A model generated the notes under the pieces. That model searched no databases and was not told where the DNA came from. It saw nothing but the letters and a program-made list of their open reading frames with translations. From NCBI GenBank assembly GCA_020543525.1, contig JAHYIO010000004.1:930001-994000 (forward strand): DNA of 64,000 nt, written 5' to 3'. This stretch comes from Coriolopsis trogii. Taxonomy: Eukaryota; Basidiomycota; Agaricomycetes; Polyporales; Polyporaceae. This document shows, one piece after another, positions 1-64,000 of this stretch (the stretch's first letter is position 1; each line of letters opens with the position of its first letter). Both the position numbers and the translations under genes were made by a program.

Positions 1-1988
1 CTACTCCATTGTGATATCAACAAGGCAAGCCGTGCGGGTCAGTAAGAGAGGCTTGCACTGGGGTCCAGTGGCGCAATAGCAGCGAGCGTACGCACCTGAA
101 CGTCAAACTCTCGATGCCCGTACGTGTGCGCGTGAGAATACGGCCTTTGTCCTCTTGTAAATCAGCCGGCGGAGGAAAGAGAAAGTAATGGCAGCGGACC
201 AGACTGTGGCGCAAGTGCAACAGAAATCTTCAACAGCCTGGGGATGCCGTATGAACCAAAACCACCCACTGGCAACTGCATTCTCGGCAGCCTGAATACT
301 CGGGTAGAGCGGCGATTTCTCCTTGTACTCCGGTGCAACTTGACAAGCCAAAGGATCATGATGTCACTCGCCTTGTATTGTGACCTTGACCTCAAGGGAG
401 TTGGGATCCGCAGTAGAGTATGGATATGAGGAGATCATCAAGAGGTAGACAAAAAGTCGTTGGTGATGGTGGTGGTGGTGTGGTGTTCGACGGGCGCTTG
501 ACTCGTGTCTGGCGTCACGACTGGAGGCGGACTCCCACTTAGACATCAGCTCCGACAGATCCAACCCTCGCTTTTTGCTGGCTATGGCCACTCGAGCGCC
601 CCCTGCCCCTCAACAAAGGACAGCAGGGAACTCCCGAGAGCCGTAACCGGACCTGAGCCTGTTTGAGATCGAAGTAATCATGGGGAGTACCATGGCGTGT
701 ACTTACGAGTAAATCGATCCAAGCGAGCGCCGAGAACTATTAGAGGAAGTTGGCGCTTGCTCCACTGCTCCGCGTTTTGGAGGTTCAACTTGAACATCGT
801 CTATCCATCCACCACTACATGGTCTCGGCGTAGTTGCCAGCCTGGCTACCCATCGAGGACTTCACGGACACTGCTCACATTCTCCGTTGTGTCTGATTCC
901 GAATCGGAGGTCTATATCTGCCAGTGGTGACTCGACGGCCGGCGTTACGTCTGTGCCACAATTGATCTCGTTGGGAGGGCTGAAAGCTGATGAGTGCGGG
1001 TGTGGTCTGGAAATGTCAGGAAGGAGAGAGCTAGGAGAGAAAAAAATGCAGTCATTGAAACCCTTTTTGTAGGTTTGGCTGACGGAACGCCATGCTTGTC
1101 ACGCCATTCAGGCTGGCGCGCAAATGAAAAATCGTCACCGGGTGAAGTGTTCAAGGTATGGCAGCTCAGCAGATTGAGTTATTTTAGTGAAGCTACGCAG
1201 GGCCGAATGTACCAGGTCTGGTATCCTTCTTCAACAAAACCAAAACCAAAGTTGGCAGCAGTGCTGGATCGGTCCGGTGGTTTCGTTTCACCTGACTGTG
1301 CCGTGCCGGCCGGTGGATTGTAGTCTCATGGGTTGCTCGCTGCTCAATCATAGACTGCGGCTCATCGATTTCCTATTGAATTGTATCCGTCAGCCGTAAA
1401 GCTCAATGTGGTCTGCACATTGCTCAGGGTCCTCTGCAAAGATCGATATCGTTCTTGCGTAGATATTTGTTCTGATGACTACTTCTCCGGCACAAGCATC
1501 CCCTGAGCTGATGATATGGCACCTGTATTTGCACGATACAGCAACTGTCTCGAGTCCCATTAGTGGTATTCGAAACAGTTTCTTTATTAGAAGATAACTA
1601 ATGATGCACTTTTTAACCACCACCTAACCTATCATACGCAATTTGTTCTTGCTTAACACATCCTCTCATTTGCCTGAAGGATGCCCTATATAGCTATATG
1701 CAAGTCCCTATTAAAGTAATATGACAGAACTCGCGCCCTTTCCGGGCTACTGATAGAGATAGAATAGTAGTGCCGACACGACCGGACCGACTCACAGTGC
1801 CCGGCCTATCCAGAACGTTTGATAACTTAGATTGCCTCCTCCGACGTTGAGGTTCGGGACTGAATGTGACAGATATGATATGGCTCTATAATCATACGGT
1901 ACTCCCATATCAACCAGGTCATAGCTAATAGCTCTTCACTGTCCTTCCAGTCACTACACATAGAAAACAACGCCGTGGTCAACATCCC
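1..1988. other. Gene-poor stretch, no gene recognised
   Basis: I see no convincing gene here. The open frames are short, show no family motif and cannot be joined by splice signals into a longer product. A short GGT-rich microsatellite lies at about 463-484. The stretch borders the decayed F-box remnant on its right, so it may be degraded duplicated DNA, but nothing in it is recognisable. Confidence 0.5.
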
Positions 1989-2400
1989 CTACCATATCCA
2001 CACACACGAGGAGCACAACTCACAAGTGACGTTCTCGATCGAGGAAGCTTCTGTCACCGCAGCGGATTCCGCAGGAGAGAAGAGCTGCGGTAGAATATGC
2101 TGCAGCTGTGTCAACCACCATGCTTGGCTACCGTGGAGCCCTTGGAACTGGAACACGACACTCTTGCGTGCTGGAAGGAGGGCGACCTGCAGCAGTTCGG
2201 CATTGTGGTGGAGGCCCTCGATCATCTTGTGCTTGGGCACAGCGTGACTCGGGCCAAACTGTGAGGAATAGAGCGCCCACCAGGGTTCAACGAAGAGATC
2301 ACGCCGACTATACCATCATTTTCGGCACCCGTCGTGGTGACGGGCACATGTTAGATGACTCGAGGCGGACAAACTTCGCCACCTCTGTCAGATGTGGTTC
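1989..2400 (-). pseudogene. F-box protein C-terminal remnant
   Basis: The minus strand encodes a piece closely resembling the C-terminal part of the F-box gene at 7197-8662. Both contain VVFQFQG(L/F)HGS followed by WWL and a conserved IL-P-L run. Upstream, AVPKHKMIEGLHHNAEL matches SVPKQAALDALQHHAPEL of the intact gene. Weak similarity continues to about 2400 (VRLE), in a broken frame with stops. No F-box, start codon or N-terminal half is present. I read it as the 3' end of a duplicated F-box gene that has decayed. Alternative: a terminal exon of a very divergent gene, which is less likely because no upstream exons are visible. Confidence 0.65.
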
Positions 2401-4850
2401 GATATGACAGCGCCTCACGTAGTAGAGGACTCACCTCGAGCTTCTGCGGTAGTACCCGCGTGATCAGGGGTTACCAAGAGTTTTTGACGTGTTCGGAAGA
2501 GACTGAGTGCAGTAAGGCTGTCATCGATTGCATTGGCATTAAGGCGAATTACCAGAGTTGATGCTGAAACAAGCGTCAATGAAAGTACCGAGACATGAGA
2601 CTGTGTAGCTTGTACGTACGTGAAGAGAGTGCAGTTGTAGGCCACCCTTGAACCATGAGACGGCTGTCAAAGTTCTTAATTCATGTTTGCACGCATTGCA
2701 GAACCCGTCGATTTGGTAGCGAGTATACTGGTTGTAGGTCCTATTGCTAGAAAGTAAAGGGGAAATCTCTGAGCGGATGACATTGGAGAAGCGTGTGAGA
2801 GACGCGAATGCAGCAGGGTGGTTGAAGGAGGTACTTCAGGAAAAACCTGAAACCCTAATAAGAGATAATTTAGAGAGGTCGGCCCAATAATCCGAATAAT
2901 ACCTGATAACGTCTACTATCTCTTCCTGGGATGTATGTTCAAGCTATGAAGGTGTTTGTTGCCATCGTAAAGGTTACATACATACATCCGACACGAGAAT
3001 TAGTGTCATAGTAGGTAGACTCGACATGAACTGACAGGCGACCGAGGCAAGCGCTCATGATTGCCAGGTTGTGAAGTGCTGTGGGACCTGCCCTAAACAC
3101 ATCCGGCCTTCTCCGAGGACCGTTCGGGTGCCCTCCGATGTTGAACTTCGCGGCTCTGCCTAGTACCACCGTGCTCCCTTGCCTCCTGCTGTCTCGTCTA
3201 GGGGCTATCTAGGCTCAGTTTCTGGACTTGGGCTTGCTTCGGGCTCTCGAGTCACGTCTGTGGCTTGCTCACTATCTAGACTGCCTCGACTGTGTTCTCA
3301 GTTCTGACTGGACACCTACTGATGCCGGTCGGTCAAACCATCCCGGAGGCGTGCAAATGTGAAGTTCCGGGTGACGGCCATGGGAGTAGAGGAAGTTGGA
3401 GGGGCTATCCTGGTACTCGTGCGTGGTGTCCATTTTTTTCTTGGTCAGTCTCTGGTAGGGCGCCGGGAAGGGGGGGTCGCAAGGGTAGCATACTAGCATA
3501 CAGGTGGCCGTGTTTAACGGGTGAGGTGCCAGGCCCATTCAATGTACGTATTGCTTCATCGCCCATTCACTCTTCCTGATTGTGACGTATAGTCTGTCTA
3601 CCCTCTCGGTGGACGCCCCGAAGCTGAACTGTGGCAAGTGTGAAGCTAATCCTTGAAAGTGGGTAGCGGTCTGTTTGAACTTTGGGTTATATCGGCCACT
3701 GATGTGGGCTTGTTTGTTTGCAGTGATGGGCCGACGGAGAAGGGACACCTGATACTTACGACCGATAAGACTGGAAATGTGTGGGAGCGGTGGTTCTCGT
3801 ACTGAGACGGTGCGTGCATGACGTGGACACAGAACATTGCGAACGCGCTAACAAGGTGTGACCTCCTGCAGGTTGTACGTGCAGGTTGTACGTGCATGTA
3901 GCACACTTGAACGAGGTTGAGGAGAATGATGTGATCAACCTGAGCAGCGTCAATGTCGACAGCTACATACTAAGTCAGCTGGAGGCACTTCCTCTGATGT
4001 CTGTCAATGCGTGACGGCATTTGATATGCGTTCACGTTTCCTCTTTCTCCACGAGGGGTTGGGCCGACATTTCTGTCTTTATCTCGTTGTAGCATATGTG
4101 TTCTTACTCTTAGCCCACTTTGTTAGTAGGTACTGGCAATATTAGTTTGTTCTCGCCGTTCATTTGTGCGCCTGGGTGCGTGAGTGCATGATAATCTGGA
4201 TCTAAATAATGGAATATTCATACAACTAACGGTTCACTAATCGCGCTTGTTATTTGGGGACCTAGCGAATTAGACTAATGGACTAATGTTCAGTATTAGT
4301 GATAATTAGGAATCATTACACCTAAATAGAGTTTTGGGTTTTCCCTGATGTAATGGTGGGTTGAGGTCATCAATGTGGTCGCTTGCCTGCGTGACTAGGC
4401 GCGGTCTCCTGCGACGACGAAAGGCATGTTCTTGAGGAAAGCAGCAGACATCGAAGCAAAGTTGTGTGGCTGGGATGCCGTAAGGATAGAGGTCCTTTGG
4501 TGATGATGCACTCTTCTCCTCCGAGTCCATGCCTCGATTCGCTTCTTATTTGTTGCTCAATAAGTGCTGAGAGCTAAGAAGGAATGAGTGTATGCCTCGG
4601 AAAAGCTATCAGGTTCAAGAGTCGAGGTGACGGTGAGACAGAGACGCGCAAATACGGTGGCCGACTCCCGGGTATATAGTATGTGTTTAGATCCTAAACT
4701 TCTGTCGGTGGAACATGTCCGCGTGCATTTCTGCCGAATATGTGTACTGATCCGAGTCTCATCACAGTGTAACCAGGTCGCAGTCGCTGTGCATGCCATA
4801 CGTCGCCGCGCGCAGCATGTCTACTAAGCAATAGTTATCATATTCGACGC
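2401..4850. other. Gene-poor stretch, no gene recognised
   Basis: No supported gene. Open frames are short and without motifs. A 13-bp unit is tandemly duplicated at 3871-3896. In the right-hand duplicated unit the matching place (between F-box and M28) holds eIF2D, but I find no eIF2D remnant here. Confidence 0.45.
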
Positions 4851-4854
4851 AATT

Positions 4855-6745
4855 GGAGGGCATTATCCTCCTTTCTTCCACCCAATCGTGATCGTGCCGA
4901 ATTCCCTGACACTGCTGCTCGCTCCTCCATTCGGACTGGCCGACATACGCTCTTCCTATGACTGTCTTGCGCGCTCGTGACACGGCTTCTACGGAGCTCA
5001 ATATACATTCATCATCGACGAAACCTGTCGATTGTCATCCTTCAGCATGATGGATCTCGGCACGCCCGTGCTCATGCGCCCGAGCGACTTGCAGACTCTG
5101 GTCTGGGTTCAACTAGGACCATCGGTACATTCCCTTGACATCGATTCCGAGCTGCGAAAGCTCCTTGCTGGCCTGACAGCAGTATCTACTCGCAAGCCGT
5201 CTCTATTCTCGAATACGGATGCCGGTAACCAGGTTTTCTGGGCTCTCGCGCAGCCCGAATTCCTTGTTCTACATTGCATGCAGAATGAAGGTGCACTGCT
5301 GTCGGCGAGCGAACCCGTCATGGAGGCTCTCGAGCAGGCCCGTCACACTACTGGAGGTCTACGCGGTTCCCGACTTCGCCGCGCCGCTTCTATCCAGTCC
5401 CAGCCCGCGCCCTGGAACGACTTCGGGCGTTGCTTCCAACATTGAGGTACAACCACAAAGTGGCATCCATCGTCACCGGTATTTCTCTGCCGCGCCTCCG
5501 CAAGGACATACGGCACCTGACAGGAGAAGATCCTGCGTCGGAAATTGTCTCCTGCCATTCCTTCTCTGAAGGAGCGCGCCTTGCGGCAACATGGATAAAG
5601 TCGCAAATTGAGCGCACTGGAGCATCCTGTCAGCTCAAGTTCTTCCAAGAAGGGGTTTCGCACAACGTCATAAGGTGTGTAGATTGGTTCTCGCTCTATG
5701 ATCCGCTCCGAGTCCGATGGTTTCTATGACGCTCACCTTCAACTCAAATACCGCGCAGCGACTATCCAGCCTCATCCAACTCGACCGAGACGATTGTGCT
5801 CGGATCGCACTATGACAGCGTAGGCTCGTTCGGGAGCGTACGAGCCCCAGGCGCGAACGACAACGGCTCGCTCATTGCCATCGCCCGTGCCATCGCCAAG
5901 AAGGGCGTAATTTTCGAGAAGCGCGTGCAGCTCTGCGCCTTCGCAGGCGAGGAGCAGGTCATGGTGGGGTCTCGTGCGCACGCCAGTGAGTGTCAATCAT
6001 GTCGAGTGCGGTATCCAATGGGGCGCTGAGGGCGGTCCTTGACATTCGCAGAAGAGCTCCAGGAGCAAGGCGCGGATGTCCTGCTGATGGTCCAGGCGGA
6101 CATGCTCGCGTTTCACGTAGACGGCGAGCCGCCCCAGCTCGGGCTTTCGGATCCTGAGTTGTGAGTTCACGTCATTTCCGATGTCTTCGAGTCGGCGCAG
6201 GAACTGAGTTGGCCTTGTGACTGAGCAGCAACCCAAGGAGTGTGGCCAACCAGATCCTTGCGAACGTCTCGGCCATATACAGCCCGTAGCTCACAATAGG
6301 TTACGCGCCCCGCGTGAGTCCGTTCTGCTGTTCAGCTTGTAGATGTTTCACTTGCAAACCTCAATATGCGCTCAATGCGGTTCGTCAGAACATCCAAAGC
6401 GACCACCTGAGCTTCTACGACGAGGGCTTTCCCGCCACCATGGTATACGAGCGCGCGGGCGAGATCATGGACACTTCGGCCCACACTAGCGGTGAGTTTG
6501 CCGACATTGGTATGTGTATCCCGTCGCTGCCAGCTGACGCGGTAATATGGGTTATAGGTGACGTGTCTGAGCGCGGAGGTTACGACTTTGAGCAGGTCAA
6601 GTCTATTGCAAAGGTTGAGGTACGTAGTCCCTCCACAAGAGTGTCCCGAATCCGACGAATATGCGGCTTTGTACGGCTCGCGATGGTCTTGCACCTCGCT
6701 GGATTTGCGATGAAGGAGCATCAAGAAGAAATCGCGGACCGGTAG
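4855..6745 (+). pseudogene. M28 zinc aminopeptidase pseudogene
   Basis: This is a decayed paralogue of the M28 gene at 12031-13937, alignable over most of its length. Propeptide homology starts near 4880, and a TGA at 4978-4980 interrupts that frame. Two reading-frame changes are needed at about 5345 and 5415. A TAG at 6287-6289 replaces the GAG of the intact copy (IYSP-stop-L versus IYSPEL). The last intron seems to have lost its acceptor, and its frame reads through to 6745. Introns at about 5676-5758 and 6161-6228 match the intact gene, while one at 5986-6051 is found only in this copy. The zinc and catalytic residues (HYDS, the ND in APGANDNGS, EE, QADML, SDH) are still present, so the decay is fairly recent. 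The intact gene's intron inside the SDH region is absent here. Confidence 0.85.
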
Positions 6746-7196
6746 CGCGCGATCTGTTGACAATTCCTTGCGCTGAGTCACCAGTATTGTCTCACTCCTT
6801 CTTTGGTATCATAGGGCATACGCAGGTGCATTAGTTTCCGATCTTCTATGGGTCTACAGTTGTATGGAATATGTCATGATGTCACGAAAGGACGACTAAA
6901 CGTTCCTTGGCAATGGACGGGCAAGATGCTCTCTACTTCAACGGACGACATGCAATCCCAAGCGGACTCCTGCGCGCGCAATGCGTGATGACGACCATCT
7001 CTTCACGGGAGCCACAAAATATGTCCACGATCACGATATTCAACGCACCGTCACGGCATGATCGCCACCGACCAAAGCCATCCGATCCTCAGCCCAGCCC
7101 GACGCTCCGTGTGTCCATCCTATGCCACCGCTGAGCGTTCTTCATCGTCCTTCCAAGGCGACCAATCGCTATCTGTGATGCAGATGGACGACGATG

Positions 7197-8662
7197 TCAG
7201 CACACTACGTTCCATTCATGAGGAGACGCCTTAGCACGGTACGCACACGTCGCGTTCTGCACAGTGAGATACCTCGTCTCCGCGCCGCCTGACACCTTGC
7301 GCCGCACCGCGCACAGCTTCGGAAGGATAGGCTCGAGTCGCTCGAGCCACCAGGGCTCGCTGCCATGGAAGCCCTGGAACTGGAAGACGACAGCCTCCGC
7401 GTGGGGGAAGCGCGCGGGGTCCAGCGCACGCTCGAGTTCCGGGGCGTGGTGTTGGAGGGCGTCGAGCGCCGCTTGCTTTGGCACGGAGAAATCGCGCTGT
7501 TCGACGTAGTGCTCAAGGCGGATGGTGCGGACCTTGTTCGTGGGGAGGAGGTTGAGCAGGTCGATGACGTCGGCATAAGCGGCCCCGGCGGATGTGACGC
7601 CGACGTTGATTGTGAACGATTCCAGGTTCTTGAAAGAGCGGATGGTAGCGAAGGTGTCTGGTCGATGTCGACGCCCCAGGGGTGCGATGAGGTTAAGGCG
7701 GCATGACTTGTGAGGCGGTTGTGTGTACTCATGGATGCTGATGCTTCTCTCACCTTGTACCTCTCCTGCAAGATATGCCCTGTCAGGTGCAATGATGAGC
7801 TCCTTGACGTGCTCGGATTTGACTGCCTCCAGTAGACATTTCATGCCCGATGGTTCGAAGAAGGCGAGCTGAAGGTCCAAGAATCGAAAGGTCAGTGATA
7901 TCTCGAGTCGCAGACGGCTAGGACTCTGGCGCGACGCGACGCACGTCAAGATGCTCCAACTGCATCCCCTCCGACAACTCCCAGCCCTGGGGGAGACGGC
8001 ACTCGTCGTCAAACCACAGCTGATAGCATTGCACTGTACGAAGTCCTCGCAGCGCATGCTGCAGGAGTAGGAAGTGCTCGAACTTCTTGAAATACAACGC
8101 GTTGAGCTCCAACCGACAGACGGAGGAGAAGCCGCCGAACGCGGACGGGTCGAGGAAGATAGTAGGACGGTCTTCGAGGGAATCAACCTGCACGATCTCC
8201 GTGCGTATACGGAGAACGCGAAGGTTGGGGAGCCTCTCAGCGAGATTACGACAGATATTCTCTGCGGGGGAGTGGGCGTCCGTGGTTGACAGAACGGTTA
8301 ACTCTTGCACGAGAGGTCGGTTGCCTGGATGGGAGTCCAGCATATCCTTGAACGAATCTAGATGTGCCCCGGTGAGGAGGGACACTCTACGAAGCAGATT
8401 GTATCGGCTTCGGACGAGAAGTTCCCTACAGGTCAGCGCGAGTGCACAAAGCGTATGATACTCTTCTCCGTAGTTGGAGTACAAGTCCAACTCGTCTGGC
8501 TCTTCCCATACACGATCGACGATCATTTCGAGGATCTCAGTGCATAACGAGGGTGGGTTGCGTCCTGGAGGCAGAATCCTGGATTCGGAGCATGTCACGA
8601 CTTTTCAGGGAACATTCGTCCTCTGAATGAGGGGGAAACGTACGTGATAGGCTCGAGGCCAT
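7197..8662 (-). CDS. F-box protein
   Basis: A predicted SCF ubiquitin-ligase adaptor of about 448 residues. The F-box lies near residues 20-65 (PPSLCTEILEMIVDRVW ... LCALALTCRELL ... LLRRVSL). It is followed by leucine-rich, weakly repetitive sequence ending in VVFQFQGFHGSEPWWLERL. I start it at an ATG at 8662 in a 19-nt first exon, because the long frame below has no ATG before the F-box and a 43-bp intron (8601-8643) joins it in phase. A second intron (7869-7944) changes frame between HLD and LAFFEPSG. A donor-like GTGAGA near 7748 could mark a further short intron. A degraded copy of its 3' end lies at 1989-2400. Substrate unknown. Confidence 0.75.
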
Positions 8663-9489
8663 CACAGTCTGCTCCGGACGGGTCGACACCACTCTCCAAC
8701 GAGGTCATCAATGAGGGCGTTGATAATCGGTAGTAAGAGATGGATGGTGACGCATGTCAACTTAGAGGGGGATGCGGGCTGCAGCACGCAGAGTAGATGG
8801 AGTTCTGAGGAAGCAGTTGATCGCCAACGATGAGGACTTTTGAGCCCCGGAGAGGATGATGTCCGCACAGGCGTACCTACGTGCGATCCCACTTCTATCT
8901 GGATGCACACAGCCCCGTCGTGAACATGCGCCGCACGCGTAGTCCATTTTTCATGTCTCTGACCACTTGCGAAGGGGGGAGCAGCCGATGGCGGCGCGTC
9001 GGGCTTGAGGTGATGGTGCGTATCCGTATACGCCTTGTGCCGAGGCAGTCGTTCAGAAGAGGAAGCCGCAATGCGCAACGTGTTGCCCTATCGCTCGGAG
9101 ACTCCCAAGGCGGCACTCTGCTCGCATAGACTGCAGACGATCCCACAGCTGTCGAGAGTCGGATCTCCTGATCCGGAGGCAGCTTTCTCGCGGAGGTATA
9201 GCTGAGATATCTTCTCAATCGGGCTTGGAGATGTGGGAGCATGCCTTGTTCGCTGCAGCATGTTGGAGGACGTACATCGCGAGGCGTACCTGACTGAAAG
9301 AAATATACGGATAGACCGCGTTGGAATCTGGATACCAGCGTATGACGGTGTGCTCCCTCGACGGGGCGCCGTCAAGTTCGAATCTTGCTGTCCGACCGGG
9401 TACAATGTAGAGATTCATTGCAGACGGAGAACGGAAGACACTTTCATCCGGATACATCGTACATCGCGCGGTCAGGTGGCTCGCTCGCT
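8663..9489. other. Intergenic, no gene supported
   Basis: This space lies between the F-box start and the eIF2D stop codon. A minus-strand frame at about 9260-9459, spliceable to a second piece ending at 9088, is open, but it shows no recognisable family, so I do not call it. Confidence 0.4.
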
Positions 9490-11939
9490 TTACTTCTTCT
9501 TCTTCTGTTCGCTCAAATCTGCACCCTCGATCCACCTCTTGGGCACCCCGCGCGATATGAGGAGGTCGGTGACAGCCTTGATCTGCTTTCCCTGCACCAT
9601 CACCTCCAACGAGTTTGGTTTCCCATGCACAGGCGATACTACAAGTACAGTGTCAGCATATACTGCGCAACCCCACTCCAGCGCGAGGGCAAGAAGAGAG
9701 GAACGAACCTGCGGTCGAACTCGCGCATACTTTGCGCAACTCCTCGGCAAGGTCGTCTCCCTGTAGACCGAACGGCTCGTACCCCGTGAGGAGCGTGCAC
9801 GCCTTCCGGCCTTGGCGGATCTTGACCACGACGGAGATGGGCTTCATCTCGCCCTTCCTGTGGACGCGAAGAAGAGGTATGAATAACCTCGCCCTCACGT
9901 GATACCACTCGCATGACGTACTTTCGAACTGGGTCCCGACCCTCGGACCTTATCTCGTACCAATTTTGCATGGCGGCGCGGATGCGCTTCAGGACCTCAT
10001 CGCGCTTCATGAACTCGGGCGTGTCCTGGCCTTTGATCGAAACGGCGCCAGCGAGGAATTGGTCGGAGGTCACGTTGATGTACTGCTGGTCGTTGGCATT
10101 GATGAGGTTGTGGGAAGAGATGTAGTCGTTCACTACCGTCTTGATGTCCGCAATGGTGTAAAGATCCGACGTGCTACCAGCATACGACAGTAAGCAAGGT
10201 GAAGAGTAAAGATGAAAAGGGTGCGTACTCCTTTTCGGCCGCAACGAAGAAAGGGACAGTGATCCCATGTGGCTTCCAAAGTTCGATAACCTGGATCTCG
10301 CTCTTGCGCTTTTCTTCAGCTTCTTTCTCCTTCTGCTCGCGGACTTCAGCCTTCTTGGCCTTCGCCTCCAGGTCCCCGACTGTGCGATGCGGCCGGTGCG
10401 AGTTAACCAACGGGTGATTCGGGTACACAGCTGTAACGCACAGGTGAGCATGCTCTTTTACTCCCAATCATGTTGTAGTGACCTGTGATGACGATATCGC
10501 CTTTGGTCTCCTTCAGTTTGAGTATGCCATCCTTGGCACATGCCTTCAGGAATGCCTTGACGTTCTTGTGCGTCGACTGCTTGATGTCAAGCAGGTACGC
10601 GTCTGCAGCTCCGCGTGTTATAAAAGACAGTGAGAATACCGGAGGTTATGACATCACCACGAACCTACGAGGCCGTTCGCTCCAAGAGCCTGTGCGGGAC
10701 GCGCAGGGAGAACATAAGAGCTCCAGAATGTTGAAGCAGGCATAGGGAAGGTCGAAGGAGGAACATCTGCTAGGCTCGTTCCGATAGCCTGAATAGCGGC
10801 TGCTCTGAAGCAATGCGAGACATCTGTGAAGGTGGAAAGTCTTAGGATGTGGATGTCTCCGCCACTTGAGAGCACCCTTGTGTACCTTCAGGAGTAAGCG
10901 TTGGCTGAGGTTGCTGAGAGGATGTGTCTTTGTCGTCTATGGGAGCCGCATCGCTGCCAGCCGGAAACGTCGGTGGCTCATGAGGACTGTCATCCCCATT
11001 ATCAGCGGTCGGCGCTGCTTCGTCGTCTGCTGGCGCAGTCGTTAAGTTTCTGGGAGCAGGAGGATCGCTCTTCTTGCTTGCGCCCATCTCCCACAGTGCG
11101 TCTTTCCACGTATGGAGGACGTAGACAGCTTTGCCCTTGATGTCTTTCTCCTCGGCGGAACGCAGGGTGTCGGCCGAAACAGCCATGCGTCCGACTGCCA
11201 GAGGCGGCCCAACAGTACCACGATGGTATTGCTTGATGGAGACGAGCTGCTCAAGGACGAGCGACGTGGTATGCTGTACGACTTCCTTGCGGGATGAGAG
11301 TCAGATCAGCAGATGTTAAATGCCGATAATAAGGATGACATACCCCCTGGAATCATGAGATCTGCGCCACCAATGAGCTTGGGGACTACCGCTGCAGGCG
11401 TACTCAAGAATGGGAGGAGGTCTGGTCGCTTCCAAAGCGTGTACACTGGCACGACGTGAGTATTGTCGGCGATGTACAGTCTGCGAGCGAACGTTACCTG
11501 TGGGGATCAGGTCATCTGAGCCTTTCCCAATCGTGAACCAAAGTGGATCGCCATCTGGAGACAAATAAGCCACCTGTGAATTAGTCTCAGTAGTTAGACA
11601 CTTTGTGTCTCACACGACATGCATCCTTAGATTTCTAGGCCATCATTTGTTCGGATGCGGGAAACCTCATGGGGGGATGCATGTCGTGTATGAAAAACGA
11701 GCACTCACTCCTTGCTCCTCTAAATGAGTACTGAATTTCTGGGATTGAAGTCCATCTGGAACGAGTGAATCACCCTCTTCAGGTTGAAGGACAGGAAATG
11801 CCTGGAGTACGCGTTGCTTTAGTTTCCTGCGATCTGAGCTGCGGAGGGGAGCTGCCAACGGCCTCAACATGAATTGATACTAGCCGCGTTACATGTTCTT
11901 ACCTGATGTTTTCAGATCTGAGAGTGGTTTCTTGAACAT
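9490..11939 (-). CDS. TMA64: Translation factor eIF2D / Tma64 (ligatin)
   Basis: A ribosome-associated factor that in this family recycles 40S subunits and can deliver tRNA to the P site. Eleven exons join in phase to give about 594 residues, the usual length. The N-terminus starts MFKKPLSDLKTS at 11939. The PUA region includes WFTIGKGSDDLIPTVYTLWKRP and GGADLMIPGV. Next comes an acidic low-complexity linker (PADDEAAPTADNGDD), a winged-helix/SWIB region (YLLDIKQSTHKNVKAFLKA, YPNHPLVNSHRPHRTV, ELWKPHG) and a C-terminal SUI1 domain (VVVKIRQGRKACTLLTGYEPF, GKQIKAVTDLLISRGVPKRWIE). It ends in lysines. Introns are 51-135 bp. The start codon lies 91 bp from the first ATG of the divergent M28 gene. 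No defects seen. Confidence 0.95.
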
Positions 11940-12030
11940 GGTCTCGATGATGGTCACGGTCAACCTGGTTCCTCTTTAGCGAGCAACAAGCTGCCAATAA
12001 TACTTTGCCGTTGCGCCATCCAGCGGCATT
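11940..12030. promoter_or_regulatory. Shared divergent intergenic region
   Basis: Only 91 bp separate the eIF2D start (minus strand) from the first available M28 start (plus strand). A TAA lies in frame about 33 bp upstream of the M28 ATG. An AG at about 12020 could be a splice acceptor, so an unseen 5' exon of M28 is possible. No clear TATA box. Confidence 0.4.
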
Positions 12031-13937
12031 ATGACGGACCGGACTCCGGCCCGAGACCTTGGTTCCCACCGCGGCGCTCTCGTTGGGCTCGCGTCCGCTA
12101 ACTGCGGCTTTCTCACCGACCTCGACGACGACAGCGACGACGACGAGTTCATCATGCTCGTCACCAACGCCGTCGCGTCTGCTCTGCTTCTTGTGACTCC
12201 GTACACCTCGCAGGTCTCGGAGTCCTGCTTGTCGCAGTACTATTACGGCACTCACGGCCAACAGAACGTCTTCATCACCGACGACAATGTCTGTCTCTCC
12301 GAGGCTGCCAGTCACTTGTCGCAGGGCTCCATAGTCGCGCAGCTTGCTGAGGATACCCAGCAGCTTGTCTGGCTGCAACACCAAGCCGTTGACCCCTCGA
12401 TCAAGCCCGCGACCTTCGTGGATGAGTTCGACTCCTTCTTCTCGCGTCTGTCCTCTCCTGCTACCGTCAGCGGTGACCAGGTCGTCTTCGGAACGCAAGC
12501 TGCAGCAAAGATACTCTATCGTACTCCCTCTGCTGCTTTGATTTCCGTCGACAGCGAGACCGCGCTCACCCTCGACCTGCACCTTCCTCGCTTCTGGAAG
12601 GCTTCCCCTTTGCCCTCCACCCCTGTCCCATTTATCCCTGTTCCTTCGGACGCCATCGACCGCGTCAAGGTCATTTTGAACAACCTCAAGTTCGATCCTG
12701 TCATTGCCTCCATCGTCGGCAACATTTCCGTCCCTCAGCTTCGCGCGGACGTGCGTTACCTCACAGGCGAGCACCCCATGTCTGAGATCGTCTCCAGGCA
12801 TTCGTTCTCCAAGGGCGTTATCATTGCTGCCAACTGGCTCAAGGCGAACTTCGAGTCGCTCGGCGCAAGCTGCGAGCTCAAGCCCTTCCTCTCCGGTTTT
12901 GCGCCGAATGTCATCTGGTGCGCGCCAACGGCACCTGTCTTCCCGTCCGGCTAACAATCTCTTATGACAGCTCGTACGAGGGGTCTGAGAAGACGAACGA
13001 GACCGTCCTTATCAGCGCGCATTACGACAGCCGCGGCTCGTTTGGGAGCGTCCGTGCTCCAGGTGGCGACGACGACGGCTCAGGCACGACGGCGCTCCTC
13101 GGCATCGCGCATGTCATTGCGCGCAAGGGTCTCAAGTTCCGGAAGAACGTCCAACTCTGCGCCTTTGCTGGAGAGGAGCAGGGTCTCTACGGCTCGCGCT
13201 ACTACGCGCGCGAGTTGTACGACAAGGGCGCGAACCTCACGCTCATGATCCAAGCGGACATGCTTGGCTACCATGCCGCTGGCGAGCCCGCCCAACTGGG
13301 CCTTCCTGACATGTATGTATGCGCCTTCACTTGGCCGTGTCACGATTGTGCTCACTGTTGTCGTGCAGTATCGGTACTCCTGAGGTTACCCAGCTCGTGG
13401 CGAACTTGTCTGCCATCTACAGCCCAGAGCTGAAGGTTGGCTTCACCCCGGTACGTCCCAAACACTCCGTCTTGACATTCAACAAGGACAAAGCTAAGAA
13501 AGACTCATTGTCTTCTCAGGCGTGCTGCAGCGACCACCAGGTAGGCTGCCATTCCGCCGCACGCAGTGGCATTCCAGTACTCACTGTTTCGCCCATGCCA
13601 ACAGAGCTTCCACCAAATGGGCTTCCCCGCAACTCAGGTCTTCGAACGCGCGGGTCCGATCGCCGACCCCATGTACCACAACAGCGGTGAGGCTGCACGT
13701 TGCTGAGCTGTCGCTCTTCTCCATTGCTGATTGTATGCTTGTCTTGCTATACACTACATATGCATCAGGCGATCTGAGCGACCGCGACGGGTACGACTTC
13801 GAGCAGATCAAGTCTATCGCAAAGGTTCAGGTACGTATGCGATGTTGACGTGCGTTGCATTTGGCACACCTGACGAATATTTTCTGTCTTGTCAGTTTGC
13901 AACCTTGCTGCACGCGGCTGGATACGATCTTCCATGA
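12031..13937 (+). CDS. M28 family zinc aminopeptidase
   Basis: A metallopeptidase releasing N-terminal residues from peptides; fungal relatives are secreted. Seven exons (12031-12917, 12971-13312, 13369-13450, 13520-13540, 13605-13686, 13769-13830, 13896-13937) give about 505 residues. A propeptide-like region (QQLVWLQ, RYLTGEHPMSEIVSRHSF) precedes the catalytic domain. Zinc and catalytic residues are all visible: HYDSRGSFGS, APGGDDDGSG, FAGEEQGLYGS, IQADMLGY and CCSDHQ, ending in QFATLLHAAGYDLP. The fourth exon is only 21 nt and carries the last zinc-ligand His. The first available ATG gives no signal peptide although relatives are secreted, so a 5' exon may be missing from my model. A pseudogene copy lies at 4855-6745. 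Confidence 0.9.
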
Positions 13938-14187
13938 AGTCTCATAAGCGGAGTGGTGGAGTGCATTTGTGTTTGTCAATATGCATAATGAGCATAAATA
14001 TAATTCACTGCTTGACGAGCAGGTATGGTGGAACAGCGCATGCGGGCCCTTCCTCCTCCTCTAGCTCGCTAGCCCAATCTGGCGACAATCCGTCTAAATC
14101 AAGCAAGTACCGTCGAACTCCCGATTCAGCCCCCTTGCCTCGAGAAGTCGCCGCGGGATGTTAACCGGCCCAGTGACCCTTCAGATG

Positions 14188-14195
14188 GTATATAA
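14188..14195 (+). promoter_or_regulatory. TATA box of secreted-protein gene
   Basis: A TATATAAT-like box lies about 120 bp before the ATG at 14312, followed by a pyrimidine-rich CTCTTTCCCTCTC stretch typical of fungal promoters. Confidence 0.5.
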
Positions 14196-14311
14196 TGAAC
14201 CAGTAGAGAACGGTGGATTCCGCATCCCATTCCTCTCTTTCCCTCTCTCTATCATAGTCTAGGTCCACACAGTCGTTTCTAAGTCCCTCCTCAACCCTCG
14301 TCACCAGCAAG

Positions 14312-15431
14312 ATGCGTAGCCCCGTCGTCGCCTTCTCCCTCCTTGCCGCCGCCGCGGTCAGCCCTGCGCTTGTTTCGGGTGCCCCCACCTCCCCCAAGTT
14401 CGAGAATGCTACTGAGGCGCCCATAAAGACTCACCAGATCCGGGGCACCGCCGGTATTGCTGCCACCCCCGGCGCCGCCTTGGGCAGTATGGTTCAAGTT
14501 CCGCTGGGACCCAACGCGTCCAACGCGTCCAACTCGACTTCGCAGGCAAATCAGAACGACCCAGTCAGCCGTACTGCTGCCATGAAGAAGGCGAAAGCGC
14601 AGGCGCAGCCGGCCGCTCCCAAACTGAAGGCGGCCACGCTTAAGGGCAAGCGTGCGGGTGGCAATGGCACTGCGGGTGGTAACTCCTACTCGGACGCTCG
14701 CATACCATGCTCATATTATCCTGACGCATTCACGCAGACACTGCTGGTGGTAACGCAGCTCTCCCCCAGATTCCTGCGGGTGTCCACAGGCGTGCGGGCA
14801 ACGCTGGCAGCACGGGTGGCAATTGCAACATCTACAGTGGTGCGATTTCGGACGTCTCGGGTGGTTCCGCCATCAACGCGGCCGACGAGCAGGGCACCGA
14901 TACAAACAACGGTGGCAGTAAGTACTTATGAGTCTTTGTAGGGCTGCTCAAGTCGTTCTGCTGGTCCGCTCGTTCAGTTTCCTGCTCATCAGCCTCAAGC
15001 CTACGGAGGCGTGCCGGTCATTGACGCATCGATGATGCGCGCTCCTGCTCGACCAATCCGCGGCCAAATACCAACGTCGCTTCGCGTCTGTTAAGCAGGA
15101 AAGTGAACGAGCGGACGAACAGAAAGAACAAAGTAGCCCTTGTGTACAGCCATTTGGCTGATCTTGGAATAGACACCGCCTGTGGTGCGGGAGGTACCAT
15201 CTCTGGTGAGCCCTACGATGGAAACGCGTCGGCCTTTGGGCCCGGCGGCTCCTCAGCTGGTTCTGTTGTTGGTGGTTTCCTCTACGATAACGGCGGCTCT
15301 ATCGTCAACATGGTCGGATCCAGTGAGACTTATTGCATCCAAGCACCCTGTGCTCTAGGCTCATGACGTATACAGACACCGCCGGTGGCGGAGATATCAT
15401 CGATACTGGCAAGTTGCCGCGACGGTACTAG
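14312..15431 (+). CDS. Secreted Gly/Asn-rich protein, unknown function
   Basis: Four exons (14312-14678, 14738-14917, 15173-15322, 15376-15431) give about 250 residues. Residues 1-23 form a classical signal peptide (MRSPVVAFSLLAAAAVSPAL). Next comes a Thr/Ala/Lys-rich stretch with NASN repeats that are possible N-glycosylation sites. The rest is a glycine- and asparagine-rich region (TAGGN, SGGSAIN, NTAGGGDIIDTG). Every intron is phase 1, and exons 2 and 3 (180 and 150 nt) are multiples of three, so the exons are symmetric modules; exon 4 opens with NTAGG, and exon 2 with a similar TAGGN. The third intron is long (255 bp). I do not recognise a family; a cell-wall or extracellular matrix protein is possible. 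The C-terminal exon is the least certain. Confidence 0.65.
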
Positions 15432-16227
15432 TGAATGGGCTTAAGGGTACTATACCTCAAGGATGTCATGTCCATCATAGCCCTTATTCTGCGTGTTCGT
15501 CCGTCTGGTGAACAGGCGTCCATACTTATCGGCAATTTCTACCATTTCATCATTGCGCAGTGCTATCGCAAGCTCTTCGCGCGTTTGCAGACTCAGCCCA
15601 ACTATCGCTTGTGGACGCACCATCCCCTTGTAGCTCTACGCAACTTTTACGAGTCGCCACTGGCACTCTAAGCAAGTCCCCACACGCCGTCTGCCAGTGG
15701 AGCGCCTGGCCGCGCGCTGACGTTGGGGAGCGTAGGTTGGCAGTAGCCGGGTTGTAACCCTCGCGTACGACGATGACTCTCCTGTGGCTCAACAACCTTT
15801 TACGCCCCAAATTACAAACATTTCTTCTTTGTTTCACAACAGTTGCAATCCCCTGCTCGAATTGTACAACAAGCGTGTGGGAAGAAGCTTGCCGTGGATG
15901 GTGGACTAGGCGTTCTGAATGAATTGTGCGCCATCATGGTTGGTGACAGAACGCGTTCGCGAGAATATGGTTCAGTTTCAACAATCTCCGCTGGTATCTT
16001 CCGAATATACTTCGGGCAAGCGCCCGAACACAATGAACACTGGCAAACCAAACACGGCGGGCGTGGATACGGCCTCCGCGCCATCACTGAGGATATAATG
16101 GTTCCAAAGTCGACCAACACGCGCAACGTCAGGCGGCTATGAGGTGAGCTGAGACAGGGCTATATTCAATTGCAGGATCGAGACGCCCTAGACGTGCTAA
16201 AATTGAACTAGCAGTGCATAGCATGTT
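15432..16227. other. Intergenic, nothing recognised
   Basis: This is the space between the 3' ends of two convergent genes. I see no motif-bearing frame, RNA gene or repeat. Confidence 0.5.
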
Positions 16228-18538
16228 TCAGTTATGTTCTCGTGTGAGCCAGGCTCGAGTGCGTTTCGCCCAACTGTGCGACTCAGATGAGCCGTCGTTG
16301 ATTCTGTGTATGTCACAGTCAGTCGAGGGTCAAGAACAACAAGGAACGGCTGGCATGAATACATACGACGCATTGATGACTTCCTCAAGGCCAGATTTGA
16401 AGTCCATTTCCGAATACGGCACAAGGGACGCGTGCTTCCACAGCCGCGCACCTACGTACAGCACCGGAAAGAACATCATGGGGAAGTAGTTCGTCACGAA
16501 CGTGTCCGCTTGCCAATGGTCTTTAAGGAAGACGGTCCAACCGCTGAACTGTCGCGATGGAGACCGTGAGCGAGGTAACGTGTCACAAACAACAATACCC
16601 GACTTACCAGCATGACGAACAGACAACCGACTGTAGCGTACCACCCGGCAAACGGCTGCAAGGGAGATCTGTACGGGAGCGTGGTTCGGTCTATGTTTTG
16701 AGCCTTAAGCCCGCGGTAGAACCTGATATAAGTCACCGTGATGCCGAACCAACTCGTGAGACCAGCCATAGCATTCCTAGGAGAGTACACATTAGCGTAT
16801 GCTTCGAGTGAAGATCAAAGCAGAGACTGACATATTGGAGAGCCATGTGAATACCTTACCGCTACCGCTGTTGGTCGCCATGAATGATAAGAACGAGAAC
16901 AGGGCGCATACAGCCACCGCCACCCATGGCAGTCCGTGTCGAGTGACTTTGAGAAAGACGGACGGCGCGTTCCCATTCAATGCGAGACTGTCTATGATTA
17001 TGAACATTGTAAGCATCTGGGCAAATCGTGAAGTCATATACACTCACACAGAGCTCGAGAGCTCGAGTACAGGTCGCTGTTTGCAGCGGACCATGCGGAT
17101 GAGAGAATCGCAGCATTTATGATCTGTGATAGTGTTAACTTTGGGGGTAGTCAACCAGGCAAACACCCACCGAAGGAAGAATCTTGATCCCAGCTCTGTC
17201 GATCGCGATGACGAATGGAGAGGCGGCGGCAGTGCCACCTGTCACATCCAGTCGTTCGTCGTTGGATGGCACCAGCAAGCCAATGATGGTAACGCCGCCG
17301 ATGTAGAACAACAACAGGCGAATGTAGACGCTTTTGATTGCCTTCGGAATGTTCTTCCTCGGATTCTTCACCTCGGCGCCTGCGATCTGTACTATATGCA
17401 TGAGAAACGACATCGTGGATACAAAATGAGGACATACGGCGACTATCTCAGTTCCGACGTATGCAAATGCGGCCTGGGACATTACAGCGGACCATCCTAG
17501 AAAACGGCCCTTCACACCCTTGATGTTGTCATACTGTACAAACGGTCCAGGATTCTTCCAATACCGGAAACCCACTCGATCATGGTCGGGTCCGCCGCCG
17601 AGGTCTAGGACGATCCCAAGGACAATAAGACCGGAGATAGTGATCACCTTGATCGAGGCGAACACAAATTCGGCCTCGCCATACGCGCCTAGAATATATC
17701 AGTTGTTGATAACAAAGGTCATTCACAATGAGTGATACTCGCCTGCACCGAAGACGTTAATAATGAGGACGACTGCTAGGCACATCGAGATCCACGCCGC
17801 ACTATTGACGTCTTTGTTCCTATCAAAGCTCGGTGAGATGGGTCACTCGTCGCAAGATCAAAGTGTAGGAATATCACCAGTAACTGAGAACAACAGACGC
17901 AGCACTGAGCTCGGTTGGCAGAGTGATCGTCCAGTTGTACCCTTATTCTCCTGCGTTAGAGGTCGGGTATCAGCTCGAGGTGTACGTCCTGACTCACAGT
18001 ACAGCCAGCCTAGAGCAAAAGACCACGCTGGATCTACAAAGCATTCCGCCAGGGTGAGGTGTCCTCCAGGAATCGGGAGGAATGCGATCATCTCGCCCAG
18101 AGATATCTGTGCACTAGGCGTCAGCTCAATAGTCGGACTGGAGAGAATGGCTGCACTTGCCATTACAGTGTAACAAACTGAACCCATTACGATGTAAGCA
18201 ATCAATATGCCTATAGGGCCGCCACCTCGAAGGGCATTGGCAGTCCCCAAAAACAAGCCTGTGCCGATGACGCCTGGCAAACAGTTGGTCAGTCAGCCTG
18301 GGGACGCATTGAGAGTCTGGAATAGGCACCTCCGATGCTGAGTGTGTGGAATCTCAGTAAATCGTCCGCACATGATACGCTATTGCGCGTACCCGATCAT
18401 CGTAATATGCCTGTCTTTCATCTGCCTCCTGAGCCCATTTTGTGCGGTAGGGCGCGTCGCAACGTCAGCTTCTATGTCGATAGAGATAAAGGCATCCTCC
18501 GCGGAGCCTGTCTCAACCTTGTCGTTCTCAATTGGCAT
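16228..18538 (-). CDS. Amino-acid permease (AAT/APC family)
   Basis: A plasma-membrane proton/amino-acid symporter of the fungal YAT type, about 550 residues and 12 predicted membrane helices. The start is MPIENDKVETGS at 18538. Diagnostic stretches in order are HITMIGIGGVIGTGLFLGTA, GSVCYT/ISLGEMIAFLPIPGGH, GWLYWYNWTITLPTELSAAS, FASIKVITISGLIVLGIVLD, AFAYVGTEIVAITAGEAEVKNPRK-like sequence (seen as AGAEVKNPRKNIPKAI), SSSRALYSLALNGNAP and LTSWFGITVTYIRFYRGL. The C-terminal tail is SGLEEVINAS plus a short hydrophilic end. The gene has about a dozen introns. One exon, 18330-18337, is only 8 nt and completes the GIGG motif between two introns of about 55 bp. The gene diverges from the BBC1-like gene with about 950 bp between them. 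Substrate specificity cannot be read from the sequence. Confidence 0.92.
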
Positions 18539-19488
18539 GATTTCGGAGCACCAAGAGGAAGCAGAAGAAAACCGCACGGACTTGTTGCAGAGTTCAGGCC
18601 CACTCCAGCAAGAGGCGTGTGACCATCTAGCACCTTATCGCTGAAAAGAAGGGTGTGGTATAGCCGCTCAAGAAGCACTGGCACTGGCGACAACCTGTCG
18701 AGTACACAGTCCGATGCTCAGATCAGGTGGACAGCATATGGCGAGAGATTCCCGTACGTCCGATAGACTCAGGTCATGGTACGATGTATGGCAGACGGAG
18801 TGGTGGGCATCGTCTGCCTTTAATGACCCTCAGACTGAAGCTACCATGCCCTTCTGGAATCTATCGGGTAAACCTGTCGTTGAAACATTGAACACTATGA
18901 GTTCTATGCGTGTATTTGAGAGGGTTCGAGTACTCAACAGTTGTCCCGTGGCGATTTGGATTCCTCCGGTGAGGCTCCGTTCACCGCGTGAAACTCAATG
19001 AACTCCGCAGGACTTATAAGCAGTCCAGTGCAAGCATGTTACAGCACCAGCTAAACCTGAATATATACCTCGTGTTGTCGAACTCGGAGGAAGAAGAGTA
19101 CCCGCGTTGACATTTTGCCGTGATTCAAACCTCCCACATACACAAGCGCCAATCTTATCTTATCCTCACACGAGATATGCTGTGCAGCCGCCCGCCACGA
19201 CCTGGATTCTAAACTGAAGACAAGTTACAACCATACCGCGATCGAACATACGGTGAGGTGCTACATTACTAAGGCAGCGACGGCGAACTTCATAAGTGCG
19301 GTTGATTTGATGTGAGTGCATGGCTTTCGAAGGGAAGACCCGCCTGATACCAGACGGTTTCCGCAGCAGGCAGTTGGTGAAGTTCCTTACCTTGTGGACG
19401 TTCGATCATAGCTCATCTCGTATAGTAGAGACTCCTGTGCGCTCTGCAGAGACACTTACGGAAGCAATCTGATCTCAGCCCAACAACG
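18539..19488. promoter_or_regulatory. Divergent promoter region
   Basis: This 950-bp space lies between the permease start (minus) and the BBC1-like start (plus) and must carry both promoters. I see no gene in it and no binding site I can name with confidence. Confidence 0.4.
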
Positions 19489-21381
19489 ATGCCAACTTTC
19501 GCAGGTGAGCACCTCTCACGCATCTTGGCGGCGCCCATCTGTCATGCTTCTTCTCACAAACTGCTCCCACCTCAACCCAAACATACGCGTACACCATGCA
19601 AGAGCTACGAAACAAAGCTGCAAAAGCAGCCGACGCCACCTCGACAAAGCTCGGTAATACACGTGACCGCATGACCAGCCAGCCGAGCAAGAATATCAAC
19701 TGGAGTGCTGAGATCAAGCCCAAACCACCTCCACCGCCCAAACCTGAGCTGAAATGGCCGGCGCCGCCTCAGCGGGCCAACTCATCTACGAGTAGTACCT
19801 CGACAAAGTCCGACGTTGGACCCTCCGGGAAACCCCTCGTACCATTACGGAAGACCGGCACGGCCCTCACACCGTCACCAAGTCTTTCAAGGTCGGTCAG
19901 CCAGGCCAGCAATGCGAGTGCCGCCAGTACAAGTCCACCCTTGCCCCCGCTTCGCTCTCTAGGCGGCGTGTCTCCCAGCCCAGGACCCACTGGCCCTCCA
20001 CCGGTCATTCGCAGAGAAACTCGACCGGACGCTGTCGCGCTGCCCCTCCCTCCCCCAGCGAGGAGCATACCGCGGATCGTGACGCCCCAGCCTGAGCAGG
20101 CGGCTGACGTTGATCGAATCGACTGGGCAAACCTGACGCCCGAGGACAAGGAGGCGTTCTTTAGTTGGCTCGATGAATTCTTCGCGCATTACCTAGGAAA
20201 AGCTATGCCGACACGCGAGCGTATCCCCACAAATACTGTGAGGCACATCAAGGCGGACCCTGGCGTGCGCACTCCATCGCCGATAGTGTCTGGGCCGGTG
20301 GGTGTCTGCATTTATGCTTTCATATAAACCACTGATAATGAATGGTGTCCAGCCTCGAGTCGCTACCGCATCCCGCCCGAAGACACCGCCACGACCCACG
20401 TTCAGCGCCCCAGATGAGTACGATCCCGCCACCTTCACTACTTCCTGGCCACCACACCCAGAGCACAGTTCCGCCGCTGAAGATCTCGCCCACTACTTCA
20501 CGCCCTCCGCCCACTGGGACTCGCCCTGGTACACAGACCAATCGAGCATGATGCCCCCGCCCTTGGTCGCATACCGCGACAAGGCCTACACCGGCAGCTG
20601 GTCTTCAGACGGGCGCACCCAGACCCTCTTCAGAGGCGTCATCTTCGCCGACCTCAGCCTCTGCTTCTACACCGTCTCCTGGCCGCAGCACGCACCCCCG
20701 ACCCACGACCCAAACGACCCCCGCACCGTCTCCCGCCACGCCGTTTTCCGCCCGCCCCCACAGCCCTGGCCCCGCGAGCTCCTGCTCGAGGCGCACGAGA
20801 CGTACGGCGAGTCCGTCGCGGGCTTCGCAGAGAGCTTCGAGGGCACGGGCCGCTTCTGCGCGCGCGGGGAGTGCTGGGACCTCGCGGACGAAGGGCTCAA
20901 GTACTGTTCCCAATTCGAGGCTGACGGCGTACCCCGGCCCGTGCCCTGCGTCTCCAAGACGCACGGCCACCTCATCTACGAGGCTAAGGCGACAGACAAG
21001 GGGCGCAAGCAGGTCGGCCGGTGGCGCGGGGGTGACGACCGCGTGCGCAGGGGAGACATCGTGCAGTGGCTCAGCGCGCGGGTCGCGAACGGTCCTCGCG
21101 GGTGGTCCATCCTCGGCGCCCCAGACCATACGGCGATTGTCGTGAGCGACATGGTGCCGAAAGTAGGCGTGCAGGACGGGATGGTGGTGCGCCCGGCAGA
21201 CATGGGCACATTGGAGGTCGTGGAGCAGGGCGGGGGGAAGACGCCGTTCCGCGCGAAATATGATCTGTCGCAGTTTGAGGAGGGCGAGGTGTGGATATAC
21301 CGTCCGGTAGGAATGGAGGCGTACTTGGGTACGGTCTTGGTGGCAAAGTGTCCGGAGGGCTTGGAGACTTGCACGATTTGA
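19489..21381 (+). CDS. BBC1/AIM3-like protein, cysteine-proteinase fold
   Basis: Three exons (19489-19504, 19603-20297, 20353-21381) give about 579 residues. The 16-nt first exon yields MPTFAELRNKAAKAAD, typical of this fungal actin-patch family. A proline-rich low-complexity region (PPPPPKP and SPSLSRS runs) could bind SH3 domains. A short helical segment (IDWANLTPEDKEAFFSWLDEFFAHYL) follows. The C-terminal domain has a papain/NlpC-like arrangement: a candidate nucleophile Cys in RGECWDLADEGLKYC and a candidate His in LGAPDHTAIVV. Unlike yeast Bbc1, no SH3 domain is visible. A role in endocytic actin regulation is inferred from family membership only. The 3' end converges on DIM1 about 200 bp away. 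Confidence 0.7.
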
Positions 21382-21580
21382 CTCTGATGGCTGCATGATC
21401 GTACTCTCTTATTTTCACATCAGGGATCCGGGGTGATTAAACTATACCAGTACTGGATGCAACGCATTCTGCGGGAGAACGTGTCCATGGGACACGAACA
21501 GACACGTTCCAGAATTGAGCGAATAAATTACAACAAACCCCGCAGGAAGCTGATCCAAAGACATATACAAAGCACAAAAA

Positions 21581-22844
<1,264 letters not shown>

Positions 22845-23282
22845 GATGTTGTAGCGAGTACGCGAGCGATGCAAGAGGAGGACGAGCACTGTAAGTAGAG
22901 ATAATTTGTGGCCTCCCAATCCGGACAGGATGTGGCGTGGGAATTGTTTTCGCGAAGCTTTGCATGTGCAGTCCAACTCAAGTTCTGAACGTTAACATTC
23001 AATTTTCACGACGCACATCAGCGCACATCGCCAAGTGGTCTCGAGAACCTGGCTCATCAACGGCAATATGCTTTCTGAAGCTGTCCTTCGCGTCAAGGTG
23101 ATATGAATAGCTGTTCACGGTGGGAGCCTGCGTATGCTGCGTTGGCGCTCTAAGCGCCACTGCGGTCTCCAATGTTTTTCTCCAAGACCCCACAGTAACC
23201 TGATTGCCTGCAGCTCGCGGTGAAAGGAAAGTCGTGAAAGGGTGATGACGAGCTCGGCAGACCTTTGACCACGGTGGGGACC

Positions 23283-23290
23283 TGACGTCA
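23283..23290. promoter_or_regulatory. CRE/ATF site (TGACGTCA)
   Basis: A perfect palindromic cAMP-response element lies 40 bp before a TATA box and about 150 bp before the ATG of the SMP-repeat gene. In fungi this site is bound by Atf1/Sko1-type bZIP regulators of the stress MAP-kinase pathway, which fits the encoded product. Confidence 0.6.
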
Positions 23291-23320
23291 ATCCATGCAA
23301 CTGGCAGAATGGACTTCAGG

Positions 23321-23329
23321 TATATAAAT
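23321..23329 (+). promoter_or_regulatory. TATA box of SMP-repeat gene
   Basis: TATATAAAT lies about 115 bp upstream of the ATG at 23438, next to the CRE site. Confidence 0.65.
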
Positions 23330-23437
23330 CCCTGTGTAGAGAGGGAATGCCCCTCACAACACTCACGACTTCCTCCAATTCTGAATTGACTTACGAACGA
23401 TCACGACCAACAACTCTCTGTCTCTACTTTATCCATC

Positions 23438-24692
23438 ATGTCCTCCCAGAACTCTGGCCACATTTTCGAGGTCGCCCACAAGGACGCCTCTCGTTTCCCC
23501 GCTGGGCCCGTCAACCTGAAGGACATCTCTGAAGGTACGTTCCAATCGAGTGTTACGTTCACTCGTCGCCTCTTACCGATGAGTCTTGTAGCCGACGCTC
23601 GCAGATTGATGTCTGAGGAACACAAGGCTCTCGGATACCGTCCTCCTCCGGGTTCTCTCGCTGCACAGGCACAGGCTGCAGTCGCGCGACATGAGACCCA
23701 GCATGCCGAGGAGAAATCCCTCACCATCGAGGAGGAAAAGCTCAGGAAAGCCGCACTTCTCGACGCCGAGCGCATCCAGCAAGAGCGCGAGGCTGTCGCA
23801 AGCTCCGCTGTGGATCTGAACTCCGTTGGTGAAGGCGAGCGTGAATTTTCTGTCACATTTGTAGCTACCACTGACATGGCCAAATATTTTACAGCTGAAG
23901 CTCGGAAACTCATGTCTGACGAGCACAAAGCTTTGGGCTACCGCCCTCCACCTGGTTCGCTCGCTTCTGAGGCTCAAGCTGCGGCAGCGAAGCACCCGGA
24001 CGCCTCTGCAGGCGTCGACACCGCTACCCTTGCTCGCGCCGCGCTTGAAGACGCGACCCATATCGCTTCTCCCAACTCGAAGAATCTCGACGTTCACAAC
24101 GTCGGCAAAGGTCAGTCGCTATTATCTGACTAGCCGTTGAACTGTGAGGCTGACTGTAACCTATTCAGCGGAAGCTCGTAAACTCATGTCCGAGGAGCAC
24201 CGTGCTCTCGGGTACCGTCCGCCCCCAGGTTCCCTCGCCGCCACCGCTCAAGCCGAGGCCGCTAAACACCCCGACAAGAGCGCCGGCGTCGACCCGGCCA
24301 CGCTCGCTCAGGCGGCATTGGAGGATGCTCGGAGGATCGAGGCCCAACGTGCAGCCAATAACGGCACGCATCCTTCTCTACCGAACCCCACCGAAGCCCT
24401 GAACCTTGACACCATCAGTGCCCCAGAGGCACGCACGCTCCAGTCCGAGGAGCACAAGACGCTCGGCTACCGCCCCCCTGCAGGCTCTGCGGCCGCGATG
24501 GCTCAGAGTGTGGTCGACTCGCGTGCACAGGTGCCCGTGACGAAGGAGATGGCGGCGTCGCTGGAGTCGCAGGAGCATAAGGCGCGCGGGCATCTCCCCG
24601 AAAGTGGCACGATCGCGCCTGTCGCGCAGAGTCTCGCGGACAAGAACGCGCAGGATGGCGGGAACAGGACTCTCGGTGACGTCGGCTTGTGA
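23438..24692 (+). CDS. SMP-repeat (LEA-like) stress protein
   Basis: Four exons (23438-23534, 23592-23834, 23895-24110, 24169-24692) give about 359 hydrophilic residues. Four full copies of (E/D)ARxLMSxEHxxLGYRPPPGSLA, plus a fifth degenerate copy (SLESQEHKARGHLP), match the seed-maturation-protein domain. Each of the first three copies is followed by an Ala/Gln-rich helix. Related LEA-like proteins are linked to desiccation and heat tolerance; that role here is inferred. The three introns sit at the same place at the head of repeats 1-3, so intron and repeat were duplicated together. Intron 2 appears to start with GC instead of GT. Introns 1 and 2 (57 and 60 bp) are multiples of three without stops, so retention would lengthen the protein. 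A CRE and a TATA box precede the gene. Confidence 0.85.
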
Positions 24693-25206
24693 GCACGTCC
24701 TGGGACGTTTAGAAGAGGGTACTGAAAGCCATTAATCGAGAATCGAGAAGACTCCACATTGTACAGTAGACTGTTTATTCCGTACTTGGGTTCACAGTGG
24801 CAAATGCTCGTACATTTCATGTTGAAATTGAACGTTTTTGCTCTTCACGCTAGCCACGATGATGACCGGTCATTCGAATGCGGTCTTGAACGTATATCGT
24901 CGAGTTGCGGTATTCCTTGTCCAGGCGCCTCAGAAATAATCAGATAAGATAAGGTACCTTCTCTTCCACTGAGTACTCGTTGTTTTTTGTTCTTTCAATT
25001 CGAGCTACTTTCTCTTGAGGTAGCCATCAAACCCACGGCCTATTCCGACAGCAGTGCGTGTCTATGTACACTGTGGCGACCTCATGCGAGGAGTGAAGCA
25101 TCAGCTACAGCATCGTACGTTCATACCCATTGGCAACACCTTCCCATACAAAGTCCCAACCCACACGGTCAGGAGACACGAACGTATGCACCTCCTTAAC
25201 TTGCAA
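24693..25206. other. Convergent intergenic, nothing recognised
   Basis: This is the space between the 3' ends of the SMP-repeat and BolA genes. AT-rich 3' UTR-like sequence, no gene seen. Confidence 0.5.
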
Positions 25207-25715
25207 CTACGCAGTCCCTTGTTTGGCTAGGTATGCCTGATACTGGGTTGGTGTGAGTGTTTTCTGAAAGTCAAGTTAGCTAGCTGACTCCATATCTGAG
25301 GCACGTCAGCCATATCATGGGCCGCTCTCGGAAGTCTGAGTTCACATCACCAAGACATCCACTGCCTCCTCACCTGAGAGAATGCATGCATTTGTGCAAT
25401 CTGATCCTTCAACACCTCGTTGACTAGGCAGGGACAAAGAACCGATGTTTCGGTCAACATGTCAAGGACGCGACTGGAAAGGCTCACTGAAGCGATGCCT
25501 GGCAAGAGTGTTCTTGCCCTCAAACGCCTGATCATACACCAAGTAATATTTCAGTATGATTCTCTAGACCGATCGGGGAAGTCTGGACCAACCTCGCTGA
25601 CAACGAACACCGCGTAGTTCTCTCCACAACCATTCGACGTATCCTCGATCTCGAGGTGCATGACAGGCATGGCGGCCTTGATGGCGCTCTCCAGATCAAC
25701 AGCAGAGATGCCCAT
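25207..25715 (-). CDS. BolA-like protein (Fra2/BolA2 type)
   Basis: A small cytosolic/nuclear partner of monothiol glutaredoxins that takes part in Fe-S cluster trafficking and iron sensing. Four exons (25593-25715, 25488-25527, 25374-25423, 25207-25263) give 89 residues: MGISAVDLESAIKAAMPVMH, then the conserved Cys in GCGENYAVFVVSEAFEGK, then the RHR motif in LARHRFINEVL, the ligand-region His in QMHAFSQKTLTP, and a C-terminal helix. The pattern matches BolA2/Fra2 rather than the mitochondrial BolA1/3 types because no targeting peptide is present. The 110-bp third intron is the longest. Its start faces the SET-domain gene 246 bp away. Confidence 0.93.
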
Positions 25716-25961
25716 GGCGAGAGGGATATCTTGGCTGGGACTAGCGGTTGGGTCGTCTGCGGGAGACGGAGAGAGGGGCTGTGAGGGTTAGAAAGCACAA
25801 TCTGATAAGATGTCATGATCATCGCCCGTTATCTTATCTCCTTCCCATGCTCTTTATGGCTCTGCGTTACGGTTCAAGTTACGGTTCACAAGACTCTCTC
25901 ATTCACGTACCAGTCACTTGCCCAGCCCGTGCTGGACTATGCGAACCATAGCGGCCTCATA
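25716..25961. promoter_or_regulatory. Bidirectional promoter, BolA / SET gene
   Basis: 246 bp separate two divergent start codons, so both promoters must overlap. No TATA box is seen. A GTTACGGTTCA unit is repeated at about 25866-25888. Confidence 0.5.
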
Positions 25962-27491
25962 ATGGAATTAGGAGAGCCCCAAATTGTCGCTGCATTCAGA
26001 GCGTGGCTGCTGGAACACGGCGCAAAGATTCATCCAGGCATCGGGTTCGAAGCTGGTATGTTCTACTACCACATTATCTTGTCTAGTGCGTCGAGGCGAA
26101 CTGATCGAAGCGTAATCCCTTCTTGCAGTCAGCTCTGGCTTCAATGTGCTTGCCAGCCAGGACGTTCCCGCGGATACGACTGTCGTCTCTATCCCATTCT
26201 CCCTCGCGATCACTCCGGAGCTTGCTCGACGATCCCTGGCGGCTTTGCTAGACACGGAAGAATCGACACTCGATGGATTGAGCGAACGTCAACTGGAGTG
26301 CGCATATATCTGCATGCATTGGATCATAGATCCTGGAAGGTGCGCGCCAGTACGTTGTGTGATTGCATGCGCGTTATCCTGAGCGACTGTGTCAGCTCAG
26401 GGAGCACGTTGAAACACGGTCCATATATACAGACCCTACCAACGCCAGAGAAACTACGAACCCCTTTGCACTTCACCCCTGTAGAGCTTCAGAGCGTCCA
26501 AGGCTCGAATCTTTACGGTGCGACGTTGGACAGACGACGAGAGTGGGAGGAAGAATGGCAGCGATGCAAAGCTGTCGTGGCTACTGAGAATGCTCTGTGG
26601 TCGGAGAGGTTTACATGGTAAGCTCTGAGCACTCAGACCTCAACCTTGGCTTGTGATATTCATTCCTGCTTCACCAGGGAGAGGTACCTCACAGCCTCAA
26701 CATACATCTCTTCCCGCGCGTTTCCTTCAACCTTGCTCTCTTCCTCCCCTTCTCTTGTAACGACCCCGACATCCCATCCTGTCCTGCTCCCGGGCATCGA
26801 TGCACTCAACCACGCTCGCGCACATCCCGTTTCCTGGGTCGTCTCCTCGCAACCACCGCGACCATCTACGGCGACAGACCCAGCTATTTCGCTCGTGATC
26901 CACGCACCTACTCCTAAAGGCACCCAGCTCTTCAATAATTACGGCCCGAAGCCAAATTCAGAACTCATCCTCGGCTACGGCTTCTCGCTGCCAAACAACC
27001 CCGACGACACGATCGTACTCAAAATCGGAGGGTCGTCCGCACCTCCAGCATCGACGTCATCCTCAACCGCTTCGTCCTCCTCTCCCGGCTCGTCACGTCG
27101 CTGGGAGGTCGGACGCAACGCGCGCGGAGCTGAGCCTATCTGGGAAGCCGTCCTCACAGCCGTCTCCGCCCAGAGCGCAGCCGACTCAGACGACGCTGAA
27201 GAAGCAGCAGACGGACAGGACGGCCCTTCGATCGAAGACGAGCTGTGTGCGGCCGACATGCTCGCGGACATGGCGCAGCAGCTCCACGACCGCCTCCCTC
27301 CATTTCCGCCCGCCAATGCGGACGGGATGCAGCCCGAGGTGGTGCGCATGCTCGAGCACTATCTGGAGGGCCAGCGGGATATTCTTCAGGCGCTGGTGGC
27401 GTTTGCACGCGCGAAAGAGGTGGGCGCGTTGGAGAGGGCGCGTGAGCAGGGCTTGGATATCATAGAGGAAGAAGATGGGGACGACGAGTAG
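25962..27491 (+). CDS. SET-domain protein lysine methyltransferase
   Basis: A SAM-dependent methyltransferase of the Rubisco-LSMT/SETD3/RKM class; yeast relatives modify ribosomal proteins. Four exons (25962-26055, 26129-26339, 26396-26617, 26678-27491) give about 446 residues. N-SET includes FEAVSSGFNVLASQDVPADTT. The insert region has WIIDPGSSGSTLKHGPYIQTLP. C-SET includes LLPGIDALNHARAHPVSW (the NH motif binding SAM) and GTQLFNNYGPKPNSELILGYGF (NYG and the catalytic-region Tyr). A Ser-rich insertion (SSSTASSSSPGSS) and a helical substrate-binding domain follow, ending in an acidic tail (EEEDGDDE). The substrate is not known. The 3' end converges on the amidohydrolase gene 90 bp away. Confidence 0.88.
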
Positions 27492-27581
27492 AGAGGGGAG
27501 GGCAGCTTCAGAGATACATGGTAGTTAGGTCAGAACAGATAGCGAATGTACAGTGGTATATGAGGTACCCATTTGGTGAGT

Positions 27582-29080
27582 TTACATTGTGGGGACGCGA
27601 GGCTGTAGTCCGAGGTTGTAGATCCTGTTCGCGTTCTCGAAAAACGCGCGTTTGACGATCCCGATAGCTTGCGGGAGTGTGAGCTCCCATCTCCTGATGG
27701 AGCTCTCCAGGACCTAGTGTTTCGTCAGTAACGATGCCTGCGCGCAATGCCCATATAAGTGATTACCTCGTAGAGAGCCTGCCGAGCTTGTAGGGTGCCC
27801 AGATAGTACGATTCTGGCCAAAAGTGACCATCCGCTGTAGGTTACCAACAACGGTGAGTGACTGCATGATACATGTGGGGAGAAATGAGCTCACTCGACC
27901 ACATGATTTTGGTCGTGGGAGCAAGCTCGAGGACCTGTTTGAGGACGCCTCGCTGGCCATCCGGGCTCAGGAACGGGAAGATCTCCCCAAAGTCGAGGTA
28001 GACGTTCTCGTACACGGACGTGAGGTAGCCCGCTTCTCTTGTGAAAGGATAGCTCGAGTGAAGAAGGACGACCTTTGTGTTTGGATAAGCCTTGATGAGC
28101 GGTTGGAGGTGCGCAGGGGAGGAAAGCGTGAGCGTGATGTCGTTGTCGCCCAAGCCGGTGTGGAACTGTACTGCAGCACACAGACAAGAGCGTGTCAGGA
28201 AGCTGCGCGCGCGAACCAGGCCAGAAGGGATGCGCAAGCGTACTGGGTTTCCCGCATTCGCCGGCCACGCGCATAGCGACGTTGACGATGAAATCGTTGA
28301 GCGGCTTGTCTGCGAGCCTCAGGGAGCGCTTTGCAGCGTAGACGAGGACGTGGGTCATCATCATGCGCTCGATGACCTGATGGTCTTGCGATAGGGTGAC
28401 GTTGAGGCCCGTCCTGTAGCATGCAATGGACTTGAAGCCCGCGACTTCTGGATCTGCCCCAAACGCCTGGAGGGTCGCGAGCAGCTGCTTCCCGAAATCC
28501 TCAAAAAGTTCGCTCGGCGAGATGTTACTCTCCGCGATTTGCTTGTCCAGCAGAGGCTTCAATATTTCCTACTCTCGGAGGTGATCGTTAATGAGCGCGA
28601 CCCGATCGAAGCAGGATGCATGTGAAGCAGGGAACGTACTTCTGCGATGGTCTCCACGCGCACGATGCGCTTCGTGGGGCTATAGGCATATGTATCGTGC
28701 CAGCGATAGTCGTGCATCTTCGCTCGGTCCTCTCCTCCGAGTCCGTCGTCGATGAGGATGCACTGGATGTTCGTCGGTTCCATGCACATCCGGCACAATT
28801 GGTCGTACGGAATCGTCCTCCTGAATGCTTTCACGGCTTCCCAGTCCGCGTTAGGGCCTAGCGCGAAGAGTTTAGCGAGCTGGGTCGTCGCGCGGTAGCA
28901 CGCCATGGTGTGCACGGCGTCCTCCTTGAGCCCTTTGTCTCCATGCGCCTCTGTGATGAGTCCTTCGAACGGATAGAGGTCCCTGTACTCCTGGCGAAGG
29001 AAGGCGTGTGCATGGTTGTCAATGGCCGGATATGAGAAGACGATCCTGGAGAGCTCCCACAGGTCCTTGGTGATGTCCAT
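27582..29080 (-). CDS. FluG-type amidohydrolase, stand-alone
   Basis: A metal-dependent hydrolase of the amidohydrolase superfamily, related to the N-terminal half of Aspergillus FluG and to nodulin-6-like proteins. Five exons (28640-29080, 28244-28568, 27895-28170, 27767-27834, 27582-27713) give about 413 residues. Metal-site motifs in order are AIDNHAHAF near residue 20, IQFHTGLGDND, VVLLHSSYPF, LDFGEIFP and MWSTDGHFWPE. The C-terminus is IGIVKRAFFENANRIYNLG. FluG itself carries a glutamine-synthetase-like C-terminal half, which is absent here: the stop at 27582 is followed directly by the convergent SET gene. Substrate unknown. Confidence 0.85.
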
Positions 29081-29240
29081 TGCACCTACTTGATTTGATT
29101 GCCTGTGGTTAACTTATTAGGCCACTGTTCGGGTACAACCTCATTCAGTGGCATTGAGAGATGATCGTAGACCGATCTGACCGGCCAACGAATCAGGGAC
29201 AACAAACCCTTATATATATTTTGTATTCTTACTTCAATAA

Positions 29241-29312
29241 TCTCTGTTAGTATATCGGTTAGTACACGCGCCTGTCACGCGCGAAAGCGGGGTTCGACTC
29301 CCCGACAGAGAG
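29241..29312 (+). tRNA. tRNA-Asp (anticodon GTC)
   Basis: A 7-bp acceptor stem (TCTCTGT with ACAGAGA), a D-arm containing TTAGTATATCGGTTAG, an anticodon stem-loop CGCGC-CTGTCAC-GCGCG with anticodon GTC, and a TψC arm with the consensus B-box GGTTCGACTCC. No intron. Discriminator base G, as expected for tRNA-Asp. Confidence 0.95.
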
Positions 29313-29330
29313 TTTTGCTTTGCTTTTAGC
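29313..29330 (+). terminator. Pol III terminator
   Basis: A TTTT run directly follows the tRNA, with a second TTTT a few bases later. Confidence 0.7.
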
Positions 29331-29904
29331 CCTCGTAAGTTCGCACACTCAGCAAAAGATTGCAGCAACGTCCGACATGCAGTGGTAGTCTGGTAAGCAC
29401 TTGGTTGTTTGCCGACCGAGGTGGGTCGCTTGTTGATGTGCCAGACACTGCACTCCACTAGATAGCGTGACTTGAATTTACTCACGAAGACCTGGCAGAA
29501 TGCACGACTATGATCAGCAGGTCAACGTCCTCACTGTTCGAAGTGCCTTCCAGGTTTCTTGTGCAGCCGCTATCATCTTCCCCGTGCACATGTTCATGAC
29601 ACGTCTGCCTGAGTTTCATTTGTCTTCACGTCCTCTCTGACAGATCCGAATGGTCCGATGGACGGCGTTATAGCCAATTGCTGTCCCCCTCCGCTTGTAC
29701 GCGACGTATCTCAGAGGCTGGGAGCGCGCGGTTACTTCTCCGACATCATGTTCATGACCAGAATGCCGTATATTTCCTTATCTCCGGCGAACGCTGGGTC
29801 TATATATTCTCATGACCGCTCTTACGCGGATGTGTTAGCCTAGTGCCCTCGGGAATTCAACTGACTAGTCCAACGCTGAAGAGCTCCTGAAGACACCTGG
29901 AACC
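29331..29904. promoter_or_regulatory. Upstream region of amine oxidase
   Basis: No gene seen. A CTATATATTC TATA-like box lies at about 29801-29810, roughly 100 bp before the ATG at 29905. Confidence 0.45.
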
Positions 29905-32019
29905 ATGGCCCTTATCCGTCCGCTGACTTCCGGCCTGGCTCTGTTTTTGGGGGTCCTCGCGTTCTCAGGCTCGCCAAACGCTGTTGCTGCGCTCTCTACG
30001 GGTAGCAAGCCGCACAAACATGCGCCAAGCGTGCTGATTCTGGGCGGCGGCGTCGCTGGGGTCATCGCTGCCCGCACCCTCCACGAACAAGGCATAACGA
30101 ACTTCACTATCGTTGAAGCTCGAGGCGAGCTCGGCGGTCGGCTCTTCTCCCAGCCCTTCGGTGCACCCGGTCAGGAGGTCACGCTTGAGATGGGTAAGCG
30201 CGCCATTCAATACTGTGGTGTTTCTTTCTTTGACCGCTCATCCTTTGGTATAGGGGCGAACTGGATTCAGGGTACGCAGACGGACGATGGACCCTCGAAT
30301 CCCATCTGGACCTTGGCACAGAAGCATGACCTCAAGACTCACTTTAATGACTGGTTCGGCAGCATATGTAACTCCAACCTTTTCCTTCACAGTGACGCAT
30401 AGAACTCACGGCGACGTTCCCTGCAGCTACTTTTGACGCCACTGGGGCTGTCGACTACGTGGACGTATTCAATAATGCCGTAGACGCATACGAAGTCCTG
30501 ACGGTGGCAGCAGGGTCACGTGTCGATAGGAAACTGGTCGACGGCACGGCACGTACGGGGTACTCCCTCATCGGCGCGAAGGCGCGTACTGCTCAAGCTT
30601 TGGCGAGCGAATACTACCAGTTCGATTGGGAGTACGCGCAGACGCCTGAAGAGTCCTCGTGGATTGCGAGCTCGTGGGTATGTGCATTCTACGCCTACGC
30701 TCCGGTGGCGTCGACGGACACGGACGGTGCTGGAATCGCGCCGCCCGTATGGACCACCGGGGAACCCCAAGTATATGCCGCTGACACTGCCTCCTGACTT
30801 CTGACAGGGCAACAACTTCACGTACAACACTGACGTAGGCGGCTTCGGCGATGACAACCAGATGTCGCTCGACCCGCGCGGCTTCAAGCACTTCATTCAA
30901 GCCGAAGCCGCCGAGTTCCTCCAGCCGCGCCAGGTCATGTACAACTCTACCGTGATGAACATCACGTACTCGGACTATGGCGTGTCAGTCGTTCTCGCAA
31001 ACGGGAAGACGCTTGAGGCGGACTTTGCGCTGTGCACATTCAGCTTGGGCGTCCTGCAGCATGATGACGTTGCGTTTGAGCCGCCGCTGCCAGACTGGAA
31101 ACAGGAGGCTATTCAGAGCATGACCATGGTACGTCCGCTCCGCATTGCTATCTGTGCGTCCGAAAAGAGAAAGCAAGAGAGCTCATGCTCGGGCGCAGGC
31201 GACGTACACCAAGATATTCATGCAGTTTCCCGAAAAGTTCTGGTTCGACACGGAAGTGAGCACATGGTTGACTTCTCTGAGCACACCTCTGATTGCTTCG
31301 ACGTGCTCCATGAACTTAAACCCCAACTACTCCAGATGGCACTGTACGCTGACCCGGAGCGCGGACGCTATCCTGTATGGCAAAGCCTCGACCACGAGAA
31401 CTTCTTCCCCGGATCAGGCATCATCTTCGTCACAGTTACCGTACGTACATTGCTCCCCGCGCGTAACGCTCGAATCTCATGCGGCACACGAGCTACCGTC
31501 AACATCCACATGAGACGCTAACCACGGATTTACGACAACAGGGCGACTACTCGCTACGCATCGAAGCCCTCCCCGACGCCCAAGTACAAGCCGAGATCCT
31601 CGGCGTCCTCCAGTCCATGTTCCCGAACACGACGATCCCAGACCCCATCGCGTTCCACTTTCCGCGCTGGGCGAGCGACCCGCTCTACCGCGGCTCGTAC
31701 TCGAACTGGCCCTCGTCCTTCTTCAGCGAGCACCACCAGAACCTGCGCGCGACCGTCGGCGACCGGCTTTGGTTCGCGGGCGAGGCCACGAGCCAGAAGT
31801 ACTTTGGTGCGTCGCCCGTCCATCCGAATGTCTCCACCGTGCTTGCTCACTTGGCACCGACGGCGGCATGCATGGCGCCGATTTGCAGGCTTCTTGCACG
31901 GCGCGTACTTTGAGGGAGAGGAGGTTGCCAAGACTCTCGCAAAGTGTGCTGCACACGGCGGCTGCGCTGGGCCAGCGCACGTCGAGGAAGTGAGGAACGC
32001 CCGGCCTTATAAGATCTAG
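29905..32019 (+). CDS. Secreted flavin amine (polyamine) oxidase
   Basis: An FAD-dependent amine oxidase related to fungal polyamine oxidases, producing an aldehyde and H2O2. Eight exons (29905-30193, 30254-30367, 30427-30677, 30808-31128, 31199-31255, 31336-31440, 31542-31806, 31889-32019) give about 510 residues. Residues 1-30 form a signal peptide (MALIRPLTSGLALFLGVLAF). The Rossmann FAD motif is VLILGGGVAGVIAARTL, followed by VEARGELGGR, LEMGANWIQG, the substrate-domain region ATYTKIFMQFPEKFWF, and the C-terminal FAD motif RLWFAGEATSQKYFGFLHGAYFEGEEVA. Extracellular H2O2 could feed peroxidases in a wood-decay fungus; that is inference. The exon 2/3 junction uses the acceptor at 30426, because an earlier AG would create a stop. 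Confidence 0.9.
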
Positions 32020-32364
32020 TCACGTCGTAGACACGACTACGTACATTCCTCACGACCATCTAAAGCGGCACGCTTGTGGAACAAGACGTCGAGTGACAGA
32101 GTTTGAGAACCCGACCCTCTGAGAGTGCGTCCACACACAACAAAGGACAGGACGGTACATACATGGTACACAGCAGAACGAAAACAAGTTTCATGTATGC
32201 AAAAAGAAAGAGAGGAAAGACGAAGTATAGAATGTCCCTGACGGCCTGAATGCGAAAGGCGGACCAATTATGCAACGTGTGCATACGCAACGTCCATATC
32301 CAGTCCAGTCTAGTATGAAAGTGGTCTACCCTAGTAATCCAAGGCAACGAAGGGCCCTCGAGCC

Positions 32365-35087
32365 TCAGGCAGTGAGCGTGCCCACGCTGCTCCCGCCCGA
32401 CGTCTTGCTCCGCACGCTTCCCTTCTGGTCGTTGTTCCCGTTGTTCCCGTTGATCCGGACGTCGACCTCGTAGATCGCCGGCCGGCTGACGTCCGCAAAG
32501 TCCCAGTTCGTGTCCTTCCGCATCACGCTCACGCCCTCGGCCGAGAGCTGCGAGAGCGAGCTGGGCGACCGTTGGACGGGACTGTGTGCTGCGCCCCCCG
32601 GCGATTTCTCGGCGTCCTCGTTCGCGAAGACGTCCGGGTTGAAGTCGGACTCGAGCAGGACGGCCTCGACGTGCACTGGGAGCGAGCCCGTCAGTATCAG
32701 CACCAGCGCCCGTGACAGCGTGTGGACGATAGGAAAGGATGCTTACGGTAGTGCGCGAGGCCCTTCCCGAACCCGGTCCAACAGATGATGCCGAGGACGA
32801 GGGCGCCGAAGAGGACAAAGAAGGAGACGATCGTCGAACAGGCGAAGAATGGCCACTCGATGAACGTCCACGTGTAGGATGGCGAGTCGAACATGGCAGC
32901 CCAGCAAGCGATGTAGGCCACGCTCAGGAAGAGATGGCCGGCCATGAGGTATTTGAGCTCGCGTCGGACAGCAAACCATCCCTGATAGGACCAGATTGGA
33001 AGAGACAATCAGTCACGACTGTGAATACAGAGACTGGTCCTCACCATGATGATCCAGGGTACAAGCGTCTGTTGGTACGATAAGTGTGATAGCTCGAGGA
33101 CGGCAGATCAGATAAGTTACGCACCACAGTCGTGACGATGAAGAGAGCGTAGTAGAGCGGGGCGCGCTGCGCGAGTGCAGCGATGGAACTGTTCCTGAGC
33201 TGGTCGATCCATAGGCTGACGGCGGTGATGGTGAAGAACAGCGAAAGCTGTAAGAACATGGAGTGGATGAGGAAGAACTGAGTACCAATTGGGTCAATAC
33301 ATCATCTTGTTCCAGAGACCATCACATGATTTCACCTTGTAGAGACGCATGACACCCGCCGGAGGACCAACACGGCGAATAGTAGAGGCGCTGTACCCCT
33401 GCGGTATGAGAGCAAATATGAGGAAATCGAAGATGAAGAATCAACCTGAGCCGCACCTTGACGATGTGCCACGCAAGGAAAGACGTCGAAATCAGCGCCG
33501 TGAGGTTGAGGACCAACTCCGGGATCTAACATGAGATAGAGATTGAGTTGCTGATATACTTGCGTATGAAGAATCTCGACTAACCTGCAGCGCAACGCGG
33601 GTAGTGAAGTACTGCGGCAGGAAATCAAAGTGGCATGGCGTGTTGTCGCCCACAATGAGAACCTTATAGCGGAACTGGACGTCCGAGGTCCGCCACAAGG
33701 TGTAGCTTGCCCACGCAGACTGCATAAAGCGTGCGAATACAACAGCCCAGCTGTGCAGATCAGGGGTCAATGTATGATTCTCTACGCCGCCCATGATTGT
33801 ACTCACATATGCGGAATGGAGTTGTAGAGGATCTGTGCAAGGTTTGTTGAGTGAAGGGTTTCGAGACTGACAAACGATACGTACACCGAACGTTGAGATG
33901 CCCAACAGCCAGAATTGTGAGCCAATGAGGGCAAGGTCCTCCCGGCGTGAATTATCGAGGCTGCAATATGGTCAGCAGTCGTTTCTTCAGTTGGGAGAGA
34001 CGTGCATACATTCGCCCAGGATACTCAAGCATTCGCGCGCAAGTCTCGCTCACTCGCACAGTGTCAAGCCCATCGTTGAAAGTGAGTTGTACACCAACCA
34101 CGGAACCGTTCGTCCCCTCTACAAGGGGTTGCAGGGTATGATCGCCGACACCACGTCGTGAGAGACGCTTGAGATGGATGAGTTGGGAATTGTTGAGGAG
34201 GACAACCATGGACATACCGCGACGCCTGACTCCCCAACATCCTACGCAACATTACTTCTCGGTCCCACCCCCCGAAGAACACTGAAGACTCACCGAGAGG
34301 AATCTCGATACCAACGATCCACCATCCACGCCCGTATTCGTGTCCCACACCGTCTCGCAGTCTTTATACACCGCATCTCCAAGCGGGGCGGCGGTGCAAA
34401 GTTTGAGTAGGAGATCGTCGCCTGAGCGAAACAGCCGGGCGACTTCATTGTTGGGGACCTGCGCTGTCTTGAGGATGCTGTTTATGAACGTGAACGAACT
34501 GGCGTCCTCGGAGTATACGAAGGCTGCTGTAAGACCCTGGGCAACGCAGTGAATGACGCTAAGCAGGAAGAAGGCGAGTGTGTGGGGTGTAAGCGTGATC
34601 CGTGCCAACTAGAGACACGTCAGTTTTGTCCATAGTGCATGCAAATGGTTGAGAACTGACCGCGGACTTCAGCTGAATGACCGCCCAATTGTTTGTGTTC
34701 TTCGTCATAACGGATTCCGTGTGCCAAATCAAACCGTGAGTCAAACAGAGAGACCAGAACGGACTATCAAAGCCCAAAAAGACTAGAAATACAGACTGGA
34801 GAGGCGAAAGGCGTCAAGAAACGAAGAATGGCCGAGTAGGCTCTGCCTACGAGGAGAAAGCCCCGCAACGAAGAGAGACGCACATTAAGTGGCCGCCCAC
34901 GACCGTCACAGCACGGCTAAGCCAAGGTGGGATTTGATGGATGGCAACAAGGGAGGCGATCCCGTGAATGGAGATCTCTGCTAGTGGCTTGATGCGGGCT
35001 ATGACAGGAAGGGCTTGGTCTTGAGAGACACTCGCTATATGCACCCTCACCGTTCACGAGGGCTAGCTATATACTTTGCATCGCCCA
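32365..35087 (-). CDS. Multipass membrane protein, unknown function
   Basis: Many short exons on the minus strand encode a hydrophobic protein. A region with membrane-like segments (FFLLSVIHCVAQGLTAAFVY) is followed by a Cys-containing segment of about 100 residues that may be lumenal or extracellular (LKLCTAAPLGDAVYKDCETVW). Several further helices follow: WAVVFARFMQSAWASYTLW, LVLNLTALISTSFLAWHIV, MFLQLSLFFTITAVSLWI, APLYYALFIVTTV, HLFLSVAYIACWAAMF and FVLFGALVLGIICWTGFG. The C-terminal tail is long, Ser/Asn-rich and hydrophilic, ending SGGSSVGTLTA. The total of about seven or more helices with N- and C-terminal domains looks receptor- or channel-like, but I know no named family that fits. 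The stop at 32365 is clear. The 5' end is uncertain; the ATG at 35087 is a guess. Confidence 0.6.
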
Positions 35088-35606
35088 TTGCGACGGCTCA
35101 CTCGTTCGGAATCCAGAGATGTCTGTCTTGGAACACCCTACCAGCGGTGCAGATCGACATACTGCCACAGGCATGTCGTTGGGGGAGATGTCGAGGTTCG
35201 GGTGCGATGAGAGAGTCTGCGATGGCAAATATACAGATGACACTCACACTGGCAGAAGTTGTACAGTCCATCACCGATGGATCTTCCACTTCTTCTCTCC
35301 TTCTTCTCCCCTTCAATGGAATGTAGTTTGACGCGGCCAGGGCATCAGCTTCCCGACCTTCGTCGTGGTACGCACCGCCTTCCTAACGTGAGATCACCAT
35401 CACCACTCCACCACGCGACGTCAGCCTGCTACTGATCACTTGGGTATGATAGGTTGGAATGGAGTCGTAATCCCTTCGGATACCGCAGCGGTTGGTACAG
35501 GGTTGGTACACGGCGGAGAGGCTCGGAGACTGTCGTGACTCGTCGGTCGTAGCAAAGCTTCCAATCTAGCGCCCATCATGCGAGTCTGTCCACGCCACAT
35601 TCTCCT

Positions 35607-35649
35607 GGGGACGGGCAGCGCCCGCTTTACCGAGCTAGCCGGCGTCCAG
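35607..35649 (+). repeat. Left arm of 33-bp inverted repeat
   Basis: It starts GGGGACGGGCAGCGCCCGCT and, after a 10-bp insertion, ends AGCCGGCGTCCAG. The same 33 bases without the insertion occur in inverted orientation at 36432-36464. Confidence 0.75.
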
Positions 35650-36431
35650 GCGTCTATGACCTCGGTTGACCTCGGCTACAGCAGAGATAATCGTTTCGGC
35701 GTCTGCCACTGCTGTGAGTTATCTCGAGCACACGGCATTCTTCGGCACGCTATTGCGCCACTGTAAGCGAGACGAGCGATGGTACATACCTTGAAAACCA
35801 GATCCCTGTGTCTTTTCTCTCTTGATCTCCTATTCTAAGAGTTCTATCAATCCCTATGTATGTACTCTACAACTATCCTGAGCCGATTCAGACAGGAACC
35901 CTTCAGCGTAAAGATATTGAGTACACCAGAATGCCCCTGTTTAGGCGCCCATAACTCGAGCTCTACATGCATGTATCTCGCATCGAATTCTCGGGCTCGG
36001 ACATATAATCAGTGTAGAAGTATATGTTAGAGCATACTTCTGTGATATTTCTTACTCTATATCCTTCTACGAGCTACCTCAGACATGTGGATGGCCCAGC
36101 TTCCCGCTCTACATTGTTGCAAAGTAGGTGAATGCTGGCTTCGGGTGTGTACATGGAAATACCTCTCATAGAATACCGTTGAAGGCCTGGGACCTTATGT
36201 GTATGTAATCTCCATCCCCGCGGACAATTTGACTATGCATACGATGTGCGGAGACAGTGTTTTGAGCGTATGCAGTTATGCAGCTCTCAGCCACAGACCA
36301 TCCAAATTGATCGGTTAACCGTCGGAGTTTGATTCGAGAGAGGTCTTCGGGTGGCCTAATCTCGGTTAGATGACCTCCGCAGAGTTATCAGCTTTCGTCG
36401 CGATATCTGTGCGCGCTTGGACTCGTGCGAA

Positions 36432-36464
36432 CTGGACGCCGGCTAGCGGGCGCTGCCCGTCCCC
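36432..36464 (-). repeat. Right arm of 33-bp inverted repeat
   Basis: An exact reverse complement of the left arm once its 10-bp insertion is removed. The arms are about 0.8 kb apart. Confidence 0.75.
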
Positions 36465-37002
36465 AATTCTCCTGACGGTTCTGACCAACACCATACATCC
36501 ATGGAACAACGTCTGCAAATCTTCGAAAGCTCCTTCTTCCTACGCAGGAGTGGACGTGCTGTCGAATGCCTCGCGGCTCATTGTCAAGTTCACACTTCCG
36601 TCCATCACGAACTCGATCGGGACTCTATGGCTTGTTCGCCTGAACATCCTGCACTACAAGCATCAGATACCATGACTGCCCCCAATACTAACGCACTATC
36701 ATATGTTCAAATTAAAACAGACGGCTAACAAGCACAAAACTCGAGAGCACCGGCGGTCCTGGCTATTCTGCACGTGTCTCAAGGGCGGTTTCCCGCATAA
36801 TGCACATCTCAAAGGAAACGACATCGGAGAACGCGCAGGCTCGAATTTCGGGAGCAAGTTGAGGAAACAGAGCGTCGCAGAAACTCACGAGACACCAACA
36901 CGCGTTGCTCTCGAACAATCCAGAGCAAGCGCTCGTGCAAGTACGCACGGAATGACTTCATCCCTTTGATCATACTTCCTAGCCGAAGACCTCAAGGAGC
37001 AC

Positions 37003-37010
37003 TTCTCGAA
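37003..37010. promoter_or_regulatory. Heat-shock element upstream of HSP20
   Basis: TTCTCGAA forms a TTCnnGAA unit about 180 bp before the HSP20 start, with a further GAA eight bases downstream. A CATATAAGG TATA box lies at about 37056-37064. Confidence 0.55.
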
Positions 37011-37189
37011 AATCGTAGAAGAATCTCAACTGACCCGCTGCGACCGAGGCTTGAGCATATAAGGACGAGCATTGTCTGCCTTGGCTCCTCAGCTAGACGA
37101 AAGTTAGACAAGTTCACAGTTCACGACCGCTTTCCTCTTTCTCCCCCTTTCTCCCTCACTACTCTTCTTAACGACTCTTACGACTCGAA

Positions 37190-37777
37190 ATGTCCCTCAC
37201 GTTCTTCACCGAGCCGTTCTACTCCCTCGCCGACTTTGACCGCCTCTTCGATGAGGCATTCAACGCTCGCGCTAGCGGTTCCTCGACCGCGCTGGCGAAC
37301 AGGGACAACACCAACGCGGCCTCCAGGCCCATGCGGCCAAGGTGAGTTCTTCCCGTGGACGGACCATCAAGTGCAATCTGAGGCTAACGGTGCACTGCAG
37401 GATGGACCTCCACGAGGACCAGGACAAGAACCTTGTGACAGCCACCTTTGAGCTGCCTGGGCTGACGAAGGAGAACGTCCAGATCGACGTTAGGGACGGC
37501 GTCCTTAGCGTCTCTGGCGAGTCCACCATTTCCAGCGACCGCGACGAGAAAGGCTACTCCGTCCGGGAGCGCCGTTACGGCAAGTTCTCGAGGTCGCTGC
37601 CGCTTCCGCAGGGCATCAAGGTATGTTTCCTCTGCGATGTACGCCCCTTAGGACTGTATACTGACGAGCGGATTGTAGCCCGAGGAGATCAAGGCGTCGT
37701 TGACCGACGGCGTCTTGACCGTCACGTTCCCGCGGACGACCCCGGAGCAGGCACCGAAGAAGATCACCATCCAGTGA
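37190..37777 (+). CDS. Small heat-shock protein (HSP20 / α-crystallin)
   Basis: A cytosolic ATP-independent chaperone that holds unfolding proteins. Three exons (37190-37341, 37401-37620, 37679-37777) give 156 residues, the usual size. The N-terminal arm MSLTFFTEPFYSLADFDRLF leads into the α-crystallin domain (RMDLHEDQDKNLVTATFELP, DGVLSVSGE, YSVRERRYGKFSRSLPLP, ASLTDGVLTVTFPR), ending PEQAPKKITIQ. The C-terminal I-x-I anchoring motif appears as ITI. A heat-shock element and a TATA box upstream fit heat induction. Confidence 0.95.
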
Positions 37778-38212
37778 ACGACTCCGGGCAGCTGTAACGG
37801 AGGAGATGGTTGTTGTTTAGTGTAGTTTGTTCATCAATGGGATGGGTCTCTTCTATAAACTCGCTCTAAAGGGCAGCAAGACGTAAGAGAGATGCATGAG
37901 GTGACTGTTCATCGAGTGTGTCGAAACCTCGTATATATGTTGTCGCGGGATGAGAAAAGATTAGATGGGAATGGTACCTCACGCACTGCCTTCTGTTCCC
38001 GAATCTCCTCCACATCGACGATGACCTTGACGTGCTTGCGCAGTCAGTCTCATGAAGGCCCTGTCCTGCACTGCCATTCTGCCATCTGGATATCCAGTCC
38101 ACCGCCTATCCTGCGCTGGTGCCATTTGAATATCTCCTATAACACCCCCTTGACTTGCATCCCTGCAATCCTCTCATCGAGACAACTTCTACGAGTACAC
38201 ACGCATTGAAGT

Positions 38213-39593
38213 ATGATGCTAGAAAAACAACCTCGACCAGGAGACGAAGCCTATGTCCAAGACGCGCCTCCTTCATACGATGCTGCGCTCGCAGGCGCGG
38301 AGCCTTCAACGACTCGCCTTCCTCCGCCCTCACCGGTATCCCCCACAGCTCCGTCCCTCTCAGCCAACGCGATCGGCAAACGCTCTACCAGCTCATGGTG
38401 GTCCAACTTCGTCCCCAGCCCGCGCGCCGTCAAAGAGGTGCGCACCACCATCCGTGGCCTCCTCCGCGACCTCGTCAAGCAGGCAGATGCGCACGGCGCA
38501 CAAGGGGTGCTGGATAGCTGCGACGACGCATGCCGCACGTACGATCTCTCCCTATCCTCCCTCCTCCAAGAGAAGAGCATCGAGGGCCACAGCGCCGTCT
38601 ACTGGGCCATCATCAACCGCCCCCAGGCTGCTCTCCCCGGGCCCCCACGGCCAGAAGAGCCCGACTTTGTGCTGGCCGTCCTCTCCCATGCGGCGCCCTT
38701 GTCGGACGCGACGGTGGACGAGATCCGCCTCGCGTGCTTGCATAGTACCTCGGACAATGCGTTCTTCCAGAGACTACGGCGCTCCCCTGCGTTCCGCCCC
38801 CGAACCGGCCGAGAGGACATCTATGCGGGCGGGACCGTACTCGTAGATGACGTGGACGTGGAGGAATCCGAGGACGACGAGGCTGCGTTCATCGCGAGGT
38901 TCAGGATCCCCATGTTCCAGAAGCGGATGCGCATCTCAGAATCCATTAACCTCGAGTTCATCGCAAAAAGTGCGCCATCTCTTTAGAAATACTCCGTGGA
39001 CTTTGTGTTGACAGAATTCGAAGGCCGTATGTGGGGGCTGACGTTCCTGGTCGTGCAAGAGCACGAGAGTCGACTCGGGTACAGGCACCATAGAGCCGGC
39101 AATTGGGTCCTCAAGCTCGCCCTCCTCTCCGCGAGTCCCCCAACGTGGATCGACTCGCGGCTCGTGATCGAAGACCCGCGGGCGCGCACACAACCACAAA
39201 CCGAGTCGTCCAACGCGCCGCTCTTACCCTCGACGTCCGGGGAGAAGGACACGTCTGTGCGGGCGAGTACGAGTGCAAGTGAGGACAGACTGAAACCGAA
39301 GCCCCCGATTCAGCTGCGGCTGAAGGCACGCGAGCAGCTCTCTGTTGCGGGAGCATCCACAGACTCTAGGATGATCGTTGTCGAGCTCGAGGAGGACGCG
39401 AAGGCGAACAGTCTGCAGCTCAGGTACGTTCTTGTGCGTCTCTCTGCCCGTCTTCAGGGTACTTATCGGTTCAAACGCGTGGCGTCGCAGAGGATGTCCC
39501 TACCTGGAGAGCGACGGCGCGCTTGAGGCGAGGCTGGAGGCGCGACTCGTGCAGCCGAATCCCGCGGCAGAAGATGAGTGCGTCATCTGCTGA
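38213..39593 (+). CDS. PPxY- and CaaX-containing protein, unknown
   Basis: Three exons (38213-38969, 39015-39423, 39491-39593) give about 422 residues. The N-terminus has a PPSYDAAL motif, a PPxY site suited to WW domains of Rsp5-type ubiquitin ligases. A helical region follows (RGLLRDLVKQADAHGAQGVLDSCDDACRTYDLSLSSLLQEKSIEGHSAVYWAI, here given only as landmarks around residues 80-135). A β-rich region (MWGLTFLVVQEHESRLGY, NWVLKLALLSASPPTWIDSRL) and a low-complexity linker come next. The last exon ends in CVIC, a prenylation CaaX box. The protein is probably membrane-anchored by a lipid and under ubiquitin control. No named family recognised. The first intron is only 45 bp. Confidence 0.75.
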
Positions 39594-39720
39594 TCGTCAC
39601 CCGCAACGTTTTTTCGAGCATATGCATGCGCGAGGACATGCAAGACGCAGTACGGTACACGGAAGCACTCGTGTCCTTGTCCAGTGTATACTATTACTAG
39701 CGCCCTGTTCCCAGTCCTGC

Positions 39721-41811
39721 TCAGGGCAATTGCAAGAACTTCAGCAGCAGCTTCGAAAAGTTTGGCGTGCCGAGTCCCGTCAGCGGGTCCCACCCCGGAC
39801 GCGCCCTGAATCCTTCCGTGCCGCATCCGGGGTTAGTGCCGTTGGTGATGTCGTGGTACGACCCAGCAAACTTTGACGAGTACAGCTGGAAAAAACGCAC
39901 AATCAGTCAGCATCAGCTCTCCTGACCCAACGCAGCAATCATTCGAGATCGACGTACAGCAGGGTTGACCCAACCAACAGGCTTCTTGCCCAACGCGAGC
40001 CGCGCGTCGTTGATCGCCGTCAGGAGCGACGCGACTGTGGGTGCAGACGCAGACGTGCCCGAGATGAGCCTGAAGTTACCCTGGATCGCGACCGAGTAGT
40101 TGAGCCCGTTCGCGCTGATGTCCGGGAACGCGCGCCCGGTCGCGTTGAACACGCTCGCGTCGTACGGGGGCGGGAAAGCGCTCAGGTAGTGCGCGACCGC
40201 CTCTTGCTGGAAGTCCGCGCGCGTGAAGATGTCTGAGAACCCGCCGCCTGTGGGGAAACGCTGGAAGACCGCGCTCTCTGGGTCGGTGACCTTGTGGCCG
40301 GGGGAGACTTGCGTTGCGCCGACAGACGTCACGTACGGGCACCCGCTGGGGAAGCTCGGGTTGAAGCGCTTGCCGTTGGGCACCTGGTTCCGGTCCTCGT
40401 CTAGGCAGAGGTCGTCAAAGCCCGCCACGCCGCTGTCCCCAGAGGAGTAGACGAAGGTCATGCCCGTCAGGCTGAGCTTGCCGTACTCGGCGCACTGGCG
40501 CTGCATGTATGCGGGCGTGAGGTCGGCCTCCTGGTATCCGTACGAGGTCGAGACGACGAACGCGCGCTTCTTAGTCCCGCAGTCCTCTGGGCCTTTGTAT
40601 CCCCCGGGTTGAGTGTCAGGATACACCGCGTCTTGGGAGGGGTCGTCCCCGGCGCAGAAAGAACCATCCAGCGCGTCGAGTAGGTTGTTGAACGACCCGC
40701 TCTGGATGGGGTCGCCGACTTGGTACAGGAGCACTTCTTGCTTCTTCCCAACTAGACCGAGTACGTATTGCAGGTCGAGGCTGGACTCGCCAAGACTTCC
40801 TTCATCAGGCCCAACGATGAACCCGCCATCAATGCTGACGAGGGTCGGTCGCTGGCCCATTTGGCTCTTGGAGTAGTTGCCAAAGAAGACATCAAAGTCT
40901 GAAGGTAAGTGAGTTTGCGGGGTGTACTCCACTATATCATTCCGCTATCAGAGCTAGCTGAGCATCTCATCCTGATAGCAACTCACCGACTCCAATGCTG
41001 TTCTTGCCGGTCGCAAGGAACGGTGAGATGGGGTAGTCGTACAGAACACGGAGGCAGGCAAGAGTGATCACTTCGTCGCAGTGTGCAAGGTCCGTGAAGA
41101 TGTTCTATTGTGAAGCTGATCAGCGCGCGTAATTAGGGCTTTCATGAAGAACGAAGGAGCTGGACATACATGTACGATGCCACCCATTTGGGGTTGAGCG
41201 CCAAAGCCGACCTTCCCCAAGTTCTTACCGGGGTGGCTGTCCATGCTACCATGCCTCTTGATCGACACGTCGAAGTGCAGCGTCGGCGTGACGAGATCGA
41301 TGTGCTTCGAAACATGTTCAGGTAGGTGGTAGCTGCCATGACACGCTAGGTGTTGCTTCCCTCCCTCGGAATGCTCGTACACGAAGTACTCGGTTCCCAA
41401 GAGGTGCTCCGCCTCTGCGACGGTGACATTGGCCATCACCCACGCGCCAGTTTTGCTCAGGACGACCCTGCTCGCGTCGATCAATCCGTCCTCTGCAAGC
41501 CACGTGCGGACTGTGTCTACAGACTCCGCGGAAGGACGGAACATGTTCGCAACTTCGGCGGGCGTCCAGTGCTTGCTGTAATTCGGCGAGTCCGGAAGGG
41601 CAACGTCCATGAGGTACGTGTCAAGGTTTGCAATGTTGTTCTGCACGAGCGCGATGCTGAGAGGAAGCACCACGTCGGGCTCTGCGCGCCGGACGGGATT
41701 CCATCCGGTAGGAAGAGAGCGGCGCGACTCATGGACGACGCGCTTTGCGGGAATCCGGGCCGCAGATGCAAGACTCGCGAGACCGAGGACGAGGGAGCTA
41801 GAGAGCAGCAT
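39721..41811 (-). CDS. Sedolisin / tripeptidyl peptidase (S53)
   Basis: A secreted acid serine-carboxyl protease. Four exons (41170-41811, 40987-41104, 39958-40931, 39721-39885) give about 632 residues, normal for the family. A signal peptide (MLLSSSLVLGLASLASA) leads into the activation propeptide (SPNYSKHWTPAEVANMFRP). The catalytic domain shows the Glu/Asp pair in GESSLDLQYVLGL, the oxyanion Asp in VYSSGDSGVAG, the nucleophile Ser in SGTSASAPT, and the Ca-site region PGWDPLTGLGTPNF near the end. A TATAAGAT box lies about 75 bp upstream (near 41882). It converges on the CaaX gene 127 bp away. All key residues are intact. Confidence 0.95.
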
Positions 41812-41889
41812 CCTAGCACTGGCCTGCGAGGGGAGTGGAAGACGGGTGCTCGAGGAGAGCCGTCGCGGTCGACGGGTCCATCTTATAGC

Positions 41890-43079
41890 TTCTCGTCATA
41901 TGTCACTCTTCCAATTCGAGAAGTCGGTCGTGACGTGATCCCATGGCAGGAGCGGTGATGGCGGAGAAGCATTTATAGACGCTTCGAATAAACCTCCGAC
42001 CAAGAATCCCTTTTGATATGTCTTTCTTCTAGATGTGTGTACGAAGCGAGAGCGGTGAGCGGTGTCATGTAGTCACAAGCGTACATAAGCTCACCTATAG
42101 TAGGCCCAACATGAGGCCATGCTCTACTATGGATAGCTAGAAGGTGAGACAACGCATGCTGCACATTCGACACTGGCAGATATTTCATATAACGCTGGAT
42201 GTGTGGCGATAAGGTGCGTGATGTGGGCTGCTTCGAGCATTCATGCACATAAGCTATGCAGATGTGTATTTTTACTTGTCATGTCGACGGTGATCATGAG
42301 CCCGTTATCAGTCTCAGCTTGGGGCGCAGGACAGGCTCACATCTAGAACGGAACGAGCTCTGCCGCAGTCCGTGTTATTCGGAAAGGCGAGTGAATGCTC
42401 TCGCTGTAAACTCGCCCATTGTGATTCAACCTATGGAAACGATCAGAAGCAGCCGAGCGGTCACCGATGCCCAATAGTTGTATATCACTTACCGGCGGTG
42501 ACCCAAAACTACCCACATGTCTCACGCCGCCATGAAGAACGATGCTCCAATAGAATGGGAACATAGCCGCAACATACCTGCTTCTTCCCCCTTCCCGTAA
42601 CTTGTAGCAGTACTTGAAAGTAGAAGTTGCGGATGCGTACCTTGTTCCCCAGGAGCATTTCGAATAATCAGACAACCTGCCCTGAACAGCCACACAAATC
42701 ATACAAACTCTCCCTCGGGATGATCATCCTGTAGGGTCCGCGGCAGATAACTCAAAATTTGCGGATGCTGGAGAGGTACGAAGGAGCCGTCGGATCCGGA
42801 GCGCCGGGAACATAGGCTTTGTACTTGTTTGGACTCGTCTTATCTTATCAGACATACTCGTACCACTTGAAGTCGCTGCCGATTTCGATTCAAGGGCGAC
42901 TCCCCGAACTGTTTCGTGTACGACCTACATGAAAGCTAGCACAAGGGTCGAAGACGAACATGTAGACGGAAAGTGAGCCACAGAAGACTGATGCCTATTG
43001 CAAGGTGAGTACTTATACGATACACGGTCACCAATGCTCCTTAACGCCGCTGTGAAGGCTGCGCTGGATATCAAGAGTT
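41890..43079. other. Intergenic, nothing recognised
   Basis: No motif-bearing frame or repeat seen between the S53 promoter and the end of the first secreted paralogue. Confidence 0.45.
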
Positions 43080-44026
43080 TCAAATCCCAGTGACGACCGC
43101 GGCGCTGAAGCCATCAAGGTTGCGAGGATCCTGGCCTAGTAGATTTCGAGTGCAAGCATATAAAGACGTATCGTCAGCATCGCTCCAACCGCGGACCCCC
43201 GGGACTCGGAGTTGAATTGTCACGCACCACAATCTGTCTCGTAGACATCGTACTGGACGTCGTCAAGCTTGGGTGTGAGTTGCGTCACTGTCGTGGAAGT
43301 GTACCACTACCGCAGAGAACGTAGGGTGCCATGATCAGACCATCGATGCTCTCGTGAAATGTCATATGGCTCACGATGTAGTGTTCAAACTGCCTGTCCC
43401 CGTAGTTGACTTGAATGTTGGCCGTATCGGATTTGAAAGCAACTCCCATCACATACACGGCCTGCCTGCCGGGTGGGACATTGTACTGTACCGACTTTGA
43501 CAAGGGTGAGGCCGAGTAGGGTGTGCCACCGCCGACAGTGATGTTCTCAAGATCGACGCCGAGGTCGTCATTGATCTCGAGTTTCTGCTGGGGCGTTGTC
43601 TCCCCACCGACCGTGACGGACCTTGGCTGTTGGGCCTCACAGCTGTGAGTTAGCATCACCAGCCCTGTCAGTGCGTTTGTATAGTAGAACAACGCAAACA
43701 GGACATACTTGGCCCAAACGTCGCCGACAGTAATCCATTGACGGATGTCTGGGTTGTTCAAGACGTTAATCTGCGGTTGATAGTATTGTGAACGATATTG
43801 TGGTATTTGCTCATTGTCAAGAACCTACCAGAGTACACCTGTCGGCCTCCTCAATGTTGGGGGAACCTGGTCCCCCGGGACAAGACGAAAGCAAGTCCAG
43901 TTCAGTAGGAGCATCTTCGCGACCAACAAGCCCATCCGCGGAGATCGGTCCCTCTCCCTCTCCCTTGATAGCTACAGCAAGTGCGGCCGTCAAGAGAGAG
44001 AGAAACGCGATTGTGCTAACGAGCAT
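43080..44026 (-). CDS. Small secreted protein, paralogue A
   Basis: Five exons starting at 44026. A signal peptide (MLVSTIAFLSLLTAALAVA) is followed by a short propeptide-like stretch (GPISADGLVGREDAPTELDLLSSCPGGPGSPN). The mature part has INVLNNPDIRQW, NCEAQQPRSVTVGGETT, LGVDLENITVGGGTPYSAS, VQYNVPPGRQAVYVMGVAFKSDT, VNYGDRQFEHYI, WYTSTTVTQLTP, QYDVYETDC and GQDPRNLDGF. It is rich in β-type sequence with a few cysteines. It is about 60% identical by eye to paralogue B at 45267-46216, with all introns at the same positions. Function unknown. The final exon ends at 43080 and needs the 3' intron near 43150-43235. Confidence 0.8.
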
Positions 44027-45266
44027 TGTTGAAATTGAGCGAGGGCGGGAATGGGCTTGTGGAGTTGTGGAGGAGCTATTGGCGAGATTGGCCTGGGGGA
44101 TTCAGGAAGAGTGAAGAGAGCAGAGTGCTGAAGTCGACGCATTCTAAGACCGCTCCTATATTGTAGTAAGATCACCTAACCATTGTTGCAAACAGGGTCA
44201 GTCGGGTAGTCGGCAGTTGAGTAGGTCAGTAGTCGGGTCAGATCGGCACAAGCTTGTATTCTCCATTGACCGACGAGATTCACCAGGATGATCTATTCAT
44301 AGTTTATATCTCATCATGGTGCCAGTGCGCATAGTAACCAATGCCGCTCACCTCAACTGAGTGAACACTGAGCTAGGCCCTTGCATGAGGATACAAACAG
44401 TTTGATAGAGTTGTTCCACTACCACAGAATGCAGTGCACCAGACTTCGAGATCCATAGGTCGTCGTCACCTTCGTTGCATTGGGCCTTGAGCGGTACTAC
44501 ATAGCCTAGTTCAAGTTCATGGTGACATAGAAAATATGCAGTGCGTTGCCTTATCGTCCTCCGCGCTTGGCAGATTCCGCAACCGGTCGCGATTCCTTGT
44601 GAGCCATTGGCCTTAGCGACAGAAGAGTAGATGGTGATGATTCCAGTCAAGTTGCAATGCAATTGCAAGATTCTTGGCAAGATTGAATATTGCCGCCGAC
44701 CACGTGTCTGAAGTGACCGAAACTAGAAGTCTAGACGCCGACTTAAGTTCAACTTCGAGTCCCAGTTTCGAACGCGTTGAATAGTATGCAGTGCCCTTAC
44801 AACCTCTATTTACTCAACCTTCTTCACTCTCATTCAGAGCTTGTTGCTCTAATTATATCTGACGATCGAGATGGTAGCTATGCGCTGGACGACTTGATAT
44901 CATGATCAGATAACAACCACCTGGTGAGTTCTTGCCTCTTGAATCAGTCTGCGGTGTGGTGTGAGGTACCTTAAAGTGACAGCTTATGTGCACATATCTG
45001 ATAAACGGTCTTGTTGGTCGAGATAGAACGCAAACCTGTGTCGATATGACCCGGTTGCTGACTGACTCCACCATCCGCGCCTATACGACCGACTCTCGCG
45101 TCGAGGACTCTATATCTTAAGGGGGAGTTCTGCAAGTTATATAGGAGCAGCGGAAATTCCGTTATGACCTCAGCACTCGGTACTCGCCACTTGTTTCTTG
45201 AACGCAGGAGCCAATCTCGCTGCACGGTCTCCCGGATCCTACTCTCGTCTCTACTCAATCTCAACC
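44027..45266. promoter_or_regulatory. Shared divergent region of secreted paralogues
   Basis: 1.24 kb between two head-to-head paralogues. Near 44196-44240 the units GTCAGTCGGGT and GTCAGTAGTCGGGTCAG form a short direct repeat cluster. No gene seen. Confidence 0.4.
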
Positions 45267-46216
45267 ATGCTCGTCAACACTCTTTCGTTCTTCTCTCTCT
45301 TGACTGTGGCACTCGCTATAGCAATTCGAGAGGGTGAGGGTCCGATCTCTGTGGATGGGCTTGTCGGTCGAGAAGATTCTCCTACGGATCAAGACCTGCT
45401 CTCGTCTTGCCCCGGAGGACCAGGCTCCCCCAACGTCGAGCATGCCGACAGATGCACTCTGGTAAGCTGCTAGTTTTTGAAGCATACTCTCACTCAATAT
45501 ATGACTACAACCGACTCTAGATCAATATTGTCCACAATGCGGACGTCCGTCAATGGACCGTTCTCGGCGACCCGCAATTGAAGTTCGTGTCTACCACCAT
45601 GTACCTTTCAAGGAAAGGCTGACATAGTTACTTGGAAACAGCTGCGGCGGTGCGACGGACCCCGTCACTGTTACGCTCGGGGGTGAGACGACCACTGAGC
45701 AGAGCGTTGAGATCAATGCCAACCTGGGTGTCGACCTCGAGGGCATCTCTATTGGCGGCGGGGCATCCTACTCCTCCTCGTCGGGCCAGACGGTGTCGAG
45801 GTCGATTCAATACAGTATTCCACCCGGAAGACAGGCCGTGTACGTCGCTGGGATTGCGTACCAGTCCGAGACGGGTAACATCCAGGTCAATTACGGCGAC
45901 AGGCAGTTCGGGCATTACATCGTCAGTTTCCTTCACTGCTGGGCTTCAAACGAAATGACTGACCTACAACCAATCTGTGATTGTCTGCGTGTACACAGTG
46001 GTACACTGGGACGACTGTGACGCAGCTCACACCCTATGACCCTGTCGATGTCCAGTACGACGTGCATGAATCGGACTGTGGTGAGTATCGACCTGTCCTT
46101 TGATTCTCGTCAAGGAGGATTAAGGAGCACTGACTCAGTATGTTCGCTCGTCTCCCCTAGGCACGGATCCTCGCAACCTTGAGAACTTCGTTACCAAGGG
46201 TGCGGCTGGCTTATGA
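45267..46216 (+). CDS. Small secreted protein, paralogue B
   Basis: Five exons, ATG at 45267, stop at 46216. A signal peptide (MLVNTLSFFSLLTVALAIA) is followed by EGPISVDGLVGREDSPTDQDLLSSCPGGPGSPN. The mature region has INIVHNADVRQW, NCGGATDPVTVTLGGETT, LGVDLEGISIGGGASYSSS, IQYSIPPGRQAVYVAGIAYQSET, VNYGDRQFGHYI, WYTGTTVTQLTPYDP, QYDVHESDC and GTDPRNLENFVTKGAAGL. Intron positions equal those of paralogue A, so the pair arose by inverted duplication of a whole gene. No family recognised. The repeated use of exposed β-segments suggests a secreted binding or structural protein, but that is a guess. Confidence 0.82.
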
Positions 46217-47197
46217 TTCCGAGATACTCCACCTGAGACATAGTCCTGTCCCTCTGGGTTCCCATCCCCGTTCGATGTGTTTCGTCGTGTTACTGAAAGT
46301 CTGTTGAGTGTTCTTGCACTTGATACTCCGTAGGGAGCCGCTCTCTATGGCCAAGGGTCGACACCTGCACAAATCTGTCCTGTATGAACTGCATGTCAAT
46401 ACAGTTATCGTTCCGAAATGCCAGATCCTCACATCGCACGTTGAGAAATAGACCGAGAAGGCCCGATAGAGAGGTATATCAACTGACAGAACAGTCTAAC
46501 TCCGCCGCCCTCGATTGTTGCCAGCTCTACAGCGTCACCAAAACTTGCATGTTGACACCAGATAGTGGGATAAATATGGAGTAGGAGGAGCCATTCGGCA
46601 ATATGGGCGCATCCTACGACCATTTGGCAGCGGACTTCACTGTAATCGTGCTTATCCATACAGGCAGCGTGTGTAGCTCATAAGGATGAGAGACATGCCA
46701 AGATACCACGCACCGATGACTCTGTAGCTCCGTCGCCTCTCTCAAAAGGTCTACGTCTTACGAATTGCGGATGGAAGGGGAGTTTCGCCCTTCTTCCCTA
46801 TGCAAAACCAGCATGGTTGACGGGTGCTCAACGTTGGACAGTGATCCTGCATTGATATGGTCATATCTGTACGAGACTCGGTATGACGTACTACAGTTTT
46901 GCGATGTCCATATGCGCATATAACCACTACTTTGTTCAACTTTGACTGGGAAAAATCTCCCACAATCATACACCACAGAGCATGATCTCGTTGGACTTGG
47001 ACAGATGACGAATGTTGGGAATCGAGATGGAGGTGGGCGTTGGACTCCACGACGACGTTGGCGTTCGTTCATCTCAGCCACAGCCACGAGCGTCTATAAT
47101 CGTTACGTGCTCGCCAACGACGAACACCTCAACATAGTCTCTCGTGTCCTTTCCCCAACTCCTCCCCATACCCTCCACATCTCTAGCATCTATTCTC
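46217..47197. other. Intergenic, nothing recognised
   Basis: No supported gene or repeat. It holds the promoter of the downstream OSBP gene. Confidence 0.45.
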
Positions 47198-48865
47198 ATG
47201 TCTGGAACTGCGACCCCCAGCGAACTCCCGGGCGAGGTGCGTTCTGGATCTTGGAAGCTGACAGCAACCGCTCACATGCTGCCTCTTGATTGCCTCGACC
47301 CCGGTACCCCATCCCGACCGCTCGCTCTCGACACCGACGGCCTCGGTCTGCCTTCGATGTGCTCAGGCTGTGCCCGCAGGCCAAAAGAGCAGTTGGACCA
47401 GCTTCCTCAAGTCGTATGTTCTGCCGTAATGTCGTAACCTGACGAGATTGGCTCACCGCAACCCCCTCCTGCGACTCGGTCTTGGCTTGTTCTTAGGATC
47501 GCGTCCTTCTCAGGAGATCTCTCGTCTCTCACTGCGCCACCGTTCATTCTCTCCCCCATCTCGCTCACTGAGTTCCCTGGTACGCTCCACCTACCCTTGC
47601 AACAGAGATCCGCAGTCGTAGGCTGACGCGCTACTGTAAGCGTACTGGTGTGAACGACCGGCACTCTTTGCTGCGATTGCGGATGCGAAGACAGAGAAGG
47701 ACAGATCGATCGCAGTGTTGAAATGGTTCATTGTGAGTTACCTCACGAAGTAACGTTGCTTCCGGTCACCCATTTCCTTGCGCTAGAGTACCCTCAAGGG
47801 TCAATATACATCCCGGAATGAGAAGCTGGGTTCCGAGAAGAAGTGCGTTCTGCCTTATTGAGTATGCCCGCATACGCTTACTTGTGTGTTTCAGACCCTT
47901 GAACCCCGTTCTCGGAGAGCTATTCTATGGACATTGGCCCGATGTTGACGGCCGGGGACAGACCAACCTCGTCGTGGAGCAAGTATCTCACCACCCGCCG
48001 ATCACTGCGTACTTCATCTGCAACCCCACCAAGGGGTTGGCACTGCAAGGCCATAGTGCCCAGAAGACTAGCTTCTCTGGCGGCAGCATCATCGTTAAGC
48101 AGATCGGGCACGCAATCCTGACGGTTGATCTCCCGGGCGGCGGCAAGGAGGAATTCCTGATCACGCTGCCTCGTCTGCGTATCGACGGTCTCTGGTATGG
48201 GTCGCCATACATCGAGCTCGCAGAAACTTCGTATATCCAGAGTTCATCCGGATGGCTCTCAACCGTACGCTCATCAGCACGTCTTGGGATCAAGGGCTTG
48301 ACTGATGTATCCATACAGATCGAATACAAGGGCAAAGGCTATTTCTCTGGTCGCTCACACTCGTTCAAAGCAGTCCTCACTCCTCCTGGCTCTACAACAC
48401 CAGCAAAGAAATACGAGGGCGTGTGGCACGAGACCTCCAAGGATCTGGATACTGGTGAAGTCTTCACAGACGTGACCTCCCCGAAGGAGGAAGTCACCGT
48501 CGGTCCCCTTGAGGACATGAACGAGTGGGAAAGCAGGAAGCTCTGGCAGCACGTCGCGCGTGGTATCCGTGAGGGCGATTATGAGGCTGCTAGTCGCGAG
48601 AAGAGCAAGATCGAGGTGCGTGCTCCCATTCCGTTGACCGTTCTCTTCGCCTGACCATCTATACCATATCCAGAATGATCAACGTCAGCGTCGCCGTGAT
48701 GAGCAAGCCGCAGGTACGAATTGGCAGAAGCGGCACTTCCAACATCTTGACTCGGACCCTATCTATGAGCGACTGGCGAAGATGTTCAACGGGCAGCCCC
48801 CGACAGAGGACACGTACGTTTTCCAGCACAACCACGACAAGACACCATCCGTGCGCTCCGTCTAG
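47198..48865 (+). CDS. Oxysterol-binding protein (Osh4/Kes1 type)
   Basis: A sterol/PI4P exchanger acting between ER and Golgi/plasma membrane. Seven exons (47198-47236, 47367-47413, 47497-47579, 47641-47732, 47787-47842, 47895-48615, 48674-48865) give about 409 residues, the size of short Osh proteins without PH or ankyrin domains. The N-terminal lid region is SSWTSFLKSIASFSGDLSSLTAPPFIL. The family signature is VVEQVSHHPPITAYF, preceded by KPLNPVLGELFYG. Further conserved parts are SARLGIKGLTDVSIQIEYKGKGYFSG, VWHE and ESRKLWQHVARGI. The tail RQRRRDEQAAGTNWQKRHFQ also fits. No defects. Confidence 0.95.
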
Positions 48866-49283
48866 CCCTATTACTGTTTGTGTTCCCCCCCCTTGTTTGT
48901 GAACGAACCCTGAGACGTTAGATGTACTATTACCACCGTAGTCGGACTGTTCACGCTTGTTGAATAATGATTAACGATGTTTGTTGAACAGTGCGCTGCG
49001 GGCGCCAAGCACAATGGGCGCCGCGGACAATAGCGCGCGGCAGTTATGCGCTTTCGTACATAGGTCTGGCTGCCGCACTAATGTACATTGGCCTTCCTAC
49101 TCCTACTCACTTCCTCCTGCTATCGCAAAACCTGTCTCAGGGTGCACGGATCTGACTGAAACTCTTGCAGGGACGTCACTGTGGTCTCTCACGCTCTCGC
49201 TGGTGCGTGGGTATCACATTGTCATTTGCTTCATCGAATACTAACAAGTAGCGTACCTAGTAGCTCCTACGAGTTTACAGTCA

Positions 49284-50799
49284 ATGGACTTCCCCGGCTC
49301 TGACACACAATTTAATTCAACAGTCGATCGTCTCAACGCCCCGTTTTCGCGGTTCCCTGCAGAGATATACGGACTCATCATCGCCCACCTCGATGACGAT
49401 AAACCCACCCTCTCCCAATGTTCACTCGTCAACCGCGCATGGCTGCAGTTCAGTCGCAACTACCTCTTCCGCACCCTCATTGTCAAGTCGGCAGCCCGAC
49501 TTGGGTCCTTCATGGCCTTTGCTCTCCTCGTCGAGGATGCGATGCACATCGGGGAGTCTATACAAACTCTGACACTCCAATCCCTATCGCACGGTCAATT
49601 GGTCACGGGTCATTGGCTTGCCGGGGACATACGTCAACACTGGCCGATCATACATGCCAACTTCCTTCGGAACCTGGTGTCGAAGCTCCCAAGGCTGAAG
49701 CGCCTCTACCTAACGCATGTCACCTTCACGTCCTCCCCATCCGACGACATGATGCCGATAGATGCTCAGAGCCGCCCTCGCCTGGAGGTGCTGCACTTCT
49801 CGAGCCTGGGATACGTGCCGAGCTCGGAGGTTCGCGACATCATGGCCGTCCTCACGGTCTTCTCCGAGGTGGACGAGTTACACTTCCGCCATCCCAAGAC
49901 GCGAGAGCTGCGAGCTCGTGTGGGGAACATCCCGGCCAGCCTGCCTCCGGGGCCCCTCGTTCGCTCGCTGAATTTCTCCGCGATCAATACGAGCGCCGTG
50001 GAGTGCTCTCGGGGGGTGTATGCGATGTTGCAGCGCGCGGGGCATCTGCACTCTGCTGGAGCGCTCACGTCGCTTTCCTGGGCAGGGGACAGCTGGGAGC
50101 TCCATGAGGAGCTCAGCCGGTATCTGAAGGCAGCTGCCCCGCGATTACACACGCTGAGGTTGAACCTGGGGTCTTGGGTTTTCGACTCAGGGGAAGGGGA
50201 CGATCTCGTCAGTTCATGTGCGTCCTCAGTGTTTCGCCATCGCCATACTACTATCCGCTCTCTGCCGCGCAATATGAAGAGCTGACCCATCGTATTCTTC
50301 GCAGATACACGTTGGGATGGGTTGATCGTCTTCTCTGACCTGATTATGCTTGAGTCCCTGACGCTCACGTACGACGAGCCACTAGATGAGGGCGGTTACT
50401 ACCCTGCGTTCAGCACATATACCCACCTCCTCTTGCGGCCGCCTCCTCGCTTGCGCCACCTCACGCTGCGGTTCCCGCTCGACGCACCATCTGCGTCTTT
50501 GTTCTTGTCCCAGCTATCAGGCCAGGAGTCAGAATGGGCCGAGCTCGACCGGGCGCTCGACTGCATTACGTCGCTCGAAGTAGCGAATGTTGTGTGCGTC
50601 GCGAGCGGTGTCGAGGACTGGTCCGATGCTGTACCTACAAGCGTCGGTGAAATTATGCCCAGAATGCGGTCCAAGGGCAAACTGACGGTATCCTGGGAGG
50701 TGAGAATTGATGCTACTCGTCGTGCTCAACCTCTGATGTGACTTTTGTGAATACTATGCCTTCTTCCTCGCGCAGAATACTTCATACTCGTTCCAATAG
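49284..50799 (+). CDS. F-box protein
   Basis: Three exons (49284-50217, 50305-50699, 50776-50799) give about 450 residues. The F-box lies around residues 20-65 (FSRFPAEIYGLIIAHLDDDKPTLSQCSLVNRAWLQFSRNYLFRTLIV). Leucine-rich, LRR-like sequence follows (LPRLKRLYLTHVTF, RPRLEVLHFSSLGY, LRHLTLRFPLD). The last 24-nt exon (NTSYSFQ) depends on an intron at 50700-50775. If it is not spliced, the protein ends 14 codons later at 50741. Likely an SCF adaptor with unknown target. No sequence similarity by eye to the F-box gene at 7197 beyond the F-box. Confidence 0.8.
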
Positions 50800-51101
50800 A
50801 AGGAGGGTCGAAATTTCCTGGGAACAGGCACTCGAGTCGTGCATGTTTACTAGTGGCGTCGAAACGAATATGGCTCCACGTTGCGTGTATATTTTGTGCG
50901 GTCGGCAGAGCCTTGGACATATTAACGTTCATTGCATATTGACGGCCCACGGGGTGTTCCGAATTGAGATAGGACGTATCGACTGTGGTCGCGGCCACAA
51001 ACATACACAAACACAGTCTCCGCGCATATAGAGGTTCGGGCGCTCGACTTCTCTTATGCTTCCACCTCTTCCCTGCCACTACGGACTGAACTTCAGCCTC
51101 G

Positions 51102-52984
51102 ATGCATAACTCTCTTCCTGCAGAACTGCTCCTCCATATCTTTGCGTATGTACATCCTTGTCAGATTGTCCGCTGTCGCCAAGTAAGAGTTTTCGTTTTC
51201 TCGTCGTAACCAAGGTCATTTAGCATGCACTTATGTGTTGACTTGTCTAGATATCCAGATACATGAGGGACCTCATCGACAATGACCCGTGGCTACAATA
51301 TGCCATCGAGCTTGCTATTGCGGGGATGGAAGACAATCCGACGAATACGCTCTCCGTGTCAGAACGGAGGGCTATCCTGCGAGAACACCAAGATGCGTGG
51401 TCTTCGCTTACGTGGAGCAAGCAAGGCAGTGGCACGGTACAACGGGCACTAGAAGGCGTCTGGGTGCTATATGATGGTGTTTTTGCTCAATACGACGAAG
51501 GGGTGTTTCACTTCAGACAGTTCCCGTCTACAATCCGGAGGATTCAAGACCGGGAATGGACAATCGAACTCGGTGCGGATATCGACTTGGAGAATTTTGA
51601 AGTCTCACCTGGCCATGATCTTCTCGTCCTTGTCCAAGAAATCGTTGATGGGTATGTAGTCTTCACACATACGCCCGCGCGCATATTGACAGACACGTTG
51701 TGATTCATGACATAGGTCGAGCTGCTCCTACCATATACAGCTGAGGACCCTTTCGACTGGGGCGGCTTATCCTATCACTCTGCCCAATACCATGTGGACT
51801 CTGGCCGGTGCCGATGAACCTGATTTGTATGAAACAGAAGCCGTACGAGTGTCCTCCAACTACCTGGGACTGCTGGTGCATGCTCCCACTGCCAGCCGTA
51901 GGTTTCGACCACCCAAGCTCACCATTTGGAATTGGAAGACAGGTGTCCGACTGCTAGTAAGTGCTGTAAGTTCAGCTTTGTGAACGTAGCAAGTCTCACG
52001 CCAACATCTTTAGGAGTTGTCTGAGTCCACCATGCATACTTTCGCATTCTTCTGGCCACGATATTTGCTCATCTTTGAGGGCTACCCCATCAAGGAGACA
52101 GATGCGGAAGATTGCAGAGGAATCCGTATCCGGGTCATAGACCTCGATATGGTGGATTCAACGTCAGGAAGCACGAGTTATCTCTGCTCCTTCCTGTACC
52201 CACCTCTCTCCGAAACATGCTCAGTGGAGAGCATAGAGCTATGGTCCGATCCCCTGTTGCCACCATATCCAGAGATGCCCGATGTTCCCTTTCAGGCAGC
52301 GCACGATTTTGCCGGACAGCTGTGGTCCATCAGACTTGGAATCTCGAAAGGCCCCTCACGTCGCGAAGCCTCCTTGTTGTCTCTCGTTCCCGCGTCGACA
52401 TTCCGCTCTGCTATTATGTCGCTCTCTCCTGGCCAAGCCTGCCGCGATTTCGCGTGGGAGGAGTGGGGTCCCGGTGGCTCGCGCTTGTTCTCGGCACCTC
52501 TGTTCACATGGAGCATCCCGTTCGTCTGGGTGGGGGACGTGAATGGGTCGCTTTACGGGAAGCTCTATGAGATCTATGACGGGAGAAGTATCGTGAGCAT
52601 CAGCGACTTCAATCCTCTCAAAGTCCGCCGCGCACTCTGCAACCCGAGGCGTCAACCATCACCGTCGCTCACAAACGAGCCGCGCTGGGGCCTTGAGCGG
52701 CTTGTGACGTACCCGAACAACCTTGAACGAGATAGCGATGTCTTCGCTTGTGAGGTACGAACGTCACTGCCGTACTTGGAGAGGACATCACAGCCGTTCC
52801 ATGCGACGATCGACGACGGGTCGGACAGGAGCTACGACGCACTGATGCTAAGCGAGGACTCGGTCATGTTGATGTCTACTGTGCGTTTCGAGCTTCCCTT
52901 GCGTTCGAGAGATGAACTAGTGCTGACACGATAAATGGTTCCCAGAGGCATGAGGTCGATCGCTTTAAACTCCTGACTTTCTGA
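51102..52984 (+). CDS. F-box protein (β-propeller-like C-terminus)
   Basis: Five exons (51102-51182, 51251-51651, 51716-51956, 52014-52880, 52946-52984) give about 542 residues. The F-box starts at the N-terminus (MHNSLPAELLLHIFAYVHPCQIVRCRQ) and continues across the first intron (ISRYMRDLIDNDPWLQYAIELAIAGM), a layout very common in Polyporales. The remainder has repeated W/Y- and G-rich strands (GVWVLYDGVFAQ, KLTIWNWKTG, FAFFWPRYLLIF, PFVWVGDVNGSLYG), suggesting a β-propeller. The final exon RHEVDRFKLLTF is needed to extend past a donor at 52881. Otherwise the protein ends at 52934. Confidence 0.82.
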
Positions 52985-53109
52985 TGATGTTAGGATGCTT
53001 CAAGGCCAAGAAGAATATAGCGAATAGGGACTCTATATATATTCGCCAATCGACAACGGGGAACAGATGGGATGTGTGGGTGAGTTATAACGTCACTGTG
53101 AGCTCCATC

Positions 53110-56100
53110 TCATCCGTAATGGGGAGTGTGTACACCGAGTCCGCTTTTCGATCGCATGTTAAACATCGTACGCGACACCATCGTCGTTGCGATCCTGAGA
53201 AAGAGGAAAGATGAGTTTGCAATCTTTTGGACATGCATGACTTTCTTCACACAGTAGTGATCGTGACACCGGCATCTCTGTATGCGGGCTATCAAGACAA
53301 TCAGACAGAAGGAATCAGATGTGATGCTTCGTCTGCGAGAGATGGAGCTAGGACGCACATTGGCGAGCTGCAAGCAGTGATCGGACGGATTGACATAGCC
53401 AATGGGCATCACAAGAGGCAGTTAGTAACGCAGAGTGTCAGTGAGCATGGGGATCGCATCCACGCACCAACGAAACGAGTATGTTACCCAGTTGACAAGC
53501 AGACGATACCCTGTATGTCACCGAGAGAATGAGCACGAACCGCAATTGCTGCTAGGCGATACAGGGGCCATACGCGAAGAAAGCAACTCCTGTCTTCGTC
53601 AGTTAGGGACGACGCATCGCAAATATAGTAGTGGGACCACTGACCGTCCCGAATGAGGATGGAGAAGAGACTGTGACTCTGCCTTTTTCGGACCCGTAAC
53701 AAAGGATGCAGCATGAGACCAAGAAGCAGCGTGTCGAAGACCATGAGACATGCCCATACGATGGCCAAATATACAGCAAGCGTGAGCTCATAGCACCACG
53801 ATCCCAGGAAACGTGTTCAGGATACGTACATCTCCCCCTAAACGGACGATATCGACGGGATAAGCGTACATGTAGGGGCAGGTGGAGTGTATGCTAACTT
53901 ACTGGTATCGCCACTCGCTCGGGTCACACTGTCGGGACTGGACAGTACTACTAGACGCGTAAGATGTAACGGATGAGCAATGTGTCTTCCATGTCTGTCC
54001 TATCGCCCACTGCGCAAATATGCCGGTCGTCAGCCTGTGAGTCGCATGAGTAAAACCTCGAAGCCGTCCATCGCACTCACCCCGCCGATTGAGCACACAA
54101 TGATACCCAGCGCTACAAGGGAGAATAGGACTATTCGGCTTCGGTTGTGTAGCGCATACACTCGAGAGACTTGAAGGGCTGTGGCGGCCAAAGACACTCG
54201 TGAACATCAAACTTCCTCAAACAGGGGTGCCCTAGATACCTCCAATGATCAGCTGCATTACTCCTGCAAGCATCTGGTGATACGCCTGCAAATTCTGCGT
54301 ACTGTGTCACAATTCGTTAGGGGGAGGGCACACTATGTTCTGGTTGCATGTATCTTACAGCTTTACATATGAGATTCAGTCATACAGGTCGAGCATGTAG
54401 CATCCGAGCTACTCACCATGCTTTTCGAGTCGAAAAATTCCAGGATTATTGGTACATGCCCGAACAGCCCCAAATATCGGTTGAGGAAGAACCCAACAAT
54501 ACCCGGAGACATACGCCATCGTTTCCTCCAGTACTGGTCAACCTCGGTTCGTAAGGTGAGTGCATAGTCATAGTACAAGATGGCTGCATCAGCATTCCGT
54601 CAATATGCCCAGGAGCACCAGGAGCACCGGTGCTCATGGTGCTCCCGGTGCTCCGGGGAGCACATGGGCCTGGCTCGGAGAAGCACTCAAGGTGCTCCGC
54701 TGAGCACCAGTGCTTTGCTAGGAGCACAGGTGCTCAGCGGTTGTTACTGCTCATAGGAACCTAGCCCGAGCACACCTACAGAAGCCTTTGATCACGCGTG
54801 CACACTGTATTAGGGTGCAAATATCATATTACTACATATAACATAATCACGAACGATGCTTATGCTAAGCAGACTGGTATAGGGTCATACTGATCAGATG
54901 GAGCATTGACGCCGAAAGCACATAAGAACGTAACTTACTCGCAGTCGGAGCAGGCACGCTCAGCAGCAGCGCACTCAATCTACCTGCAAGCGGAGCTGCG
55001 CCTTACGGTCCTGGGTGGAGACGCCATCGCTGCTCGCTGTCGGCGAGCACACTCGGTCTGTCGTCCGAGTGGTCACCAGTCGCGGGGAAACGTGACGCAA
55101 AAGCGGACTTTGTTCTCCTTGTCGCTGGGATGCAAGATGCGGAGTGCGGTGCAAGCTCGGAGGGGAGTGTGTTGTTCGTTCGGGCGCATCTTGACAGAAA
55201 TATGTAGCACGTGCAGCAGCGGCGTGAGCGGTGGAGCGTGCTCGTTATGTGGTCCTAGCATGGCAACTACAAGTCACACACCTTGTCGTCGGAATCGCCC
55301 TCATCCGGGTGGGGGCTACTGCTACACACATACGGGTCCGTAGTGAGCTCAAAGCCGTTATCCGGGTGGTCGAGCCAGGCAGGCAAGAGCACAAGAGATC
55401 CGTCCGCGAGGCGTCCCTATTTTCCAGAGGCCAGAGGCAAGTCACTACGAGAGCGACGTGTAGAAACCGTGCGAGATGCCAGAGAACCAGAGAGAGCCAG
55501 AGATAACAAAAGAGCGTACGGCCGATAGACCAAGACACAGTGATAGCATGATAGCAAGACTCAGAGAGCAAGAGCGAGAGCGAAAGCGAGACTAGCACCT
55601 GCGAGATAGAGAGAAGAGAAATTGATGAGCATCGGTCGCCGTGGTTCAAGTTTCGAGCGCTCACAACTTCCCACGCCTGTACACTCTAGCGCTTACTATC
55701 GCAACTCATGGCGTGACGGCATCGGTCCTCCGACATACTCTCTCTCGTCCTTTCTAGTTACTAGCTCAAGTTGCACACGCATACCGGAGAATAGGGGGTG
55801 TCTTCGCACGGACGGCGACACCTCTCGACCGCTACTCACCTTCGCGGACACCAACTCACACGTAGGACGAGAACGTTGAGGATTGCATAGCAAGACCACC
55901 GATGAGACAAGGGCAGAAAGCAGAAACGGCGAGGATAGCAAAGACAGTGAAGAGGGGAGCATGAGAGCGACAGGGAGAAGGACAGCGAGGATCACAAGAG
56001 TCAGGAAGGCGAAGAGAACGACTCTGACCAGGTACGTGAGGGCCAAGGGCGGAGATATCCTCGTCTCCTCGTATTTTCTCGACCCCATCTCTTCTCCAAT

Positions 56101-56764
56101 TATTATATATTTTCTCTCATTTCCTCTCGCTCGTGATTGCTGCGAGGAAGTCGCGGCAGACGAGGCAAGATCACCGAGCGCATAGGCGTCCGCTTGCATG
56201 GCCCGCGAGGACACCATTCTGACTCCTCGCGGCCCTTGCAGCGGTGAGGAGTCAGGATTGTGAGGACAAATACGACGAGAGCAACGATGTACTTAATAAC
56301 TCGTCCCTCTCCTCGTCCTTGTCCTCATCTCTGTTCTTTGTCTATAGTCTCTCCCTTCTTCAACGACACTACCGTCTATTTCCTCCGTGAACGTTTTAGA
56401 TAGCTATATACACAATATATCTGACTATCATATACGTTGTCTGGGCTCCCGTGTCATGACCCAATAATCCCTGGAGCACTCTCATATACGCTGAGCACCG
56501 GTGCTCCGCTGAGCACTGGTGCTCACATTAAAAACCCCAGTGCTCTGCAGCTAAGCACTAGTGCTCCTGTTGAGCACTCAGAGTGAGCACCATGCAGAAT
56601 GCTGATGTGATATGCGACGTATAAGTACATTCATTGGAATGATGTGAAATAATGTGCTCACCGAAGGAGATAGTAGCAATCGTGCGTGCGGTGAAATCGG
56701 TCTGGGGACTGTACGGACGATCATTTGACACGATTGATATGACAATTTGGTGGGTTCCATGCAT
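53110..56764 (-). CDS. DUF6533 membrane protein 1 (intron insertion)
   Basis: A seven-helix-like membrane protein of the DUF6533 family, expanded in Agaricomycetes, function unknown. Exon 1 (56662-56764) encodes MHGTHQIVISIVSNDRPYSPQTDFTARTIATISF (34 residues, shown here by landmarks: TDFTARTIATISF). Exon 2 (54417-54583) carries the DUF6533 core AILYYDYALTLRTEV ... FFLNRYLGLFGHVPII. A two-base exon at 54359-54360 is required to restore frame. Later exons give LQAYHQMLAGVMQLIIGG, RVYALHNRSRIVLFSLVALGII, WAIGQTWKTH, AIVWACLMVFDTLLLGLML and the C-terminal VSRTMFNMRSK. Intron 1 is 2078 bp because a DNA transposon (54587-56607) sits in it. Other introns are 50-120 bp. The 3' exons are less certain than the 5' ones. 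Confidence 0.7.
54359..54360 (-). other. Two-nucleotide exon (CT), DUF6533 gene 1
   Basis: Bounded by AG on its 5' side and GTAAGA on its 3' side. The flanking introns are 56 bp (54361-54416) and 57 bp (54302-54358). Exon 2 ends in phase 0 and the next exon enters with one base, so exactly two bases (mod 3) are needed. Confidence 0.65.
54612..54736. repeat. Sub-terminal GAGCAC/GTGCTC repeats, left
   Basis: About a dozen copies of GAGCAC or GTGCTC within 125 bp, many arranged as short palindromes such as GAGCACCGGTGCTC. Probably transposase-binding repeats of the element. Confidence 0.75.
56488..56592. repeat. Sub-terminal GAGCAC/GTGCTC repeats, right
   Basis: The same motif family at the other end, with palindromes such as GAGCACCGGTGCTC, within 30 bp of the right terminal repeat. 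Confidence 0.75.
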
Positions 56765-57913
56765 ACCTTGTGCCAATATCCGTCGGCGACGCCATGCGTG
56801 ACTAGCACACAGGTCAAAGCCACAAAGAAAACTCCACAGGGACTAGATATAAACCAGTCACCCAGGTTAGGAAGCATAGTTGTCTCCCTTTCCACTCATC
56901 TTATGTACTGCTCAGGATCTCGTCACGATTTGATTTGGGGGATTGATATCTTCGAACCTCTATAGCGTGACAGATCTCGGCTCATAGTGAACGTTGACGA
57001 GGCTGCAGAAGGTAACGACAAGGGACAATAAAGCTTCCAAAGATGTAGATGATCACACACCACATGTTTGGTTTTGACCGTCTCCTTGTGAGCGCTGAGA
57101 ATCCTGCCGCTCCTCCCATGTCCCGAACCTGATGGTCTATCGAACTGGTATTATAGTGAGCGCGATTGACCGTACCTAGTGAAAATAGGATACAAACAGC
57201 AGTTCTACCGGAGGGCCTGGGAGTCTGCCAGACTTCAAAGCTTAGGATCACGATCCTGTGAACCGGGATCTGATCATGCGGGAGCAAACAATGTGACAGC
57301 CAGCGGTGTTGCCCTTACATTTGGCGAGTAGGACATTCGGAAGGTGCTGTGTCGTTCATCTGAGCCCCATCTGAGAGCAAGCATTCAGTCGTTGCAGACT
57401 CTAGGCTACGTGCTCACCACTATGTTGCATACAACTATTGCTGATAAAATGAGCTGTGGGTATAGCGAATCTTTCGCCGAAGTTCGCAGAGAGAACAAGC
57501 CGGACGTTATAGTATTATCAGGCTGAGCGCTGATCGTGCCAATGTGGAGCACGGACAGTTGACTTGCGGCGTCGTTCTGTCCACCCTGCCTACGAACTTA
57601 CATCAGCACGAAGGTACCACGATATTCAAGTTACATCGTAACACTCAGCGAAGAGCCTGCAATAGGGCATCGAACTCATCTCTTCGTCCAGACCTGCCAA
57701 GAGAGGGCTGTGTTATGCACTGGTCGATCTTACTGTGCCCGGCCACACATGCGATTATGAGACATCGCAGACTGCAGCAAAAATGCTGAACAGCGCAGAT
57801 GTTGAGACGCTGGTGGCCCACTTCAAGTCACGTTGAATGACTTGACTCAGTGTGCTGACTTCATACACAGGTCGTCCACCAAGTCGCATCATAAGCTCGG
57901 ACCCTGAAGAGCT
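56765..57913. other. Intergenic between DUF6533 genes 1 and 2
   Basis: No gene recognised. It holds the promoter of gene 1 and the 3' flank of gene 2. Confidence 0.4.
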
Positions 57914-59639
57914 TTACACTATGGCTTCGCCAACGCGAAGAGACGTACGGCATTCGGGAAGTACTAGCTCGTCAGACGGCCAACCATGACGCCCCTTGTT
58001 CAAATTCGGGTCTCGAATGTTCAGCATGAGGCGGGAGATTAGAGACGTTGCGATGCTGCGAATGGGGCAATAGTGTCAGGTCACCATACCGGCAGGGAAT
58101 CAGGTATGGGTTATTGTAACGAGGACGTACACATTCGTAGTCGTGACGCTGATGCCTCTATATGCAGGCTGCATGAAGTTGGTAGGGATATGTGATATAG
58201 ACGCAGCAAATGACAACTCACAAATGCGGCCTGTGCGGAGCAAAGGGATCATGTCGTAAGCAGATAGAGGGGTCCCACGTAGCGTGATGACCTACCAGAC
58301 AGGTCACTATGTTTGTGAGGTGACATACGAAGAGGACACTGGGGATATAGCGCGGATCAGTCCAGGAGACTCATATAAAGGCCCTCTTACAAAGAGCGTG
58401 GACACCCACGCGAAGTAGACTGTGCCTGAACATTCGTAAGAAGGGCGCGAGACAGATCGGGGAAATGAACGATGAACGTACCGTCCCTCAACATAAGTGT
58501 GAACAAGCTCCCGCGCACCTTCTCCCCTATTTGAAGGACGCGGTACAGCGTGAGGGTGAAGATGATGAAATCAAAGACCAATATGCAAGCCCATATACTG
58601 GCCAGGTCTGCGTGCAATTCCCACCCTTTCAGTAAAGCCTAAACACGACTACGAAATCCTACCAGCAACTCACAATCGCCCCTGTGGGCGTCGTTGAATA
58701 CCATGAGTCGTCTACGGGCAGAGCAATCACGTACTGTTCTGGCAACATCATGAGGTTGCAACCGGCAGCCGAATTCGATATTACTCTAGGAGGGGCCGCC
58801 GAGGCTCGAAACGTTTCCCATGTCCTACTGATTGCCCACTGTACGAGGTGAGAATGGTGGTCAAGCGCATGCTTGCGCTGAGGGGTGCTCTCCGACTCAC
58901 CGCAGCAAAACCGGTCATAGTCACACACAAGACGACCAATGTCAGAAGAAGACGTTTGCTTTTTCCGTAGAGCGCATACACGCGAAAGATCTGCAAGGCT
59001 GAAATGCGACGTTCGGGCCAAATCTGTCATTATCTCAGGCAGAGGTCGTTTGACGATGTGGATACGTACCTCCGACAATGACTTGTATGACCCCTGACAG
59101 TATCTGGTGGTACATTTGCAGAGTGGAACATCTGTTACGCATGGTTCATGACGTAGCAGTGCGGGGTGACTGGGATGCGACTACTCACGACTGCAGGTGA
59201 CATCAGGCAGTCAGCTCAGCGAAACATTATGCGTGCGATACTCACATGTTGATTGTGCGACCCATAGAACTCGTAGAAAATGGGGATGTGGCCGAGTAGA
59301 GAGAGATAGCGGCTGGTGAACCAGATAATCGAGGCGACTGTTACAGGCCGCTTCCAGAATCTCTCTACTTCCCTACCCAACGTAACGAAATAGTCGTAAA
59401 GAAGTATCGCTATTTCCGCAGGCGTCCAAACGTCAGAACACACACTTCTAGTTATACATCAGGAGACACCTACTGAAGGCCACGGACGAGGCGATGCGGA
59501 TGGTGTAATTTGACTGCGTGCTACACACGTGAAGCTCCGTTAATACTCATGCAAAGCGTGAGATATACGAGAGTACAAGAATGACGCACATCATAGACAT
59601 CATAGATGTGAGCTCAAGGTTCATTGTAAGGATAGTCAT
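57914..59639 (-). CDS. DUF6533 membrane protein 2
   Basis: The best preserved copy of the cluster. It starts MTILTMNLELTSMMSMITQS at 59639 after joining the first two exons. The DUF6533 core is SSVAFTILLYDYFVTLGREV ... TSRYLSLLGHIPIFYEFYG. A two-base exon (59189-59190) follows, then LQMYHQILSGVIQVIVGG, RVYALYGKSKRLLLTLVVLCVTMTGF, WAISRTWETF, a variable Cys-containing loop (AAGCNLMMLPEQY), ASIWACILVFDFIIFTLTLYRVL, GSLFTLMLRDGT, and the C-terminal signature IATSLISRLMLNIRDPNLNKG, ending RVGEAIV at 57914. About seven hydrophobic helices; function unknown. Related proteins are often annotated only by the DUF. Confidence 0.75.
59189..59190 (-). other. Two-nucleotide exon (TC), DUF6533 gene 2
   Basis: Preceded by CTGCAG and followed by GTGAGT. 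The flanking introns are 55 bp (59191-59245) and 57 bp (59132-59188). It supplies two bases between a phase-0 exon end and an exon that enters with one base. Confidence 0.7.
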
Positions 59640-60378
59640 CTGCGCAGAACGAGTGACCAGCACTGGGGGGAAGGAAGTCCAATTGACAGTCCAGACTGTG
59701 TTGAAGGTTCGAGGATGACCGGAGGCAGATTCATATACTCATGCAATCCTTCGACGCAGCTCCACTCCAAGGCTCTGCCTGCCAATCTCGATCAAGACAC
59801 ATGATCATAGTTTCACCAACGTTTGAGATGTTATGGACAGCCTGGGAGTCCATGAAGGTAGGAGTGCATCTTGGCTTATGTTCGCGATCGCATGGATGAG
59901 CTAGTATTATACCGGCGGTATCAGCGTGATTATACGAACGAGGTGCAATAGAGACCAACCATATCCCAGGATGACCCTTGCCACTGTCGCGGGGTCCGAC
60001 CGTCGATGGACTCGTGGGAGGATTGACCACAGTATCGAGAAGCTATGCACCATCAACTATATATGAAGCCTTCGCGAAGCCTTGAAGCACACGCAGTGCC
60101 GGCCGAGGTCAAGGACTGCACGGAGGCCATTGGCTGTACCGGTGAAAGCCAGACACTCCCCCATGCGTTCTGACAGCACTGCTATATTTTGTACCTGTGC
60201 GTCGATGTCCATTCAAAGCTGTGAATATGTTCATACTCACGAAGTCCATCCATTTCCAATAGGTTATGGCATGTCACAAGCCTACAATAACTCGTGCGAA
60301 CCATCGCACCGATCAGCCGCACAGTCGTGTCATAGTGTCGCGGACACAGTCAAGGCAAGCACACCACGTACACCGAGG
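59640..60378. other. Intergenic, nothing recognised
   Basis: Space between DUF6533 genes 2 and 3. No supported gene or repeat. Confidence 0.4.
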
Positions 60379-62060
60379 TCAGGGGGCGAGCAATGACGGG
60401 ACGACAAGTGCGCTTCGATCGCGATGACTTGAAACTGTCTTGACTCGGCTGTGATCACTATGTAGCATTCTCTCTCCAGGTGGCCCAGCGAAAGCGACAA
60501 ATTGCAGTTGAATTTCCCAAGAGGATTCTGATCCAAAACTGCCTCGGCGGTCCGGATCGCGGAGGTTGAGCATGAGCCGTGTAATAAGGATAGTTGACAC
60601 ACTAACCCACATCTGTGAGAAATGGCACATAGATACAGCAGATTACCAGACGTACACGTTGGTGAGAGAAGTGCTTGCACCCTTGTGGACAGGCTATGTA
60701 TGATGGCCAGGGCTATCAGTAGGTGATCCCCATGCAATGCCAAGAGTTACCGACCTGTGCGAACTGTGCGTAGAATACATGAGCATCGTAGTATATCAAT
60801 ATATCGACTTGCCAGTACGCACCGCATAGGCTAGTATGTTGGATAGATATAACACGAAGAGAATACTGTGCATTACGTGAGCGATGGTCGTCAACGGCAG
60901 GCGCACTTTCTCCGACGTACCTAAAATACATAAACCCTGTGTAGGTCGAGATACATGAGCACCGCACATCGTGTGGATCGATAGATGAACTCACCATCAC
61001 GTAGCATGATACTGAAGTAACCTCCTCTCCACATATGCCCGATTCGTAGTGCACGTGTAACTGTGAGGGCGAAGACAGCGGCATCGAATACTAGTATCGA
61101 ACTCCATGCGATGGCTAGCTCTGCAGGACGTTAGTCACTAGTCCGGCTTGCCTTTCTCTCAAGACTCACTTAAGCCTCTGCGCGCCACATTAGCAACAAG
61201 ACTAAAATAGAGACATATACTCGAACGATACGTACTCGTCCTGAGACAACGTGAGATCGCAGCCGTCGTGAATGGCGCAGTCTGAGGCCGCTTCGCATTG
61301 TGGTCGCCGATGATGACCCACTAGAGTGAGGACCAGTAAGCATTCAGTGCGGGCGGGACATCGATAAGGAGCATACCAACGAGACGGCGACGCCAATGCA
61401 TCCGAGCATGATGAGGAAGGACAGGATCCTCCAGTTTCCGTTATATAGAGCGTATGTTCGAAGCGCCAACAGCGCTATAACGTATGCGTAGCCATAAGCA
61501 ACTCCCCAAGCGAATCTAAGGCGGTTGCAACACATACCGCCCACTACGCCCTGCGTCATCGCACTGATGATCCGGTGATACTGCTGCAGCTGTCGACACC
61601 TCCAATAACATCAGCGTCACTAGCCCGTCAAAAGGGTGGAAAGGATGGCATACTCCTAGACAGCCGTCACCATGACTTACAACCCACACAAACGAGACAA
61701 CATTATGCGCAACTCACATATTGAGGCAAAATCCCGAAGAACTCCACAACAACAGGTATGTGGCTGATCACGGACATGTACCGATTAAGAAGAGGACCGA
61801 AGCCAACGATAAGCCATTTCGCCAATAGTGCTTCACCTCGAGTGGAAATGTGAGCACATAGTCGTAGTAGAGAAGCGCTGTGGATGACGAATTGAGCGGT
61901 AAATCGAAGAGGAGCAACGACCGGGGGCGTACTCACAGAATGCCACGGAGGAGAGAACGCGATTCGTGTATCTCGACTCTATGCTGATGTACGGCCCGGG
62001 ATCATGAAGCTGTGAAGCGGTGTGCGAGAAGCATGAGACTCACGTCAACTCGGGAGGTAT
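60379..62060 (-). pseudogene. DUF6533 membrane protein 3, frameshifted
   Basis: The same exon layout as genes 1 and 2: SIESRYTNRVLSSVAF, then the core ALLYYDYVLTFPLEVKHYW ... NRYMSVISHIPVVVEFFG, a two-base exon (61654-61655), LQQYHRIISAMTQGVVGG, LRTYALYNGNWRILSFLIMLGCIGVAVSL, a Cys-rich loop (CEAASDCAIHDGCDLTLSQDEY), LAIAWSSILVFDAAVFALTV, and the C-terminal STILITRLMLNLRDPDRRGS. Exon 2 (61718-61877) is 160 nt where frame needs 161: one base is missing just before NRYM, at about 61795. The rest is intact, so this is either a young pseudogene or a sequencing error. The 5' end beyond about 62,000 is not resolved. Confidence 0.65.
61654..61655 (-). other. Two-nucleotide exon (GA), DUF6533 gene 3
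   Basis: Preceded by TCTAG and followed by GTATGC. The flanking introns are 62 bp (61656-61717) and 54 bp (61600-61653). Same position and phase as in the other two paralogues. Confidence 0.6.
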
Positions 62061-63167
62061 CAAGCTCATCGCAGATATTAAGGCAAATATCACAGTGATT
62101 CGCAAGCTTCCGTGACTGCAAAACCTAGAGAGGCAAAGAGTAAAGAGTCCGAGAGTCCTTCAGGAAAGAGGGAAAATTTGAGGTGAAAGAGGAGCATGTC
62201 CACTCCTAAGTAGACCCGGAAAAAGCTATATCAGTGGTATGTACACACGGTTCATACCCGGTGGGAACCCATACGGGCCAACGTTGAAGTCAAGAGTTGG
62301 GTCCTAGGAAGTCTTCCCTGAGATGTGAGATAGACAGACACTGACAGATTGAACAGAGACAGCTCCCAAGCGGTAGGGCCAGGGGTGGAAAAGTGTCGTT
62401 GTTGGAGCATCAGCAAGTGGAACAAGATGGGAAGCAAGATGCGGCCGCGTTAGACTCCAGCTCCAGGTCGACGGAGCACCACCTGTTTGACAGTCGGCTC
62501 TATGCATGCTTCCGAGAGCGCTGATCATTCAGCCCAATCGAGCGAATCTGAAGCCGTAGAGAGTCTGTTCATCGCCCGTATGCACCCATTTCAAATGAGC
62601 TCGTACGAAGGCTTCAACAACTGCGACTTACCGCGTGCGCTTTGAGATTGGCAGATAGATGTGGACCTCTTGCGCTTCGACCCTTCAGAGGCGCGCTATT
62701 GTAAAGATGCGCTGGTACTGAACCTCGAAGCGCAATGTCCCATCTGCCAAACCACCTCCTGCGAAACGTAGTATGCGGAGCTGCTCAGCGCTAACTCCAC
62801 CTCACAACGTCTTGAACTTAGGATGGCGCCTAGGACTCGACACCGTTCGTGGCTGGACGCCGGTGACCTCCGGTACCATATGGGTACAGCTTCTTCCCAA
62901 CGCTTCTTCACCTGCACCTGTTCAGAATGAATGCTCGAACTTGGATAGCGAATACGTACCAAGATGCAACGCACCCTCGAACGTGGTATGTAAGGCGAAG
63001 ACCCCTGCCGAAACGTCTACGAACGTGCGTTGCAAAGTGCACTTGCCAGATCCATGAGTGCCGGGCCGCCAAGTGTATAAAGCCACCCCGTATGATGCTT
63101 CGTCCGCCAGTAGTGATTTGCAAATCCTCTTCGACACCACCGATTCCATCAGCTTGTCAGCATAGGG
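62061..63167. other. Intergenic, nothing recognised
   Basis: No supported gene. It holds the upstream region of the SurE gene. Confidence 0.4.
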
Positions 63168-64000
63168 ATGAACCGCTGGGCTTACCTCCTCCACGTCATC
63201 CCGCTCCTTTTCCTCCTAGAGACGGTAGCGACACAAAACATCATCCTGACGAACGACGATGGATGGGCGGTCGCACAGATTCGTGCTCAGCGGATTGCCC
63301 TCGTCTCGTTAGGCTTCAATGTGAGTCGACGTGCTGACTCTAAAGAAGGCTGGAACTCACGGGCTTCAGGTGGTCCTCTCAGCGCCTGCCGATAACAAGT
63401 CCGGGACGGGCTCATCTAGTGCGACACCGCAACCACTCAGCCAGCCATGCGAGTTCAACACTTGCCCGACTGGTTCACCGGCGGAAGGCTTCAATGCTAG
63501 CGATCGTAGGTTTACTCCAAATGCCGAAGGTACACTGACTCAAACCGGGACCCAACGCGACTAAACTACGTGAACTCCTTCCCGTCAGTGAGCGTACTAT
63601 GATTATGGGAACGAAGACTTACGTGCACTGTACAGCGTCGACGCGGTCCGGTTCGGCATCGAAACATTGGCACCTAAATTCTTTGGTTCGGCGCCGGAAT
63701 TCGTGGTGAGCGGTCCTAACGTTGGAAGTCAGTAGCATCCTCGCCATACCAATAGGGAAGACACTCACTCCCCGCATATATGCAGCCAACCTTGGTACTG
63801 TCACTCAAAACTCGGGCACAGTGTGAGTTAGCGAGAGCATACTGTGCAAGCCAATCTGAGATGGTCGCAACAGCGGCGCGGCATGCGAAGCAGCTAAAGA
63901 AGGCATCCCCTCTACCGCGTTTTCCGCGAGGACCGGGTCCCAGATCTCGTACACCACACTCGAGTCTTCGCCCAACTCCTCCGACACTCGCTCAGCGCTC
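63168..64000 (+). CDS. SurE-type acid phosphatase/nucleotidase, 3' truncated
   Basis: A secreted member of the SurE family (metal-dependent 5'/3'-nucleotidase or acid phosphatase). A signal peptide (MNRWAYLLHVIPLLFLLETVAT) leads directly into the metal motif NIILTNDDGW near residue 25. Exon 2 (63370-63505) has VVLSAPADNKSGTGSSS, the second conserved motif. Later exons give PTRLNYVNSFPVDAVRFGIETLAPKFFGSAPEFVVSGPNVG, GTVTQNSGTV and GAACEAAKEGIPSTAFSA. The window ends inside the gene. One junction is defective: the intron starting at 63506 has no AG acceptor where frame requires it (about 63551-63552 reads CC). Either the copy is dying or a non-canonical site is used. Confidence 0.8.

Follow-up and report, generated by a model that had tools for sequence, protein, structure and literature searches.

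In the open-licence literature searched, nuclear one-nucleotide exons are represented by a small number of conserved examples from plants and from Fusarium. The fungal case is CYP621A, whose 1-nt exon is supported by SRA reads; the same paper mentions in passing exons of 2–5 bp in Arabidopsis, Drosophila, and humans (PMC12940212). The 1-nt exon of Arabidopsis APC11 is spliced correctly, for which its authors suggested intron definition with successive removal of the introns (PMC4674806), and 1-nt exons of APC11 and VPS55 have been described in land plants (PMC8831610). For the DUF6533 family itself, one described member is SNB1 of Coprinopsis, a protein with seven predicted transmembrane helices, which according to the title of the report is needed for fruiting-body patterning (PMC10949477).

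The DUF6533 genes analyzed here resemble each of these systems in part. Like SNB1, for which seven transmembrane helices are predicted, their products carry DUF6533 (PMC10949477), and they may likewise be seven-helix membrane proteins, as the model of one homologue given below suggests. They share with CYP621A an ultra-short fungal exon that was found through phase incompatibility and is supported by an intronless relative, but CYP621A has one nucleotide in one set of orthologues across Fusarium, whereas the present exon has two nucleotides in 88 paralogues of a single genome, often together with a second such exon (PMC12940212). As with APC11 and VPS55, the exon is below the size for exon definition, was overlooked by annotation, and is fused in intronless copies; those genes, however, are few-copy plant genes, and the exon is one nucleotide long (PMC4674806, PMC8831610). 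The P450 genes of Phanerochaete chrysosporium also belong to an expanded family of a white-rot basidiomycete, with introns of 45–55 bp and very short exons, although the shortest exon reported there is 6 bp (PMC1184071). Ascomycete stwintrons similarly place two short U2 introns next to each other and need consecutive splicing, but there one intron is inserted into a splice motif of the other without any intervening exon, whereas here two coding bases separate the introns (PMC5639578). We found no report of 2-nt exons in the DUF6533 family in the open-licence full-text literature.

The arrangement matters in two respects. In a single genome, the 2-nt exon could be modelled in 88 copies at one site and in 59 at a second, the two bases vary naturally, and intron-lacking paralogues serve as controls; the handling of splice sites two bases apart can thus be tested by comparison alone. 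Gene-finding software often misses such an exon, which would put the rest of the protein out of frame, and models broken at this point affect counts and comparisons of DUF6533 proteins.

The three window genes

The window is the whole 64,000-nucleotide stretch analyzed, C4:930001-994000. It contains three DUF6533 genes, all on the minus strand, with PF20151 scores of 42.8, 45.6, and 41.0 bits for genes 1, 2, and 3, respectively (curated cut-off, 24.1 bits). The preliminary description had proposed that an AG-NN-GT sequence midway between two recognisable exons marks a 2-nt exon in each gene. On re-reading of the minus strand, the sequence was present at all three places, with CT, TC, and GA as the two bases, and the sub-intron lengths of 56+57, 55+57, and 62+54 bp were all correct.

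In gene 1, the core exon (54417..54587, from the Pfam match to a phase-0 donor, ATG|GTGAGT) is followed by a 56-bp intron 1 (54361..54416, GTGAGT...AAG). The candidate exon CT (54359..54360) has AAG before it and GTAAGA after it, forms the codon CTT (Leu) with the next exon, and is covered by the spacing control across the family given below. Intron 2 (54302..54358, 57 bp, GTAAGA...CAG) has an in-frame alternative acceptor 7 nt downstream. Gene 2 is the cleanest of the three. Its core exon (59246..59413, with the PF20151 match, to a phase-0 donor) is followed by intron 1 (59191..59245, 55 bp, GTGAGT...CAG), the candidate exon TC (59189..59190, between CAG and GTGAGT), which gives TCA (Ser) and then Cys, and intron 2 (59132..59188, 57 bp, GTGAGT...CAG), with an in-frame alternative acceptor 28 nt downstream. 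Gene 3 has a frame change within its core exon (61718..61887), the PF20151 match lying in one frame and the motif LNRY in another. Intron 1 (61656..61717, 62 bp, GTGAGT...TAG) is followed by the candidate exon GA (61654..61655, between TAG and GTATGC), which gives GAG (Glu) and then Cys; intron 2 (61600..61653, 54 bp, GTATGC...GAG) has a weak acceptor and an in-frame alternative 10 nt downstream.

Each core exon thus ends in phase 0 at GTGAGT, and the exon that follows contributes a single base to the split codon, as had been described, except that in the frameshifted gene 3 the phase is local only. Gene 1 has Thr at the position where 84 of 88 family copies have Cys. Given this loss of Cys and the frameshift in gene 3, decay may have set in at some of these loci. 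The earlier statement that a direct splice breaks the frame in all three genes holds only for the acceptors chosen and was too strong as worded, since gene 1 has in-frame alternative acceptors at +7, +16, +28, and +49, gene 2 has one at +28, and gene 3 has four, at +10, +16, +19, and +49.

Family-wide survey and intron-lacking paralogues

When the complete genome (38.8 Mb, 39 contigs) was searched with Pfam, at least 125 DUF6533 matches were obtained. We fetched 108 of these, in 80 regions; the other 17, on C8, were left out. Nine divergent loci were set aside, leaving 99 main-clade loci for the counts. In these nine, the 2-nt exon arrangement was not seen by eye, and the core was split by another intron in most. 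The 99 loci comprised 88 that fitted a model of a phase-0 exon end, an intron, two bases, a second intron, and an exon entering with one base, 8 that lack one or both introns, and 3 left without a model (C28:2780789, C1:3309591, and C30:1540974). The models were curated, eleven of them being set by hand. At C8:278100, the first donor of the model is doubtful.

The signature YAG-N(n)-GTRNG occurred with n = 2 in 54 of the 99 loci, whereas each of the remaining spacings between 0 and 15 was present in 0–4 loci, and dinucleotide shuffles gave a mean of 2.7 and a maximum of 6 loci at n = 2 (30 runs). Across the 88 models, intron 1 measured 45–80 nt (median 57) and intron 2 measured 47–86 nt (median 58). 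The first donor was GT in 86 copies and the second in 84, the remainder being GC. Complete splice sites flank two coding bases that are needed for the frame, as expected of an exon of 1–2 nt. The two bases were AG in 52 copies, GG in 18, CG in 5, and others in 13, so that 75/88 have the form NG. The joined codon encodes Ser (45), Gly (18), or Arg (14) in 77 of the 88, others accounting for 11, and the residue after it is Cys in 84.

Ten loci have the C-x-x-L-Q-x-Y-H-like exon of the window subfamily, and AG-NN-GT lies midway in all ten. Their two bases are CT, TC, and GA in the window and CG (five loci) or AG (two) outside it, the bases varying while the sites and the phase are kept, as had been described. 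Outside this subfamily the pattern continues, with AG as the most frequent pair. Within the subfamily, the intron interiors had identities of 0.50 and 0.49 (shuffled, 0.47), and the flanking exons 0.57 and 0.61 (shuffled, 0.51 and 0.48); the splice sites, the phase, and the codon were thus kept while the introns became nearly saturated. The branch-site-like sequences noted in the window have counterparts across the family. CTRAY was found in 32/88 copies of intron 1 (shuffled mean 14.1, maximum 23) and in 39/88 of intron 2 (shuffled mean 12.8, maximum 22), an approximately two- to threefold enrichment in both introns, mostly 10–20 nt from the 3' end, although this strict form is absent from more than half of the introns. 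As a whole, the suggestion of a conserved splicing feature had undersold the family: 88 of 99 main-clade loci could be modelled, and 59 of these 88 have a second 2-nt exon.

At the eight loci that lack an intron or both, the joined codon can be read directly from the genomic sequence, as judged by eye. Intron 1 is absent from five (four on C33, and C4:293340), where a single phase-2 intron remains and the upstream exon ends with the two bases. Three of the four genes on C33 have AG there, which is also the commonest 2-nt exon. Intron 2 is absent from C7:356643 and C25:696665, where a single phase-0 intron remains and the two bases begin the Cys exon (TGG TGC and ACC TGC, respectively). C25:391784 has neither intron and reads ACC TGC. 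We placed these copies on a midpoint-rooted tree of 95 rows and 80 columns, in which few deep forks were resolved and from which C25:391784, C28:2780789, C1:3309591, and C30:1540974 were left out. C4:293340 and C7:356643 were nested in clades of copies having the 2-nt exon; on this tree, their one-intron state therefore arose by loss, and the 2-nt exon came first. The order of events is less sure for the C33 clade. The arrangement probably predates most of the family duplications in this genome, and since then at least two copies have lost an intron.

Homologous proteins and competing splicing models

The closest proteins came from Lentinus, Polyporus, and Cerioporus, the best matches being 60–67% identical, which points to a polypore. 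For one subfamily member we inspected the first 56 of 254 homologues, 52 of which cover the junction region. A regular expression scored 16 of the 52 junctions as exact, and three (P0020, P0032, and P0053) were struck by eye. Exactly one residue thus lies between the exon boundary and the Cys in 13, and 39 have an insertion or a deletion there. Of the 13, P0047 and P0049 are less certain, with V-C at this place. Among named polypore gene models, 10/49 were exact at the junction and 39/49 were broken, for which a missed 2-nt exon offers a reason. Three ORFs labelled 'lgn' (P0014, P0023, and the more distant P0055) were all exact. The source does not give the meaning of the label; from full-length ORFs on contigs of 1.1–1.3 kb, we infer that they are transcript assemblies. 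In two further protein searches, one returned no 'lgn' rows and the other only the distant P0219. P0014 is an uninterrupted ORF of 330 aa on a 1195-bp contig and reads AEQ-R-C; P0023, of 324 aa on a 1115-bp contig, reads SQP-R-C. Both come from other species and have exactly one codon at the junction, followed by Cys. P0023 matched the Fomes fomentarius model P0037 at 287 of 324 positions (89%), with one gap of 10 residues located exactly at the junction.

On these grounds, the main DUF6533 clade very probably has a 2-nt exon that is used constitutively and is flanked on either side by an ordinary U2-type intron of ~55–60 nt. The spacing, the phase, the codon before the Cys, the intron-lacking paralogues, and the intronless homologous ORFs jointly support this reading as the best fit to the sequences. 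The two bases would be the first two of the codon preceding the conserved Cys, at the N-terminal end of predicted helix 3. The earlier remark that two nucleotides are too short for exon definition was fair, but for introns this short the usual mode of recognition is intron definition, which does not require the exon to act as a unit. Splicing would then have to proceed in steps, since only two bases separate the intron 1 acceptor from the intron 2 donor and their joint occupancy is unlikely. Once the first intron is gone, the remaining one would lie in a normal exon context. The NG form of the exon (75/88) could supply the G at –1 of the next donor and help its recognition. Skipping of the exon would join the flanking exons out of frame.

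Removal of a single ~115-nt intron, with the frame kept by an acceptor a few codons downstream and AG-NN-GT left as a relic, is very improbable. Each of the window genes has acceptors that would permit such a direct splice, as do 56/88 loci between –30 and +60 (17 within 12 nt), and the polypore gene models P0003, P0005, P0028, and P0037, which are without the start of the Cys exon, look as though they used them. In the same interval, however, AG acceptors of the in-frame class occur in 59/88 loci and those of the other two classes in 41 and 59, so the in-frame class is not the commoner one. A direct splice would also remove the Cys, which is kept in 84/88 models and shows no variation among 22 aligned homologues, these having been chosen mainly because their junctions are intact. 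P0014 and P0023 retain both the codon and the Cys, and neither the enrichment at n = 2 alone nor the paralogues with the fused codon would be explained. A stwintron or recursive splice site, with AG-NN-GT as an intermediate within one intron and no bases in the mRNA, has an even smaller chance of being correct. AG as the two bases in 52/88 copies gives AG|GT, the zero-length ratchet form, and stwintrons do leave by consecutive reactions (PMC5639578). Excision between the outer sites, however, leaves the frame two bases short, and NN is other than AG in 36/88. Both introns also have a complete donor and acceptor of their own, and neither interrupts a motif of the other. In stwintrons the internal intron interrupts the donor, branch site, or acceptor of the external one, whereas here two coding bases lie between whole introns; a ratchet site, a zero-length exon from which nothing is retained, likewise differs from a site whose two bases are needed for the frame and are often other than AG.

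The 2-nt exon could also be regulated, skipping acting as a frameshift off switch for individual family members. This would add to the preferred reading, with which its probability overlaps, and taken by itself we consider it unlikely. The frame shifts in every copy on skipping, a stop codon is reached after at most 20 codons in 21/88 and after at most 40 in 71/88 (genomic read-through, including the next intron), and the family is large, with many clustered copies. On the other side, any 2-nt exon entails a frameshift, and the strong-looking splice sites of most copies suit constitutive use. An extended reading is similarly unlikely. In it, every gene of an entire expanded family of seven-helix membrane proteins in polypores would need a pair of 2-nt exons, ~150 in one genome, that are under selection and possibly act as frame switches choosing the protein-making members.

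The predicted fold and further candidate micro-exons

The AlphaFold2 model of the homologue P0014 has seven helices (pLDDT 75.5, pTM 0.70) and places R83-C84, the junction residues, at the start of helix 3. The conserved Cys may form a pair with the Cys in the loop that precedes helix 5, an arrangement found in many GPCRs. A Foldseek search of this model against the PDB gave weak matches and nothing under E 0.001; among the 50 of 731 matches listed, the best E value was 0.036 and the highest query TM was 0.52, for Ste2 (7qa8).

A second micro-exon site lies 400–460 bp past the start of the Cys exon. In an unrestricted spacing control, its signature had n = 2 in 48/88 loci and n = 8 in 9, while each of the remaining values between 0 and 25 was found in 0–7 of the 88. 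The models allowed 2, 5, 8, or 11 nt only and were counted at a score of at least 8. On this basis, a second-site exon was modelled in 69 of the 88 loci, of 2 nt in 59 and of 8 nt in 10. It follows a phase-2 donor, and two bases of the exon after it complete the split codon; the two lengths differ by two codons and their phases are identical. The 8-nt form was modelled in eight of the ten members of the window subfamily, in C25:931646, which the tree places with these members, and in C4:523790, where the 8-nt model is uncertain and a 2-nt signature is also present. The polypore homologues P0126 and P0193 read ARK-L-VIASR at this site, as predicted from the spliced C30:1573251.

Within the window, gene 2 has the 8-nt exon GGGCGATT (58674..58681, minus strand), reached from the phase-2 donor across a 53-bp intron and followed by a second intron; the automatically assigned acceptor downstream is doubtful. 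The corresponding exon of gene 3 is AGGCTTAA (61170..61177, minus strand). The candidate in gene 1, GGGGAGAT (53830..53837, minus strand), is weak, with a score of 7.3 against the counting threshold of 8.0 and a poor fit to the downstream frame. Farther downstream, a 16-nt exon (G-x-x-Y-F-like) was marked by YAG-N16-GTRNG in 62/88 loci, other values of n from 0 to 30 being found in 0–10.

Further small exons past the Cys exon

Among the 88 main-clade DUF6533 loci modelled with a first 2-nt exon between two introns, 59 were modelled with another 2-nt exon, located 400–460 bp past the start of the Cys exon (e.g. in loci L068 and L050). The position and phase of this second exon are conserved among DUF6533 loci. 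For the window subfamily (ten loci, including genes 1–3), the models gave an 8-nt exon at the second site in eight of the ten members. The pattern YAG-N16-GTRNG was present in 62/88 loci, as compared with 0–10 for other spacings. The recurring 16-nt exon was located at 53574–53589, 58410–58425, and 60921–60936 in the window; the gene 2 example is GCACAGTCTACTTCGC.

The 2-nt exon site in gene models and paralogues

The first 2-nt exon site is irregular in most NCBI polypore gene models of the window subfamily. Insertions or deletions were found there in 39 of the 49 named models containing the region, among the first 56 of 254 protein homologues (P0001–P0056). Four DUF6533 paralogues on one contig (C33; L059, L060, and L061) lacked intron 1 and formed one clade; the joined position was AG in three of them.

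Observations on genes 1 and 3

The codon containing the 2-nt exon of gene 1 encodes Leu, and Thr (54298–54300, minus strand) stands at the position of the Cys found in 84/88 copies. Clusters of short GAGCAC/GTGCTC repeats occurred in the between-gene DNA at 54610–54740 and 56470–56600, one of them near gene 1, on its upstream side. The DUF6533 core exon of gene 3 showed a reading-frame change immediately upstream of LNRY (about 61780–61795, minus strand), reflecting either a pseudogene or an assembly error.
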